In this document: positions 1 through 54,001 of the stretch, piece after piece | Layout of the letters: every line of letters starts with the position of its first letter | Numbering within the stretch: position 1 is the first letter of the stretch | Assembly: GCA_028820845.1 (NCBI GenBank) | Contig: JAPPII010000005.1 | Coordinates: forward strand, 1-54,001 | From: Candidatus Poribacteria bacterium | GTDB taxonomy: Bacteria; Poribacteria; WGA-4E; WGA-3G | Direction: 5' to 3' | DNA length: 54,001 nucleotides | Notes under the pieces: generated by a model | The model's database searches: none | Seen by the model: the letters and a program-made list of their open reading frames with translations, nothing else | What the model was told of the DNA's origin: nothing | Program-made: the position numbers and the translations under genes

Positions 1-237
1 CTACCAAAACCTAACAAAAATGTCAATAACTTACACAATGTAAACACTACCTATAAACTTCTGATCACTGTTTCAAATGTAAAGCTAAGACAAATTGTTC
101 GCTAATCACTCACAATTTCATTACGCAGTGATCTTCAGCTAAATCTAAATCCTTTTAAAACCTAAGTAGGTGCTCAACTTCACCGAAAACCATCGTGGAA
201 CGTAGTGGAACGATGACCAGATTTAATAGTTTAAAAA
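1..237. other. AT-rich leader region without a recognised gene
   Basis: This stretch at the window edge has no convincing ORF. It is AT-rich, and near 195-215 a short direct repeat (GTGGAACG twice) precedes the helicase gene. The last 15 bases before and including the ATG at 238 (ATAGTTTAAAAAATG) recur exactly at the start of the oxidoreductase at 4465. No Shine-Dalgarno sequence and no clear sigma70 promoter were found. Confidence 0.5.
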
Positions 238-3200
238 ATGCAATTAACACCGAGTCAACAAGATGCCCTTGACATAAAAAAACACGTCTGCGTAACCGCC
301 GGTGCCGGGTCCGGAAAAACGACCGTGCTGGTTGAACGTTACCTCAAGATTTTGCGTGAAGGAAATGTCAAAAAACTGCGGGGGATTGTCGCCCTTACTT
401 TCACGGATAAAGCCGCCGCTGAAATGAAAGATCGGATTGTCGAAGAACTGTCTGCGGGAAAAGAAAACGAAAGTAAGCAACAAGGCAATTCGCTCTGGCG
501 TTTTCTCGAAGAAATAAACTCGGCACACATATCGACTATCCATTCATTCTGCTCACGTATCCTGAGGGAATTCCCGTTCCAAGCCCGTGTGCCTGCTAAC
601 TTCAGCATTATACAAGGTATTGATCAGAAACTCCTGCTCCAGCAAACTGTTAAGGACACTCTCAAGGAGATTGCGACAAATACGGGTGATAGACACCGCG
701 CCGAACTCACACGCTTACTGCAACGCTACGGTGGACAGCAGAAGTTGGTGGATTTCTTCTCTGCTATGGTCAATCAGCGTGATGTAATCGAGCACCTAAT
801 ACGGGAAATTTATAGCAATCCAGACAGCACAGAAGTCCGCGAAACTTTGAAACAGCAGGTTCGCGAAAAACTGATTTCTGCAGTTGACGTTGCCCAATTC
901 GTCCGATGTCTAAATGCTGTTTTGCAGTTCGCGAGAGGTAAAGATGCTGGGGCAGTTAGAGATTTAACACAACAATTAGAAGCACTGCCTGAGCGAAATC
1001 CAGACTCGCCTGAAATGCTAAGTTTGCTTAAGGAAATTGAAGACTTAATTACGATCGGGAATGGTAATATCGCGAAAGGTGCGTTTCTTGGCAGCGGCCT
1101 CAAAACAACGAACATTGACGCTGAGATCGAATTTCTGGTATCAACTGCGAGAAAGATACGACTCATACCGGCTATTGAAAACAATGAAAATGAGATGGAT
1201 GAAAACCTGACCGATGACGATTTTTTATTGGATACAATCCGGGACCTATTCATACTCTATGACCGCATCCTCAGTGATTACCAAACCACTAAACTCCTCC
1301 AAGGTAAGCTTGACCACAATGACCTGCAGCTAAAAACCCGTGATCTCCTTCGCGACAACCAAGAAATCCGACAGAAAGTGGTCTCCCGTCATAAGTACTA
1401 TATGGTGGATGAATACCAAGATACAAATGAAATACAATACGAATTAGTGATGCTGCTAACAGACAATCTCAAAAGCGCAAATCTATTTATCGTTGGGGAT
1501 CCGAAACAAAGCATTTACAGGTTCCGAGGCGCAGATGTTCGTGTATTTGAAAAGACAAAGAAGATGCTCTTAGACCATTGCGGAATTGATGTTATCCTTG
1601 CAGAAAACTTTCGTTCTTTGCGCGATACCCTTGGATTCGTCAATTACTTTTTCAACTCTTTGATGGGCGATGGAGCGGAAAGTGAATTTGAAGTGGAGTA
1701 TAAACCACTTATAAAAGCGCGTCCTGTTGACGCGAACGGTGCTGTTGAAATCCTTCTTGGAAGCCAAGGGAGTGAACCGGTCAATGAACCTGCTCTCATC
1801 GCACGCCACATTAAAAATATGAAGATGAATGCCGATGAGATATGGGTGCGCGAGAATGGTGTGGAAACGAAGCGTTCAATCCGGTATGATGACATCGCCA
1901 TCCTCATCCGAAGTAGAAGTCATCTCCCAGATATTGAACACGCCTTACTTGAGGAAGACGTTCCCTACCTGACTGCAGGGGGTGTCGGTTTCTATCAACG
2001 ACAAGAAATCTATGACATTTGGAACTACCTCAACTTCCTTGATGCACCTTCAAAAAATCATACATCTCTCGTCGCACTTCTTCGCAGTCCGGCTTTTGGT
2101 ATATCTGACACCGAACTCTATCAAATTTCCCTGCAGGAGGGAGCGGATTTCTGGGACAAAACCGAAAAATACCAAACACCTTCTGACGATCTTGACCGGG
2201 CAATAGCCACTTTAAAAAAGCACTGTCAAGTTGCGCATCGGATGCCTGTAAACCAGCTTATCCTTACCATCGTTAATGAAACAGGAATGATTGGAACCCT
2301 GAAAACCGGGAAACAGGGACAGCAACGCTGGGCGAATTACCAAAAACTCTTAGAACTTGCCAGAAACTTTGACGGAGATGAGAATACGAGACTTCTCCCG
2401 AACTTTATCGAATTTCTGGATGTCTTAATTAGGGATGAACCTCAAGAGGGACAGGCACCCATTGAGGCAAGTAGCGGCGCGGTTCAAATCATGACAGTCC
2501 ACGCTGCCAAGGGGCTTCAATTTCCTGTTGTGATACTCCCAAGACTTGACCGGAGAGGTCGAACGGATACCGAACCTTTCATTGATGAGTCGCTCGGTAT
2601 CGGCTTCAGTCCGCTTAAACCTGATGACGGTTATAGGAAGACTCAACCTGATATCCTTACTCACATAAAAGAGCGAGCGAGTGCGAAAGAGGATGCAGAA
2701 AAAAAACGATTGCTTTATGTCGGAACAACACGTGCTTGTGATAGACTTATTTTATCCGGGACCCTTCCAGCGAGAAATATGCTTGGCTGGTTTCATAAAA
2801 ATCTTGATATCAACGAAGAAGATATTTTACTGGATTTGCCTGTTACATTGGAGATGTTTGAAGACGGCAACACAAACTCTCAATCCTTCCAACTTCAAAT
2901 CCCGATTTCTCGGGAATTGGCAGAATCTGAATCTGTGGATAAGGTCTCCGGTAATACGACTACTGTCGAATTTCCAAATCCCTTGCCATCGACACTACAA
3001 TCAACTGGAATCGAGGCAGCCTTCTCCGTCACCGAACTCGCAAACTATGCCCGCTGCCCGCTGCGGTATCAATTAGAGAACTTACTACAGATTCCATCGA
3101 TCAACGGAGACATGGATCCAGAGGAAGAGGGAAGAGAGAGTGCCATTCGTCGAGTACTTGCCCGGATAAGACGGCAATCGGATGCGGAAAATCTTGACAC

Positions 3201-3726
3201 ATTCATTGCACAGGTATCCGAGGATGACCCAGAGATGACCCGTGAATCCAAAACAGCGTTACGTATACATGCCAATAATTTTCTCAATTCTGAAATCGGA
3301 GAAATCGTTTTTAATGCTACCTCCGCCTATACCAATCAACAAATTCACGCGAGTATCAACGGACACATTATTGAGGGTAGACTCGACAGACTCTTTAAAG
3401 ATACAACAGGAGAATATCAGCTAATCATTTACGATACCTCTGAAATACATGATTTAGACGCACACCGCCCAGAAATGGAACTTTATGCGCTGCTTGTCCA
3501 TCGACGATATCCAGAACAACCGATGGTAACTATTAATCTTTTCTTTACTGAACAAGGTCAGGGTGAACAAATACATTTCAGCACAGCACAATTGCAGGAA
3601 GCTCAGGAACAGTGGAAAGAAAAAATATCGAAACTTCAAAGCGGGATTTATGAGAAAAACCTTGAACACTGCTGTTCCTGTCCGTATGCAGGGGCCGATG
3701 GACAGTGCATTGTTGCTGAAGCATGA
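238..3726 (+). CDS. AddA-like UvrD-family helicase with C-terminal PD-(D/E)XK domain
   Basis: A superfamily 1A DNA helicase of 1162 residues, probably acting in double-strand-break end processing and recombination in the manner of AddAB. Seen: Walker A AGAGSGKT at residues 21-28, the LTFTDKAAAEM motif, Walker B DEYQDT near 391-396, GDPKQSIYRFRGADV, HAAKG near 755 and LLYVGTTRA. The C-terminus resembles the nuclease domain of AddA/AddB with an Fe-S cysteine set (C940 and the cluster C1145-C1157). GRLDRL is present, but the usual DYKT signature reads YDTS (residues 1065-1068), so the catalytic lysine seems lost. No AddB partner follows; the next gene begins 10 nt downstream. The start lacks a Shine-Dalgarno sequence. 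Helicase call firm; AddA orthology moderate. Confidence 0.88.
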   Translation: MQLTPSQQDALDIKKHVCVTAGAGSGKTTVLVERYLKILREGNVKKLRGIVALTFTDKAAAEMKDRIVEELSAGKENESKQQGNSLWRFLEEINSAHISTIHSFCSRILREFPFQARVPANFSIIQGIDQKLLLQQTVKDTLKEIATNTGDRHRAELTRLLQRYGGQQKLVDFFSAMVNQRDVIEHLIREIYSNPDSTEVRETLKQQVREKLISAVDVAQFVRCLNAVLQFARGKDAGAVRDLTQQLEALPERNPDSPEMLSLLKEIEDLITIGNGNIAKGAFLGSGLKTTNIDAEIEFLVSTARKIRLIPAIENNENEMDENLTDDDFLLDTIRDLFILYDRILSDYQTTKLLQGKLDHNDLQLKTRDLLRDNQEIRQKVVSRHKYYMVDEYQDTNEIQYELVMLLTDNLKSANLFIVGDPKQSIYRFRGADVRVFEKTKKMLLDHCGIDVILAENFRSLRDTLGFVNYFFNSLMGDGAESEFEVEYKPLIKARPVDANGAVEILLGSQGSEPVNEPALIARHIKNMKMNADEIWVRENGVETKRSIRYDDIAILIRSRSHLPDIEHALLEEDVPYLTAGGVGFYQRQEIYDIWNYLNFLDAPSKNHTSLVALLRSPAFGISDTELYQISLQEGADFWDKTEKYQTPSDDLDRAIATLKKHCQVAHRMPVNQLILTIVNETGMIGTLKTGKQGQQRWANYQKLLELARNFDGDENTRLLPNFIEFLDVLIRDEPQEGQAPIEASSGAVQIMTVHAAKGLQFPVVILPRLDRRGRTDTEPFIDESLGIGFSPLKPDDGYRKTQPDILTHIKERASAKEDAEKKRLLYVGTTRACDRLILSGTLPARNMLGWFHKNLDINEEDILLDLPVTLEMFEDGNTNSQSFQLQIPISRELAESESVDKVSGNTTTVEFPNPLPSTLQSTGIEAAFSVTELANYARCPLRYQLENLLQIPSINGDMDPEEEGRESAIRRVLARIRRQSDAENLDTFIAQVSEDDPEMTRESKTALRIHANNFLNSEIGEIVFNATSAYTNQQIHASINGHIIEGRLDRLFKDTTGEYQLIIYDTSEIHDLDAHRPEMELYALLVHRRYPEQPMVTINLFFTEQGQGEQIHFSTAQLQEAQEQWKEKISKLQSGIYEKNLEHCCSCPYAGADGQCIVAEA

Positions 3727-3736
3727 GGAGAAAAAA

Positions 3737-4456
3737 ATGAAAAGCTTAACACCAGCAATCGCAATTATCATAATTGCCTGCTTTGCAATACAGGCGTGGC
3801 AACCCGCCCTCGCAGGCACATGGCGCGACGATTTTGAAGACAAAGATACCCGCGAATGGAAGATTTTTAACCTCGACCGGCAGGTCGAAAAATGGTGGAT
3901 TGATGACGGTGAAGCCGTCGGCGAAATCTTCCTACCCGGTTTCATGAGCCTCTGGCTTACGGGTGAACTCACATGGAAGAACTATTCCCTCTCCTGTCGC
4001 GCAAAATTGGTGAAAGACAAAAACGATCCACCGAGCATCGGATTGACACTCCATGACAGAGGCGAAGAGGATAGTCGCTACCTTTTTTTTATAGATTACG
4101 TTTTTGGTACCGTCCGACTTATAAAGGCACTGCGAAACAGTTGGTTTCCGGTCATCTATCCATTTGATGCCGAAATTGATACGTGGTATGAACTCACTGC
4201 CACCATTCACGAGGATGGCACCATAGAATTTCAAGTCGATGACGAAGTGTTTACCGTTATTGATGATGACCCTCTGAAAGGTGGGCAGGCAGGACTCGTT
4301 GTCGCAGACGGACGCGCACACTTTGATGATTTTGAAGTCACAGGCGCGAACATCAAAAATGGCGGTCCCGGCAAGCCACGGCCCGTCGAACCGCGATCCA
4401 AACTCGCAACCACTTGGGGCGAGATAAAAAAAGGCAGTCCGGTTAGACCCAGATAG
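3737..4456 (+). CDS. Secreted LamG/concanavalin-like (DUF1080-type) protein
   Basis: A predicted 239-residue secreted protein. The ATG at 3737 is chosen because GAGGAG lies just upstream and the product then begins with a clear signal peptide (MKSLTPAIAIIIIACFAIQ, cleavage probably after ALA near residue 26). The mature part has the FEDKDTREWKIF start and the FDDFEVTG end typical of jelly-roll domains related to DUF1080 (3-keto-disaccharide hydrolase) and LamG, which usually bind or cleave sugars. The tail (NGGPGKPRPVEPRSK) is low-complexity. It lies 10 nt after the helicase and 8 nt before the oxidoreductase, so it is probably co-transcribed. A shorter paralogue-like gene lies at 53455. No catalytic residues can be assigned by eye. 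Confidence 0.75.
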   Translation: MKSLTPAIAIIIIACFAIQAWQPALAGTWRDDFEDKDTREWKIFNLDRQVEKWWIDDGEAVGEIFLPGFMSLWLTGELTWKNYSLSCRAKLVKDKNDPPSIGLTLHDRGEEDSRYLFFIDYVFGTVRLIKALRNSWFPVIYPFDAEIDTWYELTATIHEDGTIEFQVDDEVFTVIDDDPLKGGQAGLVVADGRAHFDDFEVTGANIKNGGPGKPRPVEPRSKLATTWGEIKKGSPVRPR

Positions 4457-4464
4457 TTTAAAAA

Positions 4465-5631
4465 ATGAAAGAAAACATAATAGGCATCGGCATTATCGGC
4501 ATGGGCTGGATGGGTATGACACATGCCCGCGCCTACCGCCAGATCGCAGACCGATTTCACAACAGTCCGCTTCAACCCAAACTCATCATCTGTGCCGATG
4601 ATGTCGCCGAACGCACAACCGAGGCAAAAACACGCTTCGGATTTGAACGCACAACGACCGATTTTCGACGCGTCATAGAGGACGAAGATATCCAGATAGT
4701 CAATATCGCTGCACCAAATAGCATGCATCTTGAGATCGTTGAAGCAGCCGCGACCGCTGGGAAGCACATCTTCTGTGAGAAACCCGTCGGACGGAATCCT
4801 GCCGAAACGAAGGCTATCTACGCCGCCGCACAACGGGCAGGGGTCCTTACAGGTGTCGGTTATAACTACAGATGGGCACCCGTCGTCCAATACGCACGCC
4901 GATTGATTTCGGAGGGGAAACTCGGCACGCTCACCCACTATCGTGGTAGATTTTTTGCTGGCTACGCCAGTCATCCACACGCAGTACTTTCGTGGCGTTT
5001 TCAGAAAGAGATCGCAGGACTTGGCACCCTTGGCGACCTGATTTCCCACGTCATTGATATGGGACATTTTATCGTTGGAGACATCAACAGCATCGTCTCC
5101 CAGCAAGAGACCTTTATTCCAGAACGTCCCGTAGCAAGAGCAGGCACCGGCACACACTTCTCGCTCAGCGCAGATGGCAAAATGGAAACCGTTACGAACG
5201 AGGATTACGTCGGCGCGTTAGTCCGATTTGAAAACGGTGTCCGCGGTACACTTGAAGCCTGTAGAATTATTAACGGACCGCAGTGTGAAATGGCGTTTGA
5301 GGTACACGGCACAGACGGGGCTTTGCGCTGGAATTTTGAGCAGATGAACGAACTGGAAATCTACTTGCCTAACGAAGACGGTTTCCCTGACGGATTCACG
5401 CGCATATTGAGCGGTCCCCGCCATCCATTCCACAGCGATTTCAACCCCGGTCCCGGTGTTGGATTGGGCTATGACGACCTGAAAACGATTGAAGCCTCCC
5501 AGTTCTTACAAGCCATCTACGCAGGAAAACAAGCAAATCCGGGTTTCCGAGAAGCCGCCGCCGTTGCTGATGTACAGACTGCTATTCAAACCTCATGGAA
5601 GGAGGAGCGATGGATTTCTGTCGAAAAATAA
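4465..5631 (+). CDS. Gfo/Idh/MocA family oxidoreductase
   Basis: A 388-residue NAD(P)-dependent sugar or inositol dehydrogenase-type enzyme. Seen: an N-terminal Rossmann glycine motif ([18 protein letters not shown]), the [11 protein letters not shown] segment that carries the conserved EKP lysine, and a C-terminal alpha/beta domain with [16 protein letters not shown], the metal or substrate-binding histidine region. The substrate cannot be read from sequence. The gene is sandwiched between a secreted LamG-like protein and an FG-GAP/UnbV protein, and its last 22 bases overlap the latter, indicating an operon. The ATG lacks a Shine-Dalgarno sequence but shares ATAGTTTAAAAAATG with the first gene. 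Confidence 0.9.
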
Positions 5632-7337
5632 AGTACATGCTGACTTTACCCAATTGCAGTTGGATAGGGTTCTTGGTTCGTAGTAGCGCAATTTATTCCG
5701 CCTTCTTTATTTTAATTTTTTTTCTCTGGATAACTCCCCCAACTGCCGCTGCGCAAAACTTACCCCAATTTACCGACATCACGAGCGAAGCAGGCATCGA
5801 CTTCATCCATAATACCGGTGCCTTCGGCGAAAAATACCTCCCCGAAACGATGGGATCCGGCTGCGCATTCCTCGACTACGACACCGACGGTTGGCAGGAC
5901 ATCCTCCTCGTCAATGGAAAGGATTGGGAGGGGCAGCCAACCCAAAAACGCCAAACGATGGCACTCTACCGCAACAACCGAGACGGCACATTCGCGGATG
6001 TCACCGAATCCGCAGGACTCGCTGTCCCACTCTACGGCATGGGAGTCGCTGTCGCCGATTACGATAACGACGGTGACCCAGATATCTATATTAGCACCCT
6101 TGAAACCGATCGTCTTTTCCAAAACCGTGGTGACGGCACCTTTGTTGATGTCACGGAAACCGCGGGGATCCATAACCCCGGCTTCGGCACCAGTTGCGCG
6201 TGGTTCGACTATAACAAAGACGGACACCTTGACGTTTATGTGGCGAACTATGTCGAGTGGACGATAGAGAACGACATATTCTGTACCCTTGATGGCACAA
6301 ATAAGTCTTATTGTACCCCTGAATCCTACACCGGTCAGTCCAGCAAACTCTTCAGGAACCGCGGCGACGGCACATTTCTTGATGTCTCCCGTATCGCACG
6401 GATTGAGGACAATACAAGCAAATCATTGGGGGTCTGCATTTTCGATTACAATGCCGATGGTTTGCCCGACATCTTTGAGGCGAACGACACGCAACCCAAT
6501 AAACTCTATCAAAATAACGGCGACGGTACCTTCATTGAAACTGGAATGCTCGCTGGGATCGCCTATGACGAGAGGGGGGTTGCAACTGGGGCAATGGGGA
6601 TTGATGCCGCAGACTATGATCGTATCGGCAGAGAGAGCCTCGTCATCGGCAACTTCTCCAACGAAATGCTCAACCTCTACCACAACGAAGGCGACTTCTT
6701 CATAGACGATGCACCCGCCGCGCACATCGGCAATGCGACCTTACTAACCCTTACCTTCGCCTGTTTCTTCTTCGACTTTGACTTCGATGGTAACCTTGAC
6801 ATTTTCACCGCTAATGGACACGTTGAAACTGACATCAACGCCATCCAGAGCCAAGTTACCTATGCCCAACTTCCGCATCTATTCCACAACGATGGACAAG
6901 GCAAATTCACCGATGCGATCCACAAAGTCGGCACGGACTTGGCGACCCTAATGGTTGGCAGAGGCGGAGCCTACGGCGATATCGATAACGATGGCGATTG
7001 GGATTTACTGATTACCACCTCCAACGGACCGGCATATCTTTTCCGAAACGACGGTGGTAACCGCAACGCTTGGATAAAAGTCCAACTCGTTGGACAAACG
7101 AGCAATCGCGACGGCATCGGTGCGGAAATCCGTGTAACCTCCGCTTTGGGAACACAGACCCGAACCGTCAAAAGCGGTTCCAGTTACTGCTCCCAGAGCG
7201 AACTCACCGCCATCTTCGGCATAGACGGGGACACCACTATTGAGACAATCGATGTCCGCTGGCCCAGCGGCACCGTCAGCACACGCAAGAATGTTGAACC
7301 CAACCAACACATCCGCATTGAAGAAAACGTACCATAG
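5610..7337 (+). CDS. FG-GAP/VCBS repeat protein with C-terminal ASPIC/UnbV domain
   Basis: A secreted 575-residue protein. The ATG at 5610 is preferred over 5595 because AAGGAGGAG precedes it at ideal spacing; translation starts inside the end of the upstream oxidoreductase gene. An N-terminal hydrophobic stretch ([16 protein letters not shown]) is a signal peptide or anchor. The body has repeated FG-GAP/VCBS units with calcium-binding DxDxDG-like loops ([45 protein letters not shown]), indicating an integrin-like beta-propeller. The C-terminal ~70 residues match the ASPIC/UnbV pattern ([10 protein letters not shown] ... VRWPSGTVS). Such proteins are abundant in Planctomycetes- and Poribacteria-type genomes, and their role is unknown beyond likely extracellular binding. 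Confidence 0.9.
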
Positions 7338-7553
7338 ACTGTCGCTACTTTCCAAACTCGTTCTTCCAACCAAGGTAGGTACGGTTTCCAACCGCACCGG
7401 TGAATCCCAAAGAATCTCTCTACATCAATATTTATCCTTTACTTTTCCTATGAAATGCCTTATCATTCTGATGGATAGGTGGTTTAGAAATCTACCATCT
7501 CAATTCGGGAATGTTAGCATTTAGAATAATAAACTCTAATGGAGGATCCAACA
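7338..7553. other. Intergenic region with one GGTTTCCAACC palindrome
   Basis: No gene is seen. At about 7371-7402 there is a single copy of the hairpin GGTACGGTTTCCAACCGCACC, the repeat family found in tandem at 21775-21963, here with one mismatch in the stem. GGAGG at 7541-7545 is the ribosome binding site of the superoxide dismutase gene. Confidence 0.6.
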
Positions 7554-8126
7554 GTGAAAAAGAGCTTAATTACCCTTGGCACAAAAACTTCATTTTTTCT
7601 ACTAATTGGTATTTCATTCGCTTTAATAAGTTGCGGTAGGGTACAGCAGGCAGATGTTCTTTCAGCACCATCAGCGAAGCAGGCAATCGCTACAATCGGC
7701 CCAGCAAGCGACAGTAGCGTAACCGGAATAGCGACTTTCACACAAAACGGCGACCAAATCACACTTATCATTGAAATACAGGGCGCATCGCCCGGAATCC
7801 ACGCCGTTCACATCCACGAGAGCGGTGATTGTAGTGCACCCGACGGCACGTCCACCGGTGGACACTGGAATCCCACCGGTGTCGCACACGGGAAATGGGG
7901 AGTCGGTGAATTCCATCTCGGAGACATCGGCAATATAACCGTTGGTGAGGACGGCACCGGCAGCATTGAATTGACGACCGATCTCTGGGAAATCGGTACC
8001 GGTTCCGATGTTGATGTGGTCGACAGAGGCATTGTCGTCCACGCGGGTGCAGATGATTTCACCTCACAACCTTCAGGTGCTGCTGGTGCGCGTGTGGGGT
8101 GTGGCGCGATCGTGTTATCGGAATAA
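7554..8126 (+). CDS. sodC: Lipoprotein Cu/Zn superoxide dismutase
   Basis: Converts superoxide to hydrogen peroxide and oxygen outside the cytoplasm. The GTG at 7554 is chosen because GGAGG at 7541-7545 sits 8 nt upstream; the in-frame ATG at 7539 would lie upstream of that site. The 190-residue product starts with a lipoprotein signal ending in a lipobox, FALISC, so it should be membrane-anchored. Cu/Zn ligands are recognisable: HxH in HAVHIHESGDC, GGHWNP, EFHLGDIGN and IVVHAGADDF. The disulfide pair (GDC and VGCG) and the active-site arginine (AGARVGC) are present. All key residues appear intact. The next gene starts 10 nt later, so the pair is probably one transcript. Confidence 0.94.
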   Translation: MKKSLITLGTKTSFFLLIGISFALISCGRVQQADVLSAPSAKQAIATIGPASDSSVTGIATFTQNGDQITLIIEIQGASPGIHAVHIHESGDCSAPDGTSTGGHWNPTGVAHGKWGVGEFHLGDIGNITVGEDGTGSIELTTDLWEIGTGSDVDVVDRGIVVHAGADDFTSQPSGAAGARVGCGAIVLSE

Positions 8127-8136
8127 GCGGACAGCG

Positions 8137-9228
8137 ATGTTTCACCTGAGCAGATTTCAGCACGCCATTCTTAAACACGTATGGCCCTATGCATCCTTAA
8201 TATGCCTGCTTCTAACGGCACCTATGTTTTCAGGCTGCGAGAAGATGCGAAATATCCTCGCATCCACCCAAGGAACAACCAGCGATGCCTGTACAGATGG
8301 CACACGCGTCCTCAACGTCGGCTTTTATGCCTACTTCGCGCCAATAAGCTACAGTGCCAATGCGGATCCGAATTCCGCTGAGTTCGACACACACCGTGGC
8401 TACGAAGCCGACCTATTGACAGCACTCGAAATGATGGAAGGCGTGGGGCTCTCTTTTTCCAGAACGGCTATCCCTGAATGGCCCGGCATCTGGCTCAAAT
8501 CCGCCGAACCTGCGTATGATATGATCGGGGGTGGTATCACAATTCTCGATTCTCGGACGAAAGACGCTGTAGGCACACCACGGGTCGTCTTTACATCCGG
8601 GCATGTCAAATTTCGCCAATCCCTCCTCGTCCGCACCGAGGACGCTGAACGACTCGCTACGCATGCTGCTCTCACTGATGATGTACGCGTCGGTGTGCTT
8701 CCTGGCACCACCGGAGAAGCGCGTTTGCTGGAACTGACAGGACTTGTTGATGCCAACGGTGCACTCGCGGCGGGGGCAAGCATTGAGACCCCGCAGGGCA
8801 CCGTTATTGCCGATGGCACAGCAGACTATAAAATTACTGCCGCCGAAATCTCCCCGAATTTGGTAGGTAGAAGCCATCTCGTCCCGCCTTCCGAAAACAT
8901 GCCACAAGTTATCTATCTTGGAGGTGAACTTGGCGAATCGGAGCTGCTGGAAGCACTCGCTACAGGCAGTATTGACGCAGTCGCTCGGGGCGAAATCGGC
9001 AACCGGGATACTGTTCACACTTCTGGCAGAGCATTGGTTGTCACCGCTCTTGATGAAGCAGTCGAGTACGGCGGCTTTACGTTCGCCTTGGAAGATGCCG
9101 AATTGGCAGCATGCATTGATGAGAAAATCGACTACCTGACAGATAATGGAAACATCGGGTACGAGGAATGGTTGCAGGATCCTTCAGTATTTATAAACCG
9201 CGCCGCACTGTGGAACACCACACGGTAA
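8137..9228 (+). CDS. Family 3 extracellular solute-binding lipoprotein
   Basis: A 363-residue periplasmic binding protein of the amino-acid/ectoine type (SBP_bac_3-like). The ATG at 8137 gives a signal peptide with the lipobox MFSGC, so the protein is probably lipid-anchored. Typical segments are VLNVGFYAYFAPISY near the mature N-terminus, YEADLLTALEMM, YDMIGGGITILDSRTKDAVGTP, and the inter-lobe VGVLPGTTGEARL followed by IDAVARGEIGN. No ABC permease or ATPase gene is adjacent, so it may serve a distant transporter or act as a sensor or enzyme-like protein. It begins 10 nt after sodC. The ligand cannot be deduced. Confidence 0.8.
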   Translation: MFHLSRFQHAILKHVWPYASLICLLLTAPMFSGCEKMRNILASTQGTTSDACTDGTRVLNVGFYAYFAPISYSANADPNSAEFDTHRGYEADLLTALEMMEGVGLSFSRTAIPEWPGIWLKSAEPAYDMIGGGITILDSRTKDAVGTPRVVFTSGHVKFRQSLLVRTEDAERLATHAALTDDVRVGVLPGTTGEARLLELTGLVDANGALAAGASIETPQGTVIADGTADYKITAAEISPNLVGRSHLVPPSENMPQVIYLGGELGESELLEALATGSIDAVARGEIGNRDTVHTSGRALVVTALDEAVEYGGFTFALEDAELAACIDEKIDYLTDNGNIGYEEWLQDPSVFINRAALWNTTR

Positions 9229-9236
9229 TCAGGGCT

Positions 9237-9364
9237 GTTTAGTTTTCCAATAATTTAGGTCCGGACGCCCGAACTTGTTCGGGAAAAGCGCGCTGTCCCG
9301 AATAAATTCGGGCATCCGGAACAAAGATCCCTCACATAAGTAAACTTATCCCTTAAAACTAAAC
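9237..9364. repeat. MITE-like nested palindrome upstream of the defence locus
   Basis: Outer arms GTTTAGTTTT (9237-9246) and AAAACTAAAC (9355-9364) are perfect inverted repeats. Inside, 9260-9320 holds a compound hairpin: CCGG...CCGG enclosing GCCCGAA/TTCGGGC, which in turn splits into two smaller stems (CCCGAACTTGTTCGGG and CCCGAATAAATTCGGG). A further small hairpin, ATAAGTAAACTTAT, lies near 9336-9349. There is no ORF. It looks like a small non-autonomous element or a strong bidirectional hairpin after the binding-protein gene. Confidence 0.6.
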
Positions 9365-9388
9365 GACCCGGCACAGTAATTGTCCCAC

Positions 9389-9417
9389 TTGACTTAGAAC
9401 TGAAAGTCTGCTATACT
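9389..9417 (+). promoter_or_regulatory. Sigma70-type promoter of the DUF499 gene
   Basis: TTGACT at 9389-9394 and TATACT at 9412-9417 are separated by 17 nt. Transcription should start near 9424, just ahead of the GGAGAGG ribosome binding site at 9436-9442 and the GTG at 9456. This makes the DUF499 gene the first gene of its own transcript. Confidence 0.75.
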
Positions 9418-9455
9418 TCCAAAGCAAAGAATCATGGAGAGGAAATCCCAAACAC

Positions 9456-12400
9456 GTGAACTCGTCCAAACGCCCAAACCAAGACGCACTCTATCAAGCA
9501 CTCAATATCTATTGCGATGTAATGCGTCCCTTCATTCTTAAAAACCTGAAAACCGTACAAAACCTATCACCAAAAGATCATTTTGAAAACGAATCGGATA
9601 TAGATATTGGCGATTTCCCTTACCTCTTCAGAGAGTATTGGCACGATGTTTTTAAATACCTTTTCGATCCAGATCGGGACATCCGCAGTGCTGTAGGTAT
9701 CATAACCGAAGCACGAAATAAGGTTGCCCATCCCCAAGCAGAAGACCTCACATCGGGATATACCCTCTCCCGACTCCATGAAATTGCCGATATACTTGGA
9801 CAAATCAATGCCCCTGAACAGAAACGGGAAGTTGAAACCATCCGCGACAAGTTGCTAACCAATACAGCACCAACCGTAGAAGCCAAACCGAAACTCCCGC
9901 GTAGAAAAGCAGCAGACCTCACCCCATGGCGCGATGTCATCCGTCCGAACACCGATGTTATTGAAGGTTCTTTCCGAAAATCGGAATTCGCCGCCGATCT
10001 TCAGGAAGTTTTTGAAGGAAAAGCGAAAACCTCGGAATATGGCGAAACCGACATCTTCTTCAATCAAACATACATCACCCCGGGACTCAAGGAATTGTTG
10101 GTTAACACCCTAAAACGACTCGGCGGTAAAGGCAGCAATCCAGTTATCCAACTCAAAACCGGTTTTGGGGGTGGGAAAACCCATAGTCTCATTGCCCTCT
10201 ATCATCTTATTACCGGTATTAATATTCTAAGAGAACTTCCAGCGGACGATCAATACAAGCGACTCCGAGAAGAAATAGAAGACATCTTGGAGGAAGCGGA
10301 TTGGGATGACAACACACCGCTTAACGCCAACGTCTCTGTTCTGGTCGGTACCTACCTCTCTACGACCGACGCAGATGAAACCAAACAGGGGGACCCACTC
10401 AATACGCTCTGGGGTATGATGGCAGAGCAACTCGGTGGACAGGATGCCTATAATATCATTGGTGAAGCCGCACGCATGGGAACTGCCCCCGGCGGAAATC
10501 AGTTGGACAGACTCTTTGAACACGTCGGTCCCTCTGTCATCTTAATAGATGAACTCGTTGCCTATGTCCGTAATGTACAAGGCGTCACACAGGAAAGCAT
10601 CTACACCTTCTTTCAGGCAGTTACAGAGTCTGTAAACAGGTCTAAGAACGTTACACTCGTTGCAACGCTACCAGAAGGACAAATACACGCAGGCGGCGAA
10701 GGTGGGATGACCGCTCTTGATACCCTCGGATCTATCCTCGAAAGGGTTGATGCTGTCTCTATTCCGTTAGAAGTGGATAACGCTAATGAGGTCGTGCGCA
10801 GGCGACTGTTCGGTAACCTAATTGACGAGACAGAACGCGACCAGACCTGTGAAGCGTTCCGAAGGATGTACCAGAACTCCCGCAGCGAATATCCGAGTAA
10901 CGTTAGCGATCAAGACTACCTGAAACGCATGAAAGATTGCTATCCTATCCACCCGGAAATATTCGATCGGCTCTTTCAGGACTGGTCGGCTATCCCTGGA
11001 TTTCAGCGCACCCGCGGTGTCCTTCGAATCATGGCGACTTGCATTTCTCGTCTTTATCAAGAACAAGACCCCTCTCTGCTGATAATGCCTGCGAACCTCA
11101 CCCTTGACGATCCCGCACTTTCCGATGAATTCACCAGACTCTTGGCAAGGTCTGGCGGAAATTGGGACCCCGTCGTCCAAGAGATAGACAGCCACGGTTC
11201 TCGCACCGATCAGATTGATCGAGACTCTCAGAGTTTCATTGAGGTCGGTAGTGCAGCACGGCGTATCGCGCGTACCATATTCCTCGGCAGTGCCACCAGC
11301 CATGCGGTCAAGGGTATATCTCGGCAGCAAATTCATCTCGGTGTTGTTGAACCCGGACAAGGGGTCTCAGTCTACAACGATGCTCTCAGCAGAATGACCG
11401 GCAACCTCTATTTCCTCTATAACCTTGACGAGAGATACTACTTCCACACCCAAGAGAACCTCAATAAAGTCGCTATAGATCGCGCAGCAGAATACTCCGA
11501 AGAAGATATCCACGCTGAAATTGTTTCACGCTTGGAAAGAACTGTTCAAAGCACTTCAAACGTGAGGGTCTGTCCTACATCCGTAAACCTTGTCAAGGAT
11601 TCCCAAACCCTTCAGTACGTCATTCTCCACCCGCAGGCATCCCTACCCAGTCGCGAGAAGGAGACCGATTTAGCACGCGAAGCTGCGCTTAAAATTCTTA
11701 CATATAACACGGACGATGAAAGACCGCGCACCTTCAGGAATACCCTCCTCTTCATCGCATCGCGGCGAGACGACATCCGAGAACTCAGAAATTTCGTCAA
11801 AAACTACCTTGCATGGCACTCTATCATGAACGGAGATGCCCTACACAGGGCACTCACTCATCTTGAAGGCGCGCGGTTAGACCAGACAACGGAGAACCTT
11901 GAAGCCGCTGAGGATGCCGTAACAACAGCACTCTTCAAGGCATATCGATGGGGACTTGCTCCTTCGCAAGCAGATCCGCGGAAGGATGACTATGATTTTT
12001 CTGTTGCTGACACAAAGCCGACAGATGGCAGAATTGTCCAACGCCTCCGTGAAAAGTTTACTGACGAGGATGCAATCGTCACAAAAATTGCACCTGACAT
12101 CTTCGCTGCACGGTTACAACAATACATCTGGAGTAGCGATGCTTATCAAGAGCATGTTGGCGTAGATACTCTCTGGGAACTCATGACACAAAACGTCTAC
12201 ATGCCCCGCCTGAGAGATCGGAACGTCTTGGCGACGTGTCTTAGAGACGGAATCGCAGCAGGAACGTTTGGCTATGCCAGCGCGTATCAAGATGGCGATT
12301 ATCGGAACTTCCGTTTTGAAGAACAGATCGGGGGACTCCGAATCGCTGAGGAGAGTACTGCCGTTCTCATAAATCCTGAAATGGCGAAGCTGCTCAAAGA

Positions 12401-12728
12401 AGCACAAGAAGAAAAACAGGTGCCGCCAACACCCCCAGAACCCGATCAAAAAGCAACAGGCGGTTCGACAAGCATTGTAGTCGATCCACCCCAACCAAAG
12501 GGACCTACGCATATTGTTGTCACTAAGGCACTGCAGTTAGAATTACCTTTCATGGACGATATAGAAACCCTGCAAGACGAAATTGCCCGTACCCTCCAAA
12601 CAGACGGCGGGACAGTAAAAGTGGAAATCACCGTTACTGCCGACAAATCAGACGGCTTTTCGGAAAACACCACCCGCGCCGTTAAGCAAAACAGCGAACA
12701 CCTCAACGCCGACTTCAAAAGCGACTAA
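9456..12728 (+). CDS. DUF499-type P-loop ATPase with N-terminal Swt1-like HEPN domain
   Basis: A 1090-residue protein of the DUF499 ATPase group, a family repeatedly found beside DUF1156 methylases in predicted anti-phage loci. Residues 1-130 look like a Swt1-type HEPN domain with the RNase signature R-x4-H intact (RNKVAH, R87 and H92). The ATPase has Walker A GFGGGKTH at 236-243 and Walker B VILIDELVAYV at 361-371. The C-terminal ~100 residues carry a proline-rich linker (near PPTPPEPDQK) and a basic/polar tail. GTG start with GGAGAGG upstream; a consensus promoter precedes it. Its DUF1156 partner begins 1.3 kb downstream, after an Rpn-like gene. Family call firm; HEPN call from motif; biological role inferred. 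Confidence 0.85.
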   Translation: MNSSKRPNQDALYQALNIYCDVMRPFILKNLKTVQNLSPKDHFENESDIDIGDFPYLFREYWHDVFKYLFDPDRDIRSAVGIITEARNKVAHPQAEDLTSGYTLSRLHEIADILGQINAPEQKREVETIRDKLLTNTAPTVEAKPKLPRRKAADLTPWRDVIRPNTDVIEGSFRKSEFAADLQEVFEGKAKTSEYGETDIFFNQTYITPGLKELLVNTLKRLGGKGSNPVIQLKTGFGGGKTHSLIALYHLITGINILRELPADDQYKRLREEIEDILEEADWDDNTPLNANVSVLVGTYLSTTDADETKQGDPLNTLWGMMAEQLGGQDAYNIIGEAARMGTAPGGNQLDRLFEHVGPSVILIDELVAYVRNVQGVTQESIYTFFQAVTESVNRSKNVTLVATLPEGQIHAGGEGGMTALDTLGSILERVDAVSIPLEVDNANEVVRRRLFGNLIDETERDQTCEAFRRMYQNSRSEYPSNVSDQDYLKRMKDCYPIHPEIFDRLFQDWSAIPGFQRTRGVLRIMATCISRLYQEQDPSLLIMPANLTLDDPALSDEFTRLLARSGGNWDPVVQEIDSHGSRTDQIDRDSQSFIEVGSAARRIARTIFLGSATSHAVKGISRQQIHLGVVEPGQGVSVYNDALSRMTGNLYFLYNLDERYYFHTQENLNKVAIDRAAEYSEEDIHAEIVSRLERTVQSTSNVRVCPTSVNLVKDSQTLQYVILHPQASLPSREKETDLAREAALKILTYNTDDERPRTFRNTLLFIASRRDDIRELRNFVKNYLAWHSIMNGDALHRALTHLEGARLDQTTENLEAAEDAVTTALFKAYRWGLAPSQADPRKDDYDFSVADTKPTDGRIVQRLREKFTDEDAIVTKIAPDIFAARLQQYIWSSDAYQEHVGVDTLWELMTQNVYMPRLRDRNVLATCLRDGIAAGTFGYASAYQDGDYRNFRFEEQIGGLRIAEESTAVLINPEMAKLLKEAQEEKQVPPTPPEPDQKATGGSTSIVVDPPQPKGPTHIVVTKALQLELPFMDDIETLQDEIARTLQTDGGTVKVEITVTADKSDGFSENTTRAVKQNSEHLNADFKSD

Positions 12729-12746
12729 AAACCTGCAGTCTTTGTA

Positions 12747-12800
12747 GCACAAACTTTTAGTTTGTGCATGCTCTCTGTAGCATAGACTGTTAGTCTGTGC
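12747..12800. repeat. Two tandem GCACAAACT-type palindromes
   Basis: GCACAAACT/AGTTTGTGC (12747-12767) and the variant GCATAGACT/AGTCTGTGC (12780-12800) are two adjacent short hairpins, each with a TT/GTT-type loop. The same family occurs at 19305-19325, 52420-52440 and, interrupted, near 41791-41843. They sit between the DUF499 stop and the next promoter. Confidence 0.8.
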
Positions 12801-12813
12801 CTTCCAAATCCGC

Positions 12814-12843
12814 TTGACATTTTCCACCCCTTTACCGTATAAT
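12814..12843 (+). promoter_or_regulatory. Consensus promoter placing transcription start on the ATG
   Basis: TTGACA at 12814-12819, an 18-nt spacer, then a perfect TATAAT at 12838-12843. The ATG begins at 12850, seven bases after the -10 element, so the expected start nucleotide is the A of the start codon or very near it. There is no room for a Shine-Dalgarno sequence; the mRNA should be leaderless. Confidence 0.85.
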
Positions 12844-12849
12844 ACAACC

Positions 12850-13713
12850 ATGGCACAAGATTATGACAACATGGGGAAAAGTCTATGGACAGACCACGCT
12901 TTAGACCTTTCGAGATTTGTACTTGGCGAACAAAACGTCGAAGTCCTTGAAGACCTGGACACCGAACAACAGACCGTTATCGCTCGGCAGACCGACATCA
13001 CAAAACGTGTCCGCGTCAACAATCAAGAGGCGATCTTGCACGTCGAGTTACAACTCCGCGATAGCACACGCGAACCGATGTGGGCACGGAACGCCCAATA
13101 TCAAGGATATCTCGTCGGCAAATACCAGATACCTGTCTACTCCAATGTTATCTATTTCCACCCAAGAGCTGGCAGGAATGATCCGGGCGGTTACACCTAC
13201 AAGTGGCACGGCTACGAACACACCAATCGTTATAAAGTGATACGGCTGATTGAGATAGAGGGCGAGCCGATTTTGGAGATGCAGGCACCCGGACTCCTGC
13301 CGTTTACGCCACTCATGAAACCACCTGCGCGGATGGACATTGAACGTTGGGTGCAAGAATGTGTGGATGTAACACAAGCGGTTCCCGTGGATCAGCAAGC
13401 GCAGGCGGATTTACTTCACGGAATCTACCTCTTTGGTGGGGTAGTGTATGACTCAGAGTTACTTGACCGACTCATACCGGAGGAACTTATGCGAGAATCT
13501 AAAACTTACCAATTACAAATGGAAAGAGCTGCCAGAGAAACGACCCTCAAGAATACCTTGACGGTGCTGAACAGAAAATTTTCGGCAGACGCAGTAAATG
13601 ACTTAACACCAGAGATGCAAAACATAGATAATTTGCAGAGATTGGAACAGTTGCTAATCGCTGCAATTGATGCTCGAAACCTTGAAACGTTTGTACAAAC
13701 GCTGCACGAATAG
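12850..13713 (+). CDS. Rpn/YhgA-like PD-(D/E)XK nuclease family protein
   Basis: A 287-residue protein resembling Rpn-type recombination-promoting nucleases and related DUF4351 proteins, which spread as selfish-like genes. Seen: an N-terminal region with ARQTDI (D49) followed by LHVELQ (E66, Q68), a candidate D...E-x-Q variant of the nuclease core, and a C-terminal helical segment (LNRKFSADAVNDLTPEMQ ... LETFVQTLHE) like the DUF4351 tail. The ATG at 12850 is chosen because the promoter points straight at it. The gene interrupts the DUF499-DUF1156 pair and is followed by a damaged second copy, suggesting a mobile or recombining cassette. Transposition has not been shown for the family in general. 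Confidence 0.75.
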   Translation: MAQDYDNMGKSLWTDHALDLSRFVLGEQNVEVLEDLDTEQQTVIARQTDITKRVRVNNQEAILHVELQLRDSTREPMWARNAQYQGYLVGKYQIPVYSNVIYFHPRAGRNDPGGYTYKWHGYEHTNRYKVIRLIEIEGEPILEMQAPGLLPFTPLMKPPARMDIERWVQECVDVTQAVPVDQQAQADLLHGIYLFGGVVYDSELLDRLIPEELMRESKTYQLQMERAARETTLKNTLTVLNRKFSADAVNDLTPEMQNIDNLQRLEQLLIAAIDARNLETFVQTLHE

Positions 13714-14001
13714 GTGCCACGAGAAAAATAAAGGTCTATGGCCAGACCACACCTCCGACTTGTACCAGAGGAACTTATGCGAGAATCTAAATTTTACCAA
13801 CGCCAACAGGAAAGAATTGCCAGAGAAACAACTATAGAAAATACCCTTGCACTGCTTTCTGATCAATTCCAAGCGGAAACAGTAAGTGCTTTAACGCCCG
13901 CACTTCGCAACGTAAACGATCTACAGAAACTTAAGCGGTTACTCCGCGCAGCTGCGAGAGTGCAAAACATTGAAGCCTTCGCACAAATGCTAAACGAATA
14001 A
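13714..14001 (+). pseudogene. Internally deleted second copy of the Rpn-like gene
   Basis: A remnant made of both ends of a gene like 12850-13713. Near 13731-13770 the DNA matches the first gene's GLW-DH-DL start (AAAGTCTATGGACAGACCA versus AAAGGTCTATGGCCAGACC), then jumps, with a frame change, to the last ~80 codons (EELMRESK ... AFAQMLNE), about 60 percent identical to the upstream copy by eye. An ORF of 87 codons can start at the ATG at 13738 in the new frame, so a short C-terminal domain protein might still be made. About 600 bp of the middle, with the catalytic residues, is missing. It lies 40 nt before the methylase. Confidence 0.7.
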
Positions 14002-14041
14002 AAGCATAGGGTTTAAATGCTTGAAACCAGAGAGATGACAC

Positions 14042-16831
14042 GTGCCCAATTACCGAAAAAAACTCATTGAAGTCAACATCCCCCTCCAAGCCATTAACAT
14101 AGAATCCGCAAAAGACGCATCACTCACACACGGACATCCGTCTACACTCCACCGCTATTGGGCACGTCGACCTCTCGCTGCATGCCGCGCAGTTATTTTC
14201 GCCAGTATGGTAGACGACCCCTCCGAATGCAAAGACGAGTTCCCAACCGAATCTGAACAGAACGCCGAACGCAACCGCCTCCACGGCATCATTAAACGAC
14301 TCGTGGTATGGAAAACTTGTAATGATGAAAACCTCCTTGCAGAGGCGCGTTATGAAATAGCGTTCTCCGTCGCCCGCAATAATGGGGAAAACTTAACCAG
14401 TTTTCGTCAGCAATTTAAGAACGATCCGACAGCAGTCCTACAATACCTCCGCGACCACTGTCCCGCCGTCTACGATCCATTTTGTGGTGGAGGCTCCATT
14501 CCATTGGAAGCGCAACGTTTAGGGTTACGCGCCCGCGCCTCCGATCTAAATCCACTCCCTGTCCTGCTCAACAAAGCGATGATTGAACTGCCCCCGCAGT
14601 TCCACAACCAGAAACCCGTCAATCCCGATGCCGATCCGCTGGGAATGTTCACTGGTACCGGAAGAAAAAGAACGCGTGTCCCTTGGAAAGGCACCGCAGG
14701 CTTGGCAGATGATATCCGCTACTACGGTGCATGGATGCGTGAGGAGGCGTACAAGCGAATCGGACATCTCTATCCGAAAGCAGAACTTCCGGACGGAACC
14801 GCTGCAACCGTCGTTGCATGGTTGTGGGCGCGCACGGTGCCGTGTATCAATCCTGCGTGTGGCCTCCAGATGCCTTTAATGAAAACCTTCCAATTATCAA
14901 AAAAGAAGGGCAACGAGCATTGGGTTAAACCTGTTGTTGATAGAAAATCAAATACTATTTCCTGGGTTGTGCAAACCAATGATGAAGGAGTACCAGGACC
15001 TACCGTCCATCGGACAGGTGCACACTGTTGCGGATGTGGAACTTCTGTTAAATTGCCTTACGTCCGAGAACAAGGGCAAGCAGGTAACATAGGTGGGATA
15101 ATGACAGCGATAGTCGCCGAGGGGACCCGCAAGAAATTGTTCTTGTCACCTACTGAAAAACACCTTCAAACAGCTGGCTTCCCGACCCCTAAGTGGCGAC
15201 CAAAGGAAGAAATAATAAATACACCCAAAGTTAGTGCGCTTGTCTATAGTATGACCCATTGGCATGAACTCTTTACTGCTCGCCAACTTACCGCCCTAAC
15301 TACTTTCAGCGATCTATTATCGGAAGTTCACAAACAGATAACCGAGGATGGCGCGACGGAAGAATACGCCTGCGCTGTTCGCACCTACCTGTCCCTTGCT
15401 ATTGGTAGGACTATTGATGCCAATTCCAGTTTCACGCGTTGGCATAACTCAGGTGAGAAAATTGAAGCAGTTTTCTCACGGCAGGCTATTCCAATGCTCT
15501 GGGACTTTCCTGAAGCAAATCCCTTTTCCACGTCAACACAAAATTGGATTTCACATGTGGAGTGGATTGCAGAGGTCATTGAGAATCTGCCAACATCAAC
15601 GAACGGAGGCGAGATTTATCAAGCGGATGCGACTACGACAACGCACGCTGCTGATAATCCACTTATTGTTACAGATCCTCCGTATTATGATAACATACAA
15701 TACGCCGAACTTTCCGATTTTTTCTACGTCTGGTTGAGGCCTCTGCTTCGCGAGATATATCCGGAGCTTTTCGCCGCTATAATGACTCCCAGAGATGAAG
15801 AGATAGTCGCCGCGCCGCGGTTTGAAAATCCAGCACAACACTTTGAAAAATTGCTCGGCAAGGCGTTGGTCCGGATGCGGCAGCACTGTTCTGACAAATT
15901 CCCCTCTTCCATTTTTTACGCTTACAAACAGCAAGAAAATGAACAGGATGGTAAAGCCTCTACCGGTTGGGAAACGATGCTCATGGCAATCATCAACGTA
16001 GGTTTTCAGGTTGCTGCTACTTGGCCCTTGCGCACTGAACGAACAACAGGCCTTAAGGGTGATAAAAACGCACTCACCTCCTCCATTGTGTTGGTGTGTC
16101 ATCCTCGTTCCGAGACCGCGCCTACCGTAACCCGCCCCGAATTTCTACAAGCACTGAAAAAAGAGATGCCCCGGGCCCTTGAAAGACTCACGCGCGTCGC
16201 AAATATTAGACCCGTCGACTTGGCGCAAGCCGCCATCGGGCCGGGGATGGAGATTTATTCCCGCTATAGTAAAGTCGTGCGGATTAGCGGCGAAGTTGTG
16301 CCGATACGCGAGGTTCTCACACACATCAACAACGAAATCACCGCATACCATGAAAAAGAGACCGGAGAATTGGATCCGGAAACTCAATTCTGTTTGACAT
16401 GGCTCCAGCAGCACGGTTACACGGAAGGCAATTTCGGGGATGCGGATGTCCTTTCAAAGGCGCGGGATGTAGATACCGCCACTATGCATAACAAAGTGCT
16501 GCTTAGAGATCGTGGCAAGGTTCGGCTACTGAGACCTGAAGAATACGCTGATCGTGAAAACAGCGAGGATATGACAGCCTGGGAAGGATGTCTACGGATG
16601 GTGTGGCATCTCTCCAGTGAAGAAAGGAGCGGCGGGGTTTCTGGATGTACCGCTGTCGCCCGCGCCATGCGCGATTATGAATCCGCAAAACGTTTGGCAC
16701 GCGTCCTATATGCCTACTATGATGCCCGCGGCGATGCGGAGAGTGCAGCACGCTACAACAACCTCGTAACCCAGTGGCAGTATATTTCCCAATCAATGGG
16801 GTCACCAGAGCAGAGAGAGTTGGATTTGTAA
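14042..16831 (+). CDS. DUF1156 N6-adenine DNA methylase with zinc-finger-like cysteines
   Basis: A 929-residue SAM-dependent DNA methylase of the DUF1156 family. Seen: the N-terminal family signature (NIESAKDASLTHGHPSTLH, then RYWARRPLAACRA), the SAM-binding motif DPFCGGGS at 145-152 with SDLNPL following, and the amino-methylase motif DPPYYDNIQ at 545-553. Two cysteine groups, C268/C273 and C329-C332, flank an inserted segment and may bind zinc. GTG start with AGAGAG upstream. Families like this lie next to DUF499 ATPases in predicted defence clusters. The target sequence is unknown. The next gene, a GIY-YIG nuclease, starts 47 nt downstream. Confidence 0.9.
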   Translation: MPNYRKKLIEVNIPLQAINIESAKDASLTHGHPSTLHRYWARRPLAACRAVIFASMVDDPSECKDEFPTESEQNAERNRLHGIIKRLVVWKTCNDENLLAEARYEIAFSVARNNGENLTSFRQQFKNDPTAVLQYLRDHCPAVYDPFCGGGSIPLEAQRLGLRARASDLNPLPVLLNKAMIELPPQFHNQKPVNPDADPLGMFTGTGRKRTRVPWKGTAGLADDIRYYGAWMREEAYKRIGHLYPKAELPDGTAATVVAWLWARTVPCINPACGLQMPLMKTFQLSKKKGNEHWVKPVVDRKSNTISWVVQTNDEGVPGPTVHRTGAHCCGCGTSVKLPYVREQGQAGNIGGIMTAIVAEGTRKKLFLSPTEKHLQTAGFPTPKWRPKEEIINTPKVSALVYSMTHWHELFTARQLTALTTFSDLLSEVHKQITEDGATEEYACAVRTYLSLAIGRTIDANSSFTRWHNSGEKIEAVFSRQAIPMLWDFPEANPFSTSTQNWISHVEWIAEVIENLPTSTNGGEIYQADATTTTHAADNPLIVTDPPYYDNIQYAELSDFFYVWLRPLLREIYPELFAAIMTPRDEEIVAAPRFENPAQHFEKLLGKALVRMRQHCSDKFPSSIFYAYKQQENEQDGKASTGWETMLMAIINVGFQVAATWPLRTERTTGLKGDKNALTSSIVLVCHPRSETAPTVTRPEFLQALKKEMPRALERLTRVANIRPVDLAQAAIGPGMEIYSRYSKVVRISGEVVPIREVLTHINNEITAYHEKETGELDPETQFCLTWLQQHGYTEGNFGDADVLSKARDVDTATMHNKVLLRDRGKVRLLRPEEYADRENSEDMTAWEGCLRMVWHLSSEERSGGVSGCTAVARAMRDYESAKRLARVLYAYYDARGDAESAARYNNLVTQWQYISQSMGSPEQRELDL

Positions 16832-16849
16832 TCCGCATAATCCGTCTAA

Positions 16850-16865
16850 TCCGCGATTCAGACAA
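16850..16865 (+). repeat. Short dispersed repeat TCCGCGATTCAGACAA
   Basis: Between the methylase and GIY-YIG genes lies a run of near-identical short units (AATCCGCATAATCCG..., then TCCGCGATTCAGACAA). Relatives occur at 17285-17297, 17757-17790 and 19361-19418. The 19361 copy carries a 30-bp insertion exactly within GATTCAG, so this intact copy is the empty-site reference. Confidence 0.7.
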
Positions 16866-16878
16866 TGGGAAGTACCCG

Positions 16879-17256
16879 ATGCGTGACACAGTTACCCCCT
16901 ACGTCCTACAGTATCAACTCAAACGTAACCTCCGTCCCTTCACACGCGAGGAGATTTTACAGTTGCCCACCAGACGCAGCGGCGTATATGCGTTGTGGCG
17001 AAAAACCGGTACCGAAGGTCGAAACGAGTGTCTCTACGTCGGGGAATCCACAACTTGTGTCCGAAGACGGCTATTACAGCACGCTTCAAACGCACAGAAT
17101 GATGAACTCCATTCACAACTTCGGATGTTTAGACCCATCATCCAATTCTCAGTAGAATTCACAGAGGATGCCGAGGAAACCGTCTTATTAGAAACCCAAC
17201 TCATCCGCGAGTGGAAACCAAAAACCAATCTGAAAATGAATCCCAATAAATCTTAA
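16879..17256 (+). CDS. Small GIY-YIG nuclease domain protein
   Basis: A 125-residue stand-alone GIY-YIG domain. Seen: GVY at 35-37 and LYVG at 52-55 (the two halves of the name motif), catalytic-region arginines R62-R64 with H68, the conserved metal-binding glutamate in LLETQLI (E105), and N117 in the NLK segment. No DNA-binding domain is fused. The ATG at 16879 is favoured over the longer ORF because family similarity starts after it and the upstream part is repeat DNA. It follows the DUF1156 methylase by 47 nt on the same strand, so it may supply the cleavage function of the defence locus; this is inference from context. Confidence 0.85.
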   Translation: MRDTVTPYVLQYQLKRNLRPFTREEILQLPTRRSGVYALWRKTGTEGRNECLYVGESTTCVRRRLLQHASNAQNDELHSQLRMFRPIIQFSVEFTEDAEETVLLETQLIREWKPKTNLKMNPNKS

Positions 17257-17307
17257 TGCTGACTGCTAAACAATCCTACAAATCCTGATTCAGACAAACA
17301 ACCCAAC

Positions 17308-17327
17308 GGGTGTGTAAAGTTTTTGAC
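17308..17327 (+). repeat. 20-nt dispersed repeat GGGTGTGTAAAGTTTTTGAC
   Basis: The 20-mer GGGTGTGTAAAGTTTTTGAC is found again at 52372-52391, 35 kb away, in another intergenic spacer that also contains a consensus promoter and a GCACAAACT-type palindrome. It has no coding sense in either place and may be the end of an unknown element. Confidence 0.75.
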
Positions 17328-17381
17328 ACGAAGTCCTCAACAGCACCAATCCTTAACTGCTAATCCATACCACGTTTTACC

Positions 17382-17410
17382 TTGACATTCGTTAGCAAAT
17401 ATACTATAAT
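17382..17410 (+). promoter_or_regulatory. Perfect TTGACA-17-TATAAT promoter without an obvious gene
   Basis: TTGACA at 17382-17387, a 17-nt spacer and TATAAT at 17405-17410. It reads into about 500 bp with no clear gene. It could drive a small RNA or a very short ORF (17439-17519), or it may be an orphan promoter left by rearrangement after the GIY-YIG gene. Confidence 0.75.
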
Positions 17411-17549
17411 ATATTGTAAGGCTTCCAAAAAGGAAATATTGTATCAAGCAACAAAACGCTGGCGAGGAAACCGACACAAACATTTTCAGCACCTACATAA
17501 GTTTCTTGCTGATTGCTAACCGCTGATTGCTGACCGCTAACTCAAAAAT

Positions 17550-17688
17550 GTTACACTTTTGCCAAATTGCGTTTTTTTTTCAAAAGAAAAAATCAAAAAT
17601 TAAACGTCAACCAACCCTTACAGTGACTGGGTTCTCTAACGTTATAGGCAACACATCAAATGTTACACGGGTGTAACTTTAGTGTAAC
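17550..17688. promoter_or_regulatory. Operator-like cluster of GTTACAC heptamers
   Basis: GTTACAC at 17550-17556, a perfect palindrome GTTACAC-GG-GTGTAAC at 17662-17677, and a further GTGTAAC at 17682-17688. Four copies in 139 bp in both orientations look like binding sites for a dimeric repressor or activator. No regulator gene is adjacent, so the ligand and regulon are unknown. Confidence 0.5.
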
Positions 17689-17824
17689 ATTTTTAGGGTG
17701 TATCGCTGAAAAATATACCGTAAAGTTATCACAATACTCACAACCGTTAATTCTAAAATCCTGCCAATCTTGATTCTGACAATCCGCTGCCAATATATTT
17801 ACACACCGTATTCCAACAAAGCAC

Positions 17825-17854
17825 TTGACAGTAAATCCCAAAATAGATTAAGAT
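17825..17854 (+). promoter_or_regulatory. Probable promoter of the oxidoreductase gene
   Basis: TTGACA at 17825-17830 and TAAGAT at 17849-17854 with an 18-nt spacer, about 60 bases ahead of the ATG at 17915. The -10 element is a 4/6 match. Confidence 0.5.
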
Positions 17855-17914
17855 TAAACAATTAACGCTATAGAAGAAACGGAGCTTGCAGGTTTTCTCA
17901 GATTACAACACATT

Positions 17915-19081
17915 ATGAAAACTTACCGCATTGCCATATTAGGATGTCGGAGTCGAGGCACCTCAGCCGCAAAGGCGTATCACGCCCATCCGCGCACCGA
18001 AATCGTAGCACTCTGTGATCTCGTCCAAGAGCGATTAGAGACTCTCGGCGACATCGTGAACGTCCCTGCCTCAGCACACTTCACCGATCTGGACGAAATG
18101 ATTAGGCAGACGACTCCCGATATTGTAGCCATCCCCACAGCAACAGAGGCACACTATCCACTCTGCATGCGTGTCCTTGAACACGGCGTGAACATCGAGG
18201 TAGAGAAACCGCTCTGCATCAATCTCGTTCAGGCAGATGAGGTGTTGGCGAAGGCTAAAGAGAAGAACGCTCGCGTCGCCGTGCATCATCAACGGCGCAC
18301 CAGTCCATCCATGCAGGCGATCGCGCAGGTCTTTGCGGAAGGAAAAATCGGCGATCTCCGCTATATCTACGCCAGTGGGAAAGGCTACTACGCAGGGTAC
18401 GGACTCATGAACATCGGTACACACGTTGTCAACAACATGCTCCGTTTCGGTGGGAAGTGCCGGAGTGTTGTGACGCAAGCGACGACCGGCGGACGCAACA
18501 TCGTCCATGATGATGTTCTCCCTTCACCCGCGGGTATGGGTACAGTCGCAGGCGAGTATGTTACAGCGACGCTCCAATTCGACGGAAACGTCACCGGGAC
18601 CCTCATTCAGCACAGATTCCCAAAGGTTGACACCGATGCGTACGTCATGGAACTCTACGGCACTGAAGGCAGACTCTTCTGGTCGGAGTTAAAAGGCTCG
18701 TGGTGGCTACCGACACCCCATTTCGTCCCTGATGGCACACACGACCAGTGGCAGGCACTCGCCTCCATCTATCCAGAGCATTTTGACCCCAATAAGGGCG
18801 CAGATGCTGACGATTACTGTTTCGTTGACGAGTATGTAAACGCGCTGGACGAAAACCGAGAGCACGAATCTAACGGCGAAGAGGGTCGCCATGTCATTGA
18901 GATTCTGATGGCAATTTTTGAGTCCGCTGTCTACGGTAGGCGTGTCGAGTTGCCCCAGAAAAACCGAGAGCATCCGCTATTACAATGGCGGACTGAAGCA
19001 GGTTTAGGGGAGATAAGAGAAATGCCCCGCGATTACGGCACTTGGCTATCCTTGGAGGACGAACGCTTGTATAATATATAG
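17915..19081 (+). CDS. Gfo/Idh/MocA family oxidoreductase
   Basis: A 388-residue NAD(P)-dependent dehydrogenase-type enzyme. Seen: RIAILGCRSRGTSAAKAY Rossmann start, a variable loop ending VPTATEAHYPL-like, NIEVEKPLCINL carrying the EKP motif, and a C-terminal domain with GLMNIGTHVVNNMLRFGG. The substrate is unknown. Its last codons (LYNI, stop) already lie in the first unit of a 102-bp tandem repeat, so the gene's 3' end and the repeat overlap. It is monocistronic by position, with its own promoter near 17825 and repeats following. Confidence 0.9.
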   Translation: MKTYRIAILGCRSRGTSAAKAYHAHPRTEIVALCDLVQERLETLGDIVNVPASAHFTDLDEMIRQTTPDIVAIPTATEAHYPLCMRVLEHGVNIEVEKPLCINLVQADEVLAKAKEKNARVAVHHQRRTSPSMQAIAQVFAEGKIGDLRYIYASGKGYYAGYGLMNIGTHVVNNMLRFGGKCRSVVTQATTGGRNIVHDDVLPSPAGMGTVAGEYVTATLQFDGNVTGTLIQHRFPKVDTDAYVMELYGTEGRLFWSELKGSWWLPTPHFVPDGTHDQWQALASIYPEHFDPNKGADADDYCFVDEYVNALDENREHESNGEEGRHVIEILMAIFESAVYGRRVELPQKNREHPLLQWRTEAGLGEIREMPRDYGTWLSLEDERLYNI

Positions 19082-19325
19082 CGAGAGTTCGGTATTTGTA
19101 GGGCAAACTGTTAGTTTGCGTCTTTAGATGCCCGATCTAACAGATCATGCTATCAAGATGGAAAGTTGCGTTATAATATATGACGAGAGTTCGGTATTTG
19201 TAGGGCAAACTGTTAGTTTGCGTCCTTAGATGCCCGATCTAACAGATCATGCTATCAAGATGGCAAGTTGCGTTATAATATATGACGAGAGTTCGGTATT
19301 TGTAGCACAAACTTTCAGTTTGTGC
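19069..19325. repeat. 102-bp direct tandem repeat, two full units and a partial third
   Basis: The phrase CGAGAGTTCGGTATTTGTAG begins near 19082, 19184 and 19286, giving a period of 102 bp. Units 1 and 2 are almost identical (few substitutions) and include a GGGCAAACTGTTAGTTTGCG palindrome, the phrase GATGCCCGATCTAACAGATC and a TATAATATAT box just before the next unit. Unit 3 breaks off at a variant palindrome, GCACAAACT/AGTTTGTGC (19305-19325). The TATAATATAT of the first unit forms the end of the upstream coding sequence. Confidence 0.85.
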
Positions 19326-19382
19326 CACTATGCTAAGATGTTAGACCTACAGGAAACCCAAAATCCGCGATAATCCGCGATT

Positions 19383-19412
19383 TGCGGCGTACTCGCCTAA
19401 ATGCGACGTGCA
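19383..19412 (+). repeat. 30-bp TGC...GCA insertion element, copy 1
   Basis: A 30-bp block starting TGCGGCGTACTCGCC and ending ATGCGACGTGCA splits the short repeat AATCCGCGA-TT-CAGACA, with TT on both sides (19381-19382 and 19413-19414). The uninterrupted host repeat is at 16850-16865, so the insertion adds exactly 32 bp. The first half can form GGCG-TACT-CGCC. Confidence 0.8.
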
Positions 19413-19444
19413 TTCAGACAGCAACGTTACAGAGGAAAAGTATT

Positions 19445-20251
19445 ATGCCGAATCCTACGATAAATGCTGACAATCTACCACCCATCCCACTCACAGAAGA
19501 GCAGCGTTTTCTCTTTGATACACGTGGGTGGCTCCTGTTTCCGGGTGTGCTTAGCCAAACAGAGATTAAAGAGATGCGCGAGTTCTGTTATCGGCTTAAA
19601 CAGGACCCTGCGTCTATCCCTGAATATCATCGCTCTCCTATCGGAGGTCCTCTTGAATCACTGACCGATCATCCAGTTGTACTCGGATTCATGAACGAGT
19701 TCCTAACATCTGGATATGCCAACGAAAATTGCTACGGCTTCCGACTGGAAGGCACGTTCCTAACCATTCGTCCAAACGGACACGACAACTTCCGTCCGCA
19801 CGGCGGGCGAGGGATGCTTAACTTTCCCGGCAACTCGCACACCTATCATCTGCACCACGACAAGGCACACAGCGGGTTGACGCGCGTCGTCTGGGAACTG
19901 AATCCCGTCCGAAAAGGCGGCGGTGGAACGATGTTCTTGACCGGCAGTCATAAAGGCGCGTTTCCCGCACCGAAGTCAACAGCCGATCGCACTTCTCCAC
20001 TGTGGGAGGATTATGAATGTCCGGCTGGTTCTATGCTTGTGTTCACAGAGGCAATCACACATACCGGTGCGAAATGGATAAACGAAAAAATTGATCGCGT
20101 CGCCATTTTTCACTGCTACAATACCGTAGGCAACAAATGGCATAAGTGGGAACCGCATCCGAAGCACGTCGAAGCGATGCCGTTCAAGCGTCAAACCCTC
20201 TTCCGTCCAGTCCACTGTCAGGATAATACACCCACCTTGGAGGCGGTATAG
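19445..20251 (+). CDS. Phytanoyl-CoA dioxygenase (PhyH) family protein
   Basis: A 268-residue Fe(II)/2-oxoglutarate-dependent oxygenase-like protein. The ATG at 19445 has GAGGAAAAG upstream; a TTG-started extension would run into repeat DNA. Seen: the N-terminal LTEEQRFLFDTRGWLLFPGV pattern, HxD iron ligands in LHHDKAH, the double-stranded beta-helix run (GGGGTMFLTGSHK) and a distal histidine region, AITHTGAKW, with a following arginine (DRVAIFH). The substrate is unknown. A two-gene membrane cassette starts 6 nt downstream. Confidence 0.88.
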   Translation: MPNPTINADNLPPIPLTEEQRFLFDTRGWLLFPGVLSQTEIKEMREFCYRLKQDPASIPEYHRSPIGGPLESLTDHPVVLGFMNEFLTSGYANENCYGFRLEGTFLTIRPNGHDNFRPHGGRGMLNFPGNSHTYHLHHDKAHSGLTRVVWELNPVRKGGGGTMFLTGSHKGAFPAPKSTADRTSPLWEDYECPAGSMLVFTEAITHTGAKWINEKIDRVAIFHCYNTVGNKWHKWEPHPKHVEAMPFKRQTLFRPVHCQDNTPTLEAV

Positions 20252-20257
20252 TTAACT

Positions 20258-20485
20258 ATGGCACATATTGATAAGGTTAAGGAGGAAATTGGTTGGTTAA
20301 AGGTGGTCTTTGCCATTTTCATCGCTACTGTCCTTTCTCTCATGGCTTGGTTAGTTGAGAATTATGGAAAAGGGCAAAGGCTCCTTCTTGTAATCGGTGG
20401 AGTCGCGGCATTTCTGATTATGTTAGCGATCATTTGGATAAATAGTGTTGCGAAACGAAAGATTGATAAATTGGAGGAATTGTGA
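20258..20485 (+). CDS. Small two-helix membrane protein
   Basis: A 75-residue protein with a short charged N-terminus (MAHIDKVKEEIGWLK), two hydrophobic helices (VVFAIFIATVLSLMAWLV and LLLVIGGVAAFLIMLAIIWI) and a charged tail (KRKIDKLEEL). I recognise a recurring but uncharacterised type of small bacterial membrane protein with the KEEIGWLK start; no function can be assigned. Its stop overlaps the start of the next tiny gene (TGATG), so the two are translationally coupled. Confidence 0.65.
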   Translation: MAHIDKVKEEIGWLKVVFAIFIATVLSLMAWLVENYGKGQRLLLVIGGVAAFLIMLAIIWINSVAKRKIDKLEEL

Positions 20486-20565
20486 TGGAATGGTTCGTAG
20501 TCAGTGTATTTGTGGCGTTTCTTCTGACGCTTGGTATAGTTGTGCGAACCGCCACAAAAGATTAA
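20485..20565 (+). CDS. 26-residue single-helix membrane peptide
   Basis: Starts with the ATG that overlaps the preceding stop (TGATG) and has TTGGAGGAAT just upstream as a ribosome site inside the previous gene. The product (MEWFVVSVFVAFLLTLGIVV, then RTATKD) is one transmembrane helix with a positively charged end. Its size, coupling and hydrophobicity suggest a partner of the 75-residue protein; function unknown. Confidence 0.6.
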   Translation: MEWFVVSVFVAFLLTLGIVVRTATKD

Positions 20566-20632
20566 ATTATTGCTTTCACCCGCTTTGAATCTTAGGGTGA
20601 GTTCATCAAAAATCACAGATTGAGAGTACAAA

Positions 20633-21766
20633 ATGAAAATTACGAAGGTCAAATCTTTTGTTTCAGAAAGTGGACATTTCTTTGTGAAAGTCGAAACCGA
20701 TGCCGGTATCTACGGCGTCGGTGAGGGAGGACTACGCCGTCGTTCACTCGCCTTAGCCGAAGTCATCCGTTCATTTGAACCCTTTCTTATCGGTGAGGAT
20801 CCGTTTCGGATTGAGCATCTGTGGCAAGTCATGTTCCGAGGCGGCTTTTTCCCAGGCGGCGTCGTCCAGTCCGCCGCAGTAAGTGCCGTAGATATCGCAC
20901 TCTGGGACATCAAAGGAAAAGCACTCAACGTTCCCGTCTATGAACTTCTCGGTGGTCGCACGAGGGACAAGGTCGTCTGCTATCCACATAACGGCGGCGG
21001 CTCAATTGATGCAATCGTCGAGAGTTGTCGGCAAACCTATGAAGCCGGTTGGAAGTTCGTCCGGTGGAGCGTGAATGACAACGCTGACACGGGAAGGTTT
21101 GAACCCAGACGCGCCATCCAAAACTGTCTTAATCAGGTGCAAGCCGTTCGTCAAGCACTCGGCGATGACCTCAACATACTAATTGACGTGCATACCCGCC
21201 TCGATCCAGCAGACAGCCTCGATTTTTGTAACAAGGTCGCACAATACAATCCGTTTTTCATTGAGGACCCGCTGCGAGCCGAGAACCCCGCCAGCCTCAG
21301 ACGCCTTCGACAGCAGACCTCGGTGCCACTTGCCGTTGGTGAACAATTTGACAGCAAATGGACCTTCCGAGAGGTTATTGAGGAAGAACTCATGGATTAC
21401 TGCCGCGTCGATCTGTGCATTGCTGGGGGCTTGACAGAGGCGCGTAAAATCGTAGGATGGTGCGAAACACATTACATCTATGTCGTACCACATAACCCGT
21501 TGGGACCCGTATCCGCTGCGGCGTGCCTGCAACTCTGTCTCGCATCACCGCTTGTCGGTGTGCAGGAACTCCCCCGGGCCCCGATGTCTTCACTGACCGA
21601 TGTGTTCCCCGTACAAGTTCCATTTGAATCAGGGTATCTCCTACCCCCGGAACGTCCGGGACTCGGCATTGAGTTCAACGAAGACGCACTCATCAACGTC
21701 ACAACACAGGACTACGGACCCCCGACTGGCTACCAACGCGATGACGGTGCCTACACAAACTGGTGA
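20633..21766 (+). CDS. Mandelate racemase/muconate lactonizing enzyme (enolase superfamily) dehydratase-like
   Basis: A 377-residue enolase-superfamily member, probably an acid-sugar dehydratase similar to galactonate or mannonate dehydratases. Metal ligands are visible: D185 (LIDVHTRLDP), E211 (FIEDPLRAENP) and E237 (AVGEQF). H287 in VPHNPLGPVS matches the barrel-end catalytic histidine of this group. The N-terminal capping domain has FFVKVETDAGIYGVGEGG. The exact substrate cannot be assigned. The stop is followed directly by repeat DNA that fills the gap to argD. Confidence 0.87.
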   Translation: MKITKVKSFVSESGHFFVKVETDAGIYGVGEGGLRRRSLALAEVIRSFEPFLIGEDPFRIEHLWQVMFRGGFFPGGVVQSAAVSAVDIALWDIKGKALNVPVYELLGGRTRDKVVCYPHNGGGSIDAIVESCRQTYEAGWKFVRWSVNDNADTGRFEPRRAIQNCLNQVQAVRQALGDDLNILIDVHTRLDPADSLDFCNKVAQYNPFFIEDPLRAENPASLRRLRQQTSVPLAVGEQFDSKWTFREVIEEELMDYCRVDLCIAGGLTEARKIVGWCETHYIYVVPHNPLGPVSAAACLQLCLASPLVGVQELPRAPMSSLTDVFPVQVPFESGYLLPPERPGLGIEFNEDALINVTTQDYGPPTGYQRDDGAYTNW

Positions 21767-21774
21767 TTATCCAT

Positions 21775-21963
21775 CCCAACTGAGGTAGGTGCGGTTTTGC
21801 GGCGTACTCGCCCAAATGCGACGTGCATTCCAACCGCACCGGTCCGAAAAGTGTACATACCCAACTGAGGTAGGTGCGGTTTCCAACCGCACCGGTCCGA
21901 AAAGTGTACATACCCAACTGAGGTAGGTGCGGTTTCCAACCGCACCGGTCCGAAAAGTACATA
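21775..21963. repeat. Tandem ~53-bp palindromic repeat, three units, first one interrupted
   Basis: Units start with CCCAACTGAGGTAGG at 21775, 21860 and 21913. Each holds a hairpin, AGGTGCGGTT-TCC-AACCGCACC, then GGTCCGAAAAG and a short tail (GTGTACATA). Units 2 and 3 are 53 and 51 bp. Unit 1 is 85 bp because a 30-bp element is inserted in its loop. Together they fill nearly the whole gap between two genes. Single relatives occur at about 7371 and 23258 and, nested, at 44261-44397. Confidence 0.9.
21798..21827 (+). repeat. 30-bp TGC...GCA insertion element, copy 2
   Basis: The same 30-bp block as at 19383 (one base different), lying in the loop of the first GGTGCGGTTTCCAACCGCACC hairpin, with TT on both sides (21796-21797 and 21828-21829). 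The two uninterrupted units next to it prove the host sequence, and the difference is exactly 32 bp. Confidence 0.85.
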
Positions 21964-21986
21964 CTAACAACGAAGGAGAAAATTGA

Positions 21987-23177
21987 ATGACAACAGCAGA
22001 AATTAAACAGATGGCGACTGAATATATCATCAATACCTACGGCGACAGAAATTTAGCGTTCGTTAAAGGCGAGGGACCCTACTTGTGGGATGCCGACGGT
22101 AAAAAATACCTCGACTTCCTCGGTGGGCTCGCCGTTAACGGCTTAGGACATTGCCACCCGAAGGTCGTCGAAGCAATTCGTGAGCAGGCAGGTAAACTCC
22201 TGCACACGTCCAATCTCTACTACATACAGCCCCAAGCGGAACTCGCAAAACTGCTTATCGACAACTCCGACATGGATCAGTGTTTCTTCTGTAATAGCGG
22301 TGCCGAAGCGAATGAAGCCGCGATTAAGTTAGCGCGGAAATACGCCAAAGACAGCGGTAGAACAGATGCCTATGAAATTATCACAATGGAGAATTCGTTC
22401 CACGGACGGACGATGGCAACAATCACCGCCACCGCGCAGCCGAAATATCACGTCGGATTTGAACCGATGCTTGAGGGTTTCAAGTATGTTCCTTTCGACG
22501 ATCTCGAAGCAACCGAAGCCGCTATCAGTTCAAAGACTTGTGCTATTTTAGTCGAACCGATTCAATCCGAAGGCGGCGTTAATATGCCGAGTGCCGATTA
22601 CTTGCAAGGCTTACGCGAATTGTGTGACAAACATGAACTGTTGCTAATTTTTGACGAGGTTCAGACCGCAATGGGGCGTTTGGGCACCTTCTTCGGTTAT
22701 CAGAGTTATGGGGTTGTGCCGGATGTGATTACAATGGCAAAAGCACTCGGTAGTGGCGTGCCAATCGGCGCAATGTTGGCGAAACGGCACATAGCAGAGA
22801 GTTTTGTCCCCGGCACGCATGCGGCGACGTTTGGTGGGAACCCATTGGTTACCGCAGCGGCAGCGACAACCGTCAGAACCATCTTGGAAGAGAATCTCGC
22901 CGTGAACGCCGTCAAGATGGGAAATTACCTTGCCGGTGGACTCATGGAGCTCAAAGGTAAGTATCCAGTCAAAGAGGTCCGTGGGAAAGGCTTGCTCCGC
23001 GGCTTGGTCATGGATGTTGATGCCAAACCCCTCGCAGCGCAGTGTATTGAGAACGGACTCGTCACAATATGTACCAACGATTATGTCCTCCGCTTCTTAC
23101 CGCCTCTTAATATCAACAACAACCATGTTGAAGAGGCTGTGGGTATTGTTGAGAAATCGATGTCGGAAGTCCTTTAG
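21987..23177 (+). CDS. argD: Acetylornithine/succinyl-type aminotransferase
   Basis: A 396-residue class III PLP-dependent aminotransferase. It transfers an amino group in arginine biosynthesis (N-acetylglutamate semialdehyde to N-acetylornithine) or in a close homologue's role. Seen: FLGGLAVNGLGHCHP near the start, NSGAEANEAAIKLARK, FHGRTMATITAT, EPIQSEGGVN, LLIFDEVQTAMGRLG, and the PLP lysine K252 in MAKALGSGVPIGA. GAAGGAGAAAA precedes the ATG. No other arg genes are nearby, so assignment to argD rather than another class III enzyme is by overall pattern. Confidence 0.88.
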   Translation: MTTAEIKQMATEYIINTYGDRNLAFVKGEGPYLWDADGKKYLDFLGGLAVNGLGHCHPKVVEAIREQAGKLLHTSNLYYIQPQAELAKLLIDNSDMDQCFFCNSGAEANEAAIKLARKYAKDSGRTDAYEIITMENSFHGRTMATITATAQPKYHVGFEPMLEGFKYVPFDDLEATEAAISSKTCAILVEPIQSEGGVNMPSADYLQGLRELCDKHELLLIFDEVQTAMGRLGTFFGYQSYGVVPDVITMAKALGSGVPIGAMLAKRHIAESFVPGTHAATFGGNPLVTAAAATTVRTILEENLAVNAVKMGNYLAGGLMELKGKYPVKEVRGKGLLRGLVMDVDAKPLAAQCIENGLVTICTNDYVLRFLPPLNINNNHVEEAVGIVEKSMSEVL

Positions 23178-23315
23178 ATGCGATACACCAGACCCGCGAT
23201 TCAGGTTTCTTCATCCTATAATGTTTTCCGAGCATTTTGCTTTGTACGATTAATCTGTAGGTGCGGTTTCAAACCGCACCTACCACGTGAAAAACGGAAG
23301 ACGTTTTGCTCCGAC

Positions 23316-24155
23316 TTGCATAAGTTTCCTGTGTTCTGTCTTCTCCTCACAGTTATTATTCTTGGATGCGTTGGTCCTACTGCCACAGTCCAGTTATCAC
23401 CCGCGACACGTGCCGAATTAGACAGTATTCTCAACACACTGCAAGCCAGATACGATCTGACCGGCTCCTTGAAAATAACGCGGATGATGGTAACGATTGA
23501 AGAGGGGGATCGAAGCGAGGAAATCCGTGAGTTGTTGTGGTATAAAAAATCCGAGAACGGTGGGGAATTGCTCCAGATCCAAGCGTTAGGACCGATGAAT
23601 GAACCGCGAGGTGTCGCAATTGCCAATCAGGACGAGAACCAGTTTCTGCTTCGCCTTCTGAACGAACAAAAAGCGTACCTCGGTCCACTGTCCGACGGTG
23701 CTTTACGAGAAATTTTCGGCGTGGATCTACGCGTGTCAGATGTGTTGAGTGCTATTTTCGCCAATCCATTCCTTGACGGACGCACCGACGAATTTATCTC
23801 GGTCGAAAGTTCGGGGGTAAAGTTTGTTATCGCACGTCCCGGTGTGCAAGAGGGCCACGTAGAGACCGTTACACTCTTTATTCGGGACGGTGAGCCTCGG
23901 GTTACGGAGTGGCACATCCACGATGAGAACGGGACGCTCCAGCAGCGTGCCGCTTTTTCTGACTATCGTCCAGTGAGTGGTATCCTCCAACCTCACAAGG
24001 TCGAGATTGAACGTCCCCTTGACCAGACACGCGTTGCTGTGAAAATCGCGAATGTTGAACTGAATGTCGAGATTAAGGACAGTAAATTCGATGTTGAACC
24101 CTTTCTCGGTGAAGACATTGAGATTATCCCTCTGTCAGAATTAACAGAGCAATAG
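23316..24155 (+). CDS. LolB-like outer-membrane lipoprotein
   Basis: Probable lipoprotein of about 279 residues. The frame is open from 23178, directly after argD, but the first part runs through a repeat hairpin; a TTG at 23316 gives a normal lipoprotein signal with lipobox VIILGC. No good ribosome site fits, so the start is uncertain. The body is rich in beta strands (LLWYKKSENGGELLQIQALG, FLLRLLNEQKAYLG, VTEWHIHDENG, VEIERPLDQTRVAVKI), as in LolA/LolB-type barrels. The adjacent ispE supports a LolB-like role because lolB-ispE neighbours are common in proteobacteria. Function inferred, not shown. Confidence 0.6.
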   Translation: MHKFPVFCLLLTVIILGCVGPTATVQLSPATRAELDSILNTLQARYDLTGSLKITRMMVTIEEGDRSEEIRELLWYKKSENGGELLQIQALGPMNEPRGVAIANQDENQFLLRLLNEQKAYLGPLSDGALREIFGVDLRVSDVLSAIFANPFLDGRTDEFISVESSGVKFVIARPGVQEGHVETVTLFIRDGEPRVTEWHIHDENGTLQQRAAFSDYRPVSGILQPHKVEIERPLDQTRVAVKIANVELNVEIKDSKFDVEPFLGEDIEIIPLSELTEQ

Positions 24156-24164
24156 ACAAGAATC

Positions 24165-25043
24165 GTGCAAGACATACGCCTGCGCGCTCATGCTAAAATC
24201 AATCTCTATCTGGATGTGGTCGGAAAACGTGAAGACGGCTATCACGACCTCGAGACGATCTTTCACTCAATCGACTTGCACGATGATGTCGTCATTCGCA
24301 AACAAGATAAGAAGGGTATAGCGATTCGCTGTGAACATCCGGGCGTACCATCTGATTCCCGAAATCTGGTGTACCGTGCGGCGCAATGCCTCAGTGATGA
24401 AGTCGGTGGTATCGGCGGTGTCGCAATTGACATTTACAAGCGGATTCCAGTCGCAGCAGGTCTCGCAGGTGGAAGCGCGAACGCTGCCGCCGTTCTTCAC
24501 GGTGTGAATCAACTCTTTGAACTCGGTTTCACACAGGACGTGTTGATGCGTCTTGGCGGACGGTTGGGTGCAGACGTTCCTTTTTGTTTGCACGGTGGTG
24601 CGGCGTTGGGGCTCGGCATCGGCGATCAGCTCACAACCCTCCCCGCGCTTTCTAATGTGTCGCTCATCCTTTTAAACCCAGGTGTTGAAGTTTTGACCGC
24701 AGCTGTGTTTAAAAAACTAAATTTTTCCTTGACAACACCTGAAAAAGCCTGTATAATTATAAAGACTTGTATGGAGAAGAGTAATATTGTTGGCATCGGA
24801 AAAAACCTTTATAACCGTCTTGAGGGCCCGGTCTTTTCCGAGTATCCCGAAGTTTGCGCGCTAAAAAACGAGCTATCTACGCAGGCTGGATGTTATGGCG
24901 CGTTGATGTCCGGGAGTGGTGCTACGGTGTTCGCTGTAATGCATGATACGGATGCCGCATGCCAGAGCGAATTACACTTCAAAAACCGAGTCAGTTTTTG
25001 CACATCTACGGTAACCAGCCCTGCTGGTGTGTCCGTATATTGA
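24165..25043 (+). CDS. ispE: 4-diphosphocytidyl-2-C-methyl-D-erythritol kinase
   Basis: GHMP-family kinase (292 residues) of the non-mevalonate isoprenoid pathway; it phosphorylates 4-CDP-methylerythritol. Seen: AHAKINLYLDVVGKREDGYHDLETI at the N-terminus (split here in text only), the ATP loop PVAAGLAGGSANAAAVL, DVPFCLHGGAAL and the C-terminal LMSGSGATVFAV. GTG start at 24165, nine bases after the upstream lipoprotein gene. A tRNA gene follows after 8 nt. Confidence 0.94.
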   Translation: MQDIRLRAHAKINLYLDVVGKREDGYHDLETIFHSIDLHDDVVIRKQDKKGIAIRCEHPGVPSDSRNLVYRAAQCLSDEVGGIGGVAIDIYKRIPVAAGLAGGSANAAAVLHGVNQLFELGFTQDVLMRLGGRLGADVPFCLHGGAALGLGIGDQLTTLPALSNVSLILLNPGVEVLTAAVFKKLNFSLTTPEKACIIIKTCMEKSNIVGIGKNLYNRLEGPVFSEYPEVCALKNELSTQAGCYGALMSGSGATVFAVMHDTDAACQSELHFKNRVSFCTSTVTSPAGVSVY

Positions 25044-25051
25044 TGACTTAA

Positions 25052-25123
25052 AGGGCGGTGGCCAAGCGGTAAGGCACAGGTCTTTGGAACCTGCATGCGT
25101 AGGTTCGAATCCTACCCGCCCTG
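25052..25123 (+). tRNA. tRNA-Gln (anticodon UUG)
   Basis: A full cloverleaf can be drawn: acceptor AGGGCGG/CCGCCCT, D arm GCC-AAGCGGTAA-GGC, anticodon arm CAGGT/ACCTG with the loop CTTTGGA (anticodon TTG), T arm GTAGG-TTCGAAT-CCTAC and discriminator G. CCA is not encoded. The gene lies between ispE and rplY on the same strand and is probably co-transcribed. Confidence 0.95.
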
Positions 25124-25164
25124 TCTCCTTTTTTAGCGATAACCCTTAAAATGGACGGGAAAAA

Positions 25165-25854
25165 ATGCAACAAGCAAAATTAGAGGTCCAACCGCGCGAC
25201 GCTTTCGGGAAGCAAAGTGCGCGGGCAATCCGGCGCGAAGGCGGAGTTCCAGCCGTTTTATATGGACGCTCGCAAGACACCTTAGCGATTCAACTCAGCG
25301 CGCGGACCTTCAAACAATTCCTACGTACGTATGGTGAAAACGTTATCATTAATATGGAAATCGGTGAGAGTGATCCCGAAACTGTCATTATCAAAGAAAT
25401 TCAACGCGACCCGGTAGAGAAGCATCAAGTCCTCCATGCCGATTTTATCAGAATTTCTCTCGATGAACCTGTGACCTCATCTGTACCGGTCGTTATGGTC
25501 GGCATCCCATCCGGTGTTGAAGAGGGCGGTGTTCTCGAATTACCACTCCGTCAAGTGACTCTTCACTGCCTGCCTATGCAACTCCCTACTGAGATTTCCA
25601 TTGATGTCAGTGAATTGGATATAGGCGATGCTATCTATATCCGTGATTTAGACCTTGATGATGAAGTTGAGATTCTCGACGAATCTGATCGGATCATCGC
25701 AACGGTAAGCCAGCCACGGATCCAACTCGAATTGGAGGCTGAAGAAGCCGCAGCCGCAGCTGAAGGTGAAGGTGAAGGTGAAGAAGATGCTGAAGAACAG
25801 CCTTCGGAACCAGAGATCATCTCTCGTAGGCAAACCGATGACGAGGAAGAATAA
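25165..25854 (+). CDS. rplY: 50S ribosomal protein L25 (Ctc/TL5 type)
   Basis: The 229-residue two-domain (Ctc-type) form of L25, which binds 5S rRNA. Seen: start LEVQPRDAFGKQSARAIRREGG, IIKEIQRDPVEKHQVLHADF, then the TL5 beta domain (VPVVMVGIPSGVEEGGVLEL, EISIDVSELDIGDAIYIRDL). The C-terminal ~40 residues are acidic (AEGEGEGEEDAEEQPSEPE), as often seen. rplY-pth neighbourhoods are typical; here an amidase and a GerMN gene sit in between. Confidence 0.95.
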   Translation: MQQAKLEVQPRDAFGKQSARAIRREGGVPAVLYGRSQDTLAIQLSARTFKQFLRTYGENVIINMEIGESDPETVIIKEIQRDPVEKHQVLHADFIRISLDEPVTSSVPVVMVGIPSGVEEGGVLELPLRQVTLHCLPMQLPTEISIDVSELDIGDAIYIRDLDLDDEVEILDESDRIIATVSQPRIQLELEAEEAAAAAEGEGEGEEDAEEQPSEPEIISRRQTDDEEE

Positions 25855-25882
25855 CGTTGGCTACATAAAGAATCCACAAGAA

Positions 25883-27061
25883 ATGCGCGTGAACAGACGC
25901 TTGGCACCTCAGCTGCGAATCGCTATGCGGATCTCTGTTTACGCGCTTTTTTTACTACTACTCATCTGGTCGATCACAGGCAACGGTATTGCCCAAGAAT
26001 CGAATGTCCGCTTTATTGATGCCGATGGAAAGACGATTGCCGAGGTACCCGCGCAACTCAGAGACGAAACGGTTTACCTTTCTGTTGATGCCGTGAAACG
26101 GGTCTTTGACCCCGCAATGACACATCAGTATAACCACCCCCGAAAACGACTCACCCTCAGCATGAAAGGCAAGCGGATTCGCTTGCAAATGGACAAGCCG
26201 ACGATTAACATTGATCCAGGTGGAGAGATAGTTACCCTCTCGGTACCACCAATAATTATCGGGCAACAACCGATGGTACCTATCGGTTTTTTCACACTAC
26301 TCCTGCCAATGTTCAATGATGTTGAAGTCATATACAATCCGAGCCTCAGAAGGGTCCAAATGAGACCTACAGGGACTTGGAACCCTGTGGAGGTAACGGG
26401 TTCTCAGAATTGGGCAATCATCATCGACCCAGGGCATGGCGGTGTTGATGACACGGGATGCGAAGGCAGCACCGGACTCCTTGAAAAAGATGTCGTCCTC
26501 GCACTCGCAAAACAGATCCAGCAGCTTAGCGAACAGCGGGAGATGCAGATTTACCTCACTCGTCAGACAGATACGAAAAAAACACACTTTGAACGGATTC
26601 AAGTTGCGACTCGGAACCAAGGAAGACTCTTTCTCAGCCTACACTGCAACGCATCTTTTTCACCCCACGAAAAAGGTATCAAAATTTATCTCAACAACCC
26701 TAAAGGACAACTCCGATTCCCAAGTAACGTCGGGCAAGCACCTTCGGGACAGAGACTAAAAATCCTCGCACAAGCCAATTTTTTGAAGCAAAGCCGAGAT
26801 TTCGCAGCTGACCTGCAAACAGAACTCAATTTCCTCACGGAGATACCCGTCACGATTACCGAACTACCGCTTATTGCGTTATCCGAAATCTATATGCCGG
26901 GTGTTGTTTTGGAACTCGGTTACCTCTCTAATGCTGGGGATTTAGAGCAACTTTCCAATCCCGAGTATATCACAAGCGTTGCACAAGCCGTCACCCGTGC
27001 TATCCAACGCTATGTTTCTGCTGCTAATCAATCTGTTCTACCGACGGTATTAGAGCAATAA
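25883..27061 (+). CDS. N-acetylmuramoyl-L-alanine amidase (Amidase_3)
   Basis: A peptidoglycan hydrolase of about 392 residues with a signal/anchor helix (VYALFLLLLIWSITG). An N-terminal stalk domain resembles copper-amine-oxidase-N-like cell-wall modules (VPAQLRDETVYLSVDAVKRV). The C-terminal Amidase_3 domain has the zinc ligands and catalytic residues in IIIDPGHGGVDDTG, LLEKDVVLALA, LSLHCNAS and VVLELGYLSN. The ATG at 25883 is chosen because it gives a clean signal peptide; in-frame ATGs further upstream (for example 25838) would overlap rplY. No strong ribosome site. Confidence 0.9.
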   Translation: MRVNRRLAPQLRIAMRISVYALFLLLLIWSITGNGIAQESNVRFIDADGKTIAEVPAQLRDETVYLSVDAVKRVFDPAMTHQYNHPRKRLTLSMKGKRIRLQMDKPTINIDPGGEIVTLSVPPIIIGQQPMVPIGFFTLLLPMFNDVEVIYNPSLRRVQMRPTGTWNPVEVTGSQNWAIIIDPGHGGVDDTGCEGSTGLLEKDVVLALAKQIQQLSEQREMQIYLTRQTDTKKTHFERIQVATRNQGRLFLSLHCNASFSPHEKGIKIYLNNPKGQLRFPSNVGQAPSGQRLKILAQANFLKQSRDFAADLQTELNFLTEIPVTITELPLIALSEIYMPGVVLELGYLSNAGDLEQLSNPEYITSVAQAVTRAIQRYVSAANQSVLPTVLEQ

Positions 27062-27110
27062 GGCATCAATTGATTTCAACAAACCAATAATCTATAACAC
27101 GGACAAAACA

Positions 27111-27704
27111 GTGAAATATAACAGCAGTGCTGGCTTTTCGAGGCTCTTGATCATCTGGGTGATAACGCTTATTGTTGTCGCCGTCTCTCTCGGTTTGACC
27201 CTGTTTCTGATTAATCAGTCGAGGCAGACGGTCATTCCGATTGCCCCACCGCCGTTGCCAGTTGCTGCGAATCCTTCAGATACACCGCCGCCGCCGCAAC
27301 CACTCAATCTATTTCTTCTTGACCCAACGACTCTCACGCTTGTTCCAGTTAAAATTGAACGGCGGCTTCATGCCGAGTTTACGCAACGTTTAGGGCAAGT
27401 CGTCAAGGCACTTATTCAAGAAACACCGCCTAACTTTAGAAATCCTGTTCCACGCGGCACACTCCTCAATGAAGTCTACATTGACAGCCATCAGACCGCC
27501 TACTTAGATTTTTCAAGACACCTCACTGACGATCATATCGGTGGGACCACCGCTGAGCGTTTAACCGTTATGGCGATTCTTAAAACCGTTTTTGACGCAT
27601 TCCCGAATGATATTAAACAGGTTCAGATTCTAATTGATGGAAACGAAGTAAAAACGCTTGCAGGACATCTTAACCTCTCACAGCCACTACATTTTTTGGA
27701 TTGA
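27111..27704 (+). CDS. GerMN-domain membrane-anchored protein
   Basis: A 197-residue protein with one N-terminal transmembrane helix (LLIIWVITLIVVAVSLGLTL), a proline-rich linker, and a GerMN domain (NLFLLDPTTLTLVPV, IQETPPNFRNPVPRGTLLNE, AYLDFSRHL, VQILIDGNEVKTLAGH). GerMN domains occur in spore-germination and cell-envelope proteins and often lie beside Amidase_3 genes, as here. GTG start. It probably works in the cell envelope with the amidase. Confidence 0.85.
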   Translation: MKYNSSAGFSRLLIIWVITLIVVAVSLGLTLFLINQSRQTVIPIAPPPLPVAANPSDTPPPPQPLNLFLLDPTTLTLVPVKIERRLHAEFTQRLGQVVKALIQETPPNFRNPVPRGTLLNEVYIDSHQTAYLDFSRHLTDDHIGGTTAERLTVMAILKTVFDAFPNDIKQVQILIDGNEVKTLAGHLNLSQPLHFLD

Positions 27705-27713
27705 GGTTTGTGA

Positions 27714-28295
27714 ATGAAGCTTATTATTGGACTCGGTAACCCCGGGCTCCGCTACCAAAACACCAAACACAACGTCGGTTTTCGCGTGATTGATGCCCTC
27801 CACGAAAAAACGCAAGATAGGCAACAGAACTCACGCCGCACACAAACATCAATCTGCAAATCGCTTGTTATGCAGACAACGTGGCACGACACATCCGTTA
27901 TCCTCGCAAAACCGATGACGTATATGAATAACAGTGGTGTAGCCGTTGCTGCACTCGTTGATCGGTTTGAGGTGCCCCTCTCGCAGCTCTGTGTTGTCTA
28001 CGATGACGTTCATTTGGACATCGGTATATTGCGGATGCGTCAGAAAGGGAGTGACGGCGGACAGAAAGGGATGAAATCTATTATTCATCACTTGGGGACG
28101 AACGAGTTTCCGCGTCTCCGTATCGGCATTGGTGAACCAATTGGTGATTTGGTCGATTATGTTCTCACGGAATTTTCGCAAACCGAAGAGATAGAAATCG
28201 AATCTACTATCCATCGAGCAGTTGATGCTATCGAAACCTTCGTCAAGGATGATATCCTAACAGTCATGAATCAATTTAACCGACCCCAACAGTGA
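27714..28295 (+). CDS. pth: Peptidyl-tRNA hydrolase
   Basis: Releases tRNA from stalled peptidyl-tRNA. The 193-residue product has the family start IIGLGNPGLRYQNTKHNVGF with catalytic H19, AKPMTYMNNSG, VVYDDVHLDIG and the SDGGQKGMKSI segment. GAGG lies 9 nt before the ATG. It is 9 nt after the GerMN gene, completing the ispE-tRNA-rplY-amidase-GerMN-pth run. Confidence 0.96.
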   Translation: MKLIIGLGNPGLRYQNTKHNVGFRVIDALHEKTQDRQQNSRRTQTSICKSLVMQTTWHDTSVILAKPMTYMNNSGVAVAALVDRFEVPLSQLCVVYDDVHLDIGILRMRQKGSDGGQKGMKSIIHHLGTNEFPRLRIGIGEPIGDLVDYVLTEFSQTEEIEIESTIHRAVDAIETFVKDDILTVMNQFNRPQQ

Positions 28296-28307
28296 AGAGG
28301 TGAGACT

Positions 28308-29417
28308 ATGGATAAAAAATACCGTATTCAGAACGTTGAGACGATACCCAGTCCATCACTGGTTGTTTATCTCGCACAGGTTCAACAGAACATTGAACGT
28401 GCTATTGCTGTTGTTGATGGAGATGTCTCGAAGCTGAGACCCCATGCGAAGACGCATAAAACCGCAGAGATTATCGCCATGGAGCGTGAGGCTGGCATCC
28501 TTAAGCACAAATGCGCTACCCTGCGCGAAGCAGAAATGCTGGCACAGAACGGTATACAGGATATTGTGATTGCTTATCAGATGGTAGGACCCAATGTCAA
28601 TCGCTTCGTCTCGCTGCAGCAAACATATCCGCATGCCGATTTCAAGGTCGTCGTTGATCATTCAGAGGCAGTGAGAGCACTTTCGTCAGCCGCGGCGATG
28701 TCCGGTTTAAACGTCAAGGTTATGCTTGATCTGGATGTTGGCATGCATCGCACAGGGATACCCGTGGGTGATGAGGCTGTGGAGCTCTACGCCCAGATTG
28801 CAGCGGCGGATGGATTACAACCATGGGGTCTACACGTTTATGATGGACATATCCACGATGAAGATGTAGTTGAGAGACAAGCGTCTTGCAACAAAAGCCT
28901 CGTCCAAGTAGAGGAGATGCAGGATAGGCTCTCTGCCAAAGGACTTGAAGTGCCGCTGATTGTGATGGGCGGTACACCCACATTCCCTATCTATGCCGAA
29001 ACGCCAGGCGTCGAGGCATCGCCGGGCACCTTCATTTTTCATGATCATGGGTACACGACCCTCTTCCCCGATCTCGGTTTTACCCCAGCAGCACTCCTCT
29101 TGAGTCGTATTATTAGCGTGCCTACCCCGAATCGGATTACCCTTGATTTGGGACATAAAGCCATCGCTGCAGATCCTGACGGTGTACGTGGGATCATCTT
29201 GAATATTGATGATGCTGAGGTGGACAAGCAGCATGAGGAACATTGGGCGATTAACGTTCCGGACAGTACGCCTCTGTCCATTGGACAGGAAATTTACGTC
29301 TGTCCAACACATATCTGCCCATGTGTCGCGCTCCATCCGTTTTACTATGTCATAGATGCTGATGGCTATTGTCGGGAGACATGGGAAGTCACGGCACGAA
29401 ATCGAAGTGCTGCGTGA
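28308..29417 (+). CDS. D-threonine aldolase / D-serine dehydratase-like PLP enzyme
   Basis: A 369-residue fold-type III PLP enzyme with an N-terminal alanine-racemase-like barrel. Seen: PSPSLVVYLAQVQQNI, RPHAKTHKTAEI with the likely PLP lysine K48, MLDLDVGMHRTG, and a C-terminal metal site, CPTHICPC, in which H-x-C fits the zinc pair of D-serine dehydratase-type members. It would cleave a D-beta-hydroxy or D-amino acid. GAGGTGAG upstream of the ATG. It converges on the next gene with 18 nt between stops. Confidence 0.85.
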   Translation: MDKKYRIQNVETIPSPSLVVYLAQVQQNIERAIAVVDGDVSKLRPHAKTHKTAEIIAMEREAGILKHKCATLREAEMLAQNGIQDIVIAYQMVGPNVNRFVSLQQTYPHADFKVVVDHSEAVRALSSAAAMSGLNVKVMLDLDVGMHRTGIPVGDEAVELYAQIAAADGLQPWGLHVYDGHIHDEDVVERQASCNKSLVQVEEMQDRLSAKGLEVPLIVMGGTPTFPIYAETPGVEASPGTFIFHDHGYTTLFPDLGFTPAALLLSRIISVPTPNRITLDLGHKAIAADPDGVRGIILNIDDAEVDKQHEEHWAINVPDSTPLSIGQEIYVCPTHICPCVALHPFYYVIDADGYCRETWEVTARNRSAA

Positions 29418-29435
29418 TCCTATAAAATGCGACGC

Positions 29436-31388
29436 TCACGGCCACGGAAAAAACGGTGCTGGTACGTTTGCGCCCCAACTGATAAGCACCCACACAACCG
29501 CCATGCTGAATTCCCCAAAGACCATACCCAAGAAGAAAGGGCGGAGTCGCTGATACTGCCGAATGCCGCTGTAGCGTAGGATTGGGGTCTTAATGCTCCA
29601 GGCAATTACAACCGGGAACCAAAACACAATAAGTGTCCACGAAGCCGATAGCGCATATCCAAGTGGATGCAAGGGCCACCACCAGTATAACATCCGCAAG
29701 ATAACCAGCCCTGTTGTCACGAGCGCACCGATGCCAAAAAAGATTCCACCAGTTGTGCGGAAGTCTGCCCCTAATCCCTCCATCGCCGCGACGTTGTCTC
29801 TGAAAGCCCAAAGTGGATTTCCGCGATAGGTGTAGCTATACATATAGTTTGCACCGTGTGTATAAGGAAGCCATAAGTGGATAGCAGCCGCACATAAGAA
29901 TGCGAGTGTGCTCCCTAACACAAACACACCTAAGAGTGAACGATAGGACATTCCCACCCGATCTCTGATTTTTAAACCGTCTAAGAAACCTGTTAGAATT
30001 AATCCACGCTGATCGCGAGTAAAGATAGCATCAAGGAACGAGAGTGTAGTAAGGCTCTGTGCCCCGAGTGTTGCTTTGCTTGCAATAAGTTGATAGAGAT
30101 CTATCGGTCGAAACGATGTTTCCGTCATTAGCAATCCACCTTCAGCTGTACTACGCGCCATGACCACTGCTACGATGCCGATATAGACGAGTATCTCGAA
30201 TGCAGCGAACCCTAAATTCAGTCCTGCTGCGTAACACCATCCTATCGCAAGAAGCAGACTCATAATAAGTCCCCAAACTGCCGTGCGGTAAGGCATGAGT
30301 TCCGCCGTATCATCTACTTTGTTTGTACGAAACGCTCGCCGAAACACGCTTCTGAAATGTGGAAATCCCATATAGATAAACGAAATAACCAGTACCACAT
30401 AAGCACCTGCGACTTGGTAACCCAAATAGAGTCGGGTCGGGTAGAGAGGCATCCCGCTTACCCGTAGACCAAACATCGCTGCGACGACATCTTGGAACCG
30501 CGTGAGAAGAAAAAAGAACCATAGACTGAAAAGCAGTTGTGTCGGCAGGAGATAGAAAAATCCTACCGCTGCAAAAGAGAGGAAAATCGGGGTGTAGGCG
30601 ATGGCGTTGAAGGGCTGTTCTGTAAAGTATTGATTCAGTAGGTAACGGAGCGGAAAGTTCGGGATTTGGGGCCAGATTTCATGAAGACCGTTTAAGGTAA
30701 AGATAAGCGCAGGCAATCCAAACCCTAACCACATCAAGCGATTCCGCAGAAAACCGCGTCCCTCGTGTACGAACTCAAGCGGGAGCGAAACCAATGGAAA
30801 TGACAGTTTCTCATTTTCAATCCACTGTTTTCGCAGGATTGCTGCGAGGCAGAGAAACGCTGCGAAAACTAAAAAAACAAGCACACCCCAGAGGCACAAC
30901 GGCTCTACCCAGGCACGCCACGGAATTACATCACCCGTCTCGGTGCCTTCATAGAAACTGATTGCAATCGCTGCTTGTCCCTTTTGTTCTGGCGAAAATG
31001 GAATCAACCACGGCTTGATGTGTGGGAAAAACAGCGTATCCCAACTGTTCGTTTCATTGGTAAAGTAGTTGACTGCGATGAGGGCGGGAATGAGTTTTTC
31101 CATCACCCCGCGCGATGAGATCATCGAGGCGACCAGCATCATACAGTAGATGCCCATCAACTCCCGCGGCGATAATCCGAATCGATTGTTCAGTTTTTCG
31201 AGCAACCGATTCCCTAATACCAGAAAAAAGAACAATCCAATGACCGCAGGTGGCAGCTGCAAAAACCCGATTTGGATGTAGGTGATTACCAATTCCGCAT
31301 AAGAGACGATGCAGCATATAGCAACAACGAAGCAGATACCGAGAAGAATGGAACGTCCTGATATACGATTTTCATCTGTCGGAAACAA
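29436..31388 (-). CDS. Large OPT-like polytopic membrane protein (DUF6785-type)
   Basis: A 650-residue integral membrane protein with many hydrophobic helices and few charged loops. Recognisable family segments are NNRFGLSPRELMGIYCMMLV, SFPLVSLPLEFV, LLMTETSFRPIDLY and YAELVITYIQIGFLQLPPAV. I take it as the DUF6785/OPT-like group, common in Planctomycetes- and Poribacteria-type genomes; the transported substrate is unknown. It is transcribed alone on the minus strand. The start at 31388 (ATG) gives MFPTDENRISGRS before the first helix. Confidence 0.75.
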   Translation of the reverse strand: MFPTDENRISGRSILLGICFVVAICCIVSYAELVITYIQIGFLQLPPAVIGLFFFLVLGNRLLEKLNNRFGLSPRELMGIYCMMLVASMISSRGVMEKLIPALIAVNYFTNETNSWDTLFFPHIKPWLIPFSPEQKGQAAIAISFYEGTETGDVIPWRAWVEPLCLWGVLVFLVFAAFLCLAAILRKQWIENEKLSFPLVSLPLEFVHEGRGFLRNRLMWLGFGLPALIFTLNGLHEIWPQIPNFPLRYLLNQYFTEQPFNAIAYTPIFLSFAAVGFFYLLPTQLLFSLWFFFLLTRFQDVVAAMFGLRVSGMPLYPTRLYLGYQVAGAYVVLVISFIYMGFPHFRSVFRRAFRTNKVDDTAELMPYRTAVWGLIMSLLLAIGWCYAAGLNLGFAAFEILVYIGIVAVVMARSTAEGGLLMTETSFRPIDLYQLIASKATLGAQSLTTLSFLDAIFTRDQRGLILTGFLDGLKIRDRVGMSYRSLLGVFVLGSTLAFLCAAAIHLWLPYTHGANYMYSYTYRGNPLWAFRDNVAAMEGLGADFRTTGGIFFGIGALVTTGLVILRMLYWWWPLHPLGYALSASWTLIVFWFPVVIAWSIKTPILRYSGIRQYQRLRPFFLGMVFGEFSMAVVWVLISWGANVPAPFFPWP

Positions 31389-31560
31389 TATCCCACTGTC
31401 CTATGTTAAGAATTTGATAAAGTTTAGCATAAGGTGAGAGCCTTGTCAATGCGATGTCTTGAAGTTGGCACGGCACCCCACGCTGCAATGCCTTATACTT
31501 AAAAAATAATAAAAATCACTTTTCTGTAACTTATTCTCAAATAAAAACGTTATGTAAAGT

Positions 31561-31869
31561 ATGAATAATACTGGTTACTTATGGACTGAAGCGATGCCTA
31601 ATGAATCAATTCAATCCTTTGTTAAAGTTAATCCGCTCGTTGGGCTACCCGTCAAAACCTTACGTCTATATAACGCGTTAGAGGTTTTCAAGAAGAAATA
31701 TCGTTCTTCGGAAGAACCGGAATGGTTTAGTATTCCCCAACGCGATCCACTTCTTCAGAAAATTGGATTTTCTAAAACGGAGATTGAAACTGGTATCAAG
31801 GAATTGAAGCGAGCGAATTTGTTGCAAATTCGCGAGGAAGATGATACATGTTGGTATTGCCTAAAATAG
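31561..31869 (+). CDS. Small protein of unknown function, winged-helix-like
   Basis: A 102-residue soluble protein, first of three genes read in the same direction. It has a helical N-terminal half (LPVKTLRLYNALEVFKKKY) and a C-terminal part that looks like a winged-helix recognition region (LQKIGFSKTEIETGIKELKR, then ANLLQIREEDDTCWYCLK). I do not recognise a named family; a DNA-binding or regulatory role is only a guess. One base separates it from maf, which supports its being real. Confidence 0.6.
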   Translation: MNNTGYLWTEAMPNESIQSFVKVNPLVGLPVKTLRLYNALEVFKKKYRSSEEPEWFSIPQRDPLLQKIGFSKTEIETGIKELKRANLLQIREEDDTCWYCLK

Positions 31870-31870
31870 G

Positions 31871-32485
31871 ATGCAAGCGCGCGAACCGATCTTAAACACC
31901 TCGCGTCTGGTATTAGCCTCTGCGTCGCCTCGCCGCGCTCAGTTGTTATCGCAAATTGGACTAACCTTTGAGGTCTGTCCAAGCGATGTCATTGAACCGC
32001 CGCACAGTGCGTTTTCAAACGAGCAAGGGGATGAGATAACGCAGGAACTTGCCTTACTAAAGGCGAGAGCCGTCGCGCAACACTACACCGAAGGTGTAAT
32101 TATCGGTGCCGATACCTTGGTATCGCTAAATGGAAGGCTTCTCGGAAAACCTGTTGATGATGCAGACGCTATAACAATGCTGACGCAGCTCAGCGGCACC
32201 GCTCATGAGGTCATAACAGGTGTCGCACTCGTGAACGCTTCAACAGCGCAGACTGTTGTTTGGGCAGAAACGACCCAAGTTTATTTTCGGCGGCTGCATA
32301 GAACCGAGATCGCTGATTATGTCGCTACTGGTGAAGCAGCGGATAAAGCAGGTGCCTACGGAATCCAAGAACGAGGTGCTGCTTTCGTTAACCGCATTGA
32401 GGGCTGCTACTTCAATGTCGTCGGACTGCCGTTAGCAAGCCTTGTTGAACGCCTCTCCAACTTCCAATCCGATGTCGGCACGTAA
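31871..32485 (+). CDS. maf: Maf-family nucleotide pyrophosphatase
   Basis: A 204-residue house-cleaning enzyme that hydrolyses modified or non-canonical NTPs (dTTP/UTP-type or m7GTP-type). Seen: LVLASASPRRAQLLSQIG, the catalytic GADTLVSLNGRLLGKP, a LSGTAHEVITGVAL segment and EAADKAGAYGIQERGAAFV. The start ATG is one base after the preceding stop. The end overlaps the next gene's start by 14 bases. Confidence 0.93.
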   Translation: MQAREPILNTSRLVLASASPRRAQLLSQIGLTFEVCPSDVIEPPHSAFSNEQGDEITQELALLKARAVAQHYTEGVIIGADTLVSLNGRLLGKPVDDADAITMLTQLSGTAHEVITGVALVNASTAQTVVWAETTQVYFRRLHRTEIADYVATGEAADKAGAYGIQERGAAFVNRIEGCYFNVVGLPLASLVERLSNFQSDVGT

Positions 32486-33137
32486 GAACTACACCTCCAC
32501 CGAGGGCTACACCGAAATTGTGAAGCCCGGCGAAATGGGAATCACCAAACTCCATTTCGGAATTCTTACCCTCACGCCCCAGACAACTTTCTTCGACCAC
32601 TCTGACGATGCTGAAGTCGCACTGATTGCGTTGGGTGGACACTGCACATTGTTGGTAGGGCATAACGGAAACAAAGCGTACGGCGTTTTAGGTGAACGTT
32701 CAAATGTCTTCGAGGGTGAGGCATGTGTGGCGCATATTCCACATCACACAACTTATGAGATGCTCGTAGGAGAGGCGGGTGTTGAGATCGCAGTCTGCAA
32801 AGTGGAATCCCATTCGGAATCCGCTGCGGTGATTCTGGAGGCGGGAGAGACAGCACCCGAGCAGGAGACGCATCTCAGGATATGGGAAAACATTGCAGAT
32901 GTAAGCACAAGCGACACGCCCGTGATACCTACACAGGGAGAGGCGATCTGTTTCTATAGATCCCTTGATGTAAACAGGAGTGCTGTTTTTGAAGTCACGC
33001 GCACCGTAGGTGACAAAAGAACGGCGCGCGTGCAGCTGTCTAACAACGATGTCCTAATGCTCTCAGAGCAGGATAACATCCTATCCCTAACGTCTGAAGG
33101 GGGTGGCTACCAGTTATGGGTACAACCCAATTTATAA
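32472..33137 (+). CDS. IolB/KduI-like sugar isomerase (cupin)
   Basis: A 221-residue double-cupin-type protein resembling 5-deoxy-glucuronate isomerase (IolB) of inositol breakdown: TEIVKPGEMGITKLHFGILT, DHSDDAEVALIALGGHCTLLV, GERSNVFEGEACVAHIP and EIAVCKVESHSE. IolB is usually near 270 residues, so this is short at the C-terminus. No other iol gene is close. The ATG at 32472 overlaps maf; the ORF is also open from 32442. It converges with yajC, 16 nt between stops. Confidence 0.7.
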   Translation: MSARKNYTSTEGYTEIVKPGEMGITKLHFGILTLTPQTTFFDHSDDAEVALIALGGHCTLLVGHNGNKAYGVLGERSNVFEGEACVAHIPHHTTYEMLVGEAGVEIAVCKVESHSESAAVILEAGETAPEQETHLRIWENIADVSTSDTPVIPTQGEAICFYRSLDVNRSAVFEVTRTVGDKRTARVQLSNNDVLMLSEQDNILSLTSEGGGYQLWVQPNL

Positions 33138-33153
33138 CAGCACAGACACAGTT

Positions 33154-33456
33154 TTACTCGCCTTCAATGAGTTCGCCACCCTTTTTGAGAAAAGCGACAG
33201 CACTGCGTGAGATTTGAACTTTTACTTCTTGATTGTTCAATTCTCCAACAGTGATGAGAATAATGTTCTTATCGTTACTCAGACCCAGAATTTTACCATG
33301 CAATCCACCATTGGTTACAATTTCATCACCCTTGGATAGATTCTCCAGCATATTCTGGTGTTTTTTTCGTTTGGCTTGTTCCGGTCGCCATAATAGGAAG
33401 TACATGATAGCACCCATTGCGATGAACGGAACAAGCAGCCCCATTATTTGATCCAT
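33154..33456 (-). CDS. yajC: Preprotein translocase subunit YajC
   Basis: A small single-helix membrane protein (100 residues) that joins the SecDF part of the Sec secretion machine. Seen: helix MGLLVPFIAMGAIMYFLLW, RPEQAKRKKHQNMLENL, the KGDEIVTNGGLHGKI motif and an acidic end. The ATG at 33456 is favoured because AAAGGAGA lies just upstream on the minus strand. Last gene of a minus-strand set yebC-ruvA-ruvB-queA-yajC; secDF is not next to it. Confidence 0.93.
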   Translation of the reverse strand: MDQIMGLLVPFIAMGAIMYFLLWRPEQAKRKKHQNMLENLSKGDEIVTNGGLHGKILGLSNDKNIILITVGELNNQEVKVQISRSAVAFLKKGGELIEGE

Positions 33457-33480
33457 AAAAATCTCCTTTACTAACAACTA

Positions 33481-34509
33481 TTAAAGAATCAGCATGGCAT
33501 CGCCATAACTGTAAAAACGGTAATCGTGCTGGAGTGCCTCTTGATACGCTTTCTGCATTAAATCCTTTCCAGCGAAGGCACTCACCAGCATCAGTAAGGT
33601 TGATTTCGGTAGATGGAAGTTAGTAACCAAAGCATCTACTACATTAAATCGGTGACCCGGATAGATGAAAAGTTCGCTATAACCGCTGTAGGGTTGGACA
33701 GTTCCGGTTGTACCGGCACTTTCCAGCGCGCGTACCACTGTGGTCCCAATGGCGACAATTTTCACGCCTGCTTCCCGCGCGAAACGAATACGGTTTGCTT
33801 CTGTTTCAGTGAGGTGGATATATTCAGCGTGCATTTTGTGGGTCTGAATCTCTTCCACTTTCACCGGTTGGAATGTTCCGGGTCCGACGTGTAGTGTTAA
33901 CGTCGCAGTTTCTATCCCGTTACTTTTCAATTCCGCCAACAGTTCTTGTGTAAAATGCAGCCCGGCTGTTGGGGCAGCGATCGCGCCTTCAGTGGCGGCG
34001 TAAACGGATTGATAACGCACTTTATCTTCAGCGTTCGGCGCGCGGCGAATATAAGGCGGGAGCGGCATCATACCAACCTCTGCGAGAATACCTGAAAACG
34101 TTCCCACGTAGTTAAAACGGACGATGCAGTGTCCATCATCCGGTTTCGCGAGAACCTCTGCTGTTAAAGTACCGTTTCCGAATATAATTTGTGTGCCGAT
34201 TCGGAGACTCCGCCGCGGTTTTGCGAGTGTCTCCCAGATATCTGTCTCCTTTTCACGGATAAGAAGGAGTTCTATCTTTCCGCCAGTACCACTTTTGTTT
34301 CCAATTAACCGGGCTGGTATAACCTTCGTGTCGTTTAACACCAAGAGCGCAGCGTCCGGCAAATATTCTCCAATCTGCGAAAATTGGGTGTGCTGAAACG
34401 TCTGGGTGCCGCGGTCTACTACCAAAAGTCGTGAGGAATCGCGTTGTTGGAGAGGGCTTTGTGCGATCCGGTCAGGAGGCAGGTGATAATCGAAATCTGT
34501 GAGATTCAT
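33481..34509 (-). CDS. queA: tRNA preQ1(34) S-adenosylmethionine ribosyltransferase-isomerase
   Basis: Transfers and isomerises the ribosyl part of SAM to preQ1 in tRNA, giving epoxyqueuosine. About 342 residues from the ATG at 34509 (MNLTDFDYHLP); an upstream in-frame TTG is less likely. Seen: PPDRIAQSPLQQRDSSRLLV, VLNDTKVIPARLIGNK, GAIAAPTAGLHFT and TNFHLPKSTLLMLVSAFAG. The yajC-queA-ruvB order is common. Confidence 0.95.
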   Translation of the reverse strand: MNLTDFDYHLPPDRIAQSPLQQRDSSRLLVVDRGTQTFQHTQFSQIGEYLPDAALLVLNDTKVIPARLIGNKSGTGGKIELLLIREKETDIWETLAKPRRSLRIGTQIIFGNGTLTAEVLAKPDDGHCIVRFNYVGTFSGILAEVGMMPLPPYIRRAPNAEDKVRYQSVYAATEGAIAAPTAGLHFTQELLAELKSNGIETATLTLHVGPGTFQPVKVEEIQTHKMHAEYIHLTETEANRIRFAREAGVKIVAIGTTVVRALESAGTTGTVQPYSGYSELFIYPGHRFNVVDALVTNFHLPKSTLLMLVSAFAGKDLMQKAYQEALQHDYRFYSYGDAMLIL

Positions 34510-34541
34510 AACGGTCGGATGCGGCAAAATACGGTTTGCAA

Positions 34542-35558
34542 CTAATGAAATAGTGATATTTGGGAATTAACAGGATAGTCAAAGTATTCATGAGCAGCAT
34601 CGGTTGCGACCCGTCCGCCCGGTGTCAGCATCAGGAATCCCTCTTTGATGTAGTAGGGTTCGTAAACCTCCGAGATAGTCCGTTCATCCTCACTAAGCGC
34701 GACAGCGAGTGCTTTAAGCCCAGCACGTCCGTTGAATTTCTCAATAAGCGTTTGAAAATAGGCGTAGTCTTGTGCGTCTAATCCACGTTCATCAATCCCG
34801 AAGAATTCGAGTGCCTCCTCCGCAATCTCATGTGAGAGCACGCCGTTACCTTTGACTTGCGCATAATCTCTGACGTTTGCGAGCAACTTATTGGCAATTC
34901 GCATTGTGCCACGTGAACGCCGCGCTAATGTATATTCGGCGTTTTCGTCGATGTTAATGTCAAGTTTCCCACTATTGATGCGGATAGATTGTTGAAGGTC
35001 TTCTGCTTCGTAGTAATCGAGATGGATGCGGATGCCAAAGCGATCGCGGAAAGGTCCAGCGAGCAAACCTTCACGTGTTGTTGCACCAACGAGTGTGAAA
35101 TGGGCGATAGAAACTTGTACCACATCTGATGCGGGCCCTTGTCCAATGGCTAAATCCAGTTGATAGTCTTCCATTGCTGGGTAGAGTGATTCTTGCACGT
35201 ACCCTTTCATGCGATGGATTTCATCAATAAACAAAATATCGCCTTTATCAAGGTTCGTCAAAGTTGATGCAAGGTCGAGCCGTTCCATAACGGGACCGAT
35301 CGCCTGTTTAAAGCCACTCTGCATCTCGTTAGCAATAATTTTCGCAAGCGTCGTCTTGCCGAGGCCCGGTGGACTGACAAGGAGGACGTGTTCTAACGCA
35401 TCACCACGTTTTTTAGCGGCTTCAATATGGATACGGAGTTGTTCTTTGGCTCGCTCTTGTCCGATAAATTCGTTCAACCATTCCGGGCGGAGACTGTATC
35501 CAAAGGCATCCTCTTCTTCACTTGCTAAATCTTGCATCAATATTTCGGCATTATCCAT
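34542..35558 (-). CDS. ruvB: Holliday junction branch migration ATPase RuvB
   Basis: AAA+ motor (338 residues) that drives branch migration with RuvA. Seen: LRPEWLNEFIGQERAKEQL, Walker A SPPGLGKTT near residues 62-70 (Ser instead of the usual leading Gly), Walker B ILFIDEIHR, sensor TLVGATTREGLLAGPFRDRFG, and a winged-helix end with DGRGLDAQDY-like and GRAGLKALAVALSE segments. The ATG at 35558 is 72 nt downstream of ruvA's end. Confidence 0.97.
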   Translation of the reverse strand: MDNAEILMQDLASEEEDAFGYSLRPEWLNEFIGQERAKEQLRIHIEAAKKRGDALEHVLLVSPPGLGKTTLAKIIANEMQSGFKQAIGPVMERLDLASTLTNLDKGDILFIDEIHRMKGYVQESLYPAMEDYQLDLAIGQGPASDVVQVSIAHFTLVGATTREGLLAGPFRDRFGIRIHLDYYEAEDLQQSIRINSGKLDINIDENAEYTLARRSRGTMRIANKLLANVRDYAQVKGNGVLSHEIAEEALEFFGIDERGLDAQDYAYFQTLIEKFNGRAGLKALAVALSEDERTISEVYEPYYIKEGFLMLTPGGRVATDAAHEYFDYPVNSQISLFH

Positions 35559-35630
35559 TGTTTTATCCTAATTTGAGATGTGTGTTGCGTGTTTGGTGTA
35601 GTTCGCGGCACCTCGCATTTCTGAAGAAGC

Positions 35631-36227
35631 TTAATTTTGGATATAGCGGAGTGCGTGTTGCACTAAGTTTTCTCGTTTCGCAGCGGGGCCCAGAATTTTT
35701 TGCGCCTTTTCCACGGCTTTTTCCGCTTGGTGTTCTGGGGCACCGAGGTTGACAAGCATTTCGATCACCTCTGCATCCAGAGCTACAGCGTGTTCACGGT
35801 TAACGTCGCCTTCAAATTTCATTTTCATGATGTTCTTTTTAAGTTTGGAAATTATAACGGGAGCGAGTTCGTTACCTAAACGCGGAACTCGCGTCAGCGT
35901 GGCGATGTCTCCACGATGGATGGCGCGTTGGAATTGTGCCGGTGATAACCTCTCGGCAATATTTTGGGCAAGTGCTGGTCCTACACCCGAGACCGTCAAT
36001 GCCAATTCAAAGACTTTTAACACGTCCCTTGAAATGAATCCGTAGAGCGTAATCTTATTATCACGGGTTTGGTGATAATAGGTATAGAAAGTAACCGGGT
36101 CGCCTATTGGAGGTAAGTCTGTTTGGGTTCTCGGTGGAACATCAACGGCATACCCGACACCATTTACATCTACGGTAACCTGTTTTGTGTCTTTATGGGC
36201 AAGAATCCCTTTGATATAAGAAATCAT
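35631..36227 (-). CDS. ruvA: Holliday junction DNA-binding protein RuvA
   Basis: A 198-residue tetrameric partner of RuvB that recognises the four-way junction. Seen: the MISYIKGILAHKDTKQVTVD OB-fold start, EDDKITLYGF-like segment (HQTRDNKITLYGF), SGVGPALAQNIAERLS helix-hairpin-helix, and a C-terminal domain III (EAVEMLVNLGAPEHQAEKAV-like) that contacts RuvB. It lies 17 nt after the YebC gene. Confidence 0.96.
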   Translation of the reverse strand: MISYIKGILAHKDTKQVTVDVNGVGYAVDVPPRTQTDLPPIGDPVTFYTYYHQTRDNKITLYGFISRDVLKVFELALTVSGVGPALAQNIAERLSPAQFQRAIHRGDIATLTRVPRLGNELAPVIISKLKKNIMKMKFEGDVNREHAVALDAEVIEMLVNLGAPEHQAEKAVEKAQKILGPAAKRENLVQHALRYIQN

Positions 36228-36244
36228 GCTGACGGTCCTTATTT

Positions 36245-36991
36245 CTAAGCAGCTGCTTCCAAAAGGTTATCGGGGATATCGAAGTTGGCGTAAACTTTCT
36301 GGACATCATCAAGATCATCGAGGGCATCCATGAGCCGTAACATCCGCTCCGCTTCTTTTCCTTCAAGTTTCACCGTGTTCTGCGGAATCATGCTAATTTC
36401 AGCGAGTTGAACATTCGCCAAAGTTTCCTGAACTGCCGTTAAGACGCTATCAAACATCTCAAATGGGGTCAGGATTTCAATGCCAGTCTCCGAAGCCGTG
36501 ACATCTTCTGCACCCGCTTCGACCGCAATCATAAAAAGCTCTTCTTCGTCAATACTGTCGGGTGTCACGACAATTAACCCACGTCTGTCGAAAACCCAAG
36601 CAACACATCCACGTTCCCCGATTCTGCCTTCGTGTTTGGTGAGGGCATGTCGGACCGCTGCGACGGCGCGATTGCGGTTATCGGTTAAGACCTCTATCAT
36701 CATTGCGACACCACCGGGTCCGTAACTCTCATAAGTGATTTCTTCGTAGGTAGCACCTTCGAGTTCACCGGTGCCACGAAGAACCGCCTTCTCAATGTTA
36801 TCGCTGGGAACGTTACTTGATTTTGCAGCCGCAATTGCGGTGCGAAGCCGTGGATTCATGTCCACATCACCACCGCCGATACGTGCCGCCGCAGTAACTT
36901 CTTTAATCAATTTTGAGAAGAGTTTACCGCGTCTGGAATCGTTCGCTGCTTTCTTATGTTTAATTGTAGACCACTTAGAATGTCCTGACAT
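36245..36991 (-). CDS. YebC/PmpR family protein
   Basis: A 248-residue conserved regulator or translation-associated protein. The family start [20 protein letters not shown] is exact, followed by [22 protein letters not shown] (shortened here), [20 protein letters not shown] and a C-terminal ferredoxin-like domain. yebC-ruvA-ruvB is a classic gene order. AGAAAGGA precedes the ATG, and a promoter is visible at 37027-37055. Confidence 0.95.
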
Positions 36992-37026
36992 GGTTTGTGT
37001 CCTTTCTGATTATTTAGGATTAAATT

Positions 37027-37055
37027 AGTATAGCATAACGAGCAAAAAGATACAA
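37027..37055 (-). promoter_or_regulatory. Promoter of the yebC-ruvAB-queA-yajC set
   Basis: Read on the minus strand: TTGTAT (37055-37050), a 17-nt spacer and TATACT (37032-37027), about 35 bases before the ATG at 36991. It would transcribe yebC, ruvA, ruvB, queA and yajC. Confidence 0.65.
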
Positions 37056-37090
37056 TTTAAATCTACGCTACCGGAGTCCATTCTAATTGA

Positions 37091-37119
37091 TTGGACAAAA
37101 ATCGAAATGTGTGTTAAAC
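37091..37119 (+). promoter_or_regulatory. Possible promoter of the zinc-ribbon gene
   Basis: TTGGAC (37091-37096), a 17-nt spacer and TTAAAC (37114-37119); AAGGAG follows at 37138-37143 as a ribosome site for the ATG at 37158. The -10 element is weak. Confidence 0.35.
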
Positions 37120-37157
37120 TTGTTACATCCTACGTTTAAGGAGTGTGATAGGTTGCT

Positions 37158-37940
37158 ATGTTACCTTTTGTCCTAAAGATTGCAGACCAACCGGTGGAAC
37201 GTCTGCAGCGTATCAATGTTGAAAATCAGCCTATTGATGTTGATGTCCAGCTCGAGTTTTATTCTCGGGAATTTGAACCTGCGGATATGGCATCCTCATC
37301 ACGGCGACAAAGATTGAGCCAGTTAATCTTGCAGGAAGCCACCGAGAATGCTTATGCGACCTTTGTTACATTCCTCCGAGATAGTGCGGAACCACAAAAT
37401 TTTCTGCCCTTTGAGCACCTCGAGCGATATCCGTGCCGCCGGTATGCTTTAATCCTTTCCGCCTCCCGCTCTCACGAACTTTTTGAGATCTGCCAGATAC
37501 AACCCGACGCGAGCCATTCTACCCTAAACTATCGGGGTTACGAAATAGCAATCAAACCCCGCAGATACGTTTTGGATACTGCGGCTTATTTGGTGGCACC
37601 GGATAAATATACGCTTTTTATCAGGCAGGTCCGGGAAGACAATACCATTCGGGTTTACCGGAGCGATTTTATCAATCTCACTCAGAATTCACCTTCACCC
37701 TTTAAACTTGATACCCGAGATATAATGGAGAACGTCCAACTTGAACTCGCGAGGGAAACGGAGCAAGCACTACCGTTAGAACAGTTGCTTATGTTTCCAA
37801 CTGCTAACGAGGAGGCAGGGCTGCCTCGCATCGTGAACTGTCCAGAATGTAATGGACGCGTGCGTCGTCTTGGGAGAGAGGGGTATTTCTGCTTAGAGTG
37901 TGATTGGGATAATTTGCCGCCCCTAAAGCGGCTGTCATGA
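37158..37940 (+). CDS. Unknown protein with C-terminal zinc ribbon
   Basis: A 260-residue soluble protein I do not recognise. The end carries CPEC ... CLEC (NCPECNGRVRR then GYFCLECDW), a zinc-ribbon-like knuckle pair. The rest is mixed alpha/beta with no catalytic motif visible. It is divergent from yebC and converges with the PAP2 gene (10 nt between stops). It may bind nucleic acid through the ribbon, but this is a guess. Confidence 0.65.
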   Translation: MLPFVLKIADQPVERLQRINVENQPIDVDVQLEFYSREFEPADMASSSRRQRLSQLILQEATENAYATFVTFLRDSAEPQNFLPFEHLERYPCRRYALILSASRSHELFEICQIQPDASHSTLNYRGYEIAIKPRRYVLDTAAYLVAPDKYTLFIRQVREDNTIRVYRSDFINLTQNSPSPFKLDTRDIMENVQLELARETEQALPLEQLLMFPTANEEAGLPRIVNCPECNGRVRRLGREGYFCLECDWDNLPPLKRLS

Positions 37941-37950
37941 TTGGCTGTCG

Positions 37951-38565
37951 CTAACCACTGCCCCCAAGTTTCGCTAAGTGTAAAACAAGAGACGTATTGC
38001 CAATGGCTATCACTGCGCCGACAACGGTTTGCAGGAGCGTATGCCGTTTTCGGTAAACCCTTGCCCAGGCAATCAACGGAATCAACAGAAATAACCAGCC
38101 AAATTGTGGGTTAACAAGCATCACAAGTACCGTGATACATCCCGTAGCAACGCTGCTATGAAAACTAATTTTCCACGTTAACGTAATTGCGAAAAAAACA
38201 ACACTGTTTATGATATAAGCGACTCCCGCCCAAACAATTTCACGCGCCGCACCCAGCTGGTGCAATAGAAAAGTTCCCACAATCATACTGACGAGCGTAC
38301 AGCACAAAGGCAGGAACCGTTCTTCTCTGTTTTTCAGATGTAAGTCGCTTACTTTGGAAAATCGAACCATGACTGCTATTGACAGTGCCGGTAGCACGGT
38401 CACAAATAGCACTACGATCCCCAACCACCGGAATAGGTCTTCAGGTGCTGCATGTTTTTCGACAACGCCAATGGCTGTCGCAATGGGTACCAAAAAAGGG
38501 CTAAAGACGACAGAGACGCACCATGCTAACCGTGCGGGGATTGTTGGTAAAGTCCTACGGGTCAT
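37951..38565 (-). CDS. PAP2-like membrane phosphatase
   Basis: A 204-residue membrane protein with about six hydrophobic helices. Motifs agree with a PAP2 (phosphatidic acid phosphatase/acid phosphatase-like) fold: KNREERFLPL, SFHSSVATG with the central histidine, and ARVYRKRHTLLQTVVGAVI with the second arginine-histidine pair. It could dephosphorylate lipid or prenyl phosphates. The ATG lies 3 nt after the stop of the peroxiredoxin gene, so the two are co-transcribed. Confidence 0.75.
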   Translation of the reverse strand: MTRRTLPTIPARLAWCVSVVFSPFLVPIATAIGVVEKHAAPEDLFRWLGIVVLFVTVLPALSIAVMVRFSKVSDLHLKNREERFLPLCCTLVSMIVGTFLLHQLGAAREIVWAGVAYIINSVVFFAITLTWKISFHSSVATGCITVLVMLVNPQFGWLFLLIPLIAWARVYRKRHTLLQTVVGAVIAIGNTSLVLHLAKLGGSG

Positions 38566-38568
38566 TAA

Positions 38569-39579
38569 TTAGTTCGATGTTTCCAACGTTTTGAAGAAAT
38601 TGACTAAATCTGGTCCATGTGTACTGGGATTGACCGCGTTATCAATTTCCAAGATCTTCCCCTCTGTGTCAATGATAACAGTTAATCTCCCAATCCTACC
38701 TTCAAGGGCATTTGTTGCGCCGTATAGGAGCGAAAGATTGCGACCGGTATCTACCAGAAGCGGGAAGTTCAGCTGATTTTCTTCGGAGAATTTCTGGTGG
38801 GAATCGGCATCATTCGTAGTGATTCCAAAGACCTGAGCATCGTATTTGGCAAAATTACTCGACTCATCACGGAGTGAGCAGACTTCTGCCGTTCAGCCAG
38901 TTCCAAAATCGCGTGGATAAAACGCCAAGACGACATTCTGTTTTCCACGAAATTCACTCAATTGGTGCGTTTCACCGTTACCGTCAGTAGCAATAAAATC
39001 GGGAGCGGTTTGTCCGACCTCTATCTTCGGCAGCACCTCTTTAAGTTGGGCAGCAACATCTTCACCGTGTGTTTTGACGTTGACTTCTCTGTCAATAGCG
39101 CGGATATACCCAGCTTTATCAATGATAAAAGTTGTCCGTTGTGATGCGTTGAAGCGTTCAATAATCCCGCTGTACTGTGTACTCACCTTAAATTCGGTAT
39201 CCGCCAGCAGAGAAAATCCGAATTTTTGCTCTGTGCGGAACCGCTTGTGTGATTCGACGGAGTCAACGCTCACACCGAAAAGAACGCTATCAGTTGCTTC
39301 TATCTCGCTCAAACTGTCCCGGAGCGAGTTGAGTTCGGCTGTTCAGCCACCTGTAAAATCTTTTGGATAAAAGGCGAGAACGATATTTTTTTGACCTAAG
39401 TAATCGCTGAGATTCCGCTCAACACCTTCTTCATCTTTTAGTGTAAAATCTGGGGCAATCATCCCCACTTTTAGCATATCTGGAGTTGTCACTGCTTCCT
39501 CCCCTGAAGCTGCTGAAATTATAAGGGCTGTCATGAGGATAGCAGCCCAGATACTTACATTTAACCGCATTAGAAACAT
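38569..39579 (-). CDS. Two-domain peroxiredoxin with two probable selenocysteines (UGA)
   Basis: One 337-codon frame holding two BCP/AhpC-TSA-type peroxiredoxin domains. It is broken only by two TGA codons: codon 79 (39345-39343) in YPKDFTGG-U-TAE and codon 229 (38895-38893) in YPRDFGTG-U-TAEVCSLRD. Both are exactly where the peroxidatic cysteine belongs, so both are very probably read as selenocysteine. Residues 1-26 form a signal peptide, suggesting a periplasmic peroxide reductase. Domain 1 (about 37-185) lacks the +5 resolving cysteine (N84); domain 2 (188-336) has it (C234). Each UGA has a SECIS-like stem at the same distance. GGAGG precedes the ATG at 39579. A conventional annotation would split this gene into three fragments. 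Co-transcribed with a PhyH gene upstream and PAP2 downstream. Confidence 0.87.
38858..38895 (-). promoter_or_regulatory. Second bacterial SECIS-like element
   Basis: After UGA (38895-38893) come 14 nt, then stem CTCACTC (38878-38872), a 6-nt loop CGTGAT and GAGTCGAG (38865-38858), pairing with one bulged C. The loop begins CG, so a G is in the first two positions, and lies 21 nt from the UGA; both fit the known range for bacterial SECIS elements. Confidence 0.7.
39304..39345 (-). promoter_or_regulatory. First bacterial SECIS-like element
   Basis: After UGA (39345-39343) come 14 nt, then a perfect 7-bp stem CTCGCTC (39328-39322)/GAGCGAG (39310-39304) around an 11-nt loop, CGGGACAGTTT. The loop starts 21 nt after the UGA and has G in its first two bases, as expected for SelB recognition. 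Confidence 0.78.
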
Positions 39580-39605
39580 TACATTATACCTCCACGAATT
39601 TTTTG

Positions 39606-40472
39606 TCAGTCTGAAAGAACCCCTTTTTCTTCAAGCCATACCTTCAAAGGCACATCTGCATCCTTGGGTGAAAAATGCCCGTTTGCATTCGTCCCGCCAC
39701 CGAGCAGCTGCTGTCGAATTGGGTCGTTGCGCTCGAACATCTCCTCCGGAATGGTCATATTATCTTTGCTCCGTATCCATCGATAGCCATATCCGTAAAA
39801 GAGCCCCTTGCGAGTGATGTCTGAGTCGTTTTCACTGCGGGCATGCCACAGCCGCCGATCGAAGAAGACCGCATCCCCCGGTTTACAACAGACCGCTATT
39901 GCTCCCTCAGGAAGTGAACCATCTGTCGGACGGTCCTCAAGTTTATCCCATAAGTGGCTGCCGGGGATGATATAAAAGTTTCCGCGTCCAGGCTCTGAGC
40001 AGTCCGACAACCAGTAGACGACTTTGACAGAGAGACGCGGCCGCGGTGAGCTTTCCATCTCGATGTTAACACGTCCACTATCCTGATGCCAGCCGAGCGG
40101 CGTTGGTTTACCACGAACTTCCTCCCGACGTGGCGGTGTTATAATAAAATGGCTGTGATAGGAATAGATGTTCCAGCCCAAAATACCCCAGACCTTCGGG
40201 AACGTCTTATACCAATCCAAAATATTCACGAAAACCTGATCTGTACCGAGGAAATTCGGATAGAAGAAATTGTTATGCGCCGTCAGTTGGTTTTTGGTGT
40301 GTGGATCGTAGCCAGCATCAAGGTGTGTTTGATAGATGTTGTCCACCCGCGTTTCAAGCCGTTCAACGAGGTCTGACGGAAGGGCATTTTCAACGATAAA
40401 ATACCCATCTTCATTTATAGCACTGCGTTGTTCGTCAGTCAGTTGGTGTTGTAGATGTCTTTCGTCAAGCAT
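39606..40472 (-). CDS. Phytanoyl-CoA dioxygenase (PhyH) family protein
   Basis: A 288-residue Fe(II)/2-oxoglutarate oxygenase-like protein. ATG at 40472 with GGAG 8 nt upstream (an in-frame TTG further up is less likely). Seen: LTDEQRSAINEDGYFIVENA, the HxD site in GWHQDSGR, GRGNFYIIPGSHLWDKL, and the distal histidine in FDRRLWHARSEN with a following arginine. The substrate is unknown. It sits between an oxidoreductase and the double-Sec peroxiredoxin on the minus strand, with short gaps (46 and 26 nt), suggesting one transcript. Confidence 0.9.
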   Translation of the reverse strand: MLDERHLQHQLTDEQRSAINEDGYFIVENALPSDLVERLETRVDNIYQTHLDAGYDPHTKNQLTAHNNFFYPNFLGTDQVFVNILDWYKTFPKVWGILGWNIYSYHSHFIITPPRREEVRGKPTPLGWHQDSGRVNIEMESSPRPRLSVKVVYWLSDCSEPGRGNFYIIPGSHLWDKLEDRPTDGSLPEGAIAVCCKPGDAVFFDRRLWHARSENDSDITRKGLFYGYGYRWIRSKDNMTIPEEMFERNDPIRQQLLGGGTNANGHFSPKDADVPLKVWLEEKGVLSD

Positions 40473-40518
40473 AGCGTGGATCTCCAATTTATGGTGTTTG
40501 TCGAAATGCGCGAAGAAG

Positions 40519-41472
40519 TTAATCTGGTAGGGGACCTTCTATCTGGTCAACGAAGCGGATAGAGTGAATAACATCACGGAGGTCTGTGAGCGGAACTTGC
40601 CGGTTGCGAACACAATCGACGAAGTGGCGATGCATCGTTAGCACGCCTTCATAACTCGCTGAGTCGCGCTGATCTACACCGTCGACTTCCCAACCTCCCA
40701 TAACACTTCTGTCGTTGTCCTCGTAAATTTCGATTTCTTCGGGGATTTTCATGTAACAACCGATGCCGACACCGTGCAATTCGGAGCGCAGCACGCGACC
40801 ACCCGACGCACGACTCCCGAAGAGGACACCTGTGACATTGTTATCAAAACGGACAAAGGCGGTGTAGAAGTTACGCTGTTCTGCAGCAAACGTATCGCGA
40901 TGCGCCGTGACTTCCACCGGCTCACCACCTGCCATATATCGGAGCAGATCGACGACATGGCAGACATCGTTCCAAAGGGTAGTTGTAAATTCTCGATTTT
41001 GCCCGATCATCTGCTTGTTAAAGGTAGTGATGGCTAATGTAACAGGTCCCTTTTCTCCAACGCGCCGCATCGCCTCGCGTGTAACAGCGGCATATCTCCG
41101 CTGGAATCCCACCATACAGTAAACGTCGTTGGCAACTGCTGCTTCGAGCAATTGCTGTGTTTCGTCACTATTCGCACCCGGAGGTTTCTCAATAAACAGA
41201 TGCTTGCCCGCGTTGAGGCAATCCAAGGCGGGTTGTAAAATCCACTTTTCGTTCATCACACAGTAAACGATGTCTAAGTCTTGTGTGTCTAACATTTTCC
41301 TGTGATCAGTGAAAGTGTGTGGGAACTCATATTTCTGTGCGACTTGTGCGAGTTTTTCCTCATCTAATTCGCACGCAGCGAGCATTTCAACATCATCCTC
41401 AAGGCGATTGACATTTGGATAATGCGCGCCTTGGCTACGTCCCCCTGCACCGATAAATCCTGCTTTAAGCAT
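40519..41472 (-). CDS. Gfo/Idh/MocA family oxidoreductase
   Basis: A 317-residue NAD(P)-dependent dehydrogenase-type protein. Seen: KAGFIGAGGRSQGAHYPN Rossmann start, FIEKPPGANSDETQQLL with the EKP motif, and LWNDVCHVVDLLRYMAGG with the conserved His-Asp region. AAAGGAGAAAG precedes the ATG. It opens the minus-strand group oxidoreductase-PhyH-peroxiredoxin-PAP2. The substrate is unknown. Confidence 0.9.
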   Translation of the reverse strand: MLKAGFIGAGGRSQGAHYPNVNRLEDDVEMLAACELDEEKLAQVAQKYEFPHTFTDHRKMLDTQDLDIVYCVMNEKWILQPALDCLNAGKHLFIEKPPGANSDETQQLLEAAVANDVYCMVGFQRRYAAVTREAMRRVGEKGPVTLAITTFNKQMIGQNREFTTTLWNDVCHVVDLLRYMAGGEPVEVTAHRDTFAAEQRNFYTAFVRFDNNVTGVLFGSRASGGRVLRSELHGVGIGCYMKIPEEIEIYEDNDRSVMGGWEVDGVDQRDSASYEGVLTMHRHFVDCVRNRQVPLTDLRDVIHSIRFVDQIEGPLPD

Positions 41473-41533
41473 TGGGACTTTCTCCTTTGTCTCAATATTC
41501 GCGAAATTGTGTCCGCTTGAAAGTGTTCATACT

Positions 41534-41590
41534 TTAGCACAAACCCAAATTGATAGCAACAAAATTTGGGATATTACTTAAGTGTGCTAA
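41534..41590. repeat. Nested inverted repeat upstream of the oxidoreductase operon
   Basis: Outer arms TTAGCACA (41534-41541)/TGTGCTAA (41583-41590) enclose inner arms CCCAAATT (41544-41551)/AATTTGGG (41563-41570). It lies about 60-120 bases upstream of the minus-strand oxidoreductase start, so it may be an operator or a hairpin. Confidence 0.65.
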
Positions 41591-41697
41591 GTTTTGAACA
41601 ACTTTTACAAATTCCATAGCCGTATGTGCCAAATTTAACGAAAATTTACCTAAATTTTTTGCTTGATTTTTTTTCCCTTTTTCTGTTATGACTCTAC

Positions 41698-41743
41698 TAA
41701 AGTTTGGACAATTTTAAATCTGACCGAAATTGCCCAAACTTTA
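41698..41743. repeat. 17-bp near-perfect palindrome
   Basis: Arms TAAAGTTTGGACAATTT (41698-41714) and AAATTGCCCAAACTTTA (41727-41743) match at 16 of 17 positions with a 12-nt loop. AT-rich DNA is on both sides. It could be an operator, a transcript hairpin or the end of a lost element. Confidence 0.8.
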
Positions 41744-41762
41744 ATATGATTTTAAAAGATTC

Positions 41763-41914
41763 AGGACTTACGCAGAATGCTCTTTTGTAGCATGATGCAC
41801 GTCGCATCTGGTCGAGTACGCCGCAAACCTGTTAGGTTGTGCCTCCAAAATGCCTCTGTTTTTCAGGAATTTCTATCTTACAAAGCACGCTACGGTCAAA
41901 ATTGCGTAAGTCCT
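41763..41914. mobile_element. 152-bp MITE-like element with AGGACTTACGCA ends
   Basis: Perfect 12-bp terminal inverted repeats AGGACTTACGCA (41763-41774) and TGCGTAAGTCCT (41903-41914). Flanks resemble a short duplication (AAGATTC left, AAGATTT right). The inside has no ORF but contains a GCACAAACCT-type palindrome that is itself interrupted by the 30-bp TGC...GCA element. A non-autonomous transposon derivative is the simplest reading; the parent transposase is not in the window. Confidence 0.75.
41796..41825 (-). repeat. 30-bp TGC...GCA insertion element, copy 3
   Basis: Read on the minus strand, TGCGGCGTACTCGACC...GATGCGACGTGCA splits the palindrome GCACAACCTAACAGGTTGTGC after AGGTT. Compared with the intact palindrome the net gain is 32 bp, as at 19383 and 21798. 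One flanking TT is intact (41826-41827), the other has one change. Confidence 0.75.
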
Positions 41915-42008
41915 AAGATTTATGGGTGATGTAATGCTGTTCAGCGAGTTTTTTAACGCTTCATCATTACTACCATAAAAATAGCACCTTCACAAAAGGA
42001 GAAAAGCA

Positions 42009-42311
42009 ATGAGGATGTCTTTGTGCCAGACGATTGCTATTATTTGTGTCATGTCTGTGGGATTCATGACATTTACACCATTCATTCCGAACGCTCAAGC
42101 ACTCCCAAGTGCCGTAGTTATCACAGAAATATATGAGAAATGTTATCTCATAGGTTATCCGCGTACATATTGTGGTTCTCGTAGTTATACGGTGCAAAGT
42201 GCTCAGTACGACCATCCGGTAGATGATGAACAGCATACTGTTGATCTCATTTATCGGCGCGAGTCGAGAACACAAAATGTCTACACCAGTTGCAGCGATT
42301 GTGATTCTTAG
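42009..42311 (+). CDS. Small secreted cysteine-containing protein
   Basis: A 100-residue protein with a signal peptide (IAIICVMSVGFMTFTPFIP, cleavage near NAQA-LP) and a short mature part with four cysteines (KCYL, YCGS, SCSDC). AAAAGGAGAAAAG stands before the ATG. No family is recognised. Small secreted proteins of this size may act as inhibitors, adhesins or signals, but nothing in the sequence decides this. Confidence 0.65.
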   Translation: MRMSLCQTIAIICVMSVGFMTFTPFIPNAQALPSAVVITEIYEKCYLIGYPRTYCGSRSYTVQSAQYDHPVDDEQHTVDLIYRRESRTQNVYTSCSDCDS

Positions 42312-42342
42312 TTCTGCGTTCCGTTAAAATAGAATTAAACAA

Positions 42343-42380
42343 GACCTGCTTTGATCCTTTTGTTTTTGATCAGGCAGGTC
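42343..42380. terminator. Hairpin between two small genes
   Basis: GACCTGCTTTGATC (42343-42356) pairs with GATCAGGCAGGTC (42368-42380) around a T-rich loop. A run of T follows only weakly, so it is a possible, not a classic, Rho-independent terminator of the secreted-protein gene. Confidence 0.5.
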
Positions 42381-42405
42381 ATCTTCCAATTTGAGGAAAT
42401 CCCAG

Positions 42406-43137
42406 ATGAAAAAAATTATTTCCCTCGCCATCTTTTTTGCGCTGCTCGGGTCATTTTACCTCTATATAGAGATTGACAAGCGAAATTTTGTTAACAACCT
42501 CCCACAACCGCCTGTTCTTGTAGAACAACCGATTAACAATAGGCCAGTGCATCAAAATTTAGAAGAAACTACGATGCCAAACATACAAAAAACTACAACT
42601 TCGTCAAAAACGGAAGGATCCGATCTGGAGCAGGAAGGAAGCGTTGTCCGTGAGAAAGGAATAAGCGATTACGATTGGCGTACCGATGTTGAACACCCGC
42701 ATGAACACTTGCCTATAACCGATCCCTGGGGGAATCTTCTTAAAGAAGATCAAGCAAAAAAGCGCGGCACCTGGATAGGTGATCCAGAAACAATGGATCC
42801 TGATGAACTCTACTCCGCTGAATATAATCAACTTCTTGAAAAGTTTGGAGATATTCCACAAGTTCATACGGTTATGGAGTACGAGCGAAAGTTTGCAAAT
42901 AACATTCCTTTAACTCTTGAAGAAAAGATCATTGGGTTAAAAGCACAACACTATTTATTTCCGTCTGAATCAACCCGCAAAACGATTGATTATTATAAGT
43001 GGCAGCAATCAAAAGGCGGGGTTGATGCTTTAAAGAGAATAAAACCTGAGGATATAGAGTACCTCCAAAGTTTAGGCATTGAGGTTAAGAAAGAAAAGGT
43101 AGGCACTCATACGCAGATCACTATTTCGACCAAATAG
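42406..43137 (+). CDS. Membrane-anchored protein of unknown function
   Basis: A 243-residue protein with an N-terminal anchor (IISLAIFFALLGSFYLYI) and a long low-complexity, polar linker followed by a helical region rich in E, K and Q (DPDELYSAEYNQLLEKFGD; TLEEKIIGLKAQHYL). GAGGAAAT precedes the ATG at 42406. I do not recognise the family. It looks like an extracytoplasmic protein on a membrane tether. Confidence 0.6.
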   Translation: MKKIISLAIFFALLGSFYLYIEIDKRNFVNNLPQPPVLVEQPINNRPVHQNLEETTMPNIQKTTTSSKTEGSDLEQEGSVVREKGISDYDWRTDVEHPHEHLPITDPWGNLLKEDQAKKRGTWIGDPETMDPDELYSAEYNQLLEKFGDIPQVHTVMEYERKFANNIPLTLEEKIIGLKAQHYLFPSESTRKTIDYYKWQQSKGGVDALKRIKPEDIEYLQSLGIEVKKEKVGTHTQITISTK

Positions 43138-43314
43138 TTTGTATTGCATCCGTGTGAGATATGTCGTTAGTTCTTGATCTTATGTATGCCAATTGGATCA
43201 TTCAATTCTCTTCGATAGGCGGGGTTTCCTAACCTCGCCGGTCCTTCCCAACAAACGCTTCCGAATTTATACATCTTTACCACTGCAAACAATTCTGTGT
43301 GTAAGTAAAAAAAA

Positions 43315-43343
43315 TTGATTCTCTGAATGTTTTATGGTATGCT
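43315..43343 (+). promoter_or_regulatory. Promoter of the third PhyH-family gene
   Basis: TTGATT (43315-43320), a 17-nt spacer and TATGCT (43338-43343), about 90 bases before the ATG at 43431. Confidence 0.5.
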
Positions 43344-43430
43344 CTTAACACCACATTAATTTTCAGGCAATCAACCGTTTCTCTGTTCGTAGAACAGTTT
43401 GAAACTCAGCAGATGGGTAAGGAGAAACTC

Positions 43431-44249
43431 ATGCCAGTTTTTGACGCAGAAGCCTTAGAATTTTGGGAAGAACACGGCTATGTTGTGGTACCAGAGGCAG
43501 TGCCACTTGAGAACTGCCGCGCTGCCGAACAAGCCGTCTGGGATTTTCTTGAGATGGATCGCGACGACCCCAACAGTTGGTATCCCGACCCACCGCGACG
43601 GGGTATCATGGTAGAAATTTATCAGCACCAAGCGTTGTGGAACAATCGTCAATACCCTCGCGTACATCAGGCATTCTCGGAGATTTGGGGAACGGAGAAA
43701 CTTTGGGTGAGTTTTGATCGCGCAAGCATGAATCCGCCTGAACGTTCAGATTACAAGTTCCCGGGTCCCTATCTACATTGGGATATGTCGCTCGACAATA
43801 TGCCCGTGACTTTAAAGGTGCAAGGCGTTTTGTATCTGGCGGATACACCCGGCAATCAGGGGGCATTTACCTGTATCCCGGGATTCCACCGAAAATTGGA
43901 GGGATGGTTGAACGACCTACCTGACGATGCCAACCCACGGGAGGTCGTACGGGAAGAATTCCAACCCGAGGCGTTTCCAATTGCGGGGAAAGCCGGGGAT
44001 CTTGTGATCTGGCACAGCGCGCTACCACACGGAAGTAGTCCAAACTCTGCTCTCCGTCCTCGGATGGCACAATACATCACGATGTCCCCCGCACCCGCGA
44101 ACGGCAACGCTGAATCCAGGATTAAAGGGTGGCGCGAACGGTTGACAGGTCTTGGCAGAGAGACGAAAGAGAAGGAGCATTACCACGGAAAAACAGCCGA
44201 GTTAACACCTTTAGGGGAAAAACTCCTCGGACTTGAATCGTGGGGTACC
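43431..44249 (+). CDS. Phytanoyl-CoA dioxygenase (PhyH) family protein
   Basis: A 273-residue oxygenase-like protein. The ATG at 43431 has AAGGAGA ideally placed, so it is preferred over 43413; the stop codon is 44250-44252. Seen: EALEFWEEHGYVVVPEAVP, an HxD-like site in YLHWDMSL, GNQGAFTCIPGFHRKLEGW, and DLVIWHSALPHGSSPN with the distal histidine, then an arginine. It belongs to the same family as the genes at 19445 and 39606 but is not closely similar. Substrate unknown. Confidence 0.88.
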
Positions 44250-44260
44250 TAAACCCGTTA

Positions 44261-44397
44261 GGTGCGGTTTCATGAAGATTAATTTGTTAATGTCGGTAAT
44301 TTCTTATCCGCACGAGGCAGGTGTCATCCCCGCTAGCGAGGTTTCCTAACCTCGCCAAATTACCGAAATATTTTCTTAAACTTCATCTAACCGCACC
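44261..44397. repeat. Four palindromes nested inside one another
   Basis: Outside in: GGTGCGGTT (44261-44269)/AACCGCACC (44389-44397); ATGAAG (44272-44277)/CTTCAT (44381-44386); GGTAATTT (44295-44302)/AAATTACC (44357-44364); GCGAGGTT (44336-44343)/AACCTCGC (44348-44355). The outer pair is the family that is tandem at 21775; the inner pair is the GCGAGGTTTCCTAACC family, also near 43216-43241. Successive insertions into palindromes are the likely origin. Confidence 0.85.
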
Positions 44398-44462
44398 GTG
44401 TTTGCAGGAGATAGAGTGAGTACCTGCCAAAAAACAGACTCACTCAATCTATTGGAAAAAAT

Positions 44463-46481
44463 TTGAAAGGTAAAATCTTTCTGACAGTTTCTGTGCTGCT
44501 ATGCCTCTTTATCTTAGCCGAGGTCAACTATCCGCAGCTCGCACCACAAACCGAGTTGGCACTCTTCGCGATGTTTGGGTTGATAGTGGTATTTTTAAAT
44601 TACCCCATTCATCAGCGGTTTGCTAACCGCCGCGTTTTCCGACTGCTTGATGTCGTGCTGATTGGAGGCATAATTGTCTGCTTCGGCTACGTTGTGATTC
44701 AGACAGAGCCGGTTTTTCAGGGGTTCTGGTTAGATAGTAAACCGCTCGGTGAACGGGCAGGCGCGGAGTTGCAACTGGATTACATCATCGGTGGAGTCGG
44801 GCTCGTCTTAATCTTAGAAGCCACGCGCCGTTCTATCGGTATGACGCTTCCGCTACTCTCTCTCACATTTCTGCTCTATGCCGGTTTTGGGCAGTTTATG
44901 CCGGATTGGCTGTTCCCACATCGTGGGTATTCTGTTCAACGTATCATCAGTCAGACGTTTTTACACAGTCAAGGCGCGTTTGGCATCGCGCTTCGGGTGA
45001 TGTTTACGTATGTGTTCCTCTTTGTGTTGTTTGGCACATTGCTGGAGCGGACAGGCGCGACCGGTTATGTGCTGAATTTGGCGAGGCGGATGTTCGGTTC
45101 GAGCGTGGGAGCACCTGCGAAGGTCGCCGTGCTGAGTAGCGGTATGATGGGTTCGCTATCGGGTTCCGCTGTCGCGAATACAGCAACGACCGGCACGTTT
45201 ACAATTCCATTGATGACGCGCTCTGGATTTCAACCGGCAATGGCAGGGGGGATTGAAGCCGCGGCGAGTTCCGGTGGCGCATTGGTCCCACCTATCATGG
45301 GTGCAGCGGCGTATATGATGCTGGAAATCGTGGAACCTGCTGTTACCTATTTAGAGATTATCAAGGCAGCGCTGCTACCGGCAATCCTCTACTATACAGG
45401 AATGCTGTGTATGGTACACTTCGCTGCAAAGAATAGCAGACACACTGTGGAAGAGGCTTGGGGCTCCGAACCGGACGAGGTAAATAGCGGCGAGCAAGAG
45501 ACAGAACGCCGAAAGATTGTGACCGTGCAAGGTGGCATTTTCCTTGCTGCTTTCGTTACGCTGATTGGGTTCCTATTGATGGGTGCCACGGCGTTTCGCG
45601 CAGTGAGCTGGAGTTTGCTGGTCGTCGTTGCTATAAGTCTGCTGAATTTCTTGGGACAGAGGATCGCTAAACGAGATTCTACAGCGCAGACTCGTATCGG
45701 AATCTCGGATTTACCGAAGGCAGTAGACTTTTTGGTTTCGCCTTGTAAGCGAGCAGCACAGAGTGGTGTGTCGTTGATTGCTGCCGCTGCGTGTGTCGGT
45801 ATCATTTTAGGCGTGGTGACGTTAACCGGCATCGGTGGCAAGTTGCCGTCAACACTCTTACCCCTTGCAGCGACGAATCTGATGTTGGCACTCTTCTTTC
45901 TGATGATTTCGACAATTATTCTCGGCATGGGGTTGCCTTCATCGGTCTGTTATTTGCTGATGGCTATTTTAGTGGGGCCTGTACTTCTGGATTTAGGGGT
46001 TGTTCCACTTGCGGCGCACTTTTTTATCTTCTATTTCGGGATGATGTCGATGGTGACCCCGCCGGTTGCCTTGGCGGCGTATGCTGCGTCTGCAATCGCC
46101 GGTTCTGGAGTAATGGCAACCGCGTTCACAGCGTTTAGGTTTGCCCTTGTCGGTTTTGCCTTGCCTTATGCCTTCGTGCTGCGACCGGCACTGCTCTGGC
46201 TACATCCCGACGGTGGGGCTCCAGAAGTGTGGACAGTTTTAGGGACGTTTTCTCTAACGTTCGTAGGGACGGTTATCCTTGCAGCAGCCATCGCTGGCTA
46301 CCTGTTTAGTAGATTGTCACTATCCGGGCGTGGTATACTATTTATCGCCGCAGCAATTCTCTTTTTTGCACCTATAAGTATCCAATTCGCTTGGATTCAC
46401 GGCATAGTAGTTGTTGCAAGTGCTGCTGTTTTCTACTATAATTGGCAGAGGAAGGAGATACGCCATGAAACATCGAACTAA
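44463..46481 (+). CDS. Fused TRAP transporter permease (4TM/12TM, TAXI-type)
   Basis: A 672-residue fusion of the small and large TRAP membrane subunits. It would import organic acids or similar compounds with sodium. Seen: an N-terminal small-subunit-like part (helices ending near 150), then the large subunit motifs LLERTGATGYVLNLARRMFG, SGSAVANTATTGTFTIPLM, AASSGGALVPPIMGAAAYM, ILGMGLPSSVCYLLMAIL, and FFIFYFGMMSMVTPPVALAA. TTG start. No extracytoplasmic TAXI/DctP binding protein is nearby, so the partner must lie outside the window. It overlaps the next gene by 17 bases. Confidence 0.93.
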   Translation: MKGKIFLTVSVLLCLFILAEVNYPQLAPQTELALFAMFGLIVVFLNYPIHQRFANRRVFRLLDVVLIGGIIVCFGYVVIQTEPVFQGFWLDSKPLGERAGAELQLDYIIGGVGLVLILEATRRSIGMTLPLLSLTFLLYAGFGQFMPDWLFPHRGYSVQRIISQTFLHSQGAFGIALRVMFTYVFLFVLFGTLLERTGATGYVLNLARRMFGSSVGAPAKVAVLSSGMMGSLSGSAVANTATTGTFTIPLMTRSGFQPAMAGGIEAAASSGGALVPPIMGAAAYMMLEIVEPAVTYLEIIKAALLPAILYYTGMLCMVHFAAKNSRHTVEEAWGSEPDEVNSGEQETERRKIVTVQGGIFLAAFVTLIGFLLMGATAFRAVSWSLLVVVAISLLNFLGQRIAKRDSTAQTRIGISDLPKAVDFLVSPCKRAAQSGVSLIAAAACVGIILGVVTLTGIGGKLPSTLLPLAATNLMLALFFLMISTIILGMGLPSSVCYLLMAILVGPVLLDLGVVPLAAHFFIFYFGMMSMVTPPVALAAYAASAIAGSGVMATAFTAFRFALVGFALPYAFVLRPALLWLHPDGGAPEVWTVLGTFSLTFVGTVILAAAIAGYLFSRLSLSGRGILFIAAAILFFAPISIQFAWIHGIVVVASAAVFYYNWQRKEIRHETSN

Positions 46482-46665
46482 ATGGTTGTTTTACTGCTTG
46501 ATTGCCTTATTATTTTTTCTTCATAACGATTTCTGGTTCTGGAAAACGCCGCAACTCGTTTTAGGACTGCCAATTGGGCTGCTGTATCATATCGGGTTCT
46601 GCCTCGTGGTAACCCTGCTCATGGCTATCTTCGTCAAAGGTAATGGAGATTGGAGCGAGCGATGA
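46465..46665 (+). CDS. DUF3311-like small membrane protein
   Basis: A 66-residue two-helix membrane protein. The ATG at 46465 has AAGGAGAT upstream and lies inside the TRAP gene's end. FLHNDFWFWKTPQLVLGLPI and LLYHIGFCLVVTLLMAIFV match DUF3311, a small protein typically encoded before sodium:solute symporters and thought to be their accessory subunit. Its stop overlaps the symporter start (ATGA). Confidence 0.82.
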   Translation: MKHRTKWLFYCLIALLFFLHNDFWFWKTPQLVLGLPIGLLYHIGFCLVVTLLMAIFVKGNGDWSER

Positions 46666-48107
46666 GCATTGCTGTTATCTTTATTTACCTTCTTGTGGTA
46701 CTTGTTCTCGGTGCGCTGAGCCATAAACTTTTTCGCAATACGGGGGAAGACTACTTTGTCGCGAGTCGGACAATCAATTGGTTTGTCCTGTTGATGACCC
46801 TTTTCGGCACGAATATGACGGCGTTCTCGATCCTCGGGGCATCGGGTGAAGCCTATCACAGGGGGATCGGCGTTTTTGCACTGATGGCTTCGTCTACCGC
46901 AATAGTCGCTCCGTGTGTATTCCTCTTTATTGGGACGCGTCTCTGGCGACTGGGAAAGCGGTTTGGCTATGTGACACAGGCGCAGTACTTCCGGGACAGG
47001 TGGGAATCTGGAGGCTTAGGACTCCTGCTTTTCATCGTGCTTGTGTTACTGCTTATTCCCTATCTGCTTATCGGAGTCATGGGGGGTGGTGGAACGTTAG
47101 CGACACTGACAGATGGTAAAATTCCGCAGTGGGTCGGTGGCTTACTCATTAGTCTTGTTGTCCTCAGTTATGTTACCTACAGCGGCATGCGAGGCACTGC
47201 TTGGGTGAACACTTTTCAAACGCTTGTTTTCATGGTCCTCGGCGGCATTACCTTCTTTATCATTGTGAATCGGATGGGCGGGTTTTCAAGTGCTATTTCT
47301 AAAGTGGACGCAGGTTTGCTCATGCAAGCAGAACATATTAAACCCTTGGAACTCTTGACTTATATCTGTATGCCGCTGTGTGTAGGTATGTTTCCGCATA
47401 TCTTTTCACATTTCCTGACAGCGAAGGAGGTTGGAACGTTCCGCTATGCGATTATCTTGTATCCTGTGTGTATTGCTATTGTTTGGATCCCGAGTGTGCT
47501 ACTCGGCATATTAGGGAATGTTGATGTTCCGGATTTACAAGGTTCGCAGGCAAACAACGTGCTAATTCAGATGATTGGTATACACGCACCTGGAATCTTA
47601 GCTGGGTTTTTAGGGGCAGGCGTTTTCGCCGCAATTATGTCCTCACTGGATTCGCAGTCGCTTGCTGTTGGGAGTATGTTTACACACGATATTGTTGAAC
47701 ATTATCGTGGAGAGGCGTTTTCGGAGAACCAGCGGGTGTGGGTCGGACGGTTGTTCGTAATGGGTGTACTCTGCATCACCTATCTTATATCGCTTGTTGC
47801 GACACCGAGCATTTTCAGGCTCGCTGTTTGGTCGTTTACCGGATTTTCCGGGCTTTTTCCGATTGTCGTCGCGGCACTCTTCTGGCGACGTAGCACAAAG
47901 CACGGCGCGTTCGCTGCAATCATAAGTGTTATTTTTTTGTGGCTCTATTTCTTTCTCCGAAATTGGCAGACCCCTGGGTATACTGTCGGTGGGACCGGGA
48001 TTATGCCCGTTGCGATTCTGATTGTTGTTTCATCTTGTGTACTAATAGTCGTTTCTCTGTTCACAAAACCACCGAGTCAACAAACACTTGGTAAATTTTT
48101 CAATTGA
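46662..48107 (+). CDS. Sodium:solute symporter (SSS family)
   Basis: A 481-residue transporter with about 13 hydrophobic helices. Seen: SIAVIFIYLLVVLVLGALSH, GEDYFVASRTINWFVLLMTL, the sodium-site region TLFGTNMTAFSILGASG, GVFAAIMSSLDSQSLAVGSM and FVLSYVTYSGMRGTAWVNTF-type segment. Starts with an ATG that overlaps the DUF3311 stop (ATGA), so both are coupled. The solute is unknown. TRAP permease, DUF3311 and symporter form one gene cluster. Confidence 0.93.
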   Translation: MSIAVIFIYLLVVLVLGALSHKLFRNTGEDYFVASRTINWFVLLMTLFGTNMTAFSILGASGEAYHRGIGVFALMASSTAIVAPCVFLFIGTRLWRLGKRFGYVTQAQYFRDRWESGGLGLLLFIVLVLLLIPYLLIGVMGGGGTLATLTDGKIPQWVGGLLISLVVLSYVTYSGMRGTAWVNTFQTLVFMVLGGITFFIIVNRMGGFSSAISKVDAGLLMQAEHIKPLELLTYICMPLCVGMFPHIFSHFLTAKEVGTFRYAIILYPVCIAIVWIPSVLLGILGNVDVPDLQGSQANNVLIQMIGIHAPGILAGFLGAGVFAAIMSSLDSQSLAVGSMFTHDIVEHYRGEAFSENQRVWVGRLFVMGVLCITYLISLVATPSIFRLAVWSFTGFSGLFPIVVAALFWRRSTKHGAFAAIISVIFLWLYFFLRNWQTPGYTVGGTGIMPVAILIVVSSCVLIVVSLFTKPPSQQTLGKFFN

Positions 48108-48157
48108 TTGTAGGTAAGAAGATTAGAAAAAGTACAAAAAAGGATCATAAAAAGACG

Positions 48158-48943
48158 ATGACACCCAAAAATACTATCTTGTTTCTTTTACTGTTAATAT
48201 CCGTCTTCGCATGCAATGAAGCAGAAGATCCGCTCGAACCTGAACCGGCACCTGAAGAACCGGTAGTGCTTCAATACGGCACAATCTCTGGAACCGTCAC
48301 TGACGCTGGGACAGGAAATCCTATTCCTGGGTCAATGGTGATCCTAATGGGTCGAGAGGTTGAAACCGGTGTAGATGGGGTTTATTCTTTTCAAGATGTT
48401 CTTTACGGCGATACCTATAACCTGATTGTAAGGGATCCAGATTACGAATATCATGGTCAGCCCTTTGCGCTCAACCAACAACGTTTAGTTATAAATATCC
48501 CGTTAACACCCTTAAAGGACCCAGTGCTGGAAATACAGGAATTTTTTGAAAATTTTTCGGATCTCCTTGAGTCTGTGGACGTAGAAAATATTGAAGCGGT
48601 TGAGAGACTCTTTTCAGAAACCTATGTCGCTGCGGACGATGACGCGACCCTCTTCGGTGTGGCATCAGGCATTATCCCTGAAAATTACGCAGATGTCAAT
48701 CCCGCGATAACTCAGCTCTTTGATGAGTACACCTTTCTTGAATTCCTGTTCAAGGATATGGAGATGGATGTGACGCATGCCAGAAAAGCGGCAGTAACCC
48801 TTCGGCTTGATGTGAACGCCAGAAAAGGGGAAGAAGAAGACTTGAGAGAAATTAAAGCCGGTTCTAAATTTGAGTTCCGCCGTGAAGGACGAGATTGGAA
48901 GATTGTGTATTGGCAGCTTCTGGAAATAGACATCCGTTTGTGA
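48158..48943 (+). CDS. Lipoprotein with carboxypeptidase-regulatory-like beta-sandwich
   Basis: About 261 residues, beginning with the lipoprotein signal TILFLLLLISVFAC. After an acidic/proline linker (EDPLEPEPAPEEP) comes a CarboxypepD_reg-like domain (GTISGTVTDAGTGNPIPGSM, EVETGVDGVYSFQDVLYG). The C-terminal part (from PVLEIQEFFENFSDLL) is a helical/beta domain resembling nuclear-transport-factor-2-like folds (FEFRREGRDWKIVYWQLLEI). The ATG at 48158 is chosen for the signal peptide; a TTG-started ORF extends upstream. Surface or periplasmic, role unknown. Confidence 0.72.
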   Translation: MTPKNTILFLLLLISVFACNEAEDPLEPEPAPEEPVVLQYGTISGTVTDAGTGNPIPGSMVILMGREVETGVDGVYSFQDVLYGDTYNLIVRDPDYEYHGQPFALNQQRLVINIPLTPLKDPVLEIQEFFENFSDLLESVDVENIEAVERLFSETYVAADDDATLFGVASGIIPENYADVNPAITQLFDEYTFLEFLFKDMEMDVTHARKAAVTLRLDVNARKGEEEDLREIKAGSKFEFRREGRDWKIVYWQLLEIDIRL

Positions 48944-48946
48944 TGC

Positions 48947-48979
48947 CATTAGCGAACCGCGATTCGCGAATTGCTAATG
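48947..48979. terminator. Hairpin between converging genes
   Basis: CATTAGC (48947-48953) pairs with GCTAATG (48973-48979), with an ATTCGCGAAT palindrome inside. It separates the lipoprotein gene (+) from ksgA (-) and overlaps the last bases of ksgA. No long T-run, so termination is plausible rather than certain. Confidence 0.5.
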
Positions 48980-49822
48980 ATTCTGAGAGAAAAAATTGGT
49001 GAGGGCTGCGTATTCCGTGATGTCCAATGTTTCAGCGCGCCGTTCTGGGGCTATACCAGTTTCCTCAAACGCAGCTGCCAGTCTCTCTGCTGAAGCGAAT
49101 CTACCCCTGATTAAAGCATTTTTTAACATCTTCCGACGCGTCCTGAACGCTGTTCGCACTATTTTAAAAAACAATACTTCATCTTCAACGCTAACCTTTG
49201 GACTTTCGCGCATCGTCAGTTTTAAGAGAGCAGAGTCTACCTTTGGCGATGGGTAAAAGTTCTCTGGCGACAGTGTGGCTATTAGCGTCGGTTCGGCGTG
49301 ATAAGTGATACCAATCGTCAATGCACCGTAGTCCTTTCCTCCCGGTCCAGCAACAATCCTTTCCGCAACCTCCTTCTGCATCATTAGGACGCAGCTATGA
49401 ATCTGTTTCTGATGCGCGAGAAGTTTCCACAAGATCGGTGTTGTGATACTGTAAGGCAGATTCGCGATGACTTTGTAGATGTGTGATGTATTCTCGGATT
49501 CGAGTAGTGCGTTAAGTTCTAGTTTGAGGACATCTATATTGAGGGGTTGGACGTGTGAATCTATTGCGAATTGTGCCGTTAAGGCATTGTATAATAACTC
49601 GTCCACTTCCACAGCAACGACGCGTTTGGCACGTCGCGCCAAGGCATCAGTGAGATACCCTAATCCGGCACCGATCTCTATGACGGTATCACAATCTGTG
49701 ACTTCTCCGGCTTCAAGAATAATATTGAGAACCTCTGGGTTAACGAGAAAATTTTGTCCTAATTGCTTTTTGGGGCGGGCGTGATTGAAGGCAAAGAAAT
49801 CACGGATCTGTTGTGAATTCAT
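48974..49822 (-). CDS. ksgA: 16S rRNA dimethyladenosine transferase
   Basis: Dimethylates the two adjacent adenines in the helix-45 loop of 16S rRNA (RsmA). The 282-residue product shows RPKKQLGQNFLVNPEVLNII, IEIGAGLGYLTDALARRAKR (SAM motif), ANLPYSITTPILWKL (catalytic NLPY) and a C-terminal domain with PSPKVDSALLKLTMRE. The ATG is 2 nt after the coaBC stop, so the genes are coupled. Confidence 0.97.
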   Translation of the reverse strand: MNSQQIRDFFAFNHARPKKQLGQNFLVNPEVLNIILEAGEVTDCDTVIEIGAGLGYLTDALARRAKRVVAVEVDELLYNALTAQFAIDSHVQPLNIDVLKLELNALLESENTSHIYKVIANLPYSITTPILWKLLAHQKQIHSCVLMMQKEVAERIVAGPGGKDYGALTIGITYHAEPTLIATLSPENFYPSPKVDSALLKLTMRESPKVSVEDEVLFFKIVRTAFRTRRKMLKNALIRGRFASAERLAAAFEETGIAPERRAETLDITEYAALTNFFSQNH

Positions 49823-49824
49823 CT

Positions 49825-51060
49825 TTATTTTCGACTATTTTGTATAGCAACGACCTTAGTCAGAATCTCATCCGCTATGTCGCGTTTGGGGGCACGTGGC
49901 AGTTGTTCACAGGTCCCATTTCGATCCAGCAGGGTGACGATGTTCGTATCGGATTGGAATCCAGCCCCTTCCGCAAGAATATCGTTCGCAACGATGAGAT
50001 CGCAATTCTTACGAATCAACTTCTTTTTAGCATTCTCGAGAAGATCATCCGTTTCTGCAGCAAAACAGACGAGGATTTGATGTGTCTTCTGTTTACCAAG
50101 TGCCTCCGCTATGTCTGGATTCCTTTCAAGCGGAAGTGTTAGCGGATCGGTGGTCTTTTTGATTTTATGGGGTGTGAATTCGCGTGGGCGATAATCAGCA
50201 GGCGCAGCCGCCATAATGACAATGTCTGTTTCATCGAATGCTTGCAGCACTTCATTGTACATCTGAATTGTTGTTTCGACATGTTGCGTTTTGATGTGGG
50301 TCGGTGGAGGAAGCGTAGCAGCTCCGCTGATGAGTCGGACTTCCGCGCCGCGGTGTGCTGCTGCTTCAGCGATGGCGTACCCCATCTTACCGCTGGAACG
50401 GTTTGTAATAAATCGGACGGGATCAATATACTCGCGCGTCGCCCCTGCTGTGACGAGGACACGTTTACCTTGTAAATCCTGTGGTCTCACTGTAGGGGCA
50501 ATCTCCGAATCGCGACGCTTCAAAATACCGCTTATGCCTTCCAAGATTGCCTCTACAGTGTTCAAACGTCCAACACCTTCATAACCGCATGCCAAATCAC
50601 CGCTTGCGGGTTCAATGAAATGGTAACCGTGTGTTTTCAGGGTGTCAATGTTGCGTTGGACGAACGGATTCTGATACATGTGTCCGTTCATTGCAGGCGC
50701 AAGGAGGACTGGACAGTGAACGGACACGGCGACGGTGGAGAGGGCATCGTCAGCGATGCCGTTTGCGAGTTTACCGATAATATTCGCCGTTGCGGGGACA
50801 ATCATGAGTAAATCGGCGCGGTCGGCGAGATCAATATGCGGCGGTTTCCAATCTGTACCTGTGTCAAATAGGTCCAAGAGTACCGGATTCCGCGAGATAA
50901 CTTGGAATTGTAGAGGTTGGACAAGACGGGTGGCGTTCTCTGTCATCACGACGTGAACGGAAGCACCGCTTTTGACGAGTTGGCTCGCGACATCAAGCGA
51001 TTTATGGATGGCGATACCACCTGTGACACCTAAGATGATAGTCCGATCTCTGAATTCCAT
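49825..51060 (-). CDS. coaBC: Phosphopantothenoylcysteine decarboxylase/phosphopantothenate-cysteine ligase
   Basis: A 411-residue bifunctional coenzyme A biosynthesis enzyme. The N-terminal CoaC flavoprotein half has TIILGVTGGIAIHKSLDVAS, APAMNGHMYQNP and ACGYEGVGRL; the CoaB half has VLVTAGATREYIDPVRFITN, RSSGKMGYAIAEAA, AAPADYRP and KKTTDPLTLPLERNPDI. It is followed directly by ksgA. The gmk gene lies upstream after 73 nt. Confidence 0.96.
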   Translation of the reverse strand: MEFRDRTIILGVTGGIAIHKSLDVASQLVKSGASVHVVMTENATRLVQPLQFQVISRNPVLLDLFDTGTDWKPPHIDLADRADLLMIVPATANIIGKLANGIADDALSTVAVSVHCPVLLAPAMNGHMYQNPFVQRNIDTLKTHGYHFIEPASGDLACGYEGVGRLNTVEAILEGISGILKRRDSEIAPTVRPQDLQGKRVLVTAGATREYIDPVRFITNRSSGKMGYAIAEAAAHRGAEVRLISGAATLPPPTHIKTQHVETTIQMYNEVLQAFDETDIVIMAAAPADYRPREFTPHKIKKTTDPLTLPLERNPDIAEALGKQKTHQILVCFAAETDDLLENAKKKLIRKNCDLIVANDILAEGAGFQSDTNIVTLLDRNGTCEQLPRAPKRDIADEILTKVVAIQNSRK

Positions 51061-51133
51061 TTTTTTTACTATTGGGTTTCTGCTCCGATTTTTCCGTTGT
51101 CAAAATCGGGTTCTCGGTTAATTTCGACTGGAT

Positions 51134-51793
51134 TTAATCCACACTGTTAACACCGAATAACGGATTAATTATCTCTATCAATTCATCATCAATACGGGAG
51201 CGTTCGGCGGTAATGATAGCCTGAATCTGGGCAACGGCTCGCTGGATTTTTCCTTGGGGGTTGCTAACCCAGTAGTCGTAGTGTTGAATTTGAAGGACTT
51301 CGGACTTCGCGATGTCCAAACGTTGTTCCAATTCCTTCTCAGATTCTGTTTGTCTGCGGCGGAGGCGTTTCTCTAAGATAGCGAAAGAGGACGGTATGAT
51401 AAAGATGAGGACATTTCTTGCAGGAGCAAGGTCTTGCGCTTGCGATCGAATTTGCAGGGAACCTTTTACCTCAATCTCTAAAACAGCGTCTTTCCCGGCT
51501 TCGCGTGCTGCGACGATTTCAGACTTGAGCGTGCCGTAGAGATTGTCTCCGTATTCCGCCCACTCTAAGAAGCTCCCCTGTTGGATGTGTTCTTCAAATT
51601 CTGCTTTCGATAGGAAATGATAATCGACACCATCTACTTCGCCACGACGTGGGTTGCGTGTTGTTGCGGAAACGGATAGTTTTAATGTTGGGTCGGCTTC
51701 ACAAAGGGCATCGATGACGGTGCTTTTCCCTGATCCAGACGGTCCGGAGATGACGATAACGAGGTTCGGTTTATAAAGGTGTGTATTCGCCAT
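51134..51793 (-). CDS. gmk: Guanylate kinase
   Basis: Phosphorylates GMP to GDP. A 219-residue protein with the P-loop VISGPSGSGKSTVIDAL, SVSATTRNPRRGEVDGVDYH (GMP-binding), FLEWAEYGDNLYGTLKSEI and a C-terminal lid region. gmk-coaBC is a common neighbourhood; rpoZ, often between them, is not seen in the 73-nt gap. The ATG lies 30 nt after the ferredoxin stop. Confidence 0.96.
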   Translation of the reverse strand: MANTHLYKPNLVIVISGPSGSGKSTVIDALCEADPTLKLSVSATTRNPRRGEVDGVDYHFLSKAEFEEHIQQGSFLEWAEYGDNLYGTLKSEIVAAREAGKDAVLEIEVKGSLQIRSQAQDLAPARNVLIFIIPSSFAILEKRLRRRQTESEKELEQRLDIAKSEVLQIQHYDYWVSNPQGKIQRAVAQIQAIITAERSRIDDELIEIINPLFGVNSVD

Positions 51794-51823
51794 TTTCCCC
51801 GCCCAGACATAATCGTTAAAAAA

Positions 51824-52282
51824 TTAGTCTGCAGCTTCCGCAAGTTCCACAAGCACGGGTGATTCGATACGGATAGCGTCCTTGATACAGACCTCTTCGC
51901 ACAACTTGCAGCCGACACAATCCTTCGGTTTAACCAATTCACAGATACCGAAGAAGCTTTCAGCATGTTCCCCTGTCTCCGGGTCCTTGAGTTCAAGGCA
52001 ATCCCATGGACAGATATGGACGCAGAAATCGCACCCCGAACAGAGCTCTTCGTAGATTACAGCGATGGGACGGTGCGTCGGACGACGGATGAATTTACAC
52101 ACTTCGCCGAACTGGTCTCGGATTGCTTCAACAGGGCAGACCATCCCACACGCGCTGCAGTCAATACAAATGTTTGGATCGATGATGTGCAACATGTTCC
52201 TATCCCCCGTGATTGCGTCAACGGGACAATTGGTTAAACATGCCATGCATCCGATACACTCCTCAGTGATATAGTACGCCAT
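51824..52282 (-). CDS. Four-motif 4Fe-4S ferredoxin-like protein
   Basis: A 152-residue protein with four separate CxxCxxCxxxC motifs: CIGCMACLTNCP, CIDCSACGMVCP, CSGCDFCVHICP and CVGCKLCEEVC. This would bind up to four [4Fe-4S] clusters, i.e. two 2[4Fe-4S] modules in one chain. The spacing is regular and no fusion partner is present, so it is probably a small electron carrier or part of an oxidoreductase complex. It has its own promoter (52342-52370) and opens the minus-strand set ferredoxin-gmk-coaBC-ksgA. Confidence 0.88.
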   Translation of the reverse strand: MAYYITEECIGCMACLTNCPVDAITGDRNMLHIIDPNICIDCSACGMVCPVEAIRDQFGEVCKFIRRPTHRPIAVIYEELCSGCDFCVHICPWDCLELKDPETGEHAESFFGICELVKPKDCVGCKLCEEVCIKDAIRIESPVLVELAEAAD

Positions 52283-52341
52283 AAATTCTTTTCCTATCTT
52301 TCAGTTCAGGCAGAATCTTTCTAATACACTTGATGTAATAT

Positions 52342-52370
52342 ATTTTACCACAATCTTTTTATATTGTCAA
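52342..52370 (-). promoter_or_regulatory. Promoter of the ferredoxin gene set
   Basis: On the minus strand: TTGACA (52370-52365), a 17-nt spacer and TAAAAT (52347-52342), about 60 bases before the ATG at 52282. A 5/6 -10 box and perfect -35. Confidence 0.8.
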
Positions 52371-52371
52371 G

Positions 52372-52391
52372 GGGTGTGTAAAGTTTTTGAC
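52372..52391 (+). repeat. Second copy of GGGTGTGTAAAGTTTTTGAC
   Basis: Identical 20-mer to 17308-17327, lying between two divergent promoters and just before a GCATAAACT/AGTTTGTGC palindrome (52420-52440). Confidence 0.75.
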
Positions 52392-52482
52392 GCACTATCA
52401 TGAGAAGGACTGCTCTGTAGCATAAACTTTTAGTTTGTGCGCGATATTTCCCAATCCTGCCCTACCACTGAAAACTATCCCG

Positions 52483-52511
52483 TTGACATTCCAAAAGGAC
52501 TCAACTATAAT
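52483..52511 (+). promoter_or_regulatory. Perfect-consensus promoter of the SDR gene
   Basis: TTGACA at 52483-52488, a 17-nt spacer and TATAAT at 52506-52511. Transcription should start near 52518, leaving about a 63-nt leader before the ATG at 52581. This also rules out the longer ORF start at 52437. Confidence 0.88.
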
Positions 52512-52580
52512 GAAAACAATGTACCTCATGAAAGGTCGCTTTCAAGTCAATATATTACGGACAAAAAACAAGGGACTCTA

Positions 52581-53351
52581 ATGAACTTAGGATTAAAAGA
52601 CAAAGTCGTCGTTGTAACAGGGGCAAGTCGTGGGATCGGACAGGCAATTGCACACGGGTTCGCCGATGAGGGCGCACGTCTGAGCATCTGTGGCAGGACT
52701 GAAGATACACTCCAAAGCGTAACAGCCGAACTCACCGCAAAAGGCGCGCACGTCTTTGCTAAACGCACGGATGTCACAGATACAGGTCAAGTTGAGGCGT
52801 TTATATCGGAAACGGTGGAGACTTACGGCAGGATTGATGTCGTTGTGAACAACGTCGGTGGGAGTCGATGGACCCCGTTGGAAGATATTTCGGATACCGA
52901 ATGGCACGAGATCCTCGATCTGAATCTGGTTTCTGCGGCACGCGTGAACCGACGCGTCATCCCTGAAATGAAAAAACAAGGCGGTGGCGCAATTCTGATG
53001 ATTACCTCCATCTACGGCAGAGAAGGCGGTGGACACATTACGTATAATGCCGCGAAAGCCGCCGAAATTAGCATGACAAAATCGTTGGCGAAAGAGCTCG
53101 CACCCGACAATATCCGCGTGAATAGCGTTGCCCCAGGTTCCATACTCTTTCCCGGTGGCGGTTGGGCGCGCCGGATCGCAGCCGATCCAGAAGCGATGGA
53201 GGTTTTTGTGAAAAGCGATATGCCCCTCGGTAGATTTGGAAAACCGGAAGAGGTTGCGAATGTCGTCGTTTTCCTCTCATCGGAACGGGCGAGTCTTGTA
53301 ACGGGTGCCTGTGTGAACGTGGATGGGTGCCAATCGCACTCGAATATTTAA
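52581..53351 (+). CDS. Short-chain dehydrogenase/reductase (SDR)
   Basis: A 256-residue classical SDR. NAD(P)-binding TGASRGIGQA near the N-terminus, NNVGG, the catalytic serine in ITSIYG, the YNAAKA Tyr-Lys pair, and IRVNSVAPGSI after it. The C-terminus (FLSSERASLVTGACVNVDGC) is typical of 3-oxoacyl-ACP reductase-like members, but the substrate cannot be fixed. ATG at 52581, with AGGGA upstream, is preferred; the promoter at 52483 lies after the longer ORF start. Confidence 0.92.
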   Translation: MNLGLKDKVVVVTGASRGIGQAIAHGFADEGARLSICGRTEDTLQSVTAELTAKGAHVFAKRTDVTDTGQVEAFISETVETYGRIDVVVNNVGGSRWTPLEDISDTEWHEILDLNLVSAARVNRRVIPEMKKQGGGAILMITSIYGREGGGHITYNAAKAAEISMTKSLAKELAPDNIRVNSVAPGSILFPGGGWARRIAADPEAMEVFVKSDMPLGRFGKPEEVANVVVFLSSERASLVTGACVNVDGCQSHSNI

Positions 53352-53454
53352 CCAAAGTTTTGAACGCGCTGCGGGACATTATCAGTAAACATTGAATTTC
53401 TGAAACAGAAAAAGTAACAGATATTTGAGCAGCTCTGCTGAAAGGAGTGTTGTC

Positions 53455-53952
53455 ATGAACTCAACTACTGCTGGATGGATTCTTTTTCTTTTTGCTTTTC
53501 CCGCTTGGGCAGGGACATTTGTGGAAACTTTTGACGATGAAAACTTGGAGGACTGGCGAGAACTTAACGCGTTTGATGTTAAAATCGCGCCCGGTTCCTG
53601 GGAAACCCTTGATGGAGAGATGGAAGCTACGGTGAAAGACGAAATTGGGCCACGTATGCCTCAGTTACTGATAATTGGGGATGAGACCTGGGAAGATTAT
53701 GAAATCGAATTTGATGTTATGCCACGTGAAGAACATGGTCCCGGATCGTTTGTCGTCGCTGCACGGATCATGAAAAATTGGGGGCTGCTATGTATGATTG
53801 GCGTCTTGTCCCTTGAGCATGGATCTAACGTTCACTGTTTCGGGGGTAAGTTACCAGGTAAGATATTTGATTCCTTCGGAATGAAGAAGAAACCGCCTTT
53901 GAAACTGAAGGAATGGTCTACGCTAAAGTTGAGTGTTAATAAAGCTAACTGA
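53455..53952 (+). CDS. Secreted LamG/DUF1080-like protein, short form
   Basis: A 165-residue product from the ATG at 53455 (AAGGAG upstream) with a signal peptide ending FPAWA-G. The mature part starts TFVETFDDENLEDWRE and contains ETWEDYEIEFDVMPREE, like the gene at 3737, but it stops at LKLSVNKAN, where that family normally continues through another ~60-80 residues of the sandwich. A frameshift or an authentic short form cannot be told apart; the 49 bases left to the window edge show no obvious continuation in another frame. Confidence 0.6.
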   Translation: MNSTTAGWILFLFAFPAWAGTFVETFDDENLEDWRELNAFDVKIAPGSWETLDGEMEATVKDEIGPRMPQLLIIGDETWEDYEIEFDVMPREEHGPGSFVVAARIMKNWGLLCMIGVLSLEHGSNVHCFGGKLPGKIFDSFGMKKKPPLKLKEWSTLKLSVNKAN

Positions 53953-54001
53953 TATTTCTCAAAAGTGATTGTAAAGCAGTGCTTATCAGGGTTCCTTTGA
54001 T

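Follow-up and report, generated by a model that had tools for sequence, protein, structure and literature searches.

A recurrent HmaA-less Hma / Type-1 BR locus with a GIY-YIG nuclease in Poribacteria and two other phyla, probably a minimal restriction-like system

Can a DUF499 ATPase and a DUF1156 methylase form a defence system with a very small nuclease and without the helicase that usually accompanies them? This question is raised by positions 9456-17256 of the window, the 54,001-nucleotide stretch of Candidatus Poribacteria contig JAPPII010000005.1 that we analysed. The first-pass annotation of this DNA had proposed a new defence locus composed of a HEPN-DUF499 ATPase, a DUF1156 methylase and a GIY-YIG nuclease, and PADLOC and Pfam searches found all three genes on the + strand. 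The claim of novelty for the locus as a whole did not hold, given that HEPN-DUF499 plus DUF1156 is the known core of Hma / Type-1 BR (PMC8565338, PMC12839542, PMC3710099). The PADLOC check it had suggested identified the ATPase as HmaC and the methylase as HmaB, a pair that it had not named as Hma, and its gene list, although right for the three named genes, had overlooked an Rpn-like gene (12850-13713) and a duplicate of its C-terminal domain (13738-14001). The combination of HEPN-DUF499, methylase and SNF2 helicase was first noted in 2013 (PMC3710099), given the name Hma in 2021, when it was put forward as a candidate system made up of HmaA helicase, HmaB methylase and HmaC ATPase (Payne et al. 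2021, PMC8565338), and reclassified in 2026 as Type-1 BR, a DUF499-centred, BREX-related group (PMC12839542). The published Type-1 BR core is tripartite and includes the SNF2 helicase, with a fused REase in 79% and PD-(D/E)XK, HEPN, HNH or TOPRIM as alternative nucleases (PMC12839542). According to the same paper, a study that it cites confirmed phage defence by HmaA, the component missing here. We consider it probable that the window locus is a helicase-less Hma / Type-1 BR system of restriction-like action, in which a minimal GIY-YIG nuclease substitutes for HmaA, the SNF2 helicase-nuclease.

The first gene (9456-12728, + strand) encodes an HmaC-type HEPN-DUF499 AAA+ ATPase of 1090 aa, assigned by PADLOC, Pfam and invariant motif residues. 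Its product matched the PADLOC HmaC profile with 745 bits (profile positions 3-934 of 941) and the Pfam DUF499 model with 102 bits, is ORC/Cdc6-like, and has both Walker A (GFGGGKT) and Walker B (VILIDE). The N-terminus is a Swt1-like HEPN domain with the motif RNKVAH, and the R-x4-H that had been described as intact is indeed so: R87 and H92, like the Walker A/B residues, were invariant in the HmaC alignment. The HEPN_Swt1 score of the window protein (25.2 bits) was slightly under the cut-off of 27.5, and 10 of the 14 members of the aligned HmaC set A2, which takes in two canonical plasmid proteins, matched this model at E<=0.001 (best 1e-38). When the pattern was relaxed to R[NDHG]xxxH, 26/27 ATPases of GIY-YIG loci carried the HEPN motif. 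An N-terminal HEPN on DUF499, as present in the window HmaC, is a feature of a Hma / Type-1 BR subset (1370/2446 taxa).

HmaB (14042-16831, + strand) combines DUF1156 (90 bits) with an alpha-type N6-adenine methyltransferase bearing the motifs DPFCGGG and DPPY, and scored 916 bits against the PADLOC HmaB profile. Among genus members, the outer two thirds of the protein were mostly 80-97% identical, while a hypervariable segment at about aa 301-540 retained about 50-70% identity and is expected to be the target-recognition region. Some genomes hold solitary HmaB copies beside a complete operon (four in G029), and the Caldilineaceae genome G086 has three solitary copies of the GIY-linked clade, one of them truncated. 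These copies retain DPPY, and most of their differences lie in the recognition region. With such copies beside a complete operon, one could imagine a modular, helicase-free restriction machine with a single HmaC-GIY effector programmed by exchangeable HmaB specificity/methylase subunits, which we regard as an unlikely extension. Stray HsdS genes can re-programme Type I systems, and this offers a parallel for solitary HmaB. A search for HmaB in phages yielded nothing closer than partial, distantly related methylases from Sulfolobus viruses.

The GIY-YIG gene (16879-17256, + strand) follows the methylase gene, as annotated, and encodes a nuclease of 125 aa, recognised by Pfam (32 bits, over the cut-off), homologue alignments (30 sequences, with 14 in the set used for the structure model) and AF2/Foldseek. 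Its active-site residues are intact (G35-V-Y37, Y53-V-G55, R64, H68, E105 and N117); in the 14-sequence alignment G35, Y37, Y53, G55, H68, E105 and N117 were invariant and R64 nearly so. The AF2 model built from this alignment (pLDDT 85) had the UvrC N-terminal domain 1yd6 as its best Foldseek match. The protein has the GIY..YIG motifs, the catalytic Arg, Glu and Asn and the fold of the GIY-YIG family, and consists of this UvrC-N-like nuclease fold alone, without an added DNA-recognition domain. We placed its start at ATG 16879, which is conserved in relatives, and rejected GTG 16774, given that the residues upstream of the ATG were not conserved in homologues. Plasmid-borne spread of the gene was rejected, as PLSDB plasmids contained no homologue beyond one distant GIY protein.

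Among 85 genomes of the phylum Poribacteria, 28/30 GIY homologues (E<1e-30) adjoined HmaB. The other two lay at a contig end (G051:C460) and alone (G016:C30, L093), and the solitary one, although full-length, has lost the catalytic Arg (R64C). Scanning the genomes of 84,980 species with a single peptide pattern, by which more distant relatives could be missed, yielded 28 true GIY relatives, 27 with HmaB directly upstream and one at a contig end. They belonged to Poribacteria, Chloroflexota and Latescibacterota, apart from one on a 3-kb contig filed under Gammaproteobacteria that was probably misbinned. Further loci of the same composition emerged when 400 Chloroflexota and 64 Latescibacterota genomes were searched with profiles, and the sole weak unlinked match (G121) in these sets was a different GIY protein. 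The GIY-HmaB linkage is far above chance, though part of it within the window's genus reflects common descent because the flanks are chromosomally fixed there, with the locus at one conserved place. Across the 29 loci compared, only HmaC, HmaB, GIY and a variable Rpn recurred; we found no other hidden conserved genes, and the remaining shared genes were genus-level flanks. The suggestion that the GIY-YIG gene might never occur with DUF499/DUF1156 elsewhere is thereby refuted, nearly every homologue in three phyla adjoining HmaB/HmaC, and the gene belongs to the system, as had been proposed. The distribution is narrow, comprising three phyla and largely sponge-derived MAGs. The only structured RNA detected in the window was one tRNA. 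The G+C content within the locus (45-51%) was unremarkable against 49-53% around it, and a horizontal origin judged by G+C was unsupported.

The usual helicase and DUF3780 had also been noted as absent, and we likewise found no HmaA, DUF3780 or HKD/PLD-helicase in the locus or its immediate neighbours. The locus therefore lacks the DUF3780 and HKD/PLD-helicase that define Type-2 BR, and of the components that define Hma / Type-1 BR it has the DUF499 ATPase and the DUF1156 methyltransferase but not the SNF2 helicase HmaA. In the window's own genome (G000, 95.5% complete), no HmaA match was obtained at E<=1e-40, and an HmaA encoded elsewhere as a trans helper was rejected, the genome yielding only partial SF2 matches and a relic 67-aa HmaA fragment. 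Using tblastn, we detected no HmaA in GIY loci of Poribacteria, of the 85k-species scan hits, or of the Chloroflexota and Latescibacterota sets. Given that eight GIY-locus genomes (G000, G030, G039, G050, G064, G073, G078 and G079), seven of which were at least 90% complete, had no HmaA match at E<=1e-40, HmaA in trans seems unneeded, and the system may be self-contained without it; an unrelated helicase could be supplied in trans. HmaA does exist in Poribacteria, where it is paired with another HmaB clade and a HEPN-less HmaC.

The same separation was seen in the HmaB tree (70 proteins; quick search with SH-aLRT support only), in which 29/29 GIY-linked HmaB fell into one group of 40 (SH-aLRT 99) that contained no HmaA-linked member, while HmaA-linked HmaB occupied the other main group (SH-aLRT 98) and an outlying branch. 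The other 11 rows of the GIY-linked group were solitary copies in genomes with a full operon, the contig-end case L056, and L055, a locus without GIY. These sequences indicate that the GIY-linked system is a coherent separate lineage in three phyla. Its genes are under purifying selection, with dN/dS values against genus and family members of 0.11-0.13 for HmaC, 0.09-0.10 for HmaB and 0.05-0.06 for GIY; against the same-species locus L065 the values were 0.12, 0.18 and 0.19, respectively, and relied on few changes.

Between HmaC and HmaB lies a variable cassette (12739-14025, no strand given), delimited by nucleotide comparison with L065 and by dS. It contains an Rpn-like gene (12850-13713, + strand, 287 aa) for a probable PD-(D/E)XK nuclease and an RpnS-like 87-aa ORF (13738-14001, + strand) that repeats the C-terminal domain of Rpn alone, at 55-56% identity, and for which the RpnS antitoxin is a precedent (PMC10327210). 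The larger protein matched neither PF04754 nor TIGR01784, and its gene belongs to a multi-copy family in its own genome. It is probably Rpn-like and a putative nuclease because of its D..ExQ pattern (D49, E66-x-Q68; invariant in alignment A3), the weak match of a paralogue to TIGR01784 (23 bits, cut-off 52) and the weak structural matches of its AF2 model (pLDDT 88), none of which was significant in Foldseek and several of which were restriction-type nucleases. Compared with L065, the stretch 12739-14025 was largely different while its flanks were 88-100% identical; protein identity was 98% for HmaC, 96% for HmaB, 98% for GIY and 72% for Rpn, and dS reached 0.99 for Rpn but lay at 0.07-0.10 for HmaC/HmaB. 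In other loci, the gap between HmaC and HmaB was empty or contained Rpn fragments, a PIN gene, a DDE transposase, a gene for a ClpP-like SDH protease or for a DUF433 protein, or a DUF1828 gene together with one for an AAA ATPase. Plasmid Hma loci likewise hold additional genes between HmaB and HmaC. Given these varied contents, plasmid Hma included, the gap is a cargo spot. As a core component Rpn was rejected, being cargo that varies among loci and was swapped within one species.

For the helicase-less restriction-like system that we favour, HmaB would recognise DNA sequence via its variable target-recognition region, acting both as specificity subunit and as the enzyme that methylates adenine in host DNA as a self mark. 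On unmodified DNA, HmaB would be joined by HmaC, whose AAA+ ATPase is a relative of ORC/Cdc6 and BrxC, and HmaC would then use ATP to allow the effector to act. The GIY-YIG protein, having no recognition domain of its own, would then cut the unmodified DNA, standing in for HmaA, and the HEPN RNase fused to HmaC may serve as a last-resort, RNA-cutting abortive arm. In this scheme we infer complex formation, DNA cutting, the target sequence or methylation motif, and phage defence. AAA+ motors of the class of HmaC are not known to power GIY-YIG nucleases, and the role of the GIY protein could be a different one, such as nicking or processing.

The main rival gives it such a role, in a HEPN-driven abortive infection system: HmaB and HmaC would sense unmodified DNA, the HEPN domain would be the main effector, and GIY would be an accessory that makes the trigger by nicking or processing. 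The near-universal HEPN motif in GIY-locus HmaC (26/27, R[NDHG]xxxH) and the HEPN-less HmaC of HmaA-bearing relatives in the same phylum are consistent with this. However, GIY is the most conserved of the three genes, which suggests an essential catalytic role, and HEPN-HmaC also accompanies HmaA on plasmids, so that HEPN is no general helicase substitute; we consider abortive infection as the principal activity rather unlikely. The UvrC and Cho N-terminal domains, the nearest relatives in both fold and sequence, would fit a repair nuclease hitch-hiking with an epigenetic HmaC/HmaB module and without a defence role. Given that GIY almost never occurs apart from HmaB across three phyla, lacks all other UvrC domains, and accompanies an HmaB with a hypervariable recognition region typical of conflict systems, such hitch-hiking seems very unlikely.

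It is highly improbable that the Rpn-like nuclease is the true substitute for the helicase-nuclease, with GIY secondary. Most loci of the window's family do have a full-length Rpn ORF between HmaC and HmaB, with D..ExQ invariant, but it is missing from the otherwise intact L047 and L083 and reduced to fragments in L070, L072, L076 and L080; outside the family no Rpn occurs between the two genes, where PIN, protease, DUF433 or AAA genes are found instead, and its replacement within one species is the behaviour of cargo.

The helicase-nuclease, treated as part of the Hma / BREX-related core, is absent from a stable lineage spanning three phyla, where a very small nuclease apparently substitutes for it. 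Under this GIY-for-HmaA reading, the recognition core would be reduced to the ATPase and the methylase. DUF499 ATPases, which are poorly understood, hold a central position in BREX-like immunity, and their role is testable in this compact system of three genes and about 6.5 kb of coding sequence. Family-based tools that require HmaA would probably miss the GIY variant. The composition had been called little described, and as far as could be searched (open-access literature and few subscription papers) we found no description of the helicase-less GIY-YIG form. GIY-YIG is not mentioned in the text of PMC12839542, and in the main texts of open-access papers GIY-YIG and DUF499 appeared together only in an EVE-domain paper, where they were unlinked.

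Among known systems, the cargo resembles Rpn toxin/antitoxin nucleases (PMC10327210) in its PD-(D/E)XK-like protein, separate C-terminal-domain ORF and fast allelic change, but it is too diverged for the Pfam/NCBIfam models and sits inside an Hma locus. The pairing of a GIY-YIG nuclease with a methylase is shared with the Type II enzymes R.Eco29kI, R.Cfr42I and R.DraR1 (PMC10855626), which, in contrast to the bare fold in the window, have their own DNA recognition and need no ATPase. With Type-1 BR the locus shares the HEPN-fused DUF499 ATPase and the DUF1156 N6-MTase, while lacking the SNF2 helicase and having GIY-YIG as its nuclease. Hma is likewise close, as HmaB and HmaC of the window match the respective PADLOC profiles over nearly their whole length; however, Hma has the order A-B-C (in annotated plasmid comparators, usually helicase, DUF1156, HEPN-DUF499), whereas the window locus has the order C-(cargo)-B-GIY, a separate HmaB clade, and an added GIY-YIG nuclease in the absence of HmaA.

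The gap separating HmaC (the DUF499 ATPase) from HmaB (the DUF1156 adenine methylase) in Hma loci is a cargo spot, in which we found PIN, protease, DUF433, transposase, AAA/DUF1828, and Rpn-like (probable PD-(D/E)XK nuclease) genes (loci L046, L047, L072, L074, L133, L178, L179, and L180). Within the window, the Rpn cassette at 12739-14025 was swapped between two same-species genomes, with flanks almost unchanged. The HmaC-Rpn interval also held, at 12749-12815, two short repeats able to form hairpins, gcacaaac-tttta-gtttgtgc and gcatagac-tgtta-gtctgtgc, which are REP-like or terminator-like.

HmaB genes were also encountered as solitary copies. A Poribacteria genome (G029) had four, each among housekeeping genes (L079, L081, L082, and L084), and a Caldilineaceae genome (G086) had about a dozen, dispersed over the genome (L152-L159 and L162-L164). 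Most of these genes had no adjoining HmaC, the DPPY catalytic motif was retained in the copies of both genomes, and divergence among those of G029 lay mainly within the variable target-recognition region.

Other loci were decayed or may have been rearranged. In L102 (G067:C17, 7588-8992), an Rpn gene was followed by the first ~30 HmaB codons adjoining the end of a GIY-YIG gene, and this decayed locus is probably what a deletion left behind. An HmaB start fragment in L077 (1960-2070) followed a second Rpn copy, both downstream of the GIY-YIG gene, which suggests that the Rpn-HmaB unit was tandemly duplicated or recombined. Finally, a canonical HmaA helicase survived in the window's own genome as a 67-aa relic (L085; G000:C108:61172-61372), suggesting that a second Hma system was once present there and has since been lost.
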